This document shows, in pieces, positions 1 to 64,000 of a stretch of 64,000 bases of DNA (its first letter is position 1; every line of letters starts with the position of its first letter). The notes beneath the pieces are model-generated. The model made no database searches. It was not told the DNA's origin and saw nothing but the letters and a program-made list of their open reading frames with translations. The position numbers were made by a program, and so were the translations under genes. Source of the stretch: Aphanomyces cochlioides (Eukaryota > Oomycota > Saprolegniomycetes > Saprolegniales > Verrucalvaceae); NCBI GenBank assembly GCA_019828595.1, contig JAHQRK010000017.1, positions 682,001 through 746,000 of the forward strand, given 5' to 3'.

Positions 1-1915
1 ATATTTTGTATTGGCCGAGGTACTGTGTTGAGTGGTTGGGAATTATGTCATTGCAATTGTTGTAGTCGACCATCGCGTACTCAAAAAAGTCGGGCAAGAA
101 GATCAAGAACTTGTATGATCTCCGAGACGTTGATGTGGTAAGACTACTGCTGTTTGCTTACATTGAATTGCTGTGTTTGAGTGTAGATTGCCGATCAAAA
201 CTATATCGTCCACGACCTTAATTTTGTGTTCGAGCTCAAACATGGCGAAAAGCACATGTTTTTGAGCGCATCAACCGAGGCTGAGAGGCTAAGATGGGTC
301 CAAGCAATCAAGACAACACGTGGCAAACGTAGTCATCTCAAATCATTTACATTTGTATGATATGTGCATAGTTTTTGCCGCGACGACAACAGACGCAGAT
401 CTTGAAGGAAAACAAAGCGAAAATGATTCATCTGGATCATTTCTAAGCGTAATTGGTCTTCGAATTGCCACTCCATCGAATATGCGACAGCGGCGTAAGC
501 GTCAAGTGACTAAGGAGCGGAAAGACGAACGCAAACGAGCCGTCTTACCTCGTTTGAAAAAGCCATTTCATACAATTTGGCTTGACGAGGTGCTACCAAC
601 ATGGGGCGATACGTCAGTGCATAGCCCTCAATTCATCGAAGCTCTGTGCTTTGCAGGTGCCGTCATCATATTATTGTTTACGTCCTAATGAAAATTTCAA
701 GGCATCCCAAAGGAAGTCCGTGGACGAGCATGGTCTGCTATGCTTGGTAATCGACTCCAGATCAACGAGCAACTGTTTGAAATCTGCAAAATGAGGTAAA
801 GGAAGATGTTTTCATTGGCATTCACAACTGTTCGCATAGGGCCAAAGCAGTGTTGCTTGAGATGAGCCAAGCAAAGGAAAAACAAGAGAAGACACGTCTC
901 CAAGATATCGACGAGGCAGCTACTCATATTTCCGATACCAACGACACCAACCTTGCAGAGCAACTTATTGCTGACAATGAGCGCAACATCAAACTTGTCC
1001 AGAGAGACATGCCCCGTACGTTCGGGCATCATCCTCTCTTCCAAGATGGCGCTGCTGGAACACAAAAGACATATGAAGTTCTGGAAGCTTACACATGCTA
1101 CCGCCCCGACCTTGGTTATGTCCAAGGTACTTCGAACCAAAACGGTGTTGATGAGAGGTTTTTGTTAGGCATGAGTTACCTAGCTGCTATTTTATGCTTG
1201 CATTTGGACAGCTTTGGCGCATTTCGAGCCATGGTATCTCTGATGAGCACGCGATTGCTATTTGATATGTATCGCCTTGAGGAAGAGAGAGTAAGCGGCC
1301 GGACACAATGACAATTACTCTCCACAATAGACCTTTCGATATCTGAACGTCTATGATGCAGTGCTCAAGCATGAATTACCGCAATTGTACGAGCATTTCG
1401 AATCCATCGGCATGGATCCCAAGATGTATGTCGTGGATTGGTACTAGAATTTCTTCCCATTTGTTTAAAAGTTCATGGTCTTTAGGGCATTTACACTCTT
1501 TACTCGATGCGTCCCGCTTGAAATCGTCTTGCGAATATGGGACTGCTATATTTATATCGGCACGCCGTTCTTCTTCCAGGCCTGCATGGGTATCTACAAT
1601 GACGATAACGCGTTTTGACTTGTTGGATGTAGCCATCTTGATTATGTATGAAAACGCATTGTTATCGATGGATCTGGGGGACTGCATGAAGTTCCTCCAC
1701 AACATTCCAAAGGTAATTTGCTCCGTGCAATCTGCCCTGATGAATTTCTCGTCTAGACATGCTCCCCTCATGACTTTTTTGAAGCCCTGGATACAGTCAA
1801 TCTCTCCAGATGTGCCATCAACGACCTTCTGGCAGATGGCGATTCTAGACCCTGGTCCCCAGTTGGCAGAAAACGTCCCGTCGAAGTTGAATACCCAGAA
1901 GCATATGAATATTAA
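1..1915 (+). CDS. PH-TBC domain Rab GTPase-activating protein, 5' partial
   Basis: The gene runs off the left edge. Exons encode the C-terminal half of a PH domain (YFVLAE... then the closing helix with EAERLRWVQAIK) followed by a TBC domain. TBC motif A is seen as GIPKEVRGRAWSAML, motif B as VQRDMPRTFGHH (Arg finger present) and motif C as YVQG-MSYLAA (Gln finger present, split by an intron), so it should be catalytically competent as a GAP accelerating GTP hydrolysis on a Rab GTPase in membrane traffic; the PH domain would supply phosphoinositide binding. At least five introns of about 40-50 nt (for example near 139-186 and 329-371) are needed to keep the frame. The last exon ends in ...EYPEAYEY and stops at 1913-1915. 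The start codon is outside the window. Which Rab it acts on cannot be told. Confidence 0.85.
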
Positions 1916-2750
1916 AGCGATTTGATCCTACACGAGGTACAAGGTATCATGACTCTGTTCTCCAATTATTTCTCGTATTATAGAGCCCTGCAGGAGTTCG
2001 ATAAACTTCAGAAATTTTTAAAATGTCATCATTTCCCAACATATATCCTGTGTCATGGACTAACTAATTCATAATTTCCAGTTGTAATTTAGTCATTCAG
2101 AACTTGTGCGAGGACGATGAGCATCCCCTGACTGCCCCCCCTTACTGGGATAGAACTTTTTGCTCATATACTTGCTGTTCACTTTCTCCAGGTTAATCTC
2201 CTCACTGTCCACAACGCACTTGTCATCCAGAGAATTTCGCAATGTGAGGACATGAGTTCGTTCTACATGAACTCTACAATTCGTGTGTATTAGCCAGCAA
2301 GAGATACAGTATAGTGAATCTCACAAGTGAAGCTTATAAAACTTAGCTCAATGTGGAAATAGAGGTCGCCAAACTACAGGATTGGTAGAAAACAGTGTGA
2401 TGGTCTCTCGCTATCTTAGCTCAACCATGTCCCTTCCGATTCAATCCCCAAAGCACCATATATTATCCTAGGCTGAATGTTGTAGTAGGTTTGATCAAGT
2501 TACTTCTCTTCCTCACACTCTATGTTGTCTTTTGTTGGCTCCGAGAATAATGCTCATCCCCATATAACCCCTGCACCCCTGAATCATCATTCTTTTTAAA
2601 ATTCGTCCAGAGAAAATATCTTATCTGGACAAAAAAGGTCAAGATTGAGAGTTGCCCTCGCGTATTAAATCTTTCAAATCAATCTTTTCATCGCGACACT
2701 GTATCCCATTCCGAGAGGAGCGGAAAGTCCTTACAACAACACTTGCTTCG
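1916..2750. other. intergenic region, no gene seen
   Basis: About 835 bp between the RabGAP stop and the pseudokinase start. I see no coding signal in any frame. It holds the C-rich motif at 2564-2580 described separately and presumably the 3' UTR of the RabGAP and the promoter of the following gene. Confidence 0.6.
2564..2580 (+). promoter_or_regulatory. C-rich upstream motif, copy 1
   Basis: The 17-mer ataacccctgcacccct lies 170 bp upstream of the ATG at 2751 and recurs identically at 10573-10589, 219 bp upstream of another kinase ATG. Similar G-rich complements occur at 46725-46775 upstream of RPT3. It resembles a telobox/telomere-like promoter element. The regulatory role is inferred from repetition and position only. 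Confidence 0.4.
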
Positions 2751-5700
2751 ATGGAGGATTACGTTCTAGAGCACGTCCTGACCAAGGACACATATGGCAT
2801 TGTCTGCAAGGTGGTGCACAAGAAGACCTCCAACGCGTTTGCGATGAACATCTACGACAGTGCGATAATGCCGGTTGAACGTCAACACGCTCTCCACCGA
2901 GAACTTGAGATTTTACTTCCGATGCACCATCCAAACATCGACAACATACATGATTTTTATACCGAAGATGATCTGCTTTACGTCGTCCATGATTTAACAA
3001 ACGGCCAAGACCTCTACGAACGGATCATGGAGAAGGTGAGCTTAACCGTGATGTACATTTCTTAATATACGAGATAGGGGCACTTTTCGGAGGAGGATGC
3101 AGCGCCAATTATTCAAGTTATACTGGAAACTGTGAGAGATTGCCATGCTTTGGGAATTATACATCGAAATCTGAAGGTAGGTTTCCAATTTGGCCATCAT
3201 CATTAATCATGTATCATAGCCTGAGAGTATCGTCATTACTGATAGCTCAGAGATAAAATTATCCAACTTTCGACTGGCAACCTACTTATCTGGTGATCTT
3301 ACATCCATTTGTGGCTCTCCAGAGTATGAATTCATTTTTGATATGTAGCCTGATATCAATAATAGCTACATTGCGCCAGAAATCTTGGCAAACTCCAGTC
3401 GAAAGACAAAAATTCCCTACGGAAAAGAAGTTGACGTTTGGTCTTTGGGAGTTGTAACGTATGTTCTGCTAAGTGGGATGCTACCTTTCTGGGGCAAAGA
3501 TAACGAAGAGCTATTCCAAGCGATACAAACAGGGCGATTCAGTTTGTCGTCAAAACCATGGAGTGCAGTTTCTGCAACCGCCAAAGACTTTGTGTCAAGC
3601 ATGCTGGTTGTTGACCCCAAAAAAAGGTAAAGTCGATTTAAAAATTTACAGTCATATTAATTCAATCGATAGAGCCAATATTGAAGACATGTTACGCCAT
3701 CCATGGCTTGAGGCTTCATTGGTAATTTAGACCTTTGAAACTGTATCAAGCATTGCTCTAGTGTGCCAACGCAAAAAATGAAGGAGGGGGCCTGAAAATC
3801 CCAAGAAACACTCGAGCTCTGCGGAAAATGAGAGCTGCAGCACTCACAGTAATTTTTTGGTATTGAACTATTTCAACTCTTGTAGGTCCATGCAACTCTA
3901 CAACTGAAGAGAGTGTTTTGTTCGCCATTGAAAGAGAAATTGGGTCAGAATAAATCAGACCTTGTTGTCAAAGTGAATGAGGAACAAACGTCAAATATTG
4001 ACAAGTTTCTTCAGAAGTATGAAATCCACGAAGTCCTACAAGACACCAAATTTGGAGTAATGAGACGAGTGACAGACTTATCAACCCAAGAAGATTATGC
4101 AATGACGTCTTACTCCAAGGAATTGATGAATTTTGAAGATGAAATCGAACTTAATACCATGGTGGACATTCTGCGACGTGTAAAGCATCCAAATATCCTT
4201 CAATTGCACGACTTCTTTGTGAACCACGACGAATATTCCCTTGTCATGGAGCTGAGTAGAGATGGCGATTTGTTTGAAAGTGTTATGGCAAAGGTACTCT
4301 AATATTTCTCCGATAGTCAAATCTCATGATCAACTCTCCAGAGATTCTACATGGAAGACGAGGCCAGAATTGTCATGAAAAAATTGCTCCTGGCAGTTTC
4401 TCATTGCCATGAATTGCAAATCATTCATCGAAACATTAAGGTATCGTTGCTTCGCTGAACATTTTAATATTTTGGTACTCTAGCTTGAGAGTGTAATGAT
4501 GAATAATTCGCTGGATCAAATCAAGTTGGCGAACTTTGGCAAAACGACTCAAGTCGGGCCTGACGTTACTGAGGTCTGCGGTTCGCACGAGTACACAAAC
4601 ATGTCGAGCTCAGAGAATCTCACGTTCGATAGTTACATTGCCCCAGAAATTATTGCAAATCTCGACAAGTCAAGTCCGTACGGTGTTGCAGCGGATATCT
4701 GGAGTTTGGGAGTCCTAGCATTTGTTATGCTCTGTGGCTACTTGCCATTTCATGGTAACGACAGAAAAAATCTGTTCGCTAGCATTCAAAGTGGGCAATT
4801 CGAATTTGCTTCCCCCTATTGGGATGATGTGTCAAACTCTGCCAAGGAGTTTATCTCGAGTATGGTTGTTACAGACCCAAACAAAAGGTCCGATATTCAT
4901 TCTTCAGGTTGATAATATCATGTGATAGACCAAGTGCAGTTGAACTGCTTCAGCATGCGTGGATTTTAAATCTGAACGTAAGTTTCTCGAGTCAATTCAT
5001 TATAACCATGATTCAGCCCGACGACCGATACAAGCTCAATGGAGATGCGCACAAAAATCGGTTACTCATAAGGCGGAAGTTTAAGGCGGCTGTTCTTTCG
5101 GTCAAATCTGCTCTGTCGTTCAAACGATCGATCAGCTTCGCGTCGAAATACTCATTGTCAACTCCAACCGATCAACACTGCTTTTGCAAATCCACAGGGC
5201 GATGCTACAGTGTCTATTCGTTCGAAAAGAGCAATGCCAGCACAATCGAACTGTACAATCTTAAAAGAAAGGCAGCTCTTTTGCGTTCGCTCAAGCACTC
5301 CTTCATTTTGCATCTCGAAGATTTCATTAATGAGGAAAATTGTGCTTACTTTGTCATGGAGCATACTACAGGTGGTGATTTGTTTGACCGAATTGCCCAA
5401 AAGGTACGGGAATTGAGCAGCTTAGAATTAATCATAGATTAGGCATGTTATGGTGAATTTGAAGCGAGGAGAATAGTGAAGGCAATATTGGAAGCTGTGG
5501 ACTATTGCCATAAGATGAATATTGTCCACGCCAACTTGAAGGTAAGAGTAATATCTGGCCTCTTTGGCTGAAGAATACCCAATGTAGCCTGAAAGTGTAT
5601 GGTTTGAATCACCATTGGACAGTGCATCGATTAAGCTCACGAACTTTGGCGAAGTATCTCATAACTCGACGAAATCGATTGAGTATGTATGTCGTAGTTC

Positions 5701-6294
5701 ATATGCACTAAAATCCGAGTAGTTATATCGCTCCAGAGACTTTATTTAGACCCCGACGCGAAGATGACGAAGATGACAATGAAAAGCCCATGGACGTCTG
5801 GAGCATTGGAGTTCTGACTTACGTATTATTATGCGGATATCTGCCTTTTAATGGCCACAGCAACTTTGACTTGTTCAAAAACATTAAAAGGGGCAAGTTT
5901 GATTTTAAGTCGAAGGAATGGGATGCCATTTCAAATGAAGCTAAACATTTTATATCGAAGGCATTGGTTGTAAATCCTGAAGCAAGGTAATCCAGTCGCA
6001 TTATTTGCAATTCCTCAAGATTCCTTTCAGGGCCTCTGTTGAAAACCTGCTGCAAGATCCATGGATGACAATGAATAATGTAACTGCTGGTGACTTCGCT
6101 CAAGTAACTTCTTGTAGGTACCTTGTTCGCCTCTACTTGCAACCATCGAAAAAATACAAGCCTTAAATGCAAAACGAAAGTGTCTTGGAGGGTCCAACTT
6201 GTAAGTGCATACCAAGACACGCACTAAATAACCTTTCTACAGGACTTCCGACAGCACCTTGGAAGCATCAAGGAATCAAGTTTCTAGCGCGTGA
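2751..6294 (+). CDS. Tandem triple CaMK-like pseudokinase
   Basis: One spliced gene of roughly 940 codons with about 17 introns encodes three successive CaMK-type kinase folds (about 2751-3730, 3950-4980 and 5190-6090). Each keeps scaffold motifs (IAPE in the activation segment, DVWSLGV/DIWSLGV/DVWSIGV helix F, the CaMK C-lobe ending LLQHAW) but has lost catalysis: the VAIK lysine is replaced ([14 protein letters not shown]), HRD is HRN, HRN and HAN, and DFG is NFR, NFG and NFG. The Gly-rich loops are also degenerate. The domains are joined in frame through linkers resembling the CaMK autoinhibitory helix (for example [13 protein letters not shown]), so this is one polypeptide and not three genes. 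The first ATG of the open frame is at 2751; the stop is at 6292-6294. It sits head of a cluster of three apparently active relatives, suggesting local duplication and loss of activity. A scaffolding or allosteric role is inferred. Confidence 0.82.
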
Positions 6295-6402
6295 TATTTC
6301 GACAACAAAACATCACAGCCGCGTTGTATTCCCCTAACGACCGACAGCAGTGTGCGTTCAATGGACGACAATAGTATACACTCCATAATTGACATTAAAG
6401 AT

Positions 6403-8049
6403 TCACAGCCACTCGTCTTCATTGTTGTCATTACTCGCTTCAGATGTCCATGCCTCTCGTGGATCAATTCCCTGGCGGGTAAAATGGTACGATTCGAAAA
6501 GACTCGACGAGACAGAATGCACTGGTGATGGGGCGATGTCGTTTTCGTGTCCAACAGCTGCAACAGTTGAGTTTGGTGAGCTAACTTCTTCGTCACTGTC
6601 ACTGACTTCGTTCGTCAGTTCATCAGTCGCTCCGGACAATTGGAGACTCGTGCGGTCACTGCCGTTATTTTTCTTGTGCATAGACTGAATCATTTGGACC
6701 TACACATTTTCATGCTTACTCTTTGGATTCATTTTCTTCTTACAGTGTTGATAGCACGCAGGAAAGTCCCTCGGGCATTGAATTTCTTCAAGTTTTCAAG
6801 TGCTTCCGTCAGGGTCATATTGTGTTTTTCCTGTACAAAATCATTTATGTTCATGAGGAGTATATGTTTGTGACGCACATTTGGAGGCTCTCGAATCCAC
6901 TCGTGCTGGAGCAATTCAGCAGCAGTGGCTCTGGGTAAAGCTAAGCGAAATCAAATAGATATAGTTACCTTTCAGCTGGATTGACCACCAACATGCGCGA
7001 GATAAAGTCCTTGGCTTCATTTGATACATGCTTCCAATAGTAAGGATCAAATTCATATTGTCCAGCTTTGATTTTGCTGTAGAGCCCAGCGATGTTATCA
7101 TCGTAGAACGGAGGACATCCCGAGAGCAACATGAACACTATGACACCAATGCTCCAAATATCACATTCTTTGCCGTATGGAGCACCAATATCCAAGATTT
7201 CAGGAGCCAAATACCTGCATTGGCAAGTTACCATGGATGTTTGCTCCCGCTACTTACATTGGACTTCCACAACGTGTAACCATGCTGTTTCCATTGTGAT
7301 GCTCCACAGCAAGCCCAAAGTCTGCCAATTTCACGGAAGCATCATCATAAATACTAGTGAGCAAAATGTTTTCAGGCTGCTCACATGGTTAATATGATTG
7401 AAATACTGTAAAGATATCAATACCTTTAAATCCCTGTGGGCAATGCCCATATCATGGCAGTACTTAATCGTCTCAAGGAGAGTTTTCACGACGTTTTTTG
7501 CGTCTTGTTGGGTGTAGTAAGACTGTATATGGCGCATTCAGCAACACATTGAACAAGATATGACCTACCTTTTCCACCAAACGCTTGAAGAGTTCGCCGC
7601 CTTCAAGGTACTCCGTCACGATGTAATAAAAGTGCTCCTCATCGAAAAAGTCAAAGAGACGAAGGATGTTGGGATGTTTCAACTAAGTGCAACAAGTGAG
7701 CATTCGTTCATCAATGAACGAGAGATCATACTTTGCTCAAAGTGTTGACTTCTGAAGCCATACGCACGAGATCGTCGCCTTCCATCTTGTTCTTCTGAAT
7801 ACACTTGACAGCGTAGACGACGCCTGTGTCATTGAGTGTTGCTTTGTGTACGACAGAGAAACCACCTTTTCCAATGACGTCGCCGATGGTATAGACAAGA
7901 TGGAAATCTTTCGACGCGCCTGTGACAGTCACGTCGAACGTCAACGGGTCTACATCAATCACCAGATTCACGATGCGATTGCTGCTTTCGATCTCATCCA
8001 TTTGGAACTCCTCCGACTCCATAATCAACTTGCTTCCACAACATCCCAT
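6403..8049 (-). CDS. CaMK-type Ser/Thr protein kinase with MGC lipidation signal
   Basis: Starts MGCCGSK at 8049, chosen over upstream in-frame codons because Gly2-Cys3-Cys4 is a classical myristoylation/palmitoylation signal shared in form with both neighbouring plus-strand kinases. The kinase domain follows a roughly 55-residue N-terminal region: Gly-rich loop GKGGFSVV, YAVK lysine, EYLEGGELF hinge region, AHRDLK catalytic loop, LADFG magnesium motif, YLAPE, DIWSIGV. All catalytic residues are intact. The C-terminal segment ENLKKFNARGTFLRAINTV resembles the autoinhibitory/calmodulin-binding helix of CaMKs and is followed by an acidic, Ser-rich tail ending in EDEWL. Several 40-50 nt introns interrupt it. 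It phosphorylates Ser/Thr substrates, probably at membranes and probably under Ca2+/calmodulin control; both latter points are inferred from motifs. Confidence 0.87.
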
Positions 8050-9169
8050 CTTGCTCGTCGCTTTCTGCAGTACACTTGTCCAGGTGGCTTGCACGAGACG
8101 GTCGTGTTGTTGGTCGATTGTATTTTCCACAGCGCAATTTTAAATACACCATTGGACAAAACAATATCCAATTGACCAATGAAAATAATTTACAAAATAA
8201 TTTAAGCCAATAAAATAGCTTGTTTCGCAGGAGGGGTGACACACTCGATACAAACGGCAAAAATGATTGGCTTAAATGTTTATTAAAAGCCAATTATAAA
8301 GTTTTAAATACATTATTTTATCCAATGAAATCATGCTTTTAAACGGGAGGAGAGTGGAGACGGTATACACAGTATTTAATTTGGAAGCTTAAGTTTGAGG
8401 ACGTTAGTCGATGCAAAAATTTTGTCGCATGCTTTCAAGGTGGGTAAAATTCAAGTCAGCAAGAGCTTGGTCAAATCCACTCACTGTGTCGCAGCCATCC
8501 TACAGTATATCCAAACAGATTACCACCAGTACAGGGCAAACAACCCCTTCGTTTGGTTTGGGAATAGAATTTCGAGACGAAAATAATACAGGTATTAATA
8601 GCCTCATAGGCTGATTAATGGCACCTCAATCGATTATACATCAAGACTGCAATACTCTGCTTGTGTGGAAGGGTAATGTCACCTCGTCACGCAACTAATA
8701 GCTTCAGTATTCACATGTCACCCTTCGATCCACGCCAGCTTATTCCTCGACTCGTACGACAACGCTTACACATACCGTACTATCATCTTTCCTTTAAAAA
8801 TTAATATTGTAGGGACGACGAGTAAGATTGTCAACATTTGAACAGCTTCTCTGTCATAGATACAACAGTACATCGATTTATTTACCCTATTTCTCCTCTT
8901 GAGCTTGTCTTTGCTCATAAATATTCGTGCAAGCCCGATGTCTTCACTTGGATTGACCTTTGAAATAGTCTTTAATATATTATAACCTTTATAATTAAGT
9001 TCAATAACATTTGGGAGTTATTTTGGTATGGGCTTATTCCATGGTATTGTAGTGGGTATAGGACCAGAAGATGATGAAAATTTGGTCGTGCGATGGACTC
9101 TCTACCAAGAATGCATGTGGCGAAAACGAAGGATGTCATTGCCATTTTCAATCCCCCGACGAAGTTTGA
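8050..9169. other. divergent promoter region between two kinase genes
   Basis: About 1.1 kb separates the divergent starts at 8049 (minus) and 9170 (plus). No convincing coding signal. The part nearest the minus-strand gene is rich in CCAAT boxes (separate entry). The remainder is AT-rich without recognisable features. Confidence 0.6.
8145..8335. promoter_or_regulatory. cluster of CCAAT boxes
   Basis: Within about 190 bp I count at least seven CCAAT/ATTGG pentamers (for example ccattggac, ccaattgaccaatg, gccaataaa, gattggctt, gccaatta, tccaatga), starting about 100 bp upstream of the minus-strand kinase ATG. Part of the stretch looks like an imperfect duplication (two blocks each ending in a GGAGG-rich segment). 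CCAAT boxes are bound by NF-Y in eukaryotes; binding here is inferred. Confidence 0.45.
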
Positions 9170-10417
9170 ATGGGCTGTGGCAAGTCGAAAGGATTGTGCC
9201 CGTCGTTTGGCCGAGGCAAAGAACAAGACGATGAAGGCCATGCCGAACAACAACAGCAACAAGATGGCGTCCTTCAAGATAGTGACGGCTTGACTACGCC
9301 ACCTGAATCGCCTCAAGCTGACTTGGATTCACCCATTCAAACGCGGCTCAGTGTGATCTCGAACCACCGATTTGAAGACACTTACGCCATGTCGAACGAG
9401 GACATTTTGGGCAAGGGTGCCTCTGCTACGGTGTACGTTGCTACTCACCGTCGAACACGGAAGCGCGTCGCGGTGAAATGCTTCACAAAGGCAAATATGC
9501 GTGAATCCGAAGTCCAAGAACTGTTTGAAGAAGTGGGCATTTTGAAACAAATGAAGCACCAGCACGTCTTGGAACTCTTTGATTTCTTCCACGAACCCAC
9601 CCATTATTATATTGTCACGGATCTCTTGGAAGGCGGTGAACTCTTTGAGCGCATTGTCGAGAAGGAATTCTACAGTGAAAAGGAAGCTCGTGATTTGATC
9701 AAGATTCTTCTTGAAGCCATTCAGTACATGCACAACCTCAACATTGTCCACCGTGATCTCAAGCCTGAAAACATTTTATTGCGCAGCATGTCCGACGACA
9801 CGTCCATCAAGATTTGCGATTTCGGCTTCGCCAAGTATGATGTTGATCGCAAGCTCAAGGAGAAATGCGGCTCCCCTTCGTACGCTTTTCCCTTCCGCAA
9901 CTAGCATGACCGTTTGTTGTAGATATGTCGCCCCTGAAATTCTCACGGATGAGTACTACGGCCGCGAAGTGGATATCTGGAGTGCCGGTGTTATCACGTA
10001 CATTTTGTTGTGCGGCTATCCTCCATTCCAAGGAGCGACCGATGCGGAGTTGCTCAAGCATGTCCAATCGGGCAAGTTTGAATTCGATGCGCCTTATTGG
10101 GACGACGTGAGCGATCTGGCCAAGTCCTTCGTTGCCAGTATGTTGGTGTTGGATCCTCTTCAACGACCATCAGCCGATGAATTGCTTCAACACCAATGGA
10201 TCACCGGAAATGTATCATCTGCCCCTCTCAAGACTGTCGTGCAAGAACTCAAGCGTTTCAATGCCCGCCGAAAATTCAAAGCTGCTGTCAAGACGGTATG
10301 ATTTCCTCGATCTACTTTGCGCTCATTATTTTCTAGGTCCAAGCCACTGTTTCCCTGCTTGGGCGAACGCGAACTCGTGGTGCTTCCCTTTCCGCGGAAG
10401 CCCAAAACAAGGTGTAA
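9170..10417 (+). CDS. CaMK-type Ser/Thr protein kinase with MGC lipidation signal
   Basis: The ATG at 9170 gives MGCGKSKG, a predicted N-myristoylation and palmitoylation signal. Three exons (introns 9880-9922 and 10296-10336) encode 387 residues. The kinase domain from about residue 70 has GKGASATV, VAVKCF, HRDLKPENILL, CDFGFAK, YVAPE and DIWSAGV, so it is catalytically complete. After the domain, the segment [16 protein letters not shown] continues through the last intron into VQATVSLLGR, matching the autoinhibitory/calmodulin-binding helix seen in CaMKI/CaMKII-type kinases. The C-terminus is only about 35 residues beyond that. It is tandem with the kinase at 10808 and divergent from that at 8049; all three share architecture and probably arose by local duplication. 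Confidence 0.9.
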
Positions 10418-10807
10418 GGCGCCATTAGACAGTTTTGCTTTGTATAAATTGGAGATTCTTTTCATAATATCGACAGCCCATTTCCTCATGCTTTGTCATC
10501 ACTCGCTGATCCCGGTCAACTGAGGAATCTTTGGCCTTCCTGCTGGATTTGCCAAGGGGAGAGTTCACATGCATAACCCCTGCACCCCTCTGAAACCCAA
10601 CCCCAAACCCCTTCAACCCTTAATAATTCAACCCATGAACCCCTAAACCCCCTTTCTTTTCATCCGGATATGGTATCGAATCTGTTCACGTCCTTGCAAC
10701 ACTTTGTGCAGTCGTTCGTCCTTTACGTGGGTCCAGCATCTTGGTCGACCGACTGGAGATTCATCTGTCCGACGGCCCGACTTCCTCTCTAGGCCTTCGA
10801 CTACACA
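10418..10807. other. intergenic region with C-rich telomere-like tract
   Basis: 390 bp between two kinase genes. Positions 10573-10655 are strongly C-rich with repeated accccty and ccctaaaccc-like words, including the 17-mer also found at 2564. A tccggata word follows at about 10664. No coding signal. Confidence 0.5.
10573..10655 (+). promoter_or_regulatory. C-rich upstream motif, copy 2
   Basis: Contains ataacccctgcacccct, identical to the word at 2564-2580, then further C4-A2/T runs, including cccctaaaccc, which is telobox-like. It lies 150-235 bp upstream of the ATG at 10808. Function inferred from recurrence. Confidence 0.4.
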
Positions 10808-12064
10808 ATGGGTTGCAACTGGTCAATGTGCTCCAAGCCATCAGCTCCATCGGAGGAAAAAGACAGTAGATCGAGCTCGACCGACATCAGTCAAGTCCCA
10901 GTCGTTCAACCAGTTGCAATTGACCGACCATTGCATTTTCGAGACAAGTATATCCTTGGTGGAGCACTAGGTGAAGGCAGTTATGCGAGTGTGAAGAAGG
11001 CTCGCAACAAAGAAACTGGCAAGTTGTATGCAGTCAAAGTTTTCAAGAAGGCCAATTTGTCGCCTGATGACGAAAAGGATATCCATAGCGAAGTGGAAAT
11101 CCTATCCAGGTTGAAACATCCCAACGTGCTCAACTTGATTGACTTCTTCTCCGAATCAAAACATTACTATATCGTCACAGACTTGTGTGAGGGAGGCGAG
11201 CTGTTTGACCGGATTGCGCATTTGGTACATACAATCATTGAATCATAAGTATAATATCGTTACGTAGACCTATTACACTGAAAAGGAAGCGCGCGACTTG
11301 GTAAAAACATTGCTCACTGCAATCAAGTACTGCCACGATCTTGGCATTGTCCATCGCGATTTAAAAGTACAGCACGCAGTTTCCATCGTGTATTTACTTA
11401 CTGTATGCAATGTAGCCTGAAAACATCCTCATGACTGACAAAGAAAACAATTCCTCCATCAAGATTGCTGACTTTGGATTTGCCAAGGAAGTCACGAATG
11501 GATTGACGACGACTTGCGGCTCACCCGAGTAAACAGCCTCTGAATTAATTTCACTGATGATTGTCGCTAGATATATCGCTCCTGAAATCATTGCCCGGTC
11601 GAGTTCGGAGGAAAAATATGGCACACATGTCGATATCTGGAGCATTGGCGTCATTACTTATGTCCTCCTGGCCGGCTACACACCATTCCACGACGACAAT
11701 CAAACGGTGCTCTTTGACAACATTGCCAATGGACGCTACTACTTTTATTCTCCCGATTGGGATGAAGTTTCCCAAGAAGCAAAGGATTTCGTGTCATGGG
11801 CGCTTACTATTGATCCAAAGCAACGTCCATCGGCTGACGATTTACTAAAGGACACATGGATCACACAAGAAAACGTAAGTCATGCCATCTCGCGCACCCT
11901 CATATTTATCTCGTTTTTAGGTTTCTGTATACCAATTGTCGGGTGTGATGGAAAAGTTGCCGATGCTCAACAAGCGAAAATTCAAAGCAGCAGTCCAAGC
12001 CACGATTCTAATCAACAAGCTACGAAACAAGAGCCTGGGAGAAGACGACAGTATATCGGTGTAG
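10808..12064 (+). CDS. CaMK-type Ser/Thr protein kinase with MGC lipidation signal
   Basis: Starts MGCNWSMCSK, again predicting dual acylation. Five exons with four introns of about 42-49 nt (near 11225, 11366, 11529 and 11875) encode about 358 residues. Catalytic features are complete: GEGSYASV loop, YAVKVF lysine, HRDLK loop split by an intron before PENIL, ADFGFAK, YIAPE and DIWSIGV. A basic helix after the kinase domain (NKRKFKAAVQATILINKL) is the likely autoinhibitory/calmodulin-binding region. The stop at 12062-12064 is only 11 bp from the stop of the convergent VWA8 gene, so the 3' UTRs must overlap. Confidence 0.9.
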
Positions 12065-12075
12065 TCAAATCCTGC

Positions 12076-15000
12076 TTATTTTGTAACATTCGATGTGAAA
12101 ATCTTTTTGAACACTAGCGGCAAGTCGGCAGTGTGCAAGCAGACATGGCCTTTGCCTTGCGGCAATTCCTTCATGATTTGAGTCGCTTCATCCGCCAACG
12201 ATGCAATGAAAATGGCATGTGCAGAAACATTCGGATCCTGCTGGAGCGCTCGAGCCATTTCCTTTGGGGAAATGCCGTATCGGCCCAAGTTGGCATCTGA
12301 CACGACAAACACAAACAGATTGTCCCCTGTCTGATCTTTCACACGATCAACGCTTTCATAAATGGCTTCGAGCGTGTGATCTCCGCTACTGCAGTACTGA
12401 GAATGGGCCACCATTTTCTGCAGAATCTAGAAAAGGAAATTATTTACACTAGTGCATTTTGCCAGAGTGTTACCTTCAAACGTTCCTTCTTGGTTTTCGG
12501 AGGGGATCCGAATGGAACGAAGGAGATCGCAGGATTATCCCCGCTGTGGCCCATGATAGCATAATCAAACTTGGACTCGAATCCCGCAAAACTTTCCATC
12601 AACATCATCGATGTCTCCAACATGCGCTCTAAACGTCCGTTCTCTAGAGGTTAAGGAGACAATATCGCAGAAAAATATAGTAATCACATAAAACATCAAA
12701 AAGGATATGTCTTGCGAATTGAAGCGGTACATGCTGCCAGAAACATCCATGACAAACAGCATACGAGCTGGTTCAGGTTGTTCATGCGAAGAAAACGCAT
12801 CTTCACCGCGTCGCTTGAAAATATTCTTTTCACCAGTCAATCCATCAACAAGCTTCGAATCGTCCCATTCCCCATTCGATTGATGCTTGAGCCAACCGCG
12901 TTCCTTTGACAATTGTTCAAAATTTTGAAATACTTGACGGAGTTGGACAGTCTCCGACTCAATTCGGCTCAAATACTGTCCATGAAGCGCTATTAGATTC
13001 ACAGCACGCAACGACTTTTCGTACCTTGTGGTAAGCTTCGAATTCATTGTTTGTCATGTCGATTTGCTGGAGTTGCTCAGCAAGAGCTTCCTGCGCCATT
13101 TTCTTCGCTTTTTCGCGAGCCTCCTTAGTTACTTCATCCTTCTTTTCTTGTGATATTTGATGAATGCGATGTCCCTTGTCCAAACGGTATGGCCCACCAC
13201 GTCCTCCCAAACCAGCAGTGTCCGAGCCACCAGTTCCACCAGCCCACGTATTTCCTCCAACCTAGGAAAAATTAATACTTCATGTCGATATTTCGATCTA
13301 CATGGGGCTTGTTGTCCGGATCTTCTTTTCCATGTTTAGGTAGAGAAACACCAGTTCGAGGAACAGAAGTTCCGTCTGGCAAATATTTAAGAGACAATGG
13401 TTCCTTAGTACCTACATCAGGAATGAACAAACCATTTTTGCCGAAATTATTTACCATTTAAGACATCAAGGTCAAACATGGCCATCCACGTTTTTAAATC
13501 CTGTTGTAGTGCTTCACTGTCAACTTGCCACACTCGAAGACGGCCATCGGCTTGGGCACTGAGAAGGTTTGTCTTTTGATTGATGGAGAGCGCAGCAAGA
13601 TCAACCACAGGAGATTCATTGGATGCTTTCTGGATTTGTTGATACACATTTGAATTGGTGTCAATAATTTCCAACAGTGAGTTGGCTTCGTGGTTAACGA
13701 CAATGTTTGATTCATCCATAAAATATGTCTTCGAAATGGATGTTTTCTTGGCGCGTTTACTAGATGCAACTTGTCTTGTTTGGTCGTCAACACTTTGAAT
13801 TTCTTGAAGGTAGGCATTTGGATGAGTATATGAGCTGGATTCGATGTGCGTCGAATGCTGTATAGACAATTCTGGATCAATACAAATTGAGTCAACAATC
13901 TCGAGTTTGGTCTCCCCAGTAGACACCAAATGCATGATATGAACGTTCTCTTCGAAATCGTGTAAATGCCATTCTTCGTGCGATACTAAGTCAACTCGAT
14001 GCAGCGGAAACGGCTGAGTATAAGTCCGGCATTTCATTGTCGAAAGATCCAATTCTTGCAAAGAAGAGTGGCCAGGGACAAACCTGACGATGATATCTAG
14101 ATCATTTAAAAATGTTGAAAGGACCACAGGTTGGGGTTTCACTACATAAAAGTTGATATTCAATCTCGATAATTGAGGCTATACCTGAATTCCATTGAAA
14201 TGCACCCGGTTGCTTTGGAATAAGCCTTGGTAGAATACGAGACTCTTTGACATGATGCTCTTTTGAGAGGAGCAATAACAAGTCTAAGTTGACACCTTGT
14301 CATCAAATAGGCAAGAAGTTTGTACCTGCATCAGGAATATGTAGAACCAATGAGTTATTCCATGCCATTAATTGTGCGTCCGTCCGACTGTAGCCATATC
14401 CGCCTTCCAACTCGGAATACAAGTGTTTCCTACAGTAATCCTTACGCATATACACTTCTTAGCGATAGTTCACCGCTCATGTTTATCAACTCCAAAGTAG
14501 GAATTCACACCAAGTGGTTGCTTCGTCAAGGCTAGGCAGATTGTAAATAACAAATTGTGCAAGATCAATATTTTACCATGAACTGATGAATCTGGTAGAA
14601 CCACCATAGATGTAACAGTTTGTTGATGAGAAAGAGGAATGTTCCATGATGCAATTTCTTCTGAAAAGGTGTGCAATCGATGAGGATTAATAGAAAAGGT
14701 TCTAGATGTTGGGGGTTCCACATAGATACGTCGAGGCTTAAGTGTCACGACTTCGCTTGAAATATCCTCATTGAATCTGTTTATATGTTTCCAGGTCTCA
14801 GAGACTGAAGCTTCAGGAAGTGGCTTAGCAGATGCTAGCGAGACTATTGGTCGAATAGATTCTCCAGTTAGTAGAGGAATGCCATGACTACAAGGTATTT
14901 ATTAATCGAGTTTATGACTATAAAATAGATAGAACTTCAATATCAAAATGGTACATACCGAGCAAAAACTTCACGGAGCCGCTGACGCAAAGGCGGATCG

Positions 15001-18000
15001 AATCCATCGAAGGCTAACACGTTTTCGAGTGTTTGGGACACACCGTCGTTCGGAAAAGCCTCTAAATGCTTTGCAACTGCAACGGCTTCACGCGTAGAGT
15101 ACGGATATGAAATGGATCCTTCTTCAACCATGACACGGAGTTCCGAGAATGCCGAACACAAGCGAGTCAATACGTCCTCCGACACATTTGGAGCGTATGC
15201 GCGAAGCAATGCAAGCTCCGAGCCTGGATCTGGGTTGTCAATTACACTAAGTGAAGAAAGGATCAAAGTAAAAATTCAACGTAAACTTACTGAGTTGCGA
15301 AAATATCACCCACTTCGCTGAAGAAATTGTTGCCCAAGAATGGATAACCCGGTCGATTAGCTAGAACCCACATGCGGAATGATGGGTGGACAGCAATTGT
15401 ATTTTCAGTGGAGGCGTTCAGCGAAACTTTTTTTGGATCAATAATTCTTCGTCCATCACCCTGAATAAATAAAAACATTAATGAACATAACGTTACCGTA
15501 ACTTGTCATACCAGCAACATTTCACCATCTTCAATGAGTCCTTTCAATACACAAACGACCTCAAGGGGAGCCTTATCTGCCTCATCAACGACTAGAGTGC
15601 GACCAAATTTGACGGCTTTGACCAAAGGGCTATCTTCCCAAGTAATTTTGCCGTTCTCAAGTGAAGGCACTAGGGTAAGCGTTTGCACGGTTGTCTACAA
15701 TATTATGACCCTTGAACGTAGATTGAACGTACATCGCGATGAAGCTGAATGTATTCTCTTTCTTGCATCATTAGCTGCAACAATCGATCGACAACTTTGT
15801 TCTTCCCCACGCCTTGATTTCCAATCAGCAATAAATGAGGTTGACCAGAAACAATGTCCTAATTACGTCTCCAGTCGTATTAAACGTTGTGAAATCTACC
15901 TGTAGCATTTGTTGCATTACTATGGTGTGCATGGGAATATCAAAATAGAGCGGTTGGGGAATTAATTCGAGTCGCGGAGTCTCATTTGGTGGAATAGGAT
16001 ACGCAACATTTCCAATCTTGACGAAATCCTTATTCTCCACAAGTTCCAAATCTAGAATGCATTAAATCGAAAACTAAGAGGGTTTCTTGTACCTTGACCA
16101 ACTCCAACTTTTGAAGTTCGAGGAATTTTGCATTTGTCCATGATAGCTTCCATTTGCTTTCCAGCTGGGAGGTAATGCATCATCGTTGTATCTTCAATCA
16201 GCAAGCGTAGATCGTCCACTGCAGTTTCTGGAAATGCGCTGAGCCGCCGAGCCATGCGAAGGACTTGTCGAAGTGACAAAGATGAATCGGGGTGAGTTTG
16301 AACTTCGTGCCAAAACTGTAGTAACATCCTACACGTGCAACAATATGAGCAAAAATACAATTTAGGTTAATATACGTTGAGGCTCTCGGAGGGATGTGAG
16401 GAAATAAACGTTCAATGAGTGCTGCAACTTCTTGGCTTGTTAAACTCGGCATGGAATGGTAGGGAAACAGTGCTAGAGTTTCGGAATTAAGCCACGGATG
16501 CTTTTGGCCAACTTCTGCAAGTGCGATCACACGAAAGGAGGGATGAATTCGCACAAATCCAGGAGAATATTCAAGTTCCGATCCAAGGAACTTTGTTCCA
16601 TCAGCTAAATCGACCTCGCGGTCCTGAATGAGTCTTTGTAGGGTGCTCAACGTGTCGCTGCTTAAACGATGAATTCCATCCAAGATGGCAACGTGACCAT
16701 GTCTTGCTGCTCGCATCTATATCCGAATGAGCACATTAAACATAGAGGAAATTTACCAGAGGAGAATCTTCCCATGTAGTATTTCCGTGGTTATCTGTCG
16801 CTCGGCGTTGAAATAAATCCCGGGCTGTCATATCTTTGAACAGCGTGAAGAGTTCTGTCGAGTATCCCAATTTTGTACAAAACAGGCGAGCAAGGGAGGA
16901 TTTCCCGCTGCCCTTAGGACCAATAATGCAAAGATCACTTCCAACAGCATGGTCCTGAATCAATATCAGTCTTAAATATTTGGAGGAGAACATACTTTAA
17001 GCATCTCAGTCAAAACAGCCCTGTGAGCCTTGGTTTCAACATACTCTGGCAAGTTCTGATTTATTGGTAAACCTCCTGAGGCAACAGAAACAGTTTTGCC
17101 ATCAATCGTGAGCGCGGATTCAAAGTCGCTGAGACGCTTGATCTCATAAGTCGAGGGTTGCTTTCCATTTGATGGGAAAAATGTATCTAATATTCTTTCA
17201 AACGCAGCACTCTGTTGCTTCCACGACGTCAAATACAGAGGAAATAGTCGCTTCAACAATTCATGCATACTGGTTTCAGGAAATGCGCCAATAATTTTTG
17301 TACAATGTTCGGCTACAGATGGATTCAAATGTGGCATTCTGTTGCCAGAACTTGTCCCATCGTGCGAATTTTCAATCAAATGCACTGCCTCAATAAGAGA
17401 TACCAACTTTTCACCTTCAGGTATTGTTGCTAAGCATTTTTGAGAATATTCGATCTACAGCCATCAGTTTTACCACACAATTCTAACAGAGTGCCCGGAG
17501 ACGGCGGCATAATTTGTCGCGCCTGAAAGCGCGAGCGCAGCGGAGGATCAAGGGTACGGCCTGGAAAAGGCGGTACTGGTACTCCCAGTGCAATTACACG
17601 GAAAGCGGGGTGGACACGCAACAAATTTTGTGCTTCGAGGTCTGCTTCTGAATATCCTTTGGATAGCAATGCATCGAAACTAATGTGGGTGTAACATCTC
17701 AAGCTGTTAAGGAGCAATTGAATACCTCGAAGCTTTCATCAAAAATCGCCCGTCTTCCAATGCCATTTCTCTAAATTGAAGCGGTAAGAGCATGCCTCAG
17801 GAGCACAAAGTCACCGATTTTCAAGTAGATTATTGAGTGTTGGCAACACATTTCGCTCCGCTTTTTCCAATCCTTGACGTAGAGGTAAAACAACTCTTGT
17901 TGAATATTATATATTACCGTCCAAGATCAAAATGCGGCCATGAACAGCAGCGCGAACTGGAGCTTGGTCGGCAAAGACAGCTGCACCACCAAGAATTTCA

Positions 18001-18536
18001 CGTCGCTAGGTAGGTGACACATCGTGGCGACGAGCAAATACGAAAGTCTACCTGTTTCAAGTCGGATTCAGTCGTATCTTGAGATAATGCAATATACTCG
18101 ACTTCACGGTTCATGATTTCACAAAATTGAAGCGCAAGGCGCCGCCGAGCAGGCCCAGGAGGACTAAGTAAAATTAAGTCAAAAAGATTCGGTGATATGT
18201 CTCTTCTACCCAATTAAGAACATATCTTGATGGAGGATGTCTTTCTGTAGCATCCATCGCAAGTGTCCGAGTGTCTCCTACTTGAAAGATACGAACACTA
18301 CCTACTATTAGACGACACACCTGTGCAAAATGCGGTTGTCCATCTTCTCCACGATCAACAAATCCTCGTGGAACCAAATGCGCTTCCTGATCTTCACTGT
18401 GATTACTACCATCACAACGAGACCGCACCTTAGCTTGAGCCTGGGATGCTGTCACTCCACCGATGTTAACTTGTGAGAATGGCCTGGCGTGGCTTACACG
18501 CCATTGACTGCTACGGACAATAGAGTGGCGCAGCAT
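12076..18536 (-). CDS. VWA8: VWA8-like AAA ATPase with von Willebrand A domain, mitochondrial
   Basis: A long gene with many short introns encoding roughly 1,850 residues, close to the animal VWA8 length. The chosen ATG at 18536 gives MLRHSIVRSSQWRVSHARPFSQ, a basic Ser/Arg-rich mitochondrial presequence. Three dynein/midasin-related AAA modules follow: the first has the family-typical lysine-less P-loop (GPPGPARRR), the second GPKGSGKSS and the third GNQGVGKNK, with VVDEADKA as a Walker B. A linker with HGKEDPDNKPHV precedes the C-terminal VWA domain, whose MIDAS is intact (DVSGSMY at about 12740; later SDANLGRYG). Joining the first exons requires an intron ending in gtag just before ETLGHLRW and another splitting the first P-loop; with these there is no frameshift. 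VWA8 is a matrix-side inner-membrane ATPase of poorly known function. It is convergent with the kinase at 10808-12064. Confidence 0.9.
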
Positions 18537-19321
18537 GATTCCAATCGGCAGATGCTGATGACTCAACAAGTCTAAGTGGATCGATTCAAACAAGGTTTCT
18601 TGTTCTTTCCATATAAATTACTATATTTAGTATTGTAATGTATCTAAATTCGTCTCCACTGGCCAAATGTGCACATCTTTATACTGTTTTAGTTGAATCG
18701 AATTGGACATGCCTTGAGATTACAAATCCTACTTTTCAAGATGCTGCGAGTACAAATCCACCATCAAATACTCGCCGCTTTACTTTGATCTCAATTTGCC
18801 AAGCTAGGTACATATCCAAAGTATGTATTCAAACTAAGCTAAATATAGTATTGACCAATCACCAAAAAGGTGTCGAGAAATGACACTGAACTTGAAGTCG
18901 AGATGGACATCTATGAGTTCCAATGCATTTCAATATTGTTGCGGGCGTATTACATTGTCCTGCTCTACGTTGCTGATGGGATTAGCTATCAAATGGTCAA
19001 TCCCGTGACGTCGATGTAAAAATTAAGAGTGCTTTGTTCGCTTGTCTTCTAGCAAAGGTATAAACAGACATCAGAAATATGCAAGCCTTTCCTCAATGAA
19101 CGTCGAAACCACTCAAGGTTTGATTAAGCCACGATTTCTTTAAAAAAACTTAAGTGACTACCGCTGGATGACTCTGTGAAGCATGTGGAAAATATCTGAC
19201 CGTCCAGATTGCAGCATCTCTCATTAATTAGTGGCAGGTATTAATAACGCCTGGAAATCGATCGGCTTACACTCTTGGCACCTCTTGCCAACTGAATCAT
19301 TGGTGCAGCTTCTGCTAGATT
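18537..19321. other. intergenic region, nothing recognised
   Basis: About 785 bp between the VWA8 start and the 3' end of the FHA gene, presumably the VWA8 promoter plus the FHA gene 3' UTR. Short open frames exist but none has recognisable content or supported splice structure. Confidence 0.5.
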
Positions 19322-21061
19322 TCAATGGCGTTGGTCTTGAGACTCTTCGAAGATGCCTCCACAATCATCAACAGAAGCTACAGATGTATCTTCTTTCAAC
19401 TGTAGCCACCGCTTGTTTGTCTCTGCGACATAGACTGTTGGAGATGACGCCATGGTTTCATCGACTTGAAGTGTGGTTGGCTCGGTGAGAGCGGTGGTGT
19501 TTTGGACATCTTCGTCTTCCAAATCTTCATCTTTGACTGGAGAATCCTCATCTTTTGTGACCTTTGCGTAGCGTTCGGTGAGAACACACTGTGTTTCTTC
19601 GTTTCCGTCATCTTCTTCATCTGCAACAGCCTGTTGGACTTCGATCTGCTCCCCCAATGCTAGCATATGCGTGTACATTTGATGAAATGCTTCGCGAGCT
19701 GTCGCGAACCGAGCCTTCATTACCAGAACTTCTTCTTTAGCGCCTCTACAAGCTTCCATCAGCCAAAGTACTCCGTGGAATCAAGCGTACCTAGTACTTT
19801 CTTGTTCGTGGTCGCTTGCTCGATTGACAGAATCCAACTGGTGTTGTAGCTTTTGATTCTCGGCTTCGAGTTGCCGCACCTGTGATCCATTTGTGACGAG
19901 AATATAGTCAATTAGGCAATACCTTTTGTGTTGCCTGTGCAGTCTTGGACAAGGACTCTTCAAGCTCTTCTTTGAGCAACGATACAACGTGGTTTTGGTG
20001 GCCGATGTTTCTCTGAGTGGCTTCGAGTTCGCCTTGACATTGTTTGTGGAGTTCCACTTCTTTGGTCAAGTTCATGTCAATCTCGATGCACTTGGCGTCG
20101 AGTTGCTTGTATTTTTCTTCGAGAGCTTCGTACTCTTGCCGCCGGTGATCGGCTTCTAGAGCTTTTTCGCGAGTTTTTGTTATATCTTCTCGAAGTTTAT
20201 CGTTCTTCTCCTGCTTTTCTTGCAGTGTGGCCAGCATGCTTTGAAGTTGTGCTCTCAAGTCGCTCTCGCGATTTCCAGCATCGACAAGTCTTTGCCGTAA
20301 TTCCTGCACCAAAACTGAGACGGTTTGACGTTGTGAAAGGTTTACTTGATTTGCTTTTTGCATGGCTTCTGCTCCAGAGATGAGCTCATCTCGTTGCGAA
20401 GTCGACGACACACACAATTTCTTGGCACTATCGATCACGGTTTTCGGTTCCGGCGTAGGCACAGAGCGTTTTCCTTTGGTAGGTGTTGTGAAACTTTCTT
20501 GATCTCTACAAGAGAGATAACGCATGGAAAAGTTGTTCATGTACACGAATCTGAAGTGGAAAAACGTTGGTTCAATGTTGGGTGTATTGAGTTGAGGCTT
20601 CGTGAAGGAAATCTCGTCATTTTCGTGGATTTCACGTTCAACCGACTTGCCAACAATGGTTCCGTTAATGTAGACCCCATTCGTACTCATGTCCTTGAGC
20701 CACGCTGTTTTGTCGTCGTGGAGTTCAATAATGCATTGCTGTTTCGAACTGAATCAAGACGTTGGACAATGCACGTACCAAGCCGCTGATCCAAGCTTTC
20801 GGGATGACGATGTCTGCTTTTGCATTGACTCGACCGATCCGAGTGACGGGCAATTGGAGGTCGAACGTTCCGAGAGAACCCACAAGTTGACCCCACATCG
20901 TTGATCGACCGCGCGCTTCTTGCTTCTTGGCAAAGGCCAAATTATCCGGATTAATAACCGGTAATTCGATCATTTTGGCTTCTAATGTCAAGAAACTGTA
21001 TAAAAGCATAGTATAATTTTATAAAGGATTTTATGAGCTTTGCGTACTTTTCGAGGACCAT
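19322..21061 (-). CDS. FHA domain coiled-coil protein
   Basis: An N-terminal FHA domain (TRIGRVN, ADIVIPKAWISG, then after an intron QCIIELHDD and DMSTNGVYING) is followed by a long Glu/Lys/Gln-rich coiled coil of about 250 residues and an acidic tail rich in DED/EED. FHA domains bind phosphothreonine peptides; the phosphate-contacting Arg of GR, the Ser of ISG and the Asn of STNG are present, but the usual SRxH motif reads SGLQ. The start at 21061 gives MVLENFLTLEAK using a 51-nt intron; an alternative ATG at 20973 (MIELPVIN) needs no first intron. The stop is at 19322-19324. Overall architecture resembles SLMAP-type FHA/coiled-coil scaffolds without a recognisable C-terminal membrane anchor. 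The partner is unknown. Confidence 0.78.
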
Positions 21062-21686
21062 AACTTAAGCTGAACGATAGAGTAATTCTTTAATTCTGCG
21101 ACAACAATAGTCTTTCAATCACTAATAAATCACACTACTTGTTGACACCCCTTCGCATCGTCAGTAATCGCTGCTTTTTCTCTTCACACACACAGAAATA
21201 AACAATCTTTGAACACTTTTCAAGAAATCTTTTCAGCAAAAAGTATTGACTCTAGCCATTGCGTAATATAGATTTTTGATGGGCGCATAAGTGATTGATA
21301 GTCCAACCTCCAATCCAGATGATGAAATTGATGGAAAGCAGCCTGAATTGTAGACTGGGTTTAAATTTTGCCCTAACAACAAGTGCTCAACGTGTTGTGG
21401 AGGAGTCATTACCGTCTTAAATACGCCAGGGAATACCAGGATATCTTATATATAATATACTACGTCTTTGTACTCTTTGACTGATGTAAAAAGAGACTTA
21501 CAGTTAACGTGAGCTGTCTTGGATGTTGTTTCTTTTCTTCAAATATTTCAATGGGCTAAAATATTTTAGATAATGCTCCGAAAAAGAACGGAGTCCCAAA
21601 GAAACACTCACCAATCCGGTGTGAGAAACTCAAACTTGCAATCATTCTTGATTTTCCCCACTCAAAAGCGCACCGTTCTGCCCACA
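21062..21686. other. divergent promoter region, FHA gene and heme oxygenase
   Basis: 625 bp between divergent starts at 21061 (minus) and 21687 (plus). AT-rich; no coding signal and no repeat recognised. Confidence 0.55.
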
Positions 21687-23127
21687 ATGACTGTTGTGTC
21701 GTCGAGCGGAAAGTCCAACGAGTCCAAGTCTCTCGATGAAGCATGCCCCGCGTTCACAACAGGATGTCCATTTGCAGAAAGCACGTCCAAAGCTGTCGCA
21801 TCCCAATGCCCGTTCTTTGCAGAAGGGTGTCCATTCAAAAACATCCACGAAGTTCACGACTTGTACACGTCGTTGGAAACATCCATGCCAGAGTCTCATT
21901 TGAAAACCGGAACTGACAGTACGTGGCACGAGAATATCAGCTGATTTGATTCGATTTCTAGTCCGTACAAAGGTTTTGTCCATGTTCAAGTACATTCACG
22001 AAGCGAGCTCGAAGAAGAAAGAAGAAATGGGAACATGCCCCGTCTTCTCGACGACCTGTCCATTCAAGACGATCATGGTCAATGGCCAGCCACTGATGGA
22101 TGAGCTTGAAATCCGCTCGTGGGCCATCTTTGTCGATGAAAACGATTCCAGTGTGTCCCCATCAGGTCATTTGGCCGAAGATCTCAAACATGGGACCAAG
22201 AAGTCTCATCGCGAAGCAGAAAACGTTCATTTCATTCGAGAATTTATCAAAGGACGCATTCAAAAAGACGTGTATAAAGTCATGGTCGCCATGATGTACT
22301 ACATCTATGAGGCGCTTGAAGAAATGCTCCGACATGCTGCCAATGACGCTGTGATATCTTGCCTTCATTTCCCCGATGAATTGGAGCGATTTGATTCCCT
22401 CCAGCGTGATTTGGCATATTATTATGGTGACAATTGGCAAGAAGTAATGCCAGCACCATCAAAAGCCACAAAAGAGTACGTGGCACGCCTGTATTTCATC
22501 GGTCGGAATCAACCTGCCCTCCTGGTCGCCCATGCTTACACGCGGTACATGGGCGATTTATCTGGTGGTCAAATTTTGAAGCGAACAGCGATCAAAGCAA
22601 TGGGTCTTGATGGCACAAATGGCACGGCATTTTATGATTTTCAAAACATCACATCATCGCACAATGTGTTTAAAGACAAGTATCGCCAAGCGCTCAACAG
22701 TCTCACTATCTCAGACGACGTGGGAGAAAAGCTTGTCCAAGAAGCTAATGTGGCGTTTCTCCTCAACATGAAAGTGTTTGAAGAGCTCGATGTCCTGAGT
22801 GGATTCAACACCGAAGAGCAACAGATAGCCGATGCTGTCCTACGTCGCCGTCAAGAACGACAAGCGGAACCACAAGTTGACACGAAATCCAGAAGTGGCG
22901 GTGTATGTCCATTTGCGAAGATGATCGGGCAGCCTGGCATTCAGGAATTGGCGATGAAATACCACGGGGACGATCTCAATGCAGAAGAATTTGCTCAGCT
23001 CAAAGCCCAAGTCGATGCTATTGCAGCTGCCAAACGAGCGAGCTGGCTCAAGACATTCGTCGTTCCATTCACAGTTTTGAGTCTCGCCGTCGCCATCGGC
23101 TTTGTGCAATTTGTGTCCTCGGCATAA
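21687..23127 (+). CDS. Heme oxygenase with paired Cys-Pro motifs and C-terminal membrane anchor
   Basis: Two exons (intron 21919-21961) encode 465 residues. The heme oxygenase fold occupies about residues 145-370: the proximal-His region TKKSHREAEN (His about 160) and the distal-helix signature YMGDLSGGQILKR are clear. It should oxidise heme to biliverdin, CO and iron using reductase-supplied electrons. A C-terminal hydrophobic segment (about residues 443-463) predicts tail anchoring, as in animal HO-1/HO-2 at the ER. The N-terminal 113 residues carry three copies of CPxFxxxCPF (Cys20/27, 41/48, 103/110), and a seventh CPF is near residue 393. Cys-Pro heme regulatory motifs are known in mammalian HO-2, but not, as far as I know, in this paired arrangement. 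The start at 21687 is the first ATG upstream of the CP region. Confidence 0.9.
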
Positions 23128-23230
23128 ACGTATTAATAAAAGAGGCGTTCTCCCATCATGAAAACGTTTCAGAACAAGTCGCGACTCTTCAATCTGAAAC
23201 GGAGAGCCAGGACAGCACCACTCCAGCAGC

Positions 23231-23933
23231 ATGGCCGATGGCGCGGTACTCCGCCCCATGTTGCATGACATTTACATGGAGTTCTTAGGAATACACGGTC
23301 GAATACATTGACGAAAATCCTGAAGAAGTCAAGTGGATCAAGCGAGCTGGCCAAGTCAAGATCACGTATGCAAATGGCGACATCTTTGAAGGCTCTGTGA
23401 ACGACAGCAAGCTCAAGCACGGTCGTGGGAAGTACACATGGATGGAGAAGACTGAGGACGACGAGTCGAAAGAAGTTGCGTCATATGATGGCGAGTATGA
23501 CAATGGCAAGAAGCACGGAATTGGCAAAATGATCTTTCCCAATGGTGATACCTATCATGGCCAGTGGGACCACGATGAGATCTTTGGCCAGGGCACACTC
23601 ATGTACAAGAATGGCGACATTTATAGCGGTTCATTTGAAAACGGCATCAAGCAAGGCAAAGGGACGTATGAATTCGCCGCTGACAAGAGTCAATTGATCG
23701 GCACGTGGCATCAAAACACGATCGTTGATGGCAAATGGCTATTCAAAGACGGCGGCTATTACACTGGTCACTTTGAAAATGCAACGCCCATCGGCTTGGG
23801 CCTCTTTATGTTCCCAAATGGATTGCAGCAAGAGGGCGAATATGTCAAAGTCGACAGCGTCAATGCCGATGGCGAAACAATTCAAGTTCATACGTGGAAG
23901 GGCGGCGAGGCCGCTGTAACCAAAATGTTTTAA
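23231..23933 (+). CDS. MORN-repeat protein, RSPH1-like
   Basis: A five-codon first exon (MADGA) is joined by a 43-nt intron (23246-23288) to a single long exon, giving 219 residues. About five to six MORN repeats are visible (TYANGDIFEGSV, YDGEYDNGKKHGIGKM, YHGQWDHDEIFGQGTL, YSGSFENGIKQGKGTY, YTGHFENATPIGLGLF). Small MORN proteins of this kind include the axonemal radial-spoke head protein RSPH1, which would suit a zoospore-forming oomycete, but the repeats alone do not prove that role. The stop at 23931-23933 lies 18 bp from the stop of the convergent CWC15 gene. Confidence 0.8.
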
Positions 23934-23951
23934 TACCAACGTTTGCATTTT

Positions 23952-24668
23952 TTAGTGGATATAATTCTTCAAGAAGCGTCGGTGGAAGTCGTTGCGGATC
24001 GTGTCGTTGATGAAGCGCTTCTTCGTTTCGGGCTCGTTCCTCGATTGATTCTTGAACACAACGTCGTCGTTCCACTTACGCTTGATGGTTGCACTGCCGG
24101 CTGGATTATTTGCCGTGAGTGGATTGCCCATGAGAATTTCTTCCTTGCGCTGGCTCTCTTCAGCCTCCCGCTCGGCTTGTTCTTTCTTGAGGCGTTCTTC
24201 TTCACGCTCCTTTTTGATCTTCTCCAATTCACGCATCAACTCTTCTTCTTCGCCCTCTGAATCGTCGTCCGAGTCGGAGTCGTCGCTATCACTGTCTTGT
24301 TGATTGTGGTTATCGTCATCTGCATCATCGTATTGAGTTTGCACATCTCTTGCTCGATTTTCCCATTCATCGCCTTTGAGCAGCAGTAGCTTGTTCTCTT
24401 TCAAGCGTAAAATCTTTTGTTGCGCTGTGTCTACTTCTTTTCCCTTCTCTTCTTCGTATTTGCGCTCACGCTCCGTGAGTTGACTCTTTAGGTCGCGCTC
24501 TTCCAATTCTTCGACAGTGCCTTGTCCCAATTGACGGGTTTTCAATTTGGTGTGGCCGGGCAAATCGCGAGCCGAAAACTGCATGCTCACTTGACCTCCA
24601 GCGTTCCATCCACCTTCATTCTTTTGTCCTACGGCGGCGTGCCATGTCGGTCGAGCGGCGGTCGTCAT
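23952..24668 (-). CDS. CWC15: CWC15 spliceosome component
   Basis: An intronless frame of 238 residues, near the usual 229-250. The N-terminus MTTAARPTWHAAVG is the diagnostic start of CWC15/AD-002 proteins and fixes the ATG at 24668. A lysine/glutamate-rich helix, an acidic Asp/Ser run (about residues 125-150), a long charged helix and the conserved C-terminal KRKWNDDVVFKNQ and FHRRFLKNYIH segments follow. CWC15 belongs to the Prp19/NTC-associated core of the activated spliceosome. It is divergent from CWC22, another spliceosome component, with only 244 bp between the start codons. Confidence 0.94.
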   Translation of the reverse strand: MTTAARPTWHAAVGQKNEGGWNAGGQVSMQFSARDLPGHTKLKTRQLGQGTVEELEERDLKSQLTERERKYEEEKGKEVDTAQQKILRLKENKLLLLKGDEWENRARDVQTQYDDADDDNHNQQDSDSDDSDSDDDSEGEEEELMRELEKIKKEREEERLKKEQAEREAEESQRKEEILMGNPLTANNPAGSATIKRKWNDDVVFKNQSRNEPETKKRFINDTIRNDFHRRFLKNYIH

Positions 24669-24912
24669 CGATATAAGTTGACTCCAGTGAACTGGTCTGC
24701 ACCTGGTGGATCCTGGAAATAAGCAAATACCCAAATGAAAATCCAATTAAAAATATAATAAATTCCTCCTAGTATGTCATATCTTATTTTTCAATATTTT
24801 TTTATAATTTAATTGGAATAATTCGGAATATTCCTGATTTCATTCCTTAGTTGAGGAAAGTCGTCCACTGGTTGATCCGCGACCGCAGAAGCTCAGAGCA
24901 AAGAAGAGACGC
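24669..24912. promoter_or_regulatory. Shared promoter of CWC15 and CWC22
   Basis: The 244-bp interval separates the two divergent ATGs and must contain both promoters and both 5' UTRs. Its centre (about 24725-24840) is very AT-rich with ccaatt and aattgg words. Coordinated expression of two spliceosomal genes is inferred from layout. Confidence 0.6.
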
Positions 24913-27180
24913 ATGGCTCCAGCAAAGTCTCCCAGATCACCGTCGTCAGACTCTAGATCTTCAAGTCCTAGACGCCGTAGCCCTTCGCCGAGACGAACTT
25001 CCAGAAGATACAGTCCGTCTCCCAGACGATCTCCTCGACGCCGCAGTCCCTCACCTCGAAGATCCCCAAGACGACACAGTCCATCGCCAAGACGATCTCC
25101 TAGACGGCGTACTCCGTCACCCAGACGTAGTCCTCGGCGCCGCAGTCCATCGCCAAGACGACGCGATGAAAAATTCTCCCGTGATGGACCTCGAGGACGA
25201 GATGATTCGAGAGATCGACGCAACGATCGTCGGGACGATCGATCAAGATCTCCCAAGCGATTTCGAACTCGTGATCGAAGCAATGATAGAGAAGAGCGAA
25301 AGCGCGACGATAGCCACAAAGAAGACAAACGCAAGGAGACCCCAGTGGAAACTGCTTCTTCCAGCAAGATAGACGACAACAAAGAAAACGAACCACAAGA
25401 GCAACCTGCAGCTCCAGTGAAGAACAAAACTGCGAATATTCTCACTCAAGATGTACGCAGTGGACGCACAGGTGGTGTCTATATTCCCCCATTTAAATTG
25501 GCACAAATGCGCCGGGAAATCGAAGATAAGACATCCCAGGAATACCAGCGCACCACATGGGATGCTCTACGTAAGAGTATCAACGGTCATATCAACAAGG
25601 TGAACGTGTCCAACATTGCCAATATTATCCCTGAATTGTTTCAAGAAAATCTAGTCCGTGGCCGTGGCTTGTTGGTTCGTTCCATCATGAAGGCTCAGTT
25701 GGCATCGCCAGGTTTCACCCATATCTACGCAGCGCTGGTAGCTGTGATCAATACGAAGCTCCCCGAAAACGGCGAATTGCTACTGAAACGTGTCGTACAT
25801 CGCTTTCGCCGATCTTTTAAGCGTGGTGACAAAGTTGTTGCCATAGCTCTGGTGCGTTTCATTGCCCATTTAGTCAATCAGCAAGTCGTACATGAATTAC
25901 TGGCGCTTGAAGTCTTGTGGCTGTTGATCAAGAACCCAACCGATGATTCCGTTGAAGTGGCTGTAAATTTCACCAAGGAAGTTGGTGCCATGTTGACGGA
26001 AGTATGTCCGGAAGGTTTGCGTGCAATTTTTGAACGCTTTCGTGGTATTTTGCACGAAGGTGAAATTGACAAGCGTGTTCAGTACACGATTGAAGGACTT
26101 TTTGCAATCCGCAAGGGTGGCTTTGCTGACTATCCTAGCGTTCACAAAGAATTGGATCTAGTTGACTCGAACGATCAAATCACGCATGAGTTGGGTCTTG
26201 AAGATGAAGTTGACGTCGAAGACAAGCTCGATGTATTCCGATTCGACCCTGATTTTGCCAAGAACGAGAAAATGTGGGCAGAAATCAAGAAGGAATTACT
26301 CGGAGAGTCGGATTCAGACGACGATGAAGATGACGAAAGTTCTTCCGATGACGAAGACAGTGACAAAGAAGAAGACAAGCCAGCTGATGCATCCAACGCA
26401 ACGGTCCAAATCCATGACATGAGTGAGCAAGATTTGGTGAATTTGCGCCGTACGATTTATTTGACTATCATGTCGAGCGTCTCCCATGAAGAATGTGCGC
26501 ACAAACTCCTTCGCCTCAACATTCGACCGGGCCAGGAACCTGAAATTTGCGCGATGATTTTAGACTGCTGTGCGCAAGAACGAACGTATTTGAGGTACTA
26601 CGGGCTCTTAGGACAACGCTTTTGCTTAGTGCAACGCGAGTACCAATCGGCCTTTGACGACAGTTTTGCCAACCAATATGCCACAATTCATCGATTGGAA
26701 ACGAACAAATTGCGCAACGTGGCCAAGTTTTTTGCCCATCTTCTCTTCTCGGACGCATTGCCATGGACAGTATTTGAGTATATCCGCCTCAACGAAGAAG
26801 AAACCACGTCGTCGAGTCGTATTTTCATTAAAATTCTCTGCCAAGAACTCTCGGAACATTTGGGCGTTCAGAAATTGAAGGAACGATTCATGGACGAGTA
26901 CATGTCGCTCACGTTTGCGGGCTTGTTCCCCAAGGACAATCCGCGCAATACTCGATTTGCCATCAACTTTTTCACATCGATTGGTCTCGGTGGTCTCACA
27001 GTCGATCTTCGTGAACATTTGAAGAATGCTCCCAAGATGCTCATGTCTGCTGCACCCTACGACAGTGACAGCGATTCATCTGACAGCGACAGCAGCAGTA
27101 GCTCCAGCTCGTCCTCATCATCCACCGGATCATCGTCGAGCGGCTCCTCAAGTGACAGCAGCTCAAGTGACTCTGAATGA
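24913..27180 (+). CDS. CWC22: CWC22 spliceosome factor, MIF4G/MA3 protein with RS region
   Basis: A single exon of 755 codons. Residues about 1-85 are an arginine-serine array (repeats of [10 protein letters not shown]), then a charged linker, the CWC22 signature [10 protein letters not shown] at about 193, the MIF4G domain ([16 protein letters not shown] onward, to about residue 420), an acidic Asp/Ser stretch and the MA3 domain ([16 protein letters not shown] onward, to about 680). The C-terminus is a Ser/Asp run. CWC22 recruits eIF4A3 to the spliceosome, linking splicing to exon-junction-complex deposition and being required for catalytic activation. Unlike metazoan proteins, in which the RS tail is C-terminal, the RS array here is N-terminal. 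It is notable that both CWC genes are intronless in an intron-rich neighbourhood. Confidence 0.95.
24955..25170 (+). repeat. Coding microrepeat for the RS array of CWC22
   Basis: Imperfect tandem units of 12-24 bp (agacgatctcctagacg-type) encode repeated SPRRSPRR. The complementary strand is open for 201 codons only because of this repeat and is not a gene. Confidence 0.7.
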
Positions 27181-28623
27181 GAGCTTTCATTCAACTGTGT
27201 TGAAGCACAACGAGCAAGTTCGACGACCAAGTTTGATTAATTGAAAGGCATATATCGTAATTACTCGGATTTAGCTCTCGCACTCGCACGCTCCTCAATG
27301 ACATTACTGTAGCTCCCAGGTGAGCAACAATGACAAAGCCACCACTTCTCGCAGTGACGGCATCGACGCCAGTCAACTTGGGGAAACCATTGCCATCCCC
27401 TGCTCACCATGATCTTGATTGTTCGCGTCTGGCAGGAGAACATCATGACGGAAGAATCGACTCTAATGTGTTTCGTTCCTGGATGCGAGATCGTCCGAAC
27501 CATTGCCAAGAGCGAAACCTGGCGATACATCCATGTCGTCCGTAAGAAGGTCAACTAGGTGAATCGATGAAGATCTCGAGGAGCTCGTCGCGGTACACAC
27601 AGAGATCTCGATCTCTGACAGGGGACAGGGAGTATTTCTCCAGGGGATACGAAACCGGTCAGGCTAATGTGGTGTCGACATTAGAGAGCACCAGCGAGAT
27701 AGATGAGTGCGTCAGTGTTGACAGCTTCTTCGTAAGGTTCACCTCAGATCCAAATGTATGCCGTCCAATTGAGGGAATACTCCTTGAGCTCTCATGAAAA
27801 GCGTCAGGTGATGGCAGACTAAGAATGGCGAGATGAGCTTCCTTTCTACGGAAGAGTACGCCTCCTCGAAGCTCCAAGATCGTCCAAACTTGTGTGCATA
27901 GCATGATTGTGGCATCAACCTTCCCACAGAGACGAGAGGATGGAAGATACGGTCGTTTCAAGTTGAAGTCCATGGTCCCCGAAGATGAAATCTATGACGT
28001 CGATGGGACTCTGCTTGACATCGGAAGAAGTGTGGCGCGCGAGATGACGATGAACACCAAGCGCACCTACCGTATATGTCGTACTTCTGCACCTACGAAA
28101 ATGTCATCAAATTATCCTATGTTAAGTGCAAGTCAACAATAAATTGGAAGATGCTTCACTTCTACATTCTAGCGTTTCATTGGTTGAAATAGACTGATAT
28201 TCCATCGTGATGGTGTGTTCACTCCACCAGCCAGTTCTCGTTCGTTGCCTTTGACCTCATGGCTAAACGAAGTCGCCAAGAAACACGACGGCATCGACCG
28301 CACGTAGCTCCATTTCAAAGGGATCGACGCAGATGCCAATACTTTTTCTCAGTTGAGCATCATGATAGGCTGATTTTTGTCCAATCAAGAGGGAATAGGT
28401 GTAACTCATCGATAAATCCTGAAATCTTTCAACCATAGTTAATTTTTGCCGTTAGGTGCAACTCAACGATGAAAAATCGTAGGTGCAGAAGTACGGCAAA
28501 TACGGTCGACGAATGGGCGTGGGGGTTACGAGAAGATGGGTATTTTTACCCAAGCGACACGAACAGTATCACTTCTTGTTTCGTACCAACCGCCGGCCGC
28601 TCCGATTGCACGGTGGAGACACG
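27181..28623. other. 1.4-kb region without a recognised gene
   Basis: Contains only short frames in both strands, none matching a family I recognise, and no consistent splice pattern. It holds a 30-bp imperfect inverted repeat (28069-28098 and 28477-28506). It could be a decayed gene or TE relic. Confidence 0.5.
28069..28506. repeat. Inverted repeat pair flanking 378 bp
   Basis: Positions 28069-28098 and 28477-28506 are reverse complements at about 28 of 30 positions; the identical core is tcgtaggtgcagaagtacg. The spacing of a few hundred bases could be a small non-autonomous element or a foldback remnant; no target-site duplication was identified. Confidence 0.5.
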
Positions 28624-30020
28624 ATGGAGGAGAAATCAAAGCGCCCCGATGGTATGTGGCACGCGACGCTCTGTTGATTCGACGAACTCATATAGATACG
28701 CCATTCAAGCAGCAAAAGCTCAAAGCGTGGCAGCCCATCTTGACGCCCAACTGGGTCATTGGGACCTTCTTTGTCGTCGGTCTCATCTTCATACCCATCG
28801 GCATCATCCTCCGCATTGAATCGGACAATGTACGCCGAATATGCGTCGATGGAACGGTTGATTTCCCCTGCAGGTCGTGGAATACTCGATCCAATACGAC
28901 GGAGAAGGACGATTGGAAGTGAATGCGCAAGATCCCGTCGTCTCCATCTCGCCAGTGAATGGCACGATGGGATGTGCGTTGGGCGACGCTGAAGGAAACA
29001 CATTCAACCTCAACAAACACGGCTGCGTGCTTCGCTTCAAGCTCGACAAGGACATGAAAGCGCCAATCTTTGTCTACTATCAACTCGACAACTTTTACCA
29101 GAACCACCGCCGCTACGTCGCATCGCGCAGCGACGAACAGCTTCGGGGATCGCACCCAAACTCGCTCTCCGACTGCGATCCATTGCAGACGACGCCGGAC
29201 AACACGCCCAAGTACAAGGACTTGACCGACACCGTCGGAGTCAATGGCACTTGGAACTTGAATCCATGCGGTCTCATTGCGAACAGCTTGTTCAACGGTA
29301 CGTCCATCCGTCGCGCGCGCGGCATCATCCTCATTCGGTTGTAGATATCTTTTGGGTCAACGGCGTGCGTCTTCCCAGTGGCGCCTTCTTGGGCCAGACG
29401 GACACCTTCCCCGGCACGTCCAACGAAGTGGTCAACTTGATGAATCAATCGGGCATCGCATGGAAGAGCGACATCGACTCCAAGTTTGAAAACATCAAGG
29501 AAGCCGACCGCAAGGCCAACGAAATGTACTTGTGGCAGAATCCCAACTACCGCTACATCATTCCGAGCGCCGCGGGATTGCCGCGCATTCTCAACAAGAC
29601 GGCATGGACGACGACGACGACCAATGCCAACTTTGGCGTCAAGAGCGAGCATTTCATCGTGTGGATGCGCACTGCGGGGCTGCCCAACTTTCGAAAGCTC
29701 TACGGCCGCATCGACATGGACCTTGCGGCGGGCACGACACTGGAATTCCTCGTCTCGAGCAGTATGTCTTCCTTTCTCTCTCCATGGCGACGACATTGAC
29801 TGGCGTTGTAGATTTTGTCGTGTCGGCATTTGAAGGCAAGAAATCGCTCGTCCTGTCGACGACGTCGTGGTTTGGCGGCCGCAATCCGTTCCTCGGCGTC
29901 GCGTACATCACCGTCGGCTCGCTCTGCATGGTGCTCTCGATTCTCTTCTTCGCCAAGCACAAACTGTCGCCGCGCAAGCTTGGCGACACGCGCTACCTCG
30001 TGTGGAAGAACAATCAGTAG
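28624..30020 (+). CDS. CDC50/LEM3 family P4-ATPase flippase beta subunit, paralogue 1
   Basis: Five exons encode about 403 residues. The first exon codes MEEKSKRPD and splices into [17 protein letters not shown], then transmembrane helix 1 ([21 protein letters not shown]), a large exoplasmic domain with the family motifs [15 protein letters not shown] and [42 protein letters not shown], and transmembrane helix 2 (AYITVGSLCMVLSILFFA) followed by [20 protein letters not shown]50 proteins are obligate partners for folding, ER exit and activity of P4-ATPase phospholipid flippases. A second paralogue lies at 44772-46145 on the other strand. Introns 1, 2 and 4 are positionally shared with it; intron 3 (after LFN) is not. 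The 3' end is 73 bp from that of the convergent transporter gene. Confidence 0.93.
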
Positions 30021-30093
30021 CGACCCCCCCCGTCTTCCTCTTGTATCTCGTCCCTTCATATAACTTTCAAACGAACAGACCTTCCTTTATGCT

Positions 30094-31223
30094 TTACACG
30101 GTGGCGGCGGTAGTGGCCGCGCTACTGGCGGCGTGGCTCGGTCGATCGCGGCGTCGCCATGCAATAATGCCGACAAAAACGAGCGTAACGACGGCGCCCA
30201 CGACGCTCCATGGGCTAATCACTTCACGGAGCAAGAGTGCGTCCCACACAAAGACTAGCACGACGCCAAGATAGCGCAGGAGAAACGCCAGCCCGACGTT
30301 TTCAACATGAGCGCCTTTCGTCAAGCCGATCTCACCGAGGAAACCCAAGACGCCAATCGCGCCGACGCCAAGCCACGCGTAGAGATCCATCATGTAGTGG
30401 AAGACCTACGCGCGCGGAGGAAGAGTGAGATGGAAGCAAGACACGTACACGTTCATCCAAGGCGATCCAGATCCCAGAGAAGAGCGAGCATGTGAGCGTC
30501 AAGTAGTGAATTGCAACGAGGTAGTGCAACGTGGGAAGATAGCGGAGGAGGACAAACGCCGCGGCTTTGGCGAGCGCCGCGACAAGCGCGGAAATGATCG
30601 CCAGCGCGTCGACGCCACTTGGACGATTTGCTTGGACTGGAAGAGAAAGAGCGCGCCGCCCAGTGCGACGAGAGCGCAGACGACGTCGATGCACTCGACT
30701 TTGTCTTTCAAGAAGGCGACGCCCTACATCCCGCGGTGAGAGATCAAAGGCAGGAGGAAGATGAACAAGATGGGCGCCGTGAAGATCAACACGCTCGCGT
30801 CCGAGAGAACCATTTGGGAGATGGCCCCACGTCGCGCAGGATAAAAAGACGAAGCCGCAACCGCATCGCACCGCGACGTAGATGCGCACCTCGTCCGGGA
30901 CAAATAAGCTCGTTCGCGTCGACATGACGGCAACCTACCACCGCGCCGCTTTGGAAACACATGCTCTCTTCATGAATGTACCAAGTTGAGGATCCACACA
31001 ATGCTGGAGAGTCTGTATGGCGGAGAGATGGACGCTTTCTAGAGACCGCATGGAGGGTAGCAACGAGAAGGAGAGAGAGGACGAACTTGATGGTCGTGAC
31101 GAGAAGACTGAGAGAGAGCGCCGAGAGACCGACCCACACGAGCCCGAGCAGCTTGTGGTTGGTGCCTCGTGGCGCTTCGTGCACGACGAGCGGCAGCGTT
31201 TCCTCCTTGGATCGTGTCGACAT
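30094..31223 (-). pseudogene. DMT/EamA-type (SLC35-like) transporter gene with apparent frame disruptions
   Basis: From ATG 31223 (MSTRSKEETLPLVV) to the stop at 30094-30096 the segments belong to a 10-TM drug/metabolite transporter: LVWVGLSALSLSLLV, VRCGCGFVFLSCATW, MVLSDASVLIFTAPILFIF, VVCALVALGGALFLF, ALVAALAKAAAFVLLRYLP, and the C-terminal GFLGEIGLTKGAHVENVG through LREVISPWSVVGAVVTLV. They cannot all be joined with plausible splice sites: a shift is needed at the four-C run 30825-30828, an in-frame TAG lies near 30726, and a second shift back is needed around 30620-30650. Either the gene is a young pseudogene, the assembly has small indels, or there is unusual splicing. Substrate unknown. 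Confidence 0.6.
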
Positions 31224-31439
31224 GGCAGATTCTCAACTGGTCGTCGAATCCCATCCTTCACTTCTTCCCTTCAACGTCTCGTCGTGGAAGTCGACCTCTC
31301 CGAGTGTGCCGGATCGCACACCAAATGACATGTCCATCGCAGGGTCATTCTCCTTGTCTTCGGTGAATCCGTGCGCGTGGCGTTTCCGCAGGAGTCAGAT
31401 CGCATCCAAGCTGGCTTCATCGACAACGCTGTCATCGCT
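31224..31439. other. short intergenic stretch
   Basis: Upstream of the transporter ATG and downstream of the broken kinase-like gene; nothing specific recognised. Confidence 0.4.
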
Positions 31440-32690
31440 CAAGGACGTCGGCGAAGACAATCTCTGAGCGTTCCAGACTTGTCGCCTTGAGCTCCATCAT
31501 ACGAACGCCCACGGAAACAATCTTGTCGTATTCCTCGCGAGCTTTTTCACGGACTGGCAATGGAATGCGCATGATGTCGGAACGAACGCAAGCTCATGAT
31601 CAAACACTTTTCCCGACGACATGCCAGGAGAACTCTCCATGAGCTTGTTGGTCGTACCTGAAAGAACCAAATGGGGCTCTCCACCACGAGATGAGGGATA
31701 CACGTGCCTTGTAGCGGCGCTAGTGTCTGGTACACCTTGCCTTGGGATCTTTCGACACGTCGGCAATTTTGAGCACGACGTCGACGAGTCGATTGCATCC
31801 CAAAGCCACCGTCGCTTTGAACAACGCATCACTGCGACCACGGCCGACGTAGGTGAGATCCAATGCCAACAACAACTCTTCCAAGTCGTCCGGTGTGGAT
31901 TGAACAGCTTTGAAATCTCTCGGTACTCGCCCATGCCATGAGCCAAAGAGTTTGTTGCAAGCGCGGGCGTTCATGCCAAGTTTTCCCCATGGATGGACGT
32001 CAAAGCATGGTGAATTCTCGCCGACAGAGTCGGGTCCTCAACTTTGTCAAACTTGGACGCTTTGCTTGGAGAAGCATGCGCGCAAGCATTTGGCATGCAG
32101 TTGGAGAGCAGTCGTCGCTTTCAAGAGCCACCATGGATTCCACGTCGGTAGAAAGCCATAGATCCATCGATTCTGCACCATGCAGCCGAGGGAGGCCTTG
32201 ATCGCGTCAAACACTTGTCGATGGAGAGTAAAATTGTCGTTGTTGCACCAGCAAGCCGTGCGATCTTGCGTATAATGTTCATGGAGGGAACCTTGACTCG
32301 TGGGGTTTTGCTCCTTCACGCTACAAGGCCGTCAGATCGGCCTCCCCGACTGGTACATCCAAAGGAGTCCGTACTTCGCCGACAATCTTGGTCTCGCCGA
32401 TGATTGCATCGACGATACAAATGTGGGGGTTTCCAATGGTGCGTGGACCTCTCATCGTTGCTTCGTGACCACCGCAGGACATCGCGACCAAGTTTGCAAC
32501 GTCACGAACAGACTTGAGAATCTCCTCATAACCGTGCAAAACTTTTTCGAGTTGAATTGCGTCACGTAAAGCATCGGTCGTCCGTGTTCGGACCCCGTAA
32601 ACCCGAGAGATTCGTGAAAAAGTGATGTCATTTGCATGCAGGACCTGGAACCGCCGCTTGCTGCGCGTCCTCTGACGTCTCACTCAGCGG
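31440..32690 (-). pseudogene. Broken nuclease/kinase-like gene resembling oomycete CRN-type C-terminal domains
   Basis: On the minus strand, several frames each carry pieces in the right order of a protein common in oomycetes and fungi: a restriction-nuclease-like stretch (GEVRTPLDVPVGEADL), a linker with IYGFLPTWNPWWLLKAT, then kinase-like N-lobe pieces (LVDVVLKIADVSKDP and YQTLAPLQGTCIPHLVV). The pieces are in different frames and separated by stops, with no conserved catalytic loop visible, so the gene is inactivated. The resemblance to CRN (crinkler) C-terminal kinase-like domains is from memory of family style and moderate. No signal peptide or LFLAK-type N-terminus was found. Alternative: remains of a fungal-type kinase-like gene unrelated to secretion. 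Confidence 0.45.
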
Positions 32691-34640
32691 CATTTCTTCC
32701 CCGCTCTTGGTTGTCAATTGTCAAATGCACTATCCACCGTTTCTCATCCAGGTTGAACCGGAAGGCATTGAGGATAACTTTTTATCTTACGACCACGATA
32801 CAGTACTTGTTTACGACGTTGAACCTTAATTATAAACGACTCCATGCGACTCGTTAGACTTTATCTTTACGATGGAGAAGTTCATAGACTTATCGTTTAA
32901 CGTGGAAAAGCTTAACTTTATAACTCTTTTACTGGTCAGCTTTAAAAAAATCGCATATTTTAGAAAGAAAAATCGCATATCTTAGAACAATCAAGCTATC
33001 GTGAGGTTAATCACTTATTGAAAGTCAACTATGGATAAGATGCGCAACAGAACGTCCGATGCATACTTATGCCAGTTTCCTATGCAGACGACCGTCAATC
33101 GACTACTTTCACTTTATTATCCTTAACAGAGTAACGTTAATGTGGTTAAGGTATCTTGAGTTTTGACTTGGTGAATCATATTGTCTTTTTCGTCCAAATT
33201 TTCAGTTTTGATCAAAATCGACGAAATTTGTGTGATCAATCTGGCAATAGTGAATTCAAGTATAATCGGAAGGTACATGAAATAATGTGTGTATGTGTTG
33301 GTGTGTTTTGTGTGTGTTTAAACAAATTCTGGACGCTGATTGGCTGGCTCGATTTGGTGATTGATTGAAAGTTTGATCGATTTCTGCCAGGTTCGGAAAT
33401 TTTGAGTCAATCAGACATTAACATCGCAGGCAAATGTGATATTTTTGAGATTATTGTTCTATTGGGTGTGATTTTTGAGAATCGCATTTTCCTCAATGTG
33501 AACTATCATGCATTCTCGTGTATAAGGAATTTATGTTGAAAATGATGATGGAAGCATTTCAGAGCAAATGTGATTTTAACAGCTTATTGGTTAAAACTTT
33601 AAGAATTGACTTGGACATAAGGATAGAATATGCTCATGACTAGTGCTGTAGGACACCTTAAACTATTTCTGTTTGTGAAATACGACTAGATTTCCCATCT
33701 ACCTAAGCGTGTTTGATATTTCAACTTAACGCAAGCCGCATTTGTGCATATTCATCCAGTTGTAGAAGCAAATGTCATTTTCAAGTAATGATGGCGCGGC
33801 TCCCTGGGGTCTGACGCACTTCCACACGTTGGAAGTACACGATTAAATATTATACTTTATTGATTAAAACATATTTCATCAACTTCCGTCCTCAACGACG
33901 AGTCGTCAACTCGCTTGGATTGTTTCTCCACTAGAAATTAATGCGCCTCGTACACTGTGCATTTCAAGTCAACACTTGATTTTAGCTCAAACACTAATCG
34001 AGAATTTTTTGGAGCCTTTGTAAACTTAAAGTGTAAATTATCATTTTGTTAATCAATGTAATTGTCAATGTGCTTTTATTTCCTGGTGTGTAATTTATCA
34101 ATTTTATTACTCTATCAATGTCGTTGTCAGTGTGAATTCATTACCTCCTTCATTTACGTGGGAAACAGAGGTGACAGTATTATCACAATCGTAGGAAGTT
34201 TCTAATCAAGCGTTGAGTGTGAAGATAAAAAGAAGCGTGTCGGTTAAGTCAATAAATAGTCATATTTTCGACCAATAATAATGCGTTCTGAACCGGTGAT
34301 TTCTCAAAATCACATTCACCTGAGTTGCATACATTTTAGTCTCCAAGGCTGGGTGGATAGTAGTTTCGAAGACTCTCTCGATTCTTATACTGCGGGCTGA
34401 ATTAGTTCGTGGGAAGTTATTGACGATGTTGACATGGAATTGTTCATAAGTTCTTGTCCTGAAAAGAGTCATAAGGTTCAATTTTTATAAATTGTTCCCA
34501 CGTTAACAGATATTATACGGATATGATTGGTTAAAATTTTCAATTAAATACATCTGATTGGCTGAAATTATAAATATTGACTATTTTGATTGGCTAATTT
34601 GGTTTGGACTTGACATTGATACACAAGACGACAAGAAAGC
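32691..34640. other. AT-rich intergenic region of 1.95 kb
   Basis: Low coding potential on both strands. Contains short direct repeats (aaaaatcgcatatttt/aaaaatcgcatatctt at about 32947-32986) and, at its right end, three GATTGG boxes (separate entry). No TE ends or RNA gene recognised. Confidence 0.55.
34525..34600 (-). promoter_or_regulatory. Three GATTGG (CCAAT) boxes upstream of the URI-TPR gene
   Basis: gattggttaa, gattggctga and gattggctaa occur at about 30-bp intervals, 45-115 bp upstream of the ATG at 34641. Regular spacing and proximity suggest an NF-Y-type promoter; inferred. Confidence 0.5.
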
Positions 34641-36294
34641 ATGACCAACTATGCCAAATGGGACCGCATTTTGAGGGAACTGGAGGAAGACGACTCGGAA
34701 GACGACACGAGGTACACTCAACACCACTTTCTAGTTTGCTGCATGTAGGTTTTTTAGCTCTAAACCGAAATCCGAGCAATTACCGCCTCTTTCGCACAAG
34801 CCTTTCCAGCTCAAACAGGTAGAAAATCCATGGATCCTGCGTACAATCGAATGCATTCGAGTAGGAAATCCATGAAGCAGCTGAAAAACTACACAAATTG
34901 GAAAAAGATTTGGCCGAGTATGAAGAACTGGGCAAGGTTGTCAAGGATCTGCCGTTGAAATTAGATCACGAGATTATGGTGCCGTTGGGAAAGCAAGCAT
35001 TTATTCCAGGCAAAATCATCCACGCGAATGAAATTCTCGCCCATCTCGGCGGCGAACACTTTGCAAAAAAGACGGCAAGCGAAACGTATGACATGGTCGA
35101 ACGGAAAAAGAAGAGTTAGTTCGATGCGATTGCTTGAGAGCTGACTGGAATGGCATGTAGATTTGACCAAGCAAATTGAACGCCAGGAAACTTGGCTGAA
35201 ATCTCTCCATGAGAAGCTTGGCGACGTGGATCACGTGTTGCAATTGAAAAAGGTAATTGTTCGACGTACAGCGTCGAGAAAATAACGTTGTGTAGATCTA
35301 CGAAGACGCCAATATTCAAGAAATCAAAGAGACTGAAGAAGAAAGCAACGAGGTGTTTGATGCGTCCGAGTTTACACAAGAAGACTATGACACGTACTTC
35401 GAAATTGAAAAGCAAGAAGCTGAAAAGCTAGCATCATCTGCTTGGGACTGGTATGTATCCAAGTTTATAGATCAAATGTGTAACGTATGTAGGGATGAAG
35501 CCATGCGAAGGCTAGAAGAGCTCGAGCAAAATGAGGACGGCGACGGTAGAAATTATTTCTTCGGCTTGCTATAACTTCTTGCTGTAGCCACAGAGGAGAA
35601 AGTTCCAACCAGTCAAGTCAAGATCAACGAAGTTGATCAAGTCAAGCAGCAAGGAAATGCCGCTTTTGCGTCGGCAAATTACTCGTCAGCACTCGAATTG
35701 TACACAAAAGCCATTGACCTTGCACCCATGTCGCATGTAAATGCTTCAATGATGGCTTGTTGATGGAAATGCAATGTAGACATTGTTTGGCAATCGCTCG
35801 GCTGCACATTATCACTTGAAACAATTTGCAGAAGCGAAAAAGGATGCTGAACAAGCCATTTCAATTGATCCTACATGGGCAAAGGTAGGCTCGATGGATG
35901 TTTGCATCAAGTGAAACTATATCTTTGTGTTGTGCAGGGGCATTTTCGACTCGGTCAAGCTTTAGCCGCAATGGGTCATTACGAAGATGCTGCGAAATCG
36001 TTTGAAGAAGCGGCACGACTCAAGCCTTCCGACAAGAGTAGCACGACCATGGCCACTGAAATGCGCCAAAAAGCTGAAAATGCACAACGACTGAAGCAAC
36101 TCAGCGCCAGAGACAAAGAACGCTCCTCTGTCTTCACTGGCACGGTGGTTGAACGAGGGCAGAACGAAGTCAACGCTGGGAACACTGTTGCTGAGGTAAG
36201 CAAATACTCGTGCATTGATTTAATTACTGCGGAGCAGCAGCCACCCAAGCGCGTCTCTCGATTCAAAGCCATGCGTCAAGGCCAACAACAGTAG
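34641..36294 (+). CDS. URI-type prefoldin domain fused to TPR domain
   Basis: About ten exons encode roughly 410 residues. MTNYAKWDRILRELEEDDSEDD starts the protein; an alpha-class prefoldin/URI domain follows (VPLGKQAFIPGKIIHANEILAHLGGEHF flanked by two helices), then an acidic region, then a three-repeat TPR unit (VKQQGNAAFASANYSSALELYTKAIDLAP, LFGNRSAAHYHLKQFAEAKKDAEQAI, FRLGQALAAMGHYEDAAKSF), a basic tail and RVSRFKAMRQGQQQ. URI is the scaffold of the R2TP/prefoldin-like co-chaperone complex, in which RPAP3 supplies TPRs for HSP90; here both kinds of domain sit on one polypeptide. The start is the only ATG that begins before the first intron. A truncated, decayed copy lies inverted at 61045-62372. 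Confidence 0.82.
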
Positions 36295-36524
36295 AGCGAG
36301 CAATTCTAATAGCAGTCCAAATTTGTTGAATCATGATCAATCTTGCAGTAGCGTCAATCTGAAATTATTTCATCAGCTTTATGGTATTATTACGGCCATG
36401 ACGACATTACAAGACGAGAGAAATGCATTCACACGACGAGGGTACTGGCACACGCATCATACTAAAGACATTTCTGCAGCAGGAGCGACAACCAAACACG
36501 ATGGAAAAGGCTTAACACATATTA

Positions 36525-36724
36525 AGTATTTAACAAAAACTACAGTGTATTGATATGCTATTGCTAAACATGCAAGCCGAACGCACTCAGTGCTTGAATC
36601 GCTTGGCCTTTGAATCGGCTTGGTCGTCCTGCGCAAGACGCTTTTTCTTGTGGTCTTGAGGCGGAAATGGGAAATTTTCTTCCATTCGCCCTGAGGTCTC
36701 TTCATATCGCCGCTTCTGACGCCT
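36525..36724 (-). repeat. Truncated copy 0 of the 2-kb palindromic unit
   Basis: Matches the 3' end of the unit's gene on the minus strand (compare 38650-38835): the tail cgcactcagtgcttg, the ctttttct...gaggcggaaatgg block and the cttcatatcgccgctt block, with about 10-20% differences and small insertions that break the frame. It ends abruptly at about 36724 and is joined directly to the hairpin end of copy A, as if the rest of a head-to-head partner had been deleted. Confidence 0.75.
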
Positions 36725-36733
36725 GAGTTTGGC

Positions 36734-38579
36734 TTATCCGGAAACCGAACAGCTTTACCGGATAAGCCAATTATGTCATGTGTGGCCTGGCATGTCTGAC
36801 GACATGATGAGGTCGAACGATCGTGGTGCCGACGAGAGACGGCGTTTCAACGTGGTCAGGAGAAACGACTTAAAAGGTCAAATGCTTATCGACGGTCGAT
36901 GTGGAATGAATTCTTCTTGACCCGACCATCTGCTGCTGGTTTGCCAAGACACTGTCGCATGGATGTGTTTGGATTGCCCGAAATTGTCTGAAGCGACCGA
37001 CTTGTCCCGATAGCTATCCTCAAGAAGCAACCCAACACCAAGTCACTTTACAAATCAAGTCTCTCTTCGAGCCATTTCGTCGAGGGATGCCCCATGGACT
37101 TCCGTTTCAAGCATGGAACATTAATGATTGAACTGAAATCCATGGGCCATCCCCTCCTCAAGGAATTTCACTGCATTGAAATGTCACTTCTTATGGACCT
37201 GCGCGTACGTCTCGTGGCCCACATCACGACAACAAATTGCCTGTCCCATTCGACGCCCAAGTCCTCATTTCGAACCTTCACCGTACTTGAAACTCCCTCT
37301 ATCTCCATGTCATCTTGGTGCCAACGTCTGTGCATCATTGGTAAATTTCGAAGAGCCCAATCACGACGCGCCATCGTTCAACATAACGAAACCACCAATT
37401 TGACCAAAGAAGAAAGATCCGAGCCAACGACGGCCGATGCAGGAAACACCCATCGCTCCACTCCATTGAACGATGGAAACGAAGACAGCGAGCTTGCGTT
37501 CCTGCCTCGAGACGCAAATATGGATGTCCCGCCGATGATGAAGCCACAAGAAGACATGACGACGAGCCAATTCACTGCGACCATGCCTGACGTCAAGACG
37601 GCCGAAAAGACCGTGGAAGAAGAAATGATTTGGACGGCGACTACAATTCCAAGACAAAAATGCAAGACCTCGACCTCCGCGAAGACTATCTATGAAGACG
37701 AGTCCAAAGTGGAAGAAAAAAACCCACAATCAACCACGACATCCAACTTGAAGCCATTCATGCGCATTGAAGAAGAAGAATTTGCCGATTTCAACAGTGA
37801 ACGCTCAACGCCCGTGAAGCGCTCGTACGAAGACCATGAGAGCGATTCCCAAGTGGCCAAGCGACTCCGCATAGACGAACCGAAGACCCGGCGCTCGGCT
37901 CTCAAACGACGTCCACATCCAGACGAAGAAGAGAAGACCATCTTCCGGTGCGTCCAGTTCTCGACTGTCCAAATCTTCAGCTTTGGGGTCGAGTTGGGCG
38001 AGTGCACCGTTCCCGAGGATACGGGATTTCCGCTCGGGATGGAACAAGAACACTGGCACGAAGAATGGGTCGACTTGTCGACTATCTCAGTGGAAGCCAA
38101 GAGCCACGAGAACAGACCAGACCCGAAAGAACCTGAAGACACAGAAGAAACAGGTCCCAACATGTCCAACATTTCGAATGATGGACAAGAAGGCACGGAG
38201 GGCACGAAGTCCAAGACAGAAAAGAAGAAGCGCATAGGCCTCCGCAAGGTTGCCAAGGACATACGCGTGGATCGACTCGAAGATGCCGGCGTGACGTATG
38301 ATGAAATGACCGTCTACGGGAACGAGGCCTATCAGATCTTGGTATCGCGCCAGGCCGAGGTCATCAAGTACAAGACAGAAAAGCGTCGAAAGCGGCGATA
38401 TGAAGAGAGCTTGCGCCGCATGGAAGAAAATTTTCCATTTCCGCCTCAGAAAAAGCGTCCTGCGCAGGAGGACCAAGCCGAGTCGACTGCGAAGCGATAC
38501 AAGCACTGAGTGCGTTTGGCCTACATATTTAGCAGACGAATTTTTGTTAACTACATAATACATGTTTAGCCTTTTCCAT
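36734..38579 (+). repeat. Copy A of the 2-kb palindromic unit
   Basis: Begins with the hairpin ggcttatccgg...ccggataagcc and ends at ccttttccat, the same two ends as copies B and C. The 3' 1.14 kb (from about 37440) appears identical to B and C, while the 5' 700 bp differs at several percent and carries indels, including loss of about 105 bp of coding sequence. It faces copy B tail to tail across a 57-bp spacer (38580-38636). Confidence 0.85.
37094..38509 (+). CDS. Charged protein of the repeat unit, copy A (altered N-terminus)
   Basis: 471-codon frame. From AGNTHRSTPLND to the C-terminus it is identical to the proteins of copies B and C. The segment that contains the probable start Met of B and C (NNMLATIRAYCASVLS and following) is deleted, and an upstream frame instead opens to ATG 37094. 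The upstream part corresponds to non-coding sequence in the other copies, so the N-terminal 110 residues are probably not genuine. Conserved features: acidic/basic low-complexity regions, a central VQFSTVQIFSFGVELG...VPEDTGFPLG block resembling a short conserved motif seen in many oomycete proteins of unknown function, and a Lys/Arg-rich C-terminal helix (EKRRKRRYEESLRRMEENF). Function unknown. Confidence 0.5.
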   Translation: MDFRFKHGTLMIELKSMGHPLLKEFHCIEMSLLMDLRVRLVAHITTTNCLSHSTPKSSFRTFTVLETPSISMSSWCQRLCIIGKFRRAQSRRAIVQHNETTNLTKEERSEPTTADAGNTHRSTPLNDGNEDSELAFLPRDANMDVPPMMKPQEDMTTSQFTATMPDVKTAEKTVEEEMIWTATTIPRQKCKTSTSAKTIYEDESKVEEKNPQSTTTSNLKPFMRIEEEEFADFNSERSTPVKRSYEDHESDSQVAKRLRIDEPKTRRSALKRRPHPDEEEKTIFRCVQFSTVQIFSFGVELGECTVPEDTGFPLGMEQEHWHEEWVDLSTISVEAKSHENRPDPKEPEDTEETGPNMSNISNDGQEGTEGTKSKTEKKKRIGLRKVAKDIRVDRLEDAGVTYDEMTVYGNEAYQILVSRQAEVIKYKTEKRRKRRYEESLRRMEENFPFPPQKKRPAQEDQAESTAKRYKH

Positions 38580-38706
38580 CGTGTTGGAAAAATATCTGAA
38601 GGAAAGGACCATGGGCATCAATGTCGAAGCCACACAATGGAAAAGGCTAAACATGTATTATGTAGTTAACAAAAATTCGTCTGCTAAATATGTAGGCCAA
38701 ACGCAC

Positions 38707-39879
38707 TCAGTGCTTGTATCGCTTCGCAGTCGACTCGGCTTGGTCCTCCTGCGCAGGACGCTTTTTCTGAGGCGGAAATGGAAAATTTTCTTCCATGCGG
38801 CGCAAGCTCTCTTCATATCGCCGCTTTCGACGCTTTTCTGTCTTGTACTTGATGACCTCGGCCTGGCGCGATACCAAGATCTGATAGGCCTCGTTCCCGT
38901 AGACGGTCATTTCATCATACGTCACGCCGGCATCTTCGAGTCGATCCACGCGTATGTCCTTGGCAACCTTGCGGAGGCCTATGCGCTTCTTCTTTTCTGT
39001 CTTGGACTTCGTGCCCTCCGTGCCTTCTTGTCCATCATTCGAAATGTTGGACATGTTGGGACCTGTTTCTTCTGTGTCTTCAGGTTCTTTCGGGTCTGGT
39101 CTGTTCTCGTGGCTCTTGGCTTCCACTGAGATAGTCGACAAGTCGACCCATTCTTCGTGCCAGTGTTCTTGTTCCATCCCGAGCGGAAATCCCGTATCCT
39201 CGGGAACGGTGCACTCGCCCAACTCGACCCCAAAGCTGAAGATTTGGACAGTCGAGAACTGGACGCACCGGAAGATGGTCTTCTCTTCTTCGTCTGGATG
39301 TGGACGTCGTTTGAGAGCCGAGCGCCGGGTCTTCGGTTCGTCTATGCGGAGTCGCTTGGCCACTTGGGAATCGCTCTCATGGTCTTCGTACGAGCGCTTC
39401 ACGGGCGTTGAGCGTTCACTGTTGAAATCGGCAAATTCTTCTTCTTCAATGCGCATGAATGGCTTCAAGTTGGATGTCGTGGTTGATTGTGGGTTTTTTT
39501 CTTCCACTTTGGACTCGTCTTCATAGATAGTCTTCGCGGAGGTCGAGGTCTTGCATTTTTGTCTTGGAATTGTAGTCGCCGTCCAAATCATTTCTTCTTC
39601 CACGGTCTTTTCGGCCGTCTTGACGTCAGGCATGGTCGCAGTGAATTGGCTCGTCGTCATGTCTTCTTGTGGCTTCATCATCGGCGGGACATCCATATTT
39701 GCGTCTCGAGGCAGGAACGCAAGCTCGCTGTCTTCGTTTCCATCGTTCAATGGAGTGGAGCGATGGGTGTTTCCTGCATTGTCTTCTTCGTTGCTGGCCG
39801 TCGTTGGCGCTGGCTGGCTGGTGTAGCTCGTCACGTGCGAGAGCACGGACGCGCAGTAGGCTCGGATCGTGGCAAGCAT
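38707..39879 (-). CDS. Charged protein of the repeat unit, copy B
   Basis: 390 residues from the first in-frame ATG (MLATIRAYCASVLSHVTSY) to the stop at 38707-38709; the frame stays open another 40 codons upstream without a further ATG. Identical in sequence to copy C. Low-complexity acidic and basic regions surround a conserved block with FSTVQIFSFGVELGECTVP and FPLGMEQEHWHEEW; the C-terminal 90 residues are highly basic and helical with nuclear-localisation-like runs (KTEKKKRIGLRK, KRRKRRYEE). No transposase, nuclease or membrane motif is visible. A nuclear protein is plausible; function unknown. Confidence 0.65.
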   Translation of the reverse strand: MLATIRAYCASVLSHVTSYTSQPAPTTASNEEDNAGNTHRSTPLNDGNEDSELAFLPRDANMDVPPMMKPQEDMTTSQFTATMPDVKTAEKTVEEEMIWTATTIPRQKCKTSTSAKTIYEDESKVEEKNPQSTTTSNLKPFMRIEEEEFADFNSERSTPVKRSYEDHESDSQVAKRLRIDEPKTRRSALKRRPHPDEEEKTIFRCVQFSTVQIFSFGVELGECTVPEDTGFPLGMEQEHWHEEWVDLSTISVEAKSHENRPDPKEPEDTEETGPNMSNISNDGQEGTEGTKSKTEKKKRIGLRKVAKDIRVDRLEDAGVTYDEMTVYGNEAYQILVSRQAEVIKYKTEKRRKRRYEESLRRMEENFPFPPQKKRPAQEDQAESTAKRYKH

Positions 39880-40302
39880 GTTGTTTGTCGGCTCGGATCT
39901 TTCTTCTTTGGTCAAATTGGTGGTTTCATTCTGCTCGACGATGGCGCGTCGTGATTGGGCTCTTCGAAAATTGTGCCATTGATGCGACGTTGGGAGCAAG
40001 ATGGCATCGAGATAGAGGAAGTCTCAAATCTGTTGAAGGTTCGAAATGAGGACTTGGGTGTCAATAGGGAGAACAACTTTGTTGCAGGGAGCTGCATCAC
40101 AAGCTCGAGTCGGAGGTCCATAAGAAGCGACATTTCAACGCAGTGAATTTTCTTGACGAGGGAATGGCCCATGGATTTCAGTTTCAAGCATTAATGTTCC
40201 ATGCTTGAAACGGAAGTCCATGGAGCATCCCTCGAGGAAATGGCCCCAAACAAGCCTTGACTGGAGAAGGGACTTGGCGTTGGGTTGTTTCTTGAGGATC
40301 AT

Positions 40303-40338
40303 CGATTCGGTCATCGATTCGGTCATCGATTCAGGGCA
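40303..40338 (+). repeat. 14-bp tandem repeat, three units
   Basis: tcatcgattcggtca repeats about three times; mirrored at about 41017-41052 in the right arm. Confidence 0.7.
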
Positions 40339-40568
40339 CATTTTGGGCACATTTTTGGCAATCCAAACACATCCATACATCCATGCGACGGTGTCTCGGC
40401 AAACCAGCTACAGATGGTCGAGTCGAGAAGGTTTCACATAGATCGTCGACAAGCATTTGACCTTGTAAGTCGTTTCTCCCGACCACGTTGAAACGCCGTC
40501 TCTCGTCGGCACCACGATCGTTCGATCATGTCATCGGACATGCCAGGCCACACCTGCCCTTGTGAGTT

Positions 40569-40786
40569 GGCTTATCCGGTAAAGTTGTTCGGTTTTCCGG
40601 ATAAGCCAAACTCAGCTTCAATTTCATGGGCTTATCCGGTAAAGTTTTCATGTTTTCCGGATAAGCCAAACTCAGCTTCCATTTCATGGGCTTATCCGGT
40701 AAAGTTTTCATGTTTTCCGGATAATCCAAACTCAGCTTCCATTTATAGGCTTATCCGGAAAACCGAACAACTTTACCGGATAAGCC
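40569..40786. repeat. Hairpin array at the palindrome centre
   Basis: Four potential hairpins (stem ggcttatccgg / ccggataagcc, 17-nt loop, 39 nt in total) start at 40569, 40629, 40689 and 40748. The first three are on a 60-bp tandem unit (hairpin plus a tcagcttc-type linker of about 21 bp); the outer pair belongs to the palindrome arms and has loops reading gttgttcgg or its complement, whereas the two inner copies have gttttcatg loops and lie in the 140-bp asymmetric spacer 40608-40747. The third hairpin has one mismatch (ataatcc). Confidence 0.9.
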
Positions 40787-42718
40787 AACTCACAAGGGCA
40801 GGTGTGGCCTGGCATGTCCGATGACATGATCGAACGATCGTGGTGCCGACGAGAGACGGCGTTTCAACGTGGTCGGGAGAAACGACTTACAAGGTCAAAT
40901 GCTTGTCGACGATCTATGTGAAACCTTCTCGACTCGACCATCTGTAGCTGGTTTGCCGAGACACCGTCGCATGGATGTATGGATGTGTTTGGATTGCCAA
41001 AAATGTGCCCAAAATGTGCCCTGAATCGATGACCGAATCGATGACCGAATCGATGATCCTCAAGAAACAACCCAACGCCAAGTCCCTTCTCCAGTCAAGG
41101 CTTGTTTGGGGCCATTTCCTCGAGGGATGCTCCATGGACTTCCGTTTCAAGCATGGAACATTAATGCTTGAAACTGAAATCCATGGGCCATTCCCTCGTC
41201 AAGAAAATTCACTGCGTTGAAATGTCGCTTCTTATGGACCTCCGACTCGAGCTTGTGATGCAGCTCCCTGCAACAAAGTTGTTCTCCCTATTGACACCCA
41301 AGTCCTCATTTCGAACCTTCAACAGATTTGAGACTTCCTCTATCTCGATGCCATCTTGCTCCCAACGTCGCATCAATGGCACAATTTTCGAAGAGCCCAA
41401 TCACGACGCGCCATCGTCGAGCAGAATGAAACCACCAATTTGACCAAAGAAGAAAGATCCGAGCCGACAAACAACATGCTTGCCACGATCCGAGCCTACT
41501 GCGCGTCCGTGCTCTCGCACGTGACGAGCTACACCAGCCAGCCAGCGCCAACGACGGCCAGCAACGAAGAAGACAATGCAGGAAACACCCATCGCTCCAC
41601 TCCATTGAACGATGGAAACGAAGACAGCGAGCTTGCGTTCCTGCCTCGAGACGCAAATATGGATGTCCCGCCGATGATGAAGCCACAAGAAGACATGACG
41701 ACGAGCCAATTCACTGCGACCATGCCTGACGTCAAGACGGCCGAAAAGACCGTGGAAGAAGAAATGATTTGGACGGCGACTACAATTCCAAGACAAAAAT
41801 GCAAGACCTCGACCTCCGCGAAGACTATCTATGAAGACGAGTCCAAAGTGGAAGAAAAAAACCCACAATCAACCACGACATCCAACTTGAAGCCATTCAT
41901 GCGCATTGAAGAAGAAGAATTTGCCGATTTCAACAGTGAACGCTCAACGCCCGTGAAGCGCTCGTACGAAGACCATGAGAGCGATTCCCAAGTGGCCAAG
42001 CGACTCCGCATAGACGAACCGAAGACCCGGCGCTCGGCTCTCAAACGACGTCCACATCCAGACGAAGAAGAGAAGACCATCTTCCGGTGCGTCCAGTTCT
42101 CGACTGTCCAAATCTTCAGCTTTGGGGTCGAGTTGGGCGAGTGCACCGTTCCCGAGGATACGGGATTTCCGCTCGGGATGGAACAAGAACACTGGCACGA
42201 AGAATGGGTCGACTTGTCGACTATCTCAGTGGAAGCCAAGAGCCACGAGAACAGACCAGACCCGAAAGAACCTGAAGACACAGAAGAAACAGGTCCCAAC
42301 ATGTCCAACATTTCGAATGATGGACAAGAAGGCACGGAGGGCACGAAGTCCAAGACAGAAAAGAAGAAGCGCATAGGCCTCCGCAAGGTTGCCAAGGACA
42401 TACGCGTGGATCGACTCGAAGATGCCGGCGTGACGTATGATGAAATGACCGTCTACGGGAACGAGGCCTATCAGATCTTGGTATCGCGCCAGGCCGAGGT
42501 CATCAAGTACAAGACAGAAAAGCGTCGAAAGCGGCGATATGAAGAGAGCTTGCGCCGCATGGAAGAAAATTTTCCATTTCCGCCTCAGAAAAAGCGTCCT
42601 GCGCAGGAGGACCAAGCCGAGTCGACTGCGAAGCGATACAAGCACTGAGTGCGTTTGGCCTACATATTTAGCAGACGAATTTTTGTTAACTACATAATAC
42701 ATGTTTAGCCTTTTCCAT
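40748..42718 (+). repeat. Copy C of the 2-kb unit, right arm of a perfect palindrome
   Basis: Reverse complement of 38637-40607. After the common end ccttttccatcgtgtt the sequence diverges from the flanks of copies A and B, marking the unit boundary. Confidence 0.92.
41476..42648 (+). CDS. Charged protein of the repeat unit, copy C
   Basis: 390-residue frame identical to that of copy B; the same features and the same uncertainty apply. Upstream of ATG 41476 the frame is open for 40 codons but has no Met, so either this ATG is used or an upstream exon is spliced in. An upstream short frame (ATG 41168) overlaps in another phase and stops at 41443. Confidence 0.65.
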   Translation: MLATIRAYCASVLSHVTSYTSQPAPTTASNEEDNAGNTHRSTPLNDGNEDSELAFLPRDANMDVPPMMKPQEDMTTSQFTATMPDVKTAEKTVEEEMIWTATTIPRQKCKTSTSAKTIYEDESKVEEKNPQSTTTSNLKPFMRIEEEEFADFNSERSTPVKRSYEDHESDSQVAKRLRIDEPKTRRSALKRRPHPDEEEKTIFRCVQFSTVQIFSFGVELGECTVPEDTGFPLGMEQEHWHEEWVDLSTISVEAKSHENRPDPKEPEDTEETGPNMSNISNDGQEGTEGTKSKTEKKKRIGLRKVAKDIRVDRLEDAGVTYDEMTVYGNEAYQILVSRQAEVIKYKTEKRRKRRYEESLRRMEENFPFPPQKKRPAQEDQAESTAKRYKH

Positions 42719-43205
42719 CGTGTTTGATTGTCGCTGCGCAAGATGCCTGAGAGAAATATGCCATGGGAGACAAGTCGCCGTCTTGGATGACCGAGAACTC
42801 AGCAACGGGGACTACTTTGCCAAACCTATCATCGGCTTTGCACTTGGACATTTGATGCTGCTAGACAGTGATCGTGCAAGTGGCATACACTTGATGTCGC
42901 TGTTGAAATCAAGGAATTATGGCTGAAATACCAAGATGCGTCGACGGGATGGTCAATGATTCCGACAAATTTGAGACGATCTTTCAAGCCGACGAGTATG
43001 AATCCAGTACGCCGCTCCTTTTGCATTGGATCTTCCATCTCATGCTGTCCATCCGAGTTCAGGGATGCATGTTTTTCCTCTTGGCCATTAGATAATCTTA
43101 TCGGTCATCTTATTACTACGAGTTGAAGACATTCCTTTCAACATTGACAATGACATGATAAAGTGGAACATTTTTGAAGCATGCATGTAGATTCGAAGAG
43201 CTGTC
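42719..43205. other. intergenic, nothing recognised
   Basis: Sequence beyond the palindrome boundary and before the PP2C stop; no coding or repeat signal that I can support. Confidence 0.5.
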
Positions 43206-44190
43206 CTACTTGTTGAGAAGACCAATGATGACGCTCATGTTGTCGCGACTGCCCTTGTGCAAGCATTCGTCCATGAGGAGTTCTGCCGTCTCCTGAGCGG
43301 ATTTGCCTTGGCGAAGTTTGTCTCGCACAAACTTTTGCACTTGCTCGTTTGACATGACATCGTAAATGCCGTCACAACACAAGACGAGGAATTCATCAGT
43401 GGCTTGACGGGGATGAATATTCACGCATGGTTCTGCAATCACGAGATGTTCCCATGGCTTCTTGTCGGGGTTATTTTCTTCGTTGCGCTTGAACCAAAAA
43501 TCGCCAAAGCCACGGCTCACAGCCACACCACCGCACACACGACCGCGGAAAACATTACCACCTGCTGCAATAATGCGAAGTTTCTCGGCTTCATGATCTG
43601 GCTTGTGATCCAAAGACATTTGAAGTGGAGTATGAGAGTCTTTTTCGCTCAAAATGCAGCGAGAATCACCTACGCTCAATCATGAACTAGAATCAGTGTT
43701 GATGCGTTGAACGAACCAACGTTGGCCGAAAAGATATGGTTTTCAGTCACAATGACAACCAGACCGGTGCATCCAACTTCGTCAGCCGTTCCGTCCTTGG
43801 TCATTTCACGGAGTGTATCATCTGTGGCCAAGAAGGCTTCGCTCAACGCGGCCACCATTAAGTATGGGTCCTTTCCATCGTACTTCTTATAGCTTTCCGT
43901 CTCAACCAAGTGTCCAAGGATCTTGTCCGCCCTAGAAAAATAAGATCTTTCAGCACACCTGGTCTTTTCTAGTCGTCCTACGTGGCCTTGGCGATGAAAT
44001 CACCGCCGTGTCCATCAAAAATGGCCAAGCATGCGCCTTTCTTTGGCAATTCGGGTTCAATTAGCTCGGCATCTTCCATCGTTTCTCGCCAGCCCTGCAT
44101 ACAGCTTACGCCGATCTTCAACGCTAGCATCGGCGCTTCATACGATGAAGACTTCTTCTCCGTGAGTGGTTCTTGCAGGAAGCGTGACAT
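43206..44190 (-). CDS. PP2C-family protein phosphatase (PPM)
   Basis: Three exons encode about 295 residues. All PP2C motifs with metal-binding acidic residues are present: GWRETMEDAEL, FDGHGGDFIAK, ANVG-DSRCIL (split by an intron), MSLDHKPD, GGVAVSRGFGDFWFK, LVLCCDGIYDVMS and GSRDNMSVIIG. It is therefore predicted to be an active Mn2+/Mg2+-dependent Ser/Thr phosphatase. The ATG at 44190 gives MSRFLQEPLTEKKSS, a short N-terminal extension without targeting features. The stop is at 43206-43208. It is adjacent to the palindromic repeat but intact. Confidence 0.93.
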
Positions 44191-44771
44191 GCTGCGTCAG
44201 TCTCTGTCGATTGTCGAATGTCGGTCGTGTCGCGCTTGCTATTGTTACAACCCAACTGGAAATCAAAATACGACGACCTAATGTATCATATCTTACATTT
44301 AATCAATACAATTTCCAAGTATAAATTCATACGACCATAATGTACTGTAATTATCCAAAAATAATGAAAAGATGTACAAAATTCACGCCAAAATTGTATT
44401 TAAATTTCTTTAAGACATTTTATTATTCATCCACAAGTTCGACGCGCTGGACAGCCCATGGCTTTTTGACTATCCTAGGTACTCCAACTCGCTGTCAGAC
44501 TAGAGAGCGTCAGGAATTACCATGGCGATTGTCTCCGAGTGTGGAATATGATTTATTCTGGAAGTGTCAACGGAATTCGATCTTAATTCAAATTTTGGAT
44601 TTTTAATTGATTTTTGTAGTTTTTAATTTTTTTTCCAAATTTGCTTATTCACGTTCGAACGACACAAGCGAACAATCCCATCGACAACCAGAGTTCATGG
44701 AGACGGTCGTGAAATGCACACGAAAGCAAAGGATGAGATAAGAGTATGTAGAAGAGATAGATTCACGAGAT
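44191..44771. other. intergenic, AT-rich
   Basis: Contains the PP2C promoter and the CDC50-2 3' region. No gene or repeat recognised. Confidence 0.5.
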
Positions 44772-46145
44772 TTAATTCTTTCCACCGCGCCAGACGAGGT
44801 AATTGGTGTCACCGAGTTTACGGGGCGACAATTTATGCTTGGCAAAGAAGAAGAGGCTCAAGAGCATGCAAATGCCACCGACAACAATGTACGCCAAGCC
44901 CAAGAATGCATTGCGGCCACCGTACCACGACAACGTCGAAATGACGATCGATTTGCGGCCTTCAAAGCTCTGCACGGGGAAATCTAAACGGAGAAAACAG
45001 ATTACAATCAGGTCAATGACGACTGTGATGGACGTACTGCTAGAAATCAAAAATTGGAGCTTCGTGCCCTTGGGCAAGTCTTGGTCGATGCGACCATACT
45101 TCTTTCTAAAGTTGGGCAGCCCAGCCGTGCGCATCCACAACACAAAGCGTTCAGTTTCAACGCCATAGTTGGGAGTCGGAGTTGTCCAGCCCGTTTGGTT
45201 GATAATGGGGTCTTGGTTTGGTGTCGATGGAATGACCCAGCGGTACTTTTGGTTTTGCCACAAGTAGAGGTCTGAGCTCGAGATTGTCTCGTAGTTCTTG
45301 AACTTAGTCTCCAAGTCGGACTTCCACGCCAAGCCCGACTGGGACATGAGGTTCAAAACGTTCACGGACGTGTTGGGGTACGTATCCGTCTGGCCAAGGT
45401 ACGTTCCATTGGGCAAAGTCACACTGAGGACCCAAAACATGTCGTTGAAGAGACTGTTGGCGATGAGACCGCAAGGATTCAGGTTGTACTCAGCCTTGAC
45501 CGCAGACGAGTCCAGAGGACTAGTCGAGTTGTACTTGTAGTCTGTAATCGTTTTCGCTCCATCACACGTATCGGTATTGGGGTTAGCAAGAGCGCGCAAC
45601 TGGCTATCACTGCGAGATTGAACGTAGCGACGGTGGTTTTGGTAGAAGTTGTCCAATTGGTAGTACACCATAATCGGTCCTTTCATATCTTGCTCTAAAG
45701 TGAAGGTTGCAATGCACCCATGAAGGGAAATGTTAAACTTGTTCCCTTCGTCGTCTGTTGGTAAAGCGCACGACGAAGTTGAGCTCAAAGGTTGCAAACT
45801 TGCACCTGCAGTGGCCAAACCCGAGCTTGGGTCAATCCCGTCATATTGAATGCCCATTTCCACGACCTATAGAACTCTCCTCAATAATGATCCAATTTGA
45901 AGCTCATACATCGAGGTTTTCATGGTACAAGACGACTCCGATCGGAATAAAGATGAGACCAACGAGAAAATATGTGCCAATGACCCATGCTGGGGTCAAA
46001 ATTGGCTGCCAGGCCTTGAGCCTTTGCTGCTTGAAGGGTGTGTCTACACAAATACGTTATTACACTACGACGTCATGCGAAAACGCATGGATATACCTTC
46101 AGGACGTCTCGACGGCGCCTCGTCCTTGGCCGCAGAGTTTGCCAT
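44772..46145 (-). CDS. CDC50/LEM3 family P4-ATPase flippase beta subunit, paralogue 2
   Basis: Four exons encode about 405 residues: [16 protein letters not shown], then [17 protein letters not shown], transmembrane helix 1 ([20 protein letters not shown]), the exoplasmic domain with [39 protein letters not shown] and [18 protein letters not shown], and transmembrane helix 2 ([18 protein letters not shown]) with [17 protein letters not shown]. The final intron lies within SSN-FPV as in paralogue 1. It diverges from paralogue 1 mainly in the exoplasmic loop, suggesting pairing with different P4-ATPases. Stop at 44772-44774. Confidence 0.93.
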
Positions 46146-46833
46146 GCTGTTCGGATGTTGGGAAGTTCGGCAGTGGATTCTTCGAGGCAAGATTTTATAT
46201 GTTACAAACTTTATTTAATTTTTAAAATTTAGCTTGATATTAATAAGCGAATTTAAATTTTTCAATAAAGATATTCGCTAAAACATGCCACAGTAGAAAA
46301 TTGTATGGTATAAACTGGCTCCGAAGCAATGCTGGGTGAACCCCCAACGTACACGATCGCAATGTCTCTCTTTGTCTTTCTCGACATGTGCTTGAGAATG
46401 CAGTGTCTAGGTTCGATCTATAAGCTGGAATCGCATTGTTACCTATTCATAGCGTTGCGTACAATCGGCTGCCTACAAGCTTGCAGAAGCTTGGCATCTT
46501 CGACTTTTTCGATTTCTCTCCATATTAGAGACATACAGTATCTCACTATCTCACTGTTACACAACTCACCAAGGCGTGTTGTATGCGTGTGCCATTCGAT
46601 TCCACCGCCGCTGTTCTTTCAAGTATTTCGGTTCATAGAATAATAACTCGCCATTTGCCTTCCATGCTGCTTCACGTGGTTTTGACGCCTTTCTCGAGAA
46701 ATATGAGGGACCTTTTGATGATTGGGGTGTAGGGTTTACCAATTTAGGGGTTTAAACTCTGAAGGGGTGAAGGGTTTTGAAAAATTCTTATCCGGACATC
46801 TTGCATGTGCGGCACAGAATCCCTTTGAGCAAG
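46146..46833. other. intergenic region upstream of RPT3 with G-rich tract
   Basis: 688 bp between divergent genes. No coding signal. Positions 46723-46775 contain ggggtgtagggttt, taggggttt and aggggtgaagggttt, i.e. the complement of the C-rich motif at 2564 and 10573, followed by ttatccggac at about 46788-46797. Confidence 0.55.
46723..46797 (-). promoter_or_regulatory. G-rich telomere-like upstream motif, copy 3
   Basis: Complement of the C-rich promoter words near 2564 and 10573, 40-110 bp upstream of the RPT3 ATG, with the same downstream tccgga word as at 10664. Regulatory role inferred. Confidence 0.4.
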
Positions 46834-48194
46834 ATGGAAGAGATCGGTCTAGACGAAGATGTTAACATGTTGGCAACAACCGACGTATGTGCTGAGACAA
46901 AGAGCTCGAGAGTGCTGACCTACTTGATGTGAATAGAAGCCTGAACAAGAAGATGACATGTTCTCCAAGTACAAAGCCCTTGAACGCCACTTGGAGTTCC
47001 TTGACATTCAAGAAGGATACATTAAGGATGAAATGAAAAATCTCAAGCGCGAGCTCATCCGTGCCAAGGAAGAAGTGAAGCGAATTCAGTCTGTGCCACT
47101 TGTGATCGGTCAGTTCCTTGAAATGGTCGACGCCAACTACGGCATTGTGGGATCCACTGCTGGCTCGAACTATTATGTGCGCATCTTGAGGTACCTCCTT
47201 CCTCCAAAATGCATTCCGACACTTATGATATAATTTAGTACCCTAGATCGTGAACGCTTAAAGCCTAACTCTTCTGTTGCTCTCCATCGACATTCGCACG
47301 CCGTCGTGGCCATCTTGCCTCCAGAGTCTGACTCGAGTATTCAAATGATGCAGGTTTGTCCAGTAGTCCGTGCAAATAGAAGATTTCACCCACAATGTCT
47401 AGATGTCGGAACGTCCTGATGTATCGTACTCAGATATTGGTGGCATGGACATTCAAAAGCAAGAAGTTCGGGAAGCTGTAGAGCTTCCCCTCACGCATTT
47501 CGACTTGTACAAGCAAATCGGAGTGGACCCTCCTCGAGGTGTACTCATGTACGGGCCTCCTGGTACAGGCAAGACCATGTTGGCCAAGGCAGTTGCAAAC
47601 GCTACCACCGCTTCGTTCATTCGTGTGGTCGGCTCTGAATTCGTGCAGAAATACCTCGGTGAAGGACCTCGCATGGTGCGTGACGTCTTCCGCCTTGCCA
47701 AAGAAAACTCACCAGCCATCGTTTTCATCGATGAAGTGGATGCAATTGCTACCAAGCGTTTCGATGCTCAAACGGGAGCTGATCGTGAAGTACAGCGTAT
47801 TTTGCTCGAACTCCTCAACCAAATGGATGGGTTTGACCAAGCCACGAACGTCAAAGTCATCATGGCTACCAATCGTGCCGATACATTGGATCCGGCTTTG
47901 CTTCGTCCAGGTCGTTTGGATCGTAAGATTGAGTTTCCATTGCCAGACCGTCGTCAGAAGCGTCTTATTTACCAAGCCTGCACGGCCAATATGAACTTGG
48001 GCGACGAGGTTGACTTGGAAGACTATGTTAATCGACCAGAGAAGATCAGTTCGGCCGACATTGCTTCCATTTGCCAAGAAGCTGGGCTCCAAGCTGTGCG
48101 CAAGAATCGCTATGTCATTTTGCCAAAAGACTTCGACAAAGGATACAAGAACGCGATCAAGCGCGCAGATACGACGTTTGAATTCTACCATTAA
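46834..48194 (+). CDS. RPT3: 26S proteasome regulatory ATPase RPT3 (PSMC4)
   Basis: Four exons encode about 405 residues. An N-terminal coiled coil ([27 protein letters not shown]) leads to the OB domain ([21 protein letters not shown]) and the AAA domain: [21 protein letters not shown], Walker A GPPGTGKT, pore loop [16 protein letters not shown], Walker [11 protein letters not shown], and [21 protein letters not shown]. The [21 protein letters not shown] stretch is specific for RPT3. The C-terminus FYH fits the HbYX motif that docks into the 20S alpha ring. It unfolds and translocates ubiquitylated substrates as part of the hexameric ATPase ring. Start ATG 46834 gives [13 protein letters not shown]. 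Confidence 0.96.
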
Positions 48195-48387
48195 TCAAAT
48201 ACCATGTCGCCTCAACCTTCTTTCGAGCTGACATCCTCACACTTGTCCATGCGGAAGTCACTGTGGCATTAATTACTTTACGTAAAATTGACATGTTTAC
48301 ACTTCATGATATGAACTACACTGATATCTACACTGTACGTAAAGTGTGAAGTGACTCCTCTGTTGAAGATTTCAATTTTCGTGAAGA

Positions 48388-48774
48388 ATGGCAGTGAATT
48401 TGAGCGAAGGAGAATGGCGTGCCAAGTTGAGCCCTGAGCAATTTCGCGTATTGCGTGAGAAGGGAACTGAGCGTGCCGGTACTGGCGAGTACAACAAACA
48501 CTACGAGGAAGGCGTGTACACGTGTGCTGGATGTGATGTTCCGCTGTACAAGTCGGATACGAAGTTCGACTCTGGTTGCGGTTGGCCGGCCTTTTTTGAT
48601 GCCATTCCTGGCGCCATCCGCTCGGTGCCTGATGAAGACGGCTATCGCATCGAGATCGTGTGTGCCAACTGCGGTGGCCACATGGGTCACATATTCAAGG
48701 GCGAAGGATTTAAAACCCCGACTGACGAACGCCATTGTGTCAACAGTATCTCGTTGAATTTTACTCCTAAATGA
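48388..48774 (+). CDS. MSRB: Methionine-R-sulfoxide reductase B
   Basis: A single exon of 128 residues covering one full SelR/MsrB domain. Zinc-binding CAGC and CANC pairs, the SGCGWPAF motif, HMGHIF and the catalytic RHCVNSISL with Cys rather than selenocysteine are all present. It reduces methionine-R-sulfoxide in proteins using thioredoxin. No transit peptide is visible, so cytosolic. The ATG at 48388 begins 194 bp after the RPT3 stop; no overlap with neighbours. Confidence 0.95.
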   Translation: MAVNLSEGEWRAKLSPEQFRVLREKGTERAGTGEYNKHYEEGVYTCAGCDVPLYKSDTKFDSGCGWPAFFDAIPGAIRSVPDEDGYRIEIVCANCGGHMGHIFKGEGFKTPTDERHCVNSISLNFTPK

Positions 48775-48835
48775 GAGACACATTGATATCTACGCTTCTT
48801 CCATGCAAAATACAATATTTTCCATATGTACACAC

Positions 48836-51757
48836 TCACGCACTTGTTGGCCACAAAGTCATGGCTTTTCCTTCGACTCGGAGACCTGCAAAAGGTTGCA
48901 GCCGCTCCACGACACTTTGACCAACTTTTCTCGCCGCGAGGAGCGCCTCTCGTCTCTTGGTGGTCTCGTCTAGTCGAGATTGGCTTTGTTCCAACAACGC
49001 TGCCGATTGAACGCGCTGTTTGGCTCTTTGTGTCCTTGCGTTTGCCTTAACGACCTGCAAGCGTTCTCGTGCACTGCGTTGTTTCGACTGAAGGATTTGC
49101 ACACGCCGGGCTTCTGCTTGAAGAGCCACGGTAGCATTCATTGCAGTTTTGATAGCGGTATCAACAATTTCTGTTGATTGGCGTTCGAGTCTTGCCAGAA
49201 CCACGCGTTCAATCGTGCGATGGGCCGATTGCTGCTTGGCTGCTAGGATTTCCATTCTTCTTGCATCGGCTCTCTTGAATTTCGTGTCGCGAATGGTGTC
49301 TTTTTCAGCCAGAGCGATTCGAATGCAATTCTATGAAGCACATTTATTGCTTCGTCACAATATCCATGACTTACTTGTCGTGTAGATACGATTGCACGTT
49401 CGACAAAGTGTTTTCGAGCGCGGTGCGTAAGTGCGATGGCTTTTCGAAGCGTTGCTTCTTGCAAACTTTGCTGGTTTGCAACACGACGAGTTTCTTGTCG
49501 AAGGAGCTGACGATTCCGTGCGGCTTCACCTTGGCTTGAAAACCAAATAGCAGGCGATACTTTCTCTGCTAGGCGGATAGCACGCTTCTCCTCGGCTCGA
49601 ATGAGACGAAATTCCATGTGGGCTTTTTGCTCATGCAAACGAATATGCACTCGCAATCGCGCTGCAGAACCGCGTTCTCGATTTTGTTCCGCAGCGACAC
49701 GAATTGCTTCATACCCCAAAGCTCGGCGTATTTCGGCAGATCTAAAAAGTTACATTAAACTTGCCCGATGACGAGTAAACCTCAAACGCGCAAATGCATG
49801 CGATGCAATGCACTGCTGGCGAAAAACTTGATCGTGCTCGCGGCGTTCTTTCACTTGTTGTACATGCAGCCACGCAGCGTGTCGTGCAGTTGCACGTTCG
49901 TGGTCAATCTCCGCCAGGCGTATTGACGCGAGGGCGGCTTTACGCGCACTCAAACGGGTGAGAAGCTGCTTGTGAGCACCCAATACATGCTCCACACGTT
50001 TTCCACGTAGATTGACGAGCTCAGAGAAGAGCGGACGCTGATATTCAGAGCGTCTTGAGGCTGCAGCTTCCAATTTTTCTTGAATTTGAAGTGCCAATGA
50101 TTCACTGGACTCGATACGCGCTTCGACTTGGCGGTGAGCTAGTACTTTTGCATACCAATTTCGAGTTGCCGCAGCCGATCGTCGACGTTCAATCCAGGCT
50201 TCTCGACGTTTCGTTGCTTGGTCAACTTTATCGAGGTAGAACCACTTCGCGTATCGTTTGAATTGGTGGGCGAAGTGGATTTTCCGAGCTCGGATGAGCT
50301 CTCGGCGATCAATTATACGCTGACGAATCATGGTCAAGTGGATTTGACGACGAATCGCTGCTTCATCAAGTCGCTTCTGTAGGGCAGCGCCAACGTGATT
50401 AGCTTTTTCAATCGTCTGTTGTCGACGTGTGCACATCACATGGAAGCAGCGAGAGGCAGCGTCTTGCAAAGCTGCTAGCCGCGTTTGAATTAATTGGTCG
50501 CGGCGAAGGTCGGCAGACTGTTGAGCTGAGGTATTGCGCAAGGCTTGATTTAGCCACTTTGCGTCAAACAAACGGAAAGCACAGCTCACTCGAAATTGTG
50601 TGCTGAGGTTATGACGTCTAATCGATTGATTAGTGAGAAAACGAAGCTAGTGATACCTCGCATTGCTTTGAATAGCTTCTATGTTGGCGTCTCGACGTGC
50701 CACTGCCGCATCCATATTGATTTCAAGCTGCTCTGCTTCGCGACGCTCCATGTATCGATTCGTCAAGTACACCGATTTGACATAATTGCTGTGACGGCCT
50801 GCAATCAATCGGCGCTTATCAAGAAGAATCAAACGCCGCATTGACGCGCGGGTGAGACGATCTTGTAAATCCTGGGCAGCTAGTTCCTATAACAGAAAGT
50901 CAGCAAAATAAATGAAGGTTGAGCTCTACTTTGTATTGCTCGTGAAGAGATGCAATGTCAGCCGCGATTGCTTTCGCACGGTCTACAACAGCTCCTGAGC
51001 GTGCACTTCGTTGCGAGAGCAGCTGCTCGCGAGCTTCTTGAGCTCGAGTGATCCGGCGCTGAGAGAATTCCCTCAAGCTTTCGTCTTGAATGAGCTGCGG
51101 AGATGGTAGTTGGTTCGAAGACAGTGGCGTCGATTGAATTGCGAGCCACAAGTCTCTGCGTTCAGAGGCTGAGTCAAGTCGTTCGAATATATCCTGGCTC
51201 CTGGCTTTGGCAATTGCTGAGGCAGCATCTTGGCGACGTAGTCGAGAAAGAGCAACATGTTGATTATGCGCGCAGGCGCGATGTTGACGGGCTGACAGGA
51301 TCGCACTGTAGTTCAAAGCAGCTTGGGCAACCTTGTCGTGGTTATCGAATTCGAACGACCCTTTAATGAATGGACATGAATCAGAAAGAGTTTGTGGCCA
51401 AACTGCCCGCTTGTCCCAAGAAATGATCCACGAGGTTGCAAGAGGAGGTGGATTTTTTTCAAAGTTGTCCAACCGAATGTCCTTGAGGTCAATGAAGTCT
51501 GCTGGGAGGACTTCTGCAATTGATGGCGCCTCGTGGTAGAGTTCATCATCTTCTTGGTTGTTGTTGTCTCCACTAACAATGTCATACGAAATCTTGTCTT
51601 CGTCCTGGTTTTTGTCCTCAACTTCGTGATGTGGCTCTTCAGGCGAAGTGTCATCAGCTTTGCGGATTTCCTCCTCTTTCACATGTTCACTGCGACGGCT
51701 CGAAAGAGACGACGGCGCAGATGCACGTCTAGCAGCAGCGTTATGGCTGGCGAACAT
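48836..51757 (-). CDS. Large Arg/Ala-rich helical protein of unknown function
   Basis: About 910 residues in five or six exons. MFASHNAAARRASAPSSLSSRR begins at 51757, chosen because it is the first ATG in the open frame. After an acidic N-terminal region (residues about 25-90) the protein is almost wholly helical with recurring patterns such as RRQxAxxRxxxxxAxxRR (for example ASERRDLWLAIQ, ATKRREAWIERRR, HERATARHAAWLH, ASRRSEYQ), suggesting a degenerate helical repeat of 15-25 residues. No catalytic, membrane or localisation motif is visible. Similar Arg/Ala-rich helical proteins occur among cytoskeletal and axonemal components; that is only a suggestion. I do not recognise the family. Confidence 0.7.
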
Positions 51758-53603
51758 GACGTCGCGTCGGTAGAAAAGACCGCCGACTCGTCGAAACAAA
51801 AAATGGAAAGTAACGGACGCACTTTCCCACGACCTTTGCCGTGTAACTTCCGAGTCGTTTGTGAAACAGGCTTGTGTATCAACAGTCTAGCATCGCTCGC
51901 AACGAAGGACAGCACTTGATGTCTTTATCCAGGGGACAGAAGCGGCAGCTAGGTGTCAATGTCCTTTCTTCAATCAAAATCAAAATGCGCGCGAAAGATC
52001 AATACGATTCGCTGATATCAACCAATGGCCATGTAATCTCATACTTCGAAGTAACAAAGAAGTGTATTTAAAATTCAAGTTTTAAAATATTTTTGAAGGC
52101 AATCCGTGTTCAGAATGCATTTGATAACCAACCTTGAAAGAAGTCGACAACCATCCTAAAATTAACATGCTCTTGCGAAGAGTCGACCCTGGTAACGGCA
52201 TGCCAGACGTGACGAGTGGGTATCTCGATGGGGTCGAGATGTGCATGTGGCACTGAAGCAAAATTGTCAGTGAAAATGAAAGTTGTTTAAACTGCATAGG
52301 ACGATGCCGAGGATGTCAGATAAGACTCTATCCTTATAGCTATCAAGGTTGCTGTGATACATCTTGCTTTTCGGCATCCGTTGATCTCCACAGAGCATTG
52401 TCTTGGAAGAGGCATCTTCAAGAATCAATCATAATACCCATTTTGACTAAAAAGCAAGCCGAAGATTTGAAAGCGACAGCTTTGATTTCCCCTAGCGGTT
52501 CTCACAGTCGCTTCAGCGGCTGTGGCTGACAAGTTTAGTTTCTTTGGCCAGTGAAAACTTGCTTTTACGATGACTGTGAGGACTCCTCATGGATCAGCAA
52601 ATATCAGCTTCGACAATATGTTCGCTACAACGTCTTCACTTGTCCAGATTTTAGTCTCGCCGAGCCAAATACAATTGACAAAGTCCCCATGATATGGACA
52701 ACTTTAAACCACTTGGTGCCACATCTTAGTCGGCACAGTAACATCATGAGTCTGTCAAAGACAAACTTCACTCCATGTCAATCGAATGGTGGTTCAATTT
52801 GATGCTGCTCTTAAATCGCACATAAGGTTCCCTAAAGAGTCTGCTCGATGAGATCAATAAGATGCTACACCAATGAATGTTGCACTTATGAACTCTGCGA
52901 AGTTGTTTCTGATTGGATTGCTGCTACATCGGTTTCAATTTGTAGCCAATAGAATTGTCATATTAGTTCGTCTCGGCCAATCAGAATCGATTCAAATTTT
53001 ATCTTGGCCATCACTCCCACGCTCAGATCTCTGAAGCTGTCCGACGTGCTCAACAACTTGGTTGGACATAATATTCCATGCTACCACCTAACATTCTTGA
53101 ATCTGCCCTTAGCTCCATGAGTCCTGTGATAACTCAAGCTGTGGGATAGGAAATAACCCACATATTTGCAAGGTCGATCGTTTGCATCAAGTTGCCATGA
53201 GAAGATTATCTTCCATAGCGATGTCTAGAATCCTGTCTCTATACTATGTAATGATACTCCCTGGTGAAACTATCTTTAGCTTCATCAGAGATGCTCGAAA
53301 TCGATTGTAAATCTTTATCTACACCAGGTACCATACATTTGCCTGTGCAGATGCGCAATTCCCTGGTGGGATACATCTCGTTAATCGGTTTTGCTGCATA
53401 AATTCATATTAGTATCATCGCAACTCGATGCAGGCTCCTCTGCACATGGCATTTGAATTTCCAGCCGTCGAAATCGGAGTCGTACTGTAAACTTTGTATG
53501 TCAGATTTGATTGGCTTCTGGAAATTGCAATTGTGTGAAAGAGACAAGCAGGATTATTGATTGGTCAAAAAGCTCATTTTCGAATTTGCAGCCAAGGAAA
53601 TAC
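51758..53603. other. 1.85-kb intergenic region
   Basis: Divergent promoter region between the helical protein and JMJD6. No recognisable coding sequence, only short frames. GATTGG/CCAAT boxes at its right end are listed separately. Confidence 0.5.
53508..53570 (-). promoter_or_regulatory. Two GATTGG (CCAAT) boxes upstream of JMJD6
   Basis: gattggcttctgg and gattggtcaaaa lie 35-95 bp upstream of ATG 53604, a position like that of the boxes upstream of the URI-TPR gene. Confidence 0.4.
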
Positions 53604-54924
53604 ATGGCGCCGAACGAGACTGCGGGTGGAAAGGACATGAGCATTCCGAAAGGCCGCACGACGTATCGACACCGTCCAGTGCCACCACCTCAATTATCGG
53701 ATAAAGTAAAGCGCATAGTCGATGATATTAAGCGCAAACACCGCACAGGTTGGTTGAAAAAAGACTTCATCATGACAATGTTCTGTTAGACATGCGTCTC
53801 GAAGCGTGGCATAACCAAGGATTCGCAGGATCCGACATTTGCGATATGCCGTTGGACGAGACAAAAGGTGTCAAACGTGAACTATGCAAAGATTTGAGCG
53901 TCGAACGATTCATTGAGGAGTACGAAAAGCCTGCGATTCCACTGGTAATTGAAGGTATTCCACTGGATGAACAGTGGGCTGCATGTGACAACTGGACATT
54001 CAAGGTATCACGCAAGTGCAAGTCATACGTTTGAGCTCATGCGAATAATCATAGAAACTCAAAAAGCAGTACAAGCACGCCATGCTGAAAGTTGGCGAAG
54101 ATGACGATGGGAAAACACTTCGTATGAAGTTCAAGCACTTCTGCAAGTATATGAAGGTATCGACAAGTGCAAATCAAAATGAGTTTATCAACGTCACATC
54201 TTAGACTCAAATTGATGACAGTCCACTGTATATATTCGACAGCACCTTCGACGACAAGAAAGAGACGGCACCCCTCTTGGCCGATTATAAAGTGCCTCGC
54301 TACTTTCCAGATGATCTGTTCTCACTTGTCGGAGAAGGACCACGACCACCGTATCGATGGTTCCTCGTCGGTCCAAAACGTTCCGGTACCTGTGTCCACA
54401 TAGATCCTCTTGGGACCAGTGCATGGAACACTCTATTGGTCGGACGAAAGCGATGGGTTTTGTTTCCTCCAACGGTGGATAAAAAGACCGTGAAAGCCAA
54501 GTGTCATGTCTATCCTGGCGAAGACGATGAAGCGGGCAATTACTTTTGCGATATGTTGCCACGCATGCTCGCAGCAGATCCGTCGCTCGAGTACATGGAA
54601 TTCATGCAATATCCTGGCGACACCGTCTTTGTTCCTGGCGGCTGGTGGCACGCCGTGTACAATGTCGACGACACGATCGCTGTCACGCAAAACTTTTGCT
54701 CCAAGACCAATTTTGAACGTGTGTGGCGAAAAACTCGCTCAGGGCGCAAACGTATGGCCGTCAAGTGGCTTGAACAGCTCAAGATCCATTATCCCAAGCT
54801 TGCGGCACTCGCTGTTCACTTGAATGAGCTCGACGAGTTTACAATGTACGAGAAGAAGCGACACCGCGATGACGACGGAAATGACGACGGCGAGGCTGAG
54901 GACATGATGAGTAAGAAAAGATGA
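53604..54924 (+). CDS. JMJD6: JMJD6-like JmjC dioxygenase
   Basis: Four exons encode about 395 residues, near the human length of 403. MAPNETAGGKDMSIPKGRTTYRHRP starts it. The JmjC domain has the Fe(II) ligands in THVHIDPLG-like CVHIDPLGTSAWN (His, Asp) and FVPGGWWHAV (His), the 2-oxoglutarate-contact region, and family motifs WTFK-KLKKQYKHAMLKVGED, DDSPLYIFDSTFDD and PPYRWFLVGPKRSGT. The C-terminus is acidic/basic low complexity. JMJD6 is a nuclear 2-oxoglutarate oxygenase, best supported as a lysyl-5-hydroxylase of splicing regulators, with RNA-related roles. It is followed 115 bp later by RFC1 on the same strand. Confidence 0.95.
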
Positions 54925-55039
54925 ATATAGAATTATGCAATTTATTAATTTTCAGAAAGTACAATACATTAGTTCTGAGAGGTGCACCGATAAAACTTTA
55001 GCGGGAATCCAATAAAGTTGAAAAGCTGCCGTGGCGGGA

Positions 55040-57723
55040 ATGGACATCCGAAGCTTCTTTTCACCACAAGGAGGCACCAGCAAGCCAAAAGAAGCTCCAT
55101 CGGCTAAAGCCAAGTCTACTAAACCTGCAGAAAGCGTGAAGAGCTCTGCTGAGGACGATGATGCACCGCGAGGACGCCGCACCGCTAAACATTCCTCACG
55201 AAATGTAATCATCGAACTTGACTCGGACTCGGACGTCGAGCCAGTGCCTGTGCCACGCAAAAAGGCCAAGACAACAGCTACCGAGCCAGCTGAAGCTCCA
55301 AAGCCAAAAGTTGAACCAAAACCAAAGGTCGAGCTCCACAAGACAGAAAATATCGTCGAGAAGGTCAAGACTGAAGATACAGGCGAGACCATCAAAGTAA
55401 CGACGACAAGAGCTCCAGAGGGTCGACTTGGATGCCTGGAAGGACTGACGTTTTGCTTTACTGGCGTTCTTGCATCTATGAATCGAAAGGAAGCGGAAAT
55501 CACAGTCAAACGATATGGCGGGAGTGTTTCTGCCAACATGACCGGAAAAGTCAAATATTTGGTTGTTGGAGAGAAGCTGGAAGATGGCGGCAATGTATCA
55601 ACAGGCTCCAAGTTTAAAGAAGCTGTCTCTCGTGGCTCCGTTCATATCCTAGACCAAAACCAATTCTTCAATCTCATATCGGAGAGGTCGAACGCAATGC
55701 CAAAAGCGCCAGCTCCATCTGCAAGTGCTATTGGCAAGGGCAAGAAGAAAGTGGTCGTCGGCGATGATACCTCGAACATGCTCTGGCCTGACAAACACAA
55801 GCCCAAGAGCATGACAGATGTAATTGGGAACCAAGAAATTGGACGCAAACTCGTCCAATGGCTCCTTGATTTCCACGACGTCCATGTGACTGGTAAAACA
55901 TTCTCCTTTCACGCGAAGCTGATGTGGTTTCAGGCAAAAAGAAGATTCCATTTAACCCCAAAGCAAATGAGAATCGTGGCGCTCGTACTGTGCTTCTCTC
56001 TGGACCACCTGGCATTGGCAAGACGACGTTGGCGGGTCTCGCCGCTCGAGAATGCAACATGGACATCACAGAAATGAACGCAAGTGATGCTCGATCTAAG
56101 AAGATCCTCCAGTCTGGTCTTGCCGATATTGTGGGCACTCAAGCGCTCACATTTGGAACCCAGCAAGTCAAATTGAAACAGCGCGTAATTATCATGGATG
56201 AAGTCGATGGGATGTCATCTGGTGATCGTGGTGGCATGGCCGAACTTATTCAGATCATTAAGAAGTCCAAGACGCCCATCATTTGTATCTGTAATGATCG
56301 CCAAAGTCCCAAAGTGCGTTCGTTAGCCAACTATGCTTTTGATTTGAAGCTACGTCGGCCGACGAAAACGCAAATCGCGACGCGATTGATGCAAATTGCT
56401 CAGCAGGAAGGTCTCCATGCTGAAAAGAATGCCCTCGAAGAGGCCGCCGAGCGATTTGGTAATGATATTCGCCAATTATTGAATTGGATGCAAATGTGGC
56501 GACGGAATCAAACGAGCATGACGTATGATGATGTGATCAAGCAATTCTTTCAAAATGAAAAAGATGAGGTACGTCGATTCTTCCTGCTATTGCAGCAACC
56601 GATTTCGCATCGAGCTCATGGTTGTGTTGTAGGTATTGCGTTTGAATCCATTTAGCGCAACGCAACAGATTTTCAAAACTGGTGCAACATTTGATGATCG
56701 CAACGAAGCGTACTTTGTCGATTACGACTTGATGCCATTGATGGTGCAAGAAAATTACATGCAAAGTTTGCAAAACAAACGTTGCTCGGCAGACGAAAAG
56801 CTCGAGTTTGCGTCGCTCACTTCCGATATGATTGCAGAAAGTGATCTCGTCAGCGTCTACATTCGAAAAGAGCAGGTTTGTTCATTTGAAGCAGCACCAC
56901 CAAATGTAATGGACGCTCGTAGCGGTGGGATTTGCTTACGAAACAAGCCGCATTAAACGTTGCTGCCTGTGTTTACTCTGAGGGATTTGTCGGCAGGCCT
57001 GAATTTACCCGGTACGACTTTTGTTGCGATCAGCTTGCGTGACAAAATTATAGATGGATGGGGAAGAATTCCACTGCCAATAAAGCCAAGCGCCTCCTTG
57101 GGGAACTGTCAATTCGCATGCGCTCCCATGCGTCTGGCGCCCGAAATGGTAAATCAACCTTATTGAAAGCTCTGACTGGGATGTCTTAGCTGTTCGAATG
57201 GATTATGTTCCGTATATGAAAGAAATTCTGCTGACGAAGTTGTTGTCAGGTGATGAGGTGAAGTAGAATAAGGGTGCGCTGGGGAGCTTATTGACGTATT
57301 GTTTAGAGTATCGATCAAGTGATTGAAATGTTGGATGAATGTGAAATCAGCAAGGACGACTTGACTGAATCGATGGAGTTTTTCAAACTCCCAGGCGTCA
57401 GTCGGCATTCGTACACAGAGCTCGACTCCAAAGCCAAGAGTGCATTTACTCGCCAGTATAACAAGGTCGCACATAAATCGCAAGCGCTAGTGGAGGCTGA
57501 TTTACTGGCGAAACCTGCCAAGCGAACGGTCCGAAAGGCTGATGACGACGGCATGGACGCACTCGATGAAGGCGTGAATGAAGTCGATGGTGACGAGGAC
57601 GAGAATGACGAGGACGTTTCCAAATTCCAAGCAAAGAAAGCTCCGGCCAAACGAAAAGCTGCAGCAGAGGCCAAAACGGCCGGCGCCAACAAAAAGGGGA
57701 AAGCGGCTGCCAAGCGGAAATAG
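55040..57723 (+). CDS. RFC1: Replication factor C large subunit RFC1
   Basis: Seven exons encode about 800 residues. The start MDIRSFFSP at 55040 is the conserved RFC1 N-terminus with PIP-like residues. A basic/acidic linker precedes the BRCT domain (LEGLTFCFTGVLASMNRKEAE...VKYLVVG, residues about 130-215), then the AAA+ clamp-loader module: LWPDKHKPKSMTDVIGN, Walker A SGPPGIGKTT, VIIMDEVDGM, ICICNDRQSPKVRSL, and the RFC1 C-terminal domain (NPFSATQQIF, YDLMPLMVQENY, LDECEISKDDL, SYTELDSKAKSAFTRQYN) with a Lys/Ala-rich tail. It loads PCNA at primer-template junctions with RFC2-5. The six introns (41-64 nt) can all be placed in frame. Stop at 57721-57723. Confidence 0.94.
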
Positions 57724-57928
57724 ACATGCAAATAATCTGTAACTCATGTGATCATTTGTTCAAAGAAATGTCAGGAACTCATGTCCTCAGCGTGGATAAC
57801 AAATTTTCTAGACAACGAAGCGCTCTCAGCATCACGTGAATAATAGCTCGCCCACAGCTTGTCTAACAAGACAGAATTTGAAGTGGTGGCAATCGCAACA
57901 TTGCTCTTTGAGATTTCAGTAAGCCGAC
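57724..57928. other. RFC1 3' flank
   Basis: Short AT-rich region; nothing recognised. Confidence 0.4.
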
Positions 57929-58490
57929 CGCACTGTCAAGCATACCGACCGTTTACGATGAAAGATCGCAGCAAGTTGGCTCGGCTTTTTGAGCACTGCC
58001 TAGTTGTAAAGTAATCACTCCATGCACTTCTATCACCGAAGTCCTTTGTCGAGAGTCTTGCATCTATTCAAATCAACCAGACGATTCATGAATTGGAACT
58101 ATGTTTGCCTAGGATTACAGATGAGGAAATGCGACTTCGATTGATATTACCAGAATATTATCGGGAAGACACACTGGTCAATCTCTCATGGATTTTTTGC
58201 CACAGAATGTGGAGGTGAGTTTGACTTACGACCCGAACGCACTTGAAGTGGTTTTGATATCTAGTGTCCGTGAGTTTTCTTGAGGAATTGACTTCAACTT
58301 TTTCGTCCTTGCTCAAATTTCTTCGTCGAATCGTTCGATTGTGCCATTTCGTTTTCCCTGGAAGCTTCAACAGTATGCAAGACAACTCTATGTTATTTCC
58401 ACTTCGTTGTACGTCGAATCTATATTGGAGGATCAGCATTCATCTTTTTACTGAGGGACAGGTCTGAATGTGGAGGAGAGCCTTGGATTA
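57929..58490 (+). pseudogene. Degenerate fragment of the F-box/LRR-like gene at 59307
   Basis: Matches 60331-60930 of the downstream copy with many substitutions and indels: shared words include cagcaagttggctcgg, gtcctttgtcgagagtcttgc (versus gtcttttgtcaagagtcttgc) and gatcagcattcatctttt. No open frame remains. Same orientation as the larger copy, so a tandem duplicate far advanced in decay. Confidence 0.75.
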
Positions 58491-59306
58491 ATAAGCAGCC
58501 GTCGTGCACTTCCTCCTTCACAAAAGATTGTCAGTACGCAGTGGATAACTAAAAGTGATGACTCTATTTGGCTCTCTCTGAGTGGAGGCACTTGCTTTTA
58601 GGAATGTGAAGGCAATGATGATTATTGAAGGAATAACCAAAATGGGGGGCAATTGTCATTTCCTGAGAGAGAAACATGGAAGACATTAGCGCTTACAATC
58701 GAGCGGGAAGGATACCGGGAAGATCGGCTACATTCTCGTTCGACTGATATGCGTTGAGTACTCTTCAAGCAATGGTCACAGTGAGTATCACTGTAGAACG
58801 TGTTGGCCTAGACCACGTTCGCGTCAATAGTTTGCTCTGTGATGATGCTTGGTCTTGTGCTATTATAGCGTCTCGTTTGGCAAGCAAGCTAGATTGACGA
58901 CAATGGCATTAATGCATCAAAACTCTGATGCTTGACGATGAGCTATTGCACAAGGCTTTAGGCGAGAAGTCGAAACTGATCGCCCTATGTCGCGACCTCT
59001 ATTGACTTTCTCCTCTTGCGTCAGCGTTGGCCACCAAAATCCAAGTCCGCACGATCTTTGAGATCATTGACACTGCCAACATGCCCGACAAAAAAGCGAC
59101 CGCAGTACGACCGGTGTATGATATCGAGTGTTTCACAATGATAGCTTCAGTCTCGCTAAGAAAGACTTTGACCAGTGGCCTCGTCTTTGTCATCTTGCAA
59201 ACAGCGCCAGACTTGATTGCAATTCAACCCTTCCCTTCAATCTTGCTCCAGGTAAGTTCGTTGAAGTGATCCGAGTGCAAAAAGAATCCAAGATCACAAG
59301 AGCGAG
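58491..59306. other. 816-bp region without a recognised gene
   Basis: Short frames only. Weakly coding-like sequence at about 59040-59230 has no family match I can name. Confidence 0.45.
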
Positions 59307-60699
59307 ATGTATCGCCATACCATGATGAAGAAGCCCAAAGTGTCTGCACCAGTATGCTCTCTGCTACCAGTCGACGTTATCGTCAAGATTGCGTTTTCCA
59401 TTCCAGTCGCTGCCGATCTGTTTGCGTTTCTAGTAGCTCTCCGTCCATACAACCTCCAAGGTCCACTCGAGCATCTCTATCAGCTAGGCTTGAAGCTCGA
59501 TCGTTCATTTTACTTGTGGCCTTGCTTGCTACTTCCTCCTTCGCTTGAGGAATGGTCGACTTCGTACGAAGCGATCGCCAAGTACTACTCGAAGGTAGTC
59601 ATCGAGTACCTGGGTCAAGCTACGTGGCTCAAGAAGCATTTAAATCCGCAGACAAAGATTGAATGGGATGTCGACGAATTCCCAACGTCGGTGTCGGAGA
59701 TTGCAGATGAGGCATGGGATTTGCGTATTACTCGAGTTCACCATGGCTTCAATTACAATCCCATCTCAAGCGGCAAGGAAATCTTGTCTCGACTTCAACA
59801 CTTGACATCCTTGACCGTATATGACAAGTATACCAACGCCAAACCCGGAGAAGTGTTGATGGGATATTTTCGAATTTGTAGCCCAGAGCCACCACCAGCT
59901 CACGGAATTGCAAATTTATCGGGAGGTTCATTTAATGACAGCGTCGAATCTATGTAGTCAACCTCATCGAATGGTTTCGCCGTCGACCCGTCCGAGTATT
60001 TGCATGCCAGCGAGGAACTTTTCTGCGAATCGACAAGAGTTTCAAACAGTCGCTTGACGAAGCCATCTTCCATTGCCCGACTCTGGACACGCTCACACTG
60101 TCGAATTGTGACTTGCAAGGTTTGGATTTCAGTCGATTCAACTTTTTAATGCGGTCATTGCAACTGGAAAATTGCGGCATGGGGTCCGACGTTATTACTT
60201 CGTTGGCCAGCGGTTACACAACTCTAAAGTTGTTCATCTTGACCTTGGCAACCTTGACAAGTATCGCGATCTAAGCATTGACAGCATCGAGCGTCTCGTA
60301 CGTGTCATATCATGCACATCTATCAAGCACTTGGCACTGAAAAGCATACCGTTTAACAGCAAAGATCTCAGCAAGTTGGCTCGGGTATTTAAGAATTGCC
60401 CAGTGGAAACACTGTCACTCCGTATGCCCCGTGCACATCAATCGAAGTCTTTTGTCAAGAGTCTTGCGGCAGCTATTCAAGCCAACGAGAAAATTCACGA
60501 CTTGAAATTATTTCTGCCTGGGATTACATTTGAGGAAACACGACTTTTGATCCAAAGCGTCTGCCATCCAAGTCGAAGAGTGAAACGAAAGCGGCTGAGA
60601 TTGATAGCACCACCATATTGTCTGGAAGATATACTGATCAAATCTCTCATGCGCTTTGCCACCGAATATGGAGGTGAATTCACATGCGGCTTGACGTAA
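59307..60699 (+). pseudogene. F-box/LRR-like gene with at least three frame disruptions
   Basis: Begins MYRHTMMKKPKV, then an F-box-like helix pair (LPVDVIVKIAFSIPVAADLFAFL) and a series of leucine-rich repeats (LQHLTSLTVYD, HQLTELQIYREVHLM, CPTLDTLTLSNCDLQGLDF, RSLQLENCGMGSDVITSLA, SKVVHLDLGNLDKY, SIKHLALKSIPFNSKDL, PVETLSLRMPRA). The repeats lie in different frames: changes are needed near 59865, 59945 and 60222, and no plausible introns bridge them. Stop at 60697-60699. Such LRR genes form large families in Saprolegniales. It is most likely a recent pseudogene, with assembly errors as the alternative. Its 3' part is duplicated at 57929. Confidence 0.65.
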
Positions 60700-61044
60700 A
60701 ATGTATCGTTCGTGAGTTTCACCACTCTTGATGGAGGAATGCAGCCAAACGTTTTCGTCCTTGCTCAAAGATCGTCGTCGAATCGTTTGTTTTGGCTATA
60801 AAAGTTTCGCCTGGAAACTTCAACAGGAATCAATCAATATGTCGACTTGGTTGTTTTTTAGTCTATATTGGAGGATGAGCATTTATCTTTTGGCCGAGGG
60901 AGAGGTCTGAACGCGCGGAGGACCTTGATAACACAATTCCCCCTAAATTTCACCAACATACAATATATATTTTCAGCACGTTGTGGAAATTCAATTTTAC
61001 ATTGTAGCAAGATTGATCACGGCTCAACCAGCTTTGTATGTTGC
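60700..61044. other. flank between two pseudogenes
   Basis: The first 230 bp still align to 58220-58490 and belong to the LRR duplicate; the rest is AT-rich without features. Confidence 0.45.
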
Positions 61045-62372
61045 TAGCATTGCTCGCTCTACTGTTGTTGGCCTTGACGCATGGCTTTGAATCGAGAGAC
61101 GCGCTTTGGCGGCTGCCGCCGCTCTGCAGTGATAAAATCAGTTGATGAATAGCTGCTTACCTCAGCAACAGAGCTCCCAGCATTGACTTCATTCTACACT
61201 CGTTCAACCACCATACCAGAGAAGACAGAGGAGCGCTCTTTGTCTCTGGCGCTAAGTTGGTTCAATCATCAGTCTTTAGGCGCATGTCAGTGGCCAAGGT
61301 CGTGCTACTCTTGTCGGAAGGCTTGAGTCGTGCCGCTTCTTCAGACGATTTCGCAGCATCTTCGTAATGTCTCACGGCAGCTAAAGCTTGACCGAGTCGG
61401 AAATGGCCCTGCACTACGCAAAGATATAAGTTTCACTTGATGCAAACATCCATCGAGCCTACCTTTGCCCATGTAGGATCAATTGAAATGGCTTGTTCAG
61501 CATCATTTTTGCTTCTGCAAATTGTTTCAAGTGATAATGTGCAGCCAAGCGATTGCCAAACAATGTCTACATTGCATTTCCATCAACAAGCCATCATTGA
61601 AGCATTTACATGCGACGTGGGGTGCAAGGTCAATGGCTTTTGTGTACAATTCGAGTGCTGACGAGTAATTTGCCGACGCAAAAGCGGCATTTTCTTGATG
61701 CTTGACTTGATCAACTTCGTTGATCTTGACTTGACTGGCTGGAACTTTCTCCTCTGTGGCTACAGCAAGAAGTTATAGCAAGCCAAAGAAATAATTTCTA
61801 CCGTCGCCGTCCTCATTTTGCTCGAGATCTTTTAATCTTCGCATGGCTTCATCCCTACATACGTCACACATTTGATCTATAAACGTAGAAACATACCAGT
61901 CCCAAGCAGACGATGCTAGCTTTTCAGCTTCTTGTTTTTCAATTTCAAAGTGCGTGTCATAGTCTTCTTGTGTAAACTCGGACGCATCAAACACCTCGTT
62001 GCTTTCTTCTTCAGTCTCTTTGATTTCTTGAATATTGGCGTCTTCGTAGATCTACACAACATTACGTTCTCGACGCTGTACAGCGAACAATTACTTTTTT
62101 CAATTGCAACGCGTGATCCACGTCGCCAACTTTCTCATGGAGAGATTTTAGCCACGTTTCCTGGCGTTCAATTTGCTTGGTGAAATCTACATGCCATTCC
62201 AGTCAACTGTAAAGCAACAGCGTCAAACGAACTCTTCATTTTCCGTTTGACCATGTCGTCCGTTTCGCTTGCCGTCGTTTTTGCAACGTGTTCGCCGCCG
62301 AGATGGGCGAGGATTTCATTCGCGAGGACGATTTTGCCTGGAATAAATGCTTGCTTTTCCAACGTCACCAGG
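61045..62372 (-). pseudogene. 5'-truncated pseudogene copy of the URI-TPR gene
   Basis: Reverse complement of the intact gene at about 34990-36320, including its introns, at high identity (for example SEFTQEDYDTHFEIEKQEAEKLASSAWD against DTYFEIEK in the intact copy). Because introns are retained this is a DNA-level duplication, not a retrocopy. The 5' prefoldin start and the first three exons are missing: homology stops at about 62372 before the VPLGKQAF region. Frame breaks and a lost splice context are present through the TPR region. Homology at the other end reaches just past the parental stop codon. Confidence 0.85.
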
Positions 62373-62703
62373 GAATGCAGCCACAAATATATGTTATGGA
62401 CGCCCCGCCTTCCAAATTGTCGTACGTCTGAGCTTGGTGTCGCATTGTATCGCCAGAGCCAGCTGAGTGACGAAATTTCCAATCATCCTCGTGAGCGACG
62501 CTTGAAATGGCCGATCTCCATACGACGCGGGACGATTGGGAGGGGGAAGACCCCAACGGGCACAAGGGATATCTTCGTTCTCATCGGGAAGGCGGCAGGT
62601 TGGATCTCTCCTTGGCCGTTCGTTGTTAGGATTGGGTGATTCGTTTATCCAATGAAATGATGAACTCTGAAGAAACCTTGGGCTGCACGACGGCGTCTAC
62701 TCC
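62373..62703. other. intergenic stretch
   Basis: Between the pseudogene break and the small coiled-coil frame; contains ggattggg and ccaatgaaat words about 45-80 bp upstream of ATG 62704, possibly promoter elements. Confidence 0.4.
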
Positions 62704-63054
62704 ATGCAACGCTTGCTACAGAGCTTGACGACGACACGCCAATTCACCTTTCAATTCGCTCTACCAATGCAGCACCTCGAGTATGAGCAGCGCATTGCAT
62801 ACCTCGAGCGCATAATCCTCCTCATCAACGAGCAGGCGCGAACCGAGCTAACGCTTGAGAGTTTCAAAATCGCTATGATGGAAGCTTCCAAGGAAGAGCT
62901 CGAAAAGGAATTGGAAATCTCTCAGCTGCGACTCGAGGTCCAAGAGTTGAAATTCCAAGCCCAGTTACTGCAAAAAGATCGTCAAATTGAGGAACTCGAA
63001 CTCAAACTCAAGAGTTGCCGTTCTGGCGGCATGAATGCCCAAGGCCCGCCATAA
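62704..63054 (+). CDS. Small coiled-coil protein, hypothetical
   Basis: A 116-codon single-exon frame from ATG 62704 to TAA 63052-63054. From about residue 24 the sequence is almost entirely Glu/Leu/Lys-rich coiled coil (EYEQRIAYLERIILLINEQA, ELEKELEISQLRLEVQELKF, QKDRQIEELELKLKS). The biased composition with Leu in heptad spacing and the lack of stops support a real protein, but no family is recognised. It could be a terminal fragment of a longer coiled-coil gene. Confidence 0.5.
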   Translation: MQRLLQSLTTTRQFTFQFALPMQHLEYEQRIAYLERIILLINEQARTELTLESFKIAMMEASKEELEKELEISQLRLEVQELKFQAQLLQKDRQIEELELKLKSCRSGGMNAQGPP

Positions 63055-63105
63055 TGCTCCAACACGCCACGACCCAACGGGCAAGCGGTGTGTAAAGCGA
63101 AAGTG

Positions 63106-63582
63106 TAACGTAAATCATCATGAGTGAGCATGGCATCGTGAGTGAGCACCAGTAGAAATTAAGGAGAGGAACCTCCATATTTCAATGTTTTTATTTATTC
63201 GGAAGCCGGATAAATGGCGCGCTTTCTGCAAACTCGGACTGTTGTTTCTCTTATCCTCAAAACTTATATCTCTCAAATTTAATGTTTCCTTTGAATATTT
63301 ATACCCTAAACCTTAAGATCTCACCTTGATTTCGATACATTATTCAAGATTAAATTGCGTGCTCACTCACGATTCCCAAAAAGTAACCAAAATGAAACTT
63401 TGGACAGCAATAAGGACTCGTAATGGAGACTAAAATTGCGTACTTTTTGTCTGTTCTTTGAATTCCAAATTCAATCTTTCGTTTGCGACTTGAACTAGAA
63501 AAAAACTCGCAAAACTTATTGAAATACTTGCGCTTGAACTTTTCGGTTCAAAACTTGTGCTCACTTATGATGATTTACGTTA
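63106..63582. mobile_element. MITE-like element with 23-bp TIRs and TA target duplication
   Basis: Inverted ends acgtaaatcatcatgagtga at 63108 onward and its complement ending at 63580 match at 22 of 23 positions. Both are flanked by TA (63106-63107 and 63581-63582), the target duplication of Tc1/mariner-type elements. The 473-bp interior is AT-rich, has no open frame and includes a second internal gtgagtgagca word. A non-autonomous, deletion-derived element is the best reading. Confidence 0.65.
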
Positions 63583-63823
63583 TGTGTGTAGTAGTAGATT
63601 CCGCATAGCATAGTATCTCATAAGCAGGAATTTCGTCGTTCTACACGCCACGAGCTTGCACACTTTTGCTCTCTCCATTGCGCTTGCGAGACTGCACAGA
63701 GGGGTATGCAAGCATGCCATACAGCCGTTGTATCCGTCCTGGTTGCCATAACGAACCACGAGGGCGTTCCGCCACGGCTCAAGGTTGGCCTCGCTGCAGT
63801 GCGGACCGCCGACCGACGTCATG
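63583..63823. other. right-end flank, minus-strand frame of unknown meaning
   Basis: A 97-codon minus-strand frame (63580-63873) is Cys/Met-rich and overlaps both the MITE edge and the copy D remnant; I do not regard it as a gene. Confidence 0.4.
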
Positions 63824-63926
63824 AAGCGATGCAAGCACTGAGTGCGTTCGTCCTGCAGATGCAGCTGTAGCATATTGAATTTTTGTTAGCATAAATACAA
63901 TTTTTTGCCTTTTCCATCGCGTTTGC
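63824..63926 (+). repeat. Remnant copy D of the 2-kb palindromic unit (3' end)
   Basis: Aligns to the 3' end of copy C (42625-42725): gcgatgcaagcactgagtgcg against gcgatacaagcactgagtgcg, then a diverged middle with gaatttttgtta, and ccttttccatcgcgttt against ccttttccatcgtgttt. It ends at the same terminus as copies A and C, about 21 kb away. Confidence 0.7.
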
Positions 63927-64000
63927 ATTTGATTGTTACTCCTTCAGTGGCAAAATATCTTGATTCTCAATTGGCAGTAGCAGCGAGACGAGGAGATACC
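63927..64000. other. right window edge
   Basis: 74 bp without recognisable features. Confidence 0.4.

Follow-up and report, generated by a model that had tools for sequence, protein, structure and literature searches.

An alternating inverted gene array with identical palindrome arms, and the case for recent gene conversion

Two copies of one gene that point away from each other and agree at every one of 1,971 positions raise a question of origin: was one arm newly copied from the other, were older copies homogenized, or did assembly make them alike? The pair lies in the window analyzed here, a 64,000-nucleotide stretch of DNA that very probably comes from Aphanomyces cochlioides, an oomycete that causes sugar-beet root rot. 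If real, the locus presents a single gene in neighboring copies that are identical, half-converted, or diverged, so that recent conversion tracts could be dated and mapped in an oomycete plant pathogen.

A palindrome within a larger array

The original prediction described exact reverse-complement arms separated by a 140-bp spacer. Arm-to-arm comparison confirmed both points, with 1,971 of 1,971 positions identical after reverse complementation between 38637-40607 and 40748-42718, a match far beyond chance, and with the spacer (40608-40747) outside the arms. An inverted-repeat search extended the arms to 38632-40607 and 40748-42723, or 1,976 nt with a single mismatch at 38636, beyond which the outer tip of B matches for 4 nt. 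As a description of the locus the palindrome was incomplete, since it had missed a larger alternating array that reads, from left to right, Z(-), A(+), a 47-nt spacer, B(-), a 140-nt spacer, and C(+). The features of the array, with one detached relic, are as follows.

36484..36722, minus strand: Z, 3'-end relic that matches the corresponding ends of A, B, and C at 76-77%
36731..38588, plus strand: A, third copy, with a diverged 5' part and a 3' part identical to B and C from 37437
37437..38588, plus strand: identity tract of A, 1,152 nt with 1 mismatch (at 38586) versus C, 1,143 of 1,143 positions versus B
38585..38631, no strand: A-B tail-to-tail spacer, 47 nt, edges GTGT and ACAC
38632..40607, minus strand: B, left palindrome arm, exact part 38637-40607
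38707..39879, minus strand: CDS of B, 390 aa, protein identical to that of C
40569..40762, no strand: 60-bp tandem repeat, 3.2 copies, spanning most of the 140-nt B-C spacer
40748..42723, plus strand: C, right palindrome arm, exact part 40748-42718
41121..41198, plus strand (in C): strong 78-nt hairpin of the 5' region, found at 40157-40234 in B and 37081-37153 in A
41476..42648, plus strand: CDS of C, 390 aa (P0001), single open frame with a borderline CSRNP_N match
63823..63925, plus strand: D, detached 3'-end relic of this family's unit, matching C at 78%

The genes of B and C point away from each other, and their product, judged from its sequence, is a putative nuclear protein. Its likeness to CSRNP_N (PF16019) nuclear proteins is a partial match, in which residues 205 to 295 of P0001 align to model positions 5 to 95 and cover under half of the model. 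The difference is that the whole protein scores 25.6 bits, below the Pfam cut-off of 27, while the genomic stretches of A, B, and C each reach 27.1 bits. A protein search with P0001 (2,953 candidates from about 5.8 billion) returned four proteins at E ≤ 0.001: the window's own, a pair of Aphanomyces euteiches proteins at 66% and 62% identity, and A. cochlioides AC1031_017229 (29%), which is encoded at 100% by contig C45 of the assembly. For A. euteiches, the entry P0002 represents 14 sequences on 14 contigs.

Searches of that assembly (94 contigs, 76 Mb) placed the array within a restricted gene family. The whole B/C arm gave at least 14 matches, and among the matches listed, all were on contigs C9 and C45 and all belonged to this family. 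A family 3' motif occurs at four places in the assembly, all within or near the array; it is retained at C, is present at 0 mismatches in Z, which has 3 stops within the matched stretch 36590-36787, and is absent from B when searched at up to 1 mismatch. The flank to the left of A differs from the flank to the right of C, and the 3' flank of A differs from that of C.

Hairpins mark the center of the palindrome. Each 60-bp unit of the tandem repeat contains a 39-bp hairpin, GGCTTATCCGG...CCGGATAAGCC, and this motif occurs at zero mismatches in four places of the 76-Mb assembly, all inside the array. The inner ends of the B and C arms coincide with these 39-bp units; B carries A-like upstream sequence (CTGAGTTT ahead of the hairpin), which adjoins C in inverted form. 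The 78-nt hairpin of the 5' region matched the assembly at three places, in A, B, and C only, and Rfam gave no match over 34000-45000.

With up to 3 mismatches allowed in each, two patterns covering 38587-38631 of the A-B spacer had no other occurrence across the 76-Mb assembly. An origin of this spacer as the 3' flank of C itself was rejected, as 623 of 2,000 shuffled sequences and 712 of 2,298 control stretches reached the alignment score. Alignments of the spacer to Z (with 240 of 2,000 shuffles scoring as high) and to D (29 of 2,000, resting on 9 matching nt) were not used.

A mosaic third copy and the age of the identity

Zero differences in 1,971 positions place the divergence of B and C below 0.15% at 95%, which fits the proposal in the original prediction that the palindrome is very recent. 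Copy A adds a second palindrome, in which 37437-38584 and 38632-39779 pair over 1,148 nt with one mismatch around the 47-nt spacer. Upstream of this tract A is diverged: of 644 sites aligned with C, 559 agree (13% differing, plus indels), the alignment has 55 gap columns, and the segment with the B and C start codon is missing from A.

The switch from diverged to identical is abrupt, near 37437, and adjoins deletions in A. Because the 35 nt of A immediately left of the deletions also match C exactly, the left end of the tract is not sharp to the base. Identity nevertheless stops abruptly within the gene, since A equals B over the 3' 1,143 bp yet is diverged from C in its 5' part. The tract includes about 228 synonymous sites, and none has changed; selection as the source of the identity was rejected from synonymous and noncoding sites. 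Together, the mosaic and the unchanged synonymous sites imply that diverged copies recently underwent homologous exchange at least once, unless the assembly itself homogenized them. B and C are less than 0.15% diverged, whereas C and the 5' part of A differ by 13%, which places the event that homogenized or copied the arms long after the split of A and C.

A gene-converted palindrome is expected to have nearly identical arms around a spacer that is not mirrored, as B and C do, and to yield mosaics that pass from diverged to identical at homologous positions, as A does near 37437. If real, the locus also cautions that paralogue trees mislead in such arrays, as trees built from the 3' half and from the 5' half of A would conflict.

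Conversion, fresh copying, or artifact

On balance, and with somewhat better than even confidence, we favor an older inverted array in which gene conversion, or an equivalent homologous repair, recently homogenized B and C along with the 3' part of A. The array would predate the homogenization, with Z-A and B-C both arranged head to head across hairpin-bearing sequence. A break or stalled fork at the hairpin-rich center would be repaired from the opposite arm, and the copied tract would extend outward from each palindrome center until it met heterology, which for B and C would be the outer end of the unit and for A the deleted stretch near 37437. The homogenizing event would be recent. Conversion is favored because a single process accounts for both tracts, each of which runs from a palindrome center to heterology, because Z and A, the older pair, already show the head-to-head arrangement, and because the A-B spacer was not found again in the assembly and has no above-chance likeness to the flank of C.

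Within the exact arms, conversion and a fresh copy are inseparable, as B and C differ at no site there. It is possible, though we think it distinctly less probable than conversion, that a template switch at the hairpin array newly generated one of B and C from the other, and that the 3' half of A was exchanged separately or in the same repair, as in break-induced replication with switches. Zero differences across 1,971 nt would be the natural outcome of such copying, both arms stop on the inside at 39-bp hairpin units, and the native flanks are split, B having the A-like upstream sequence and C the 3' motif, as a fold-back would give. The 47-nt A-B spacer edged by GTGT and ACAC is also what switches of the type proposed for origin-dependent inverted-repeat amplification (ODIRA) would leave. 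However, homologous exchange would still be required for A, the A-B spacer has no second occurrence in the assembly, and the Z-A pair shows that the head-to-head layout predates the B/C copy. The mismatch at 38636 followed by 4 matching nt at the tip of B is odd for a fresh copy, although 4 nt may match by chance. ODIRA itself, as an inverted triplication of A, B, and C that was later altered, we regard as very improbable. As outlined in PMC10766186, the model takes as its starting point short inverted repeats of about 5 nt that lie 40 to 80 nt apart, and its junctions can rearrange and their spacers lengthen, which leaves room for an altered form. The array resembles such triplications in its + - + order and in one spacer with 4-nt inverted-repeat edges, the A-B junction, whose 47 nt fall within the spacing of the model; the B-C spacer is 140 nt. 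It differs in that neither the array flanks nor the 5' half of A are repeated as in a one-step event, which on our own reading of the model would leave three copies without differences, the first and third followed by the same flank. The 5' half and 3' flank of A differ from those of C, and the base adjoining ACAC in B is the mismatch at 38636. One-step ODIRA was rejected on the nonidentity of A and C and their unequal flanks, and a simple fold-back or a one-step inverted triplication is not supported because, again on our own reading, it would yield equal flanks after A and C. What conversion leaves unexplained are the junction features cited here for fresh copying and for ODIRA.

Consensus polishing may homogenize close repeats, and polishing of this assembly could have wiped out small real differences. 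An assembly or polishing artifact, whether a false fold-back or a consensus correction that made near-identical copies identical, is in our judgment unlikely. The outer flanks of A and C are unlike, the two spacers are unlike, and the 5' half of A is still diverged, in a contiguous assembly (94 contigs, 76 Mb) and a window without any N; it is the differing flanks on the two sides and the differing spacers that make an artifact less likely. The original prediction had also raised a replication mechanism that makes head-to-head dimers (rolling hairpin), an idea that was not supported, as the arm matches, among those listed, fall only on C9 and C45 and within the gene family, and as the flanks after A and C are unequal. 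A transposon or virus replicating by rolling hairpin was rejected on the same distribution. So was a transposable element, for which many dispersed copies would be expected; the arm has at least 14 matches (among those listed, all on C9 or C45), the 3' motif four places, and the 78-nt hairpin three.

With conversion as the preferred reading, the suggestion that the arms are kept identical by gene conversion is the best supported of the three offered in the original prediction. The mosaic of A speaks for conversion as a recent event; family pairs at 77% and 81% speak against steady upkeep. A broader idea, in which the hairpin-bearing units would trigger recombination locally and thereby rebuild and resynchronize the mirror-image array time and again, making it a small oomycete counterpart of the sex-chromosome palindromes, is speculative and rather unlikely.

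Related palindromes and known systems

In the human Y palindrome P6, arm-to-arm conversion occurs in tracts with a mean minimum length of 2,068 bp (PMC3723533). The array resembles P6 in its inverted gene copies, near-perfect arms, and distinct spacer, and the scale of conversion tracts is that of B and C; the difference is in the arms, which are 110 kb in P6 versus 2 kb in B/C. The array also differs from mammalian sex-chromosome palindromes in having no known sex linkage and in belonging to a family where conversion looks episodic. Among open-access titles on oomycete gene conversion and inverted repeats, head-to-head paralogs in Phytophthora, and Aphanomyces CSRNP, none reported the locus. 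The array adds a small and well-preserved example of a process already known, and at the level of those titles such a report was not found for oomycetes.

Inverted repeats were surveyed in 314,000 bases comprising 32 stretches (25 loci of 10 kb and the window in 7 pieces); several loci had been picked because they hold family members, and the figures are not a genome-wide count. At C2:154983-155942 (locus L015, 4983-5942), a family palindrome at 81% has tail-to-tail reading frames. At C45:2335133-2335499 (L010, 9133-9499), two family 3'-end relics lie head to head in a 77% palindrome, like Z beside A. These diverged pairs indicate that mirror pairs can drift, so that a recent event is the likelier source of the B/C identity, and conversion in the family looks episodic rather than constant. 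Four more palindromes that span their centers were found among the survey loci (L009, L015, L024, and L025), at 72-86%. Outside the array, inverted repeats of at least 97% were present in 2 of the 25 survey loci, L022 and L025.

Several minor observations accompany the survey. Of the two frames in the L015 pair, one matches CSRNP_N weakly and the other has no match at E 0.01, and a protein search matches both strands. By inspection, the family shows an apparent preference for inverted pairs on C9, C45, and C2. L034 (C3:1681501-1691500) is part of a mixed-orientation cluster of CSRNP_N-like matches with inverted repeats at 73-74%. Judged by eye from its reading frames, L022 (C9:400001-410000) holds two opposite, nearly identical copies of endonuclease- and reverse-transcriptase-like proteins, and these are therefore probably retrotransposons; one inverted pair there has 236-nt arms about 190 nt apart at 97.5%. 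At C9:799692-803312 (L035/L025), inverted arms of 665 nt at 99.5% lie about 2.3 kb apart near a transposase-like ORF. In the window itself, an apparently multi-exon TPR-repeat gene occurs on either side of the array, at 34977-36346 (+) and 61007-62370 (-), in copies that are 91% identical and 24.7 kb apart.
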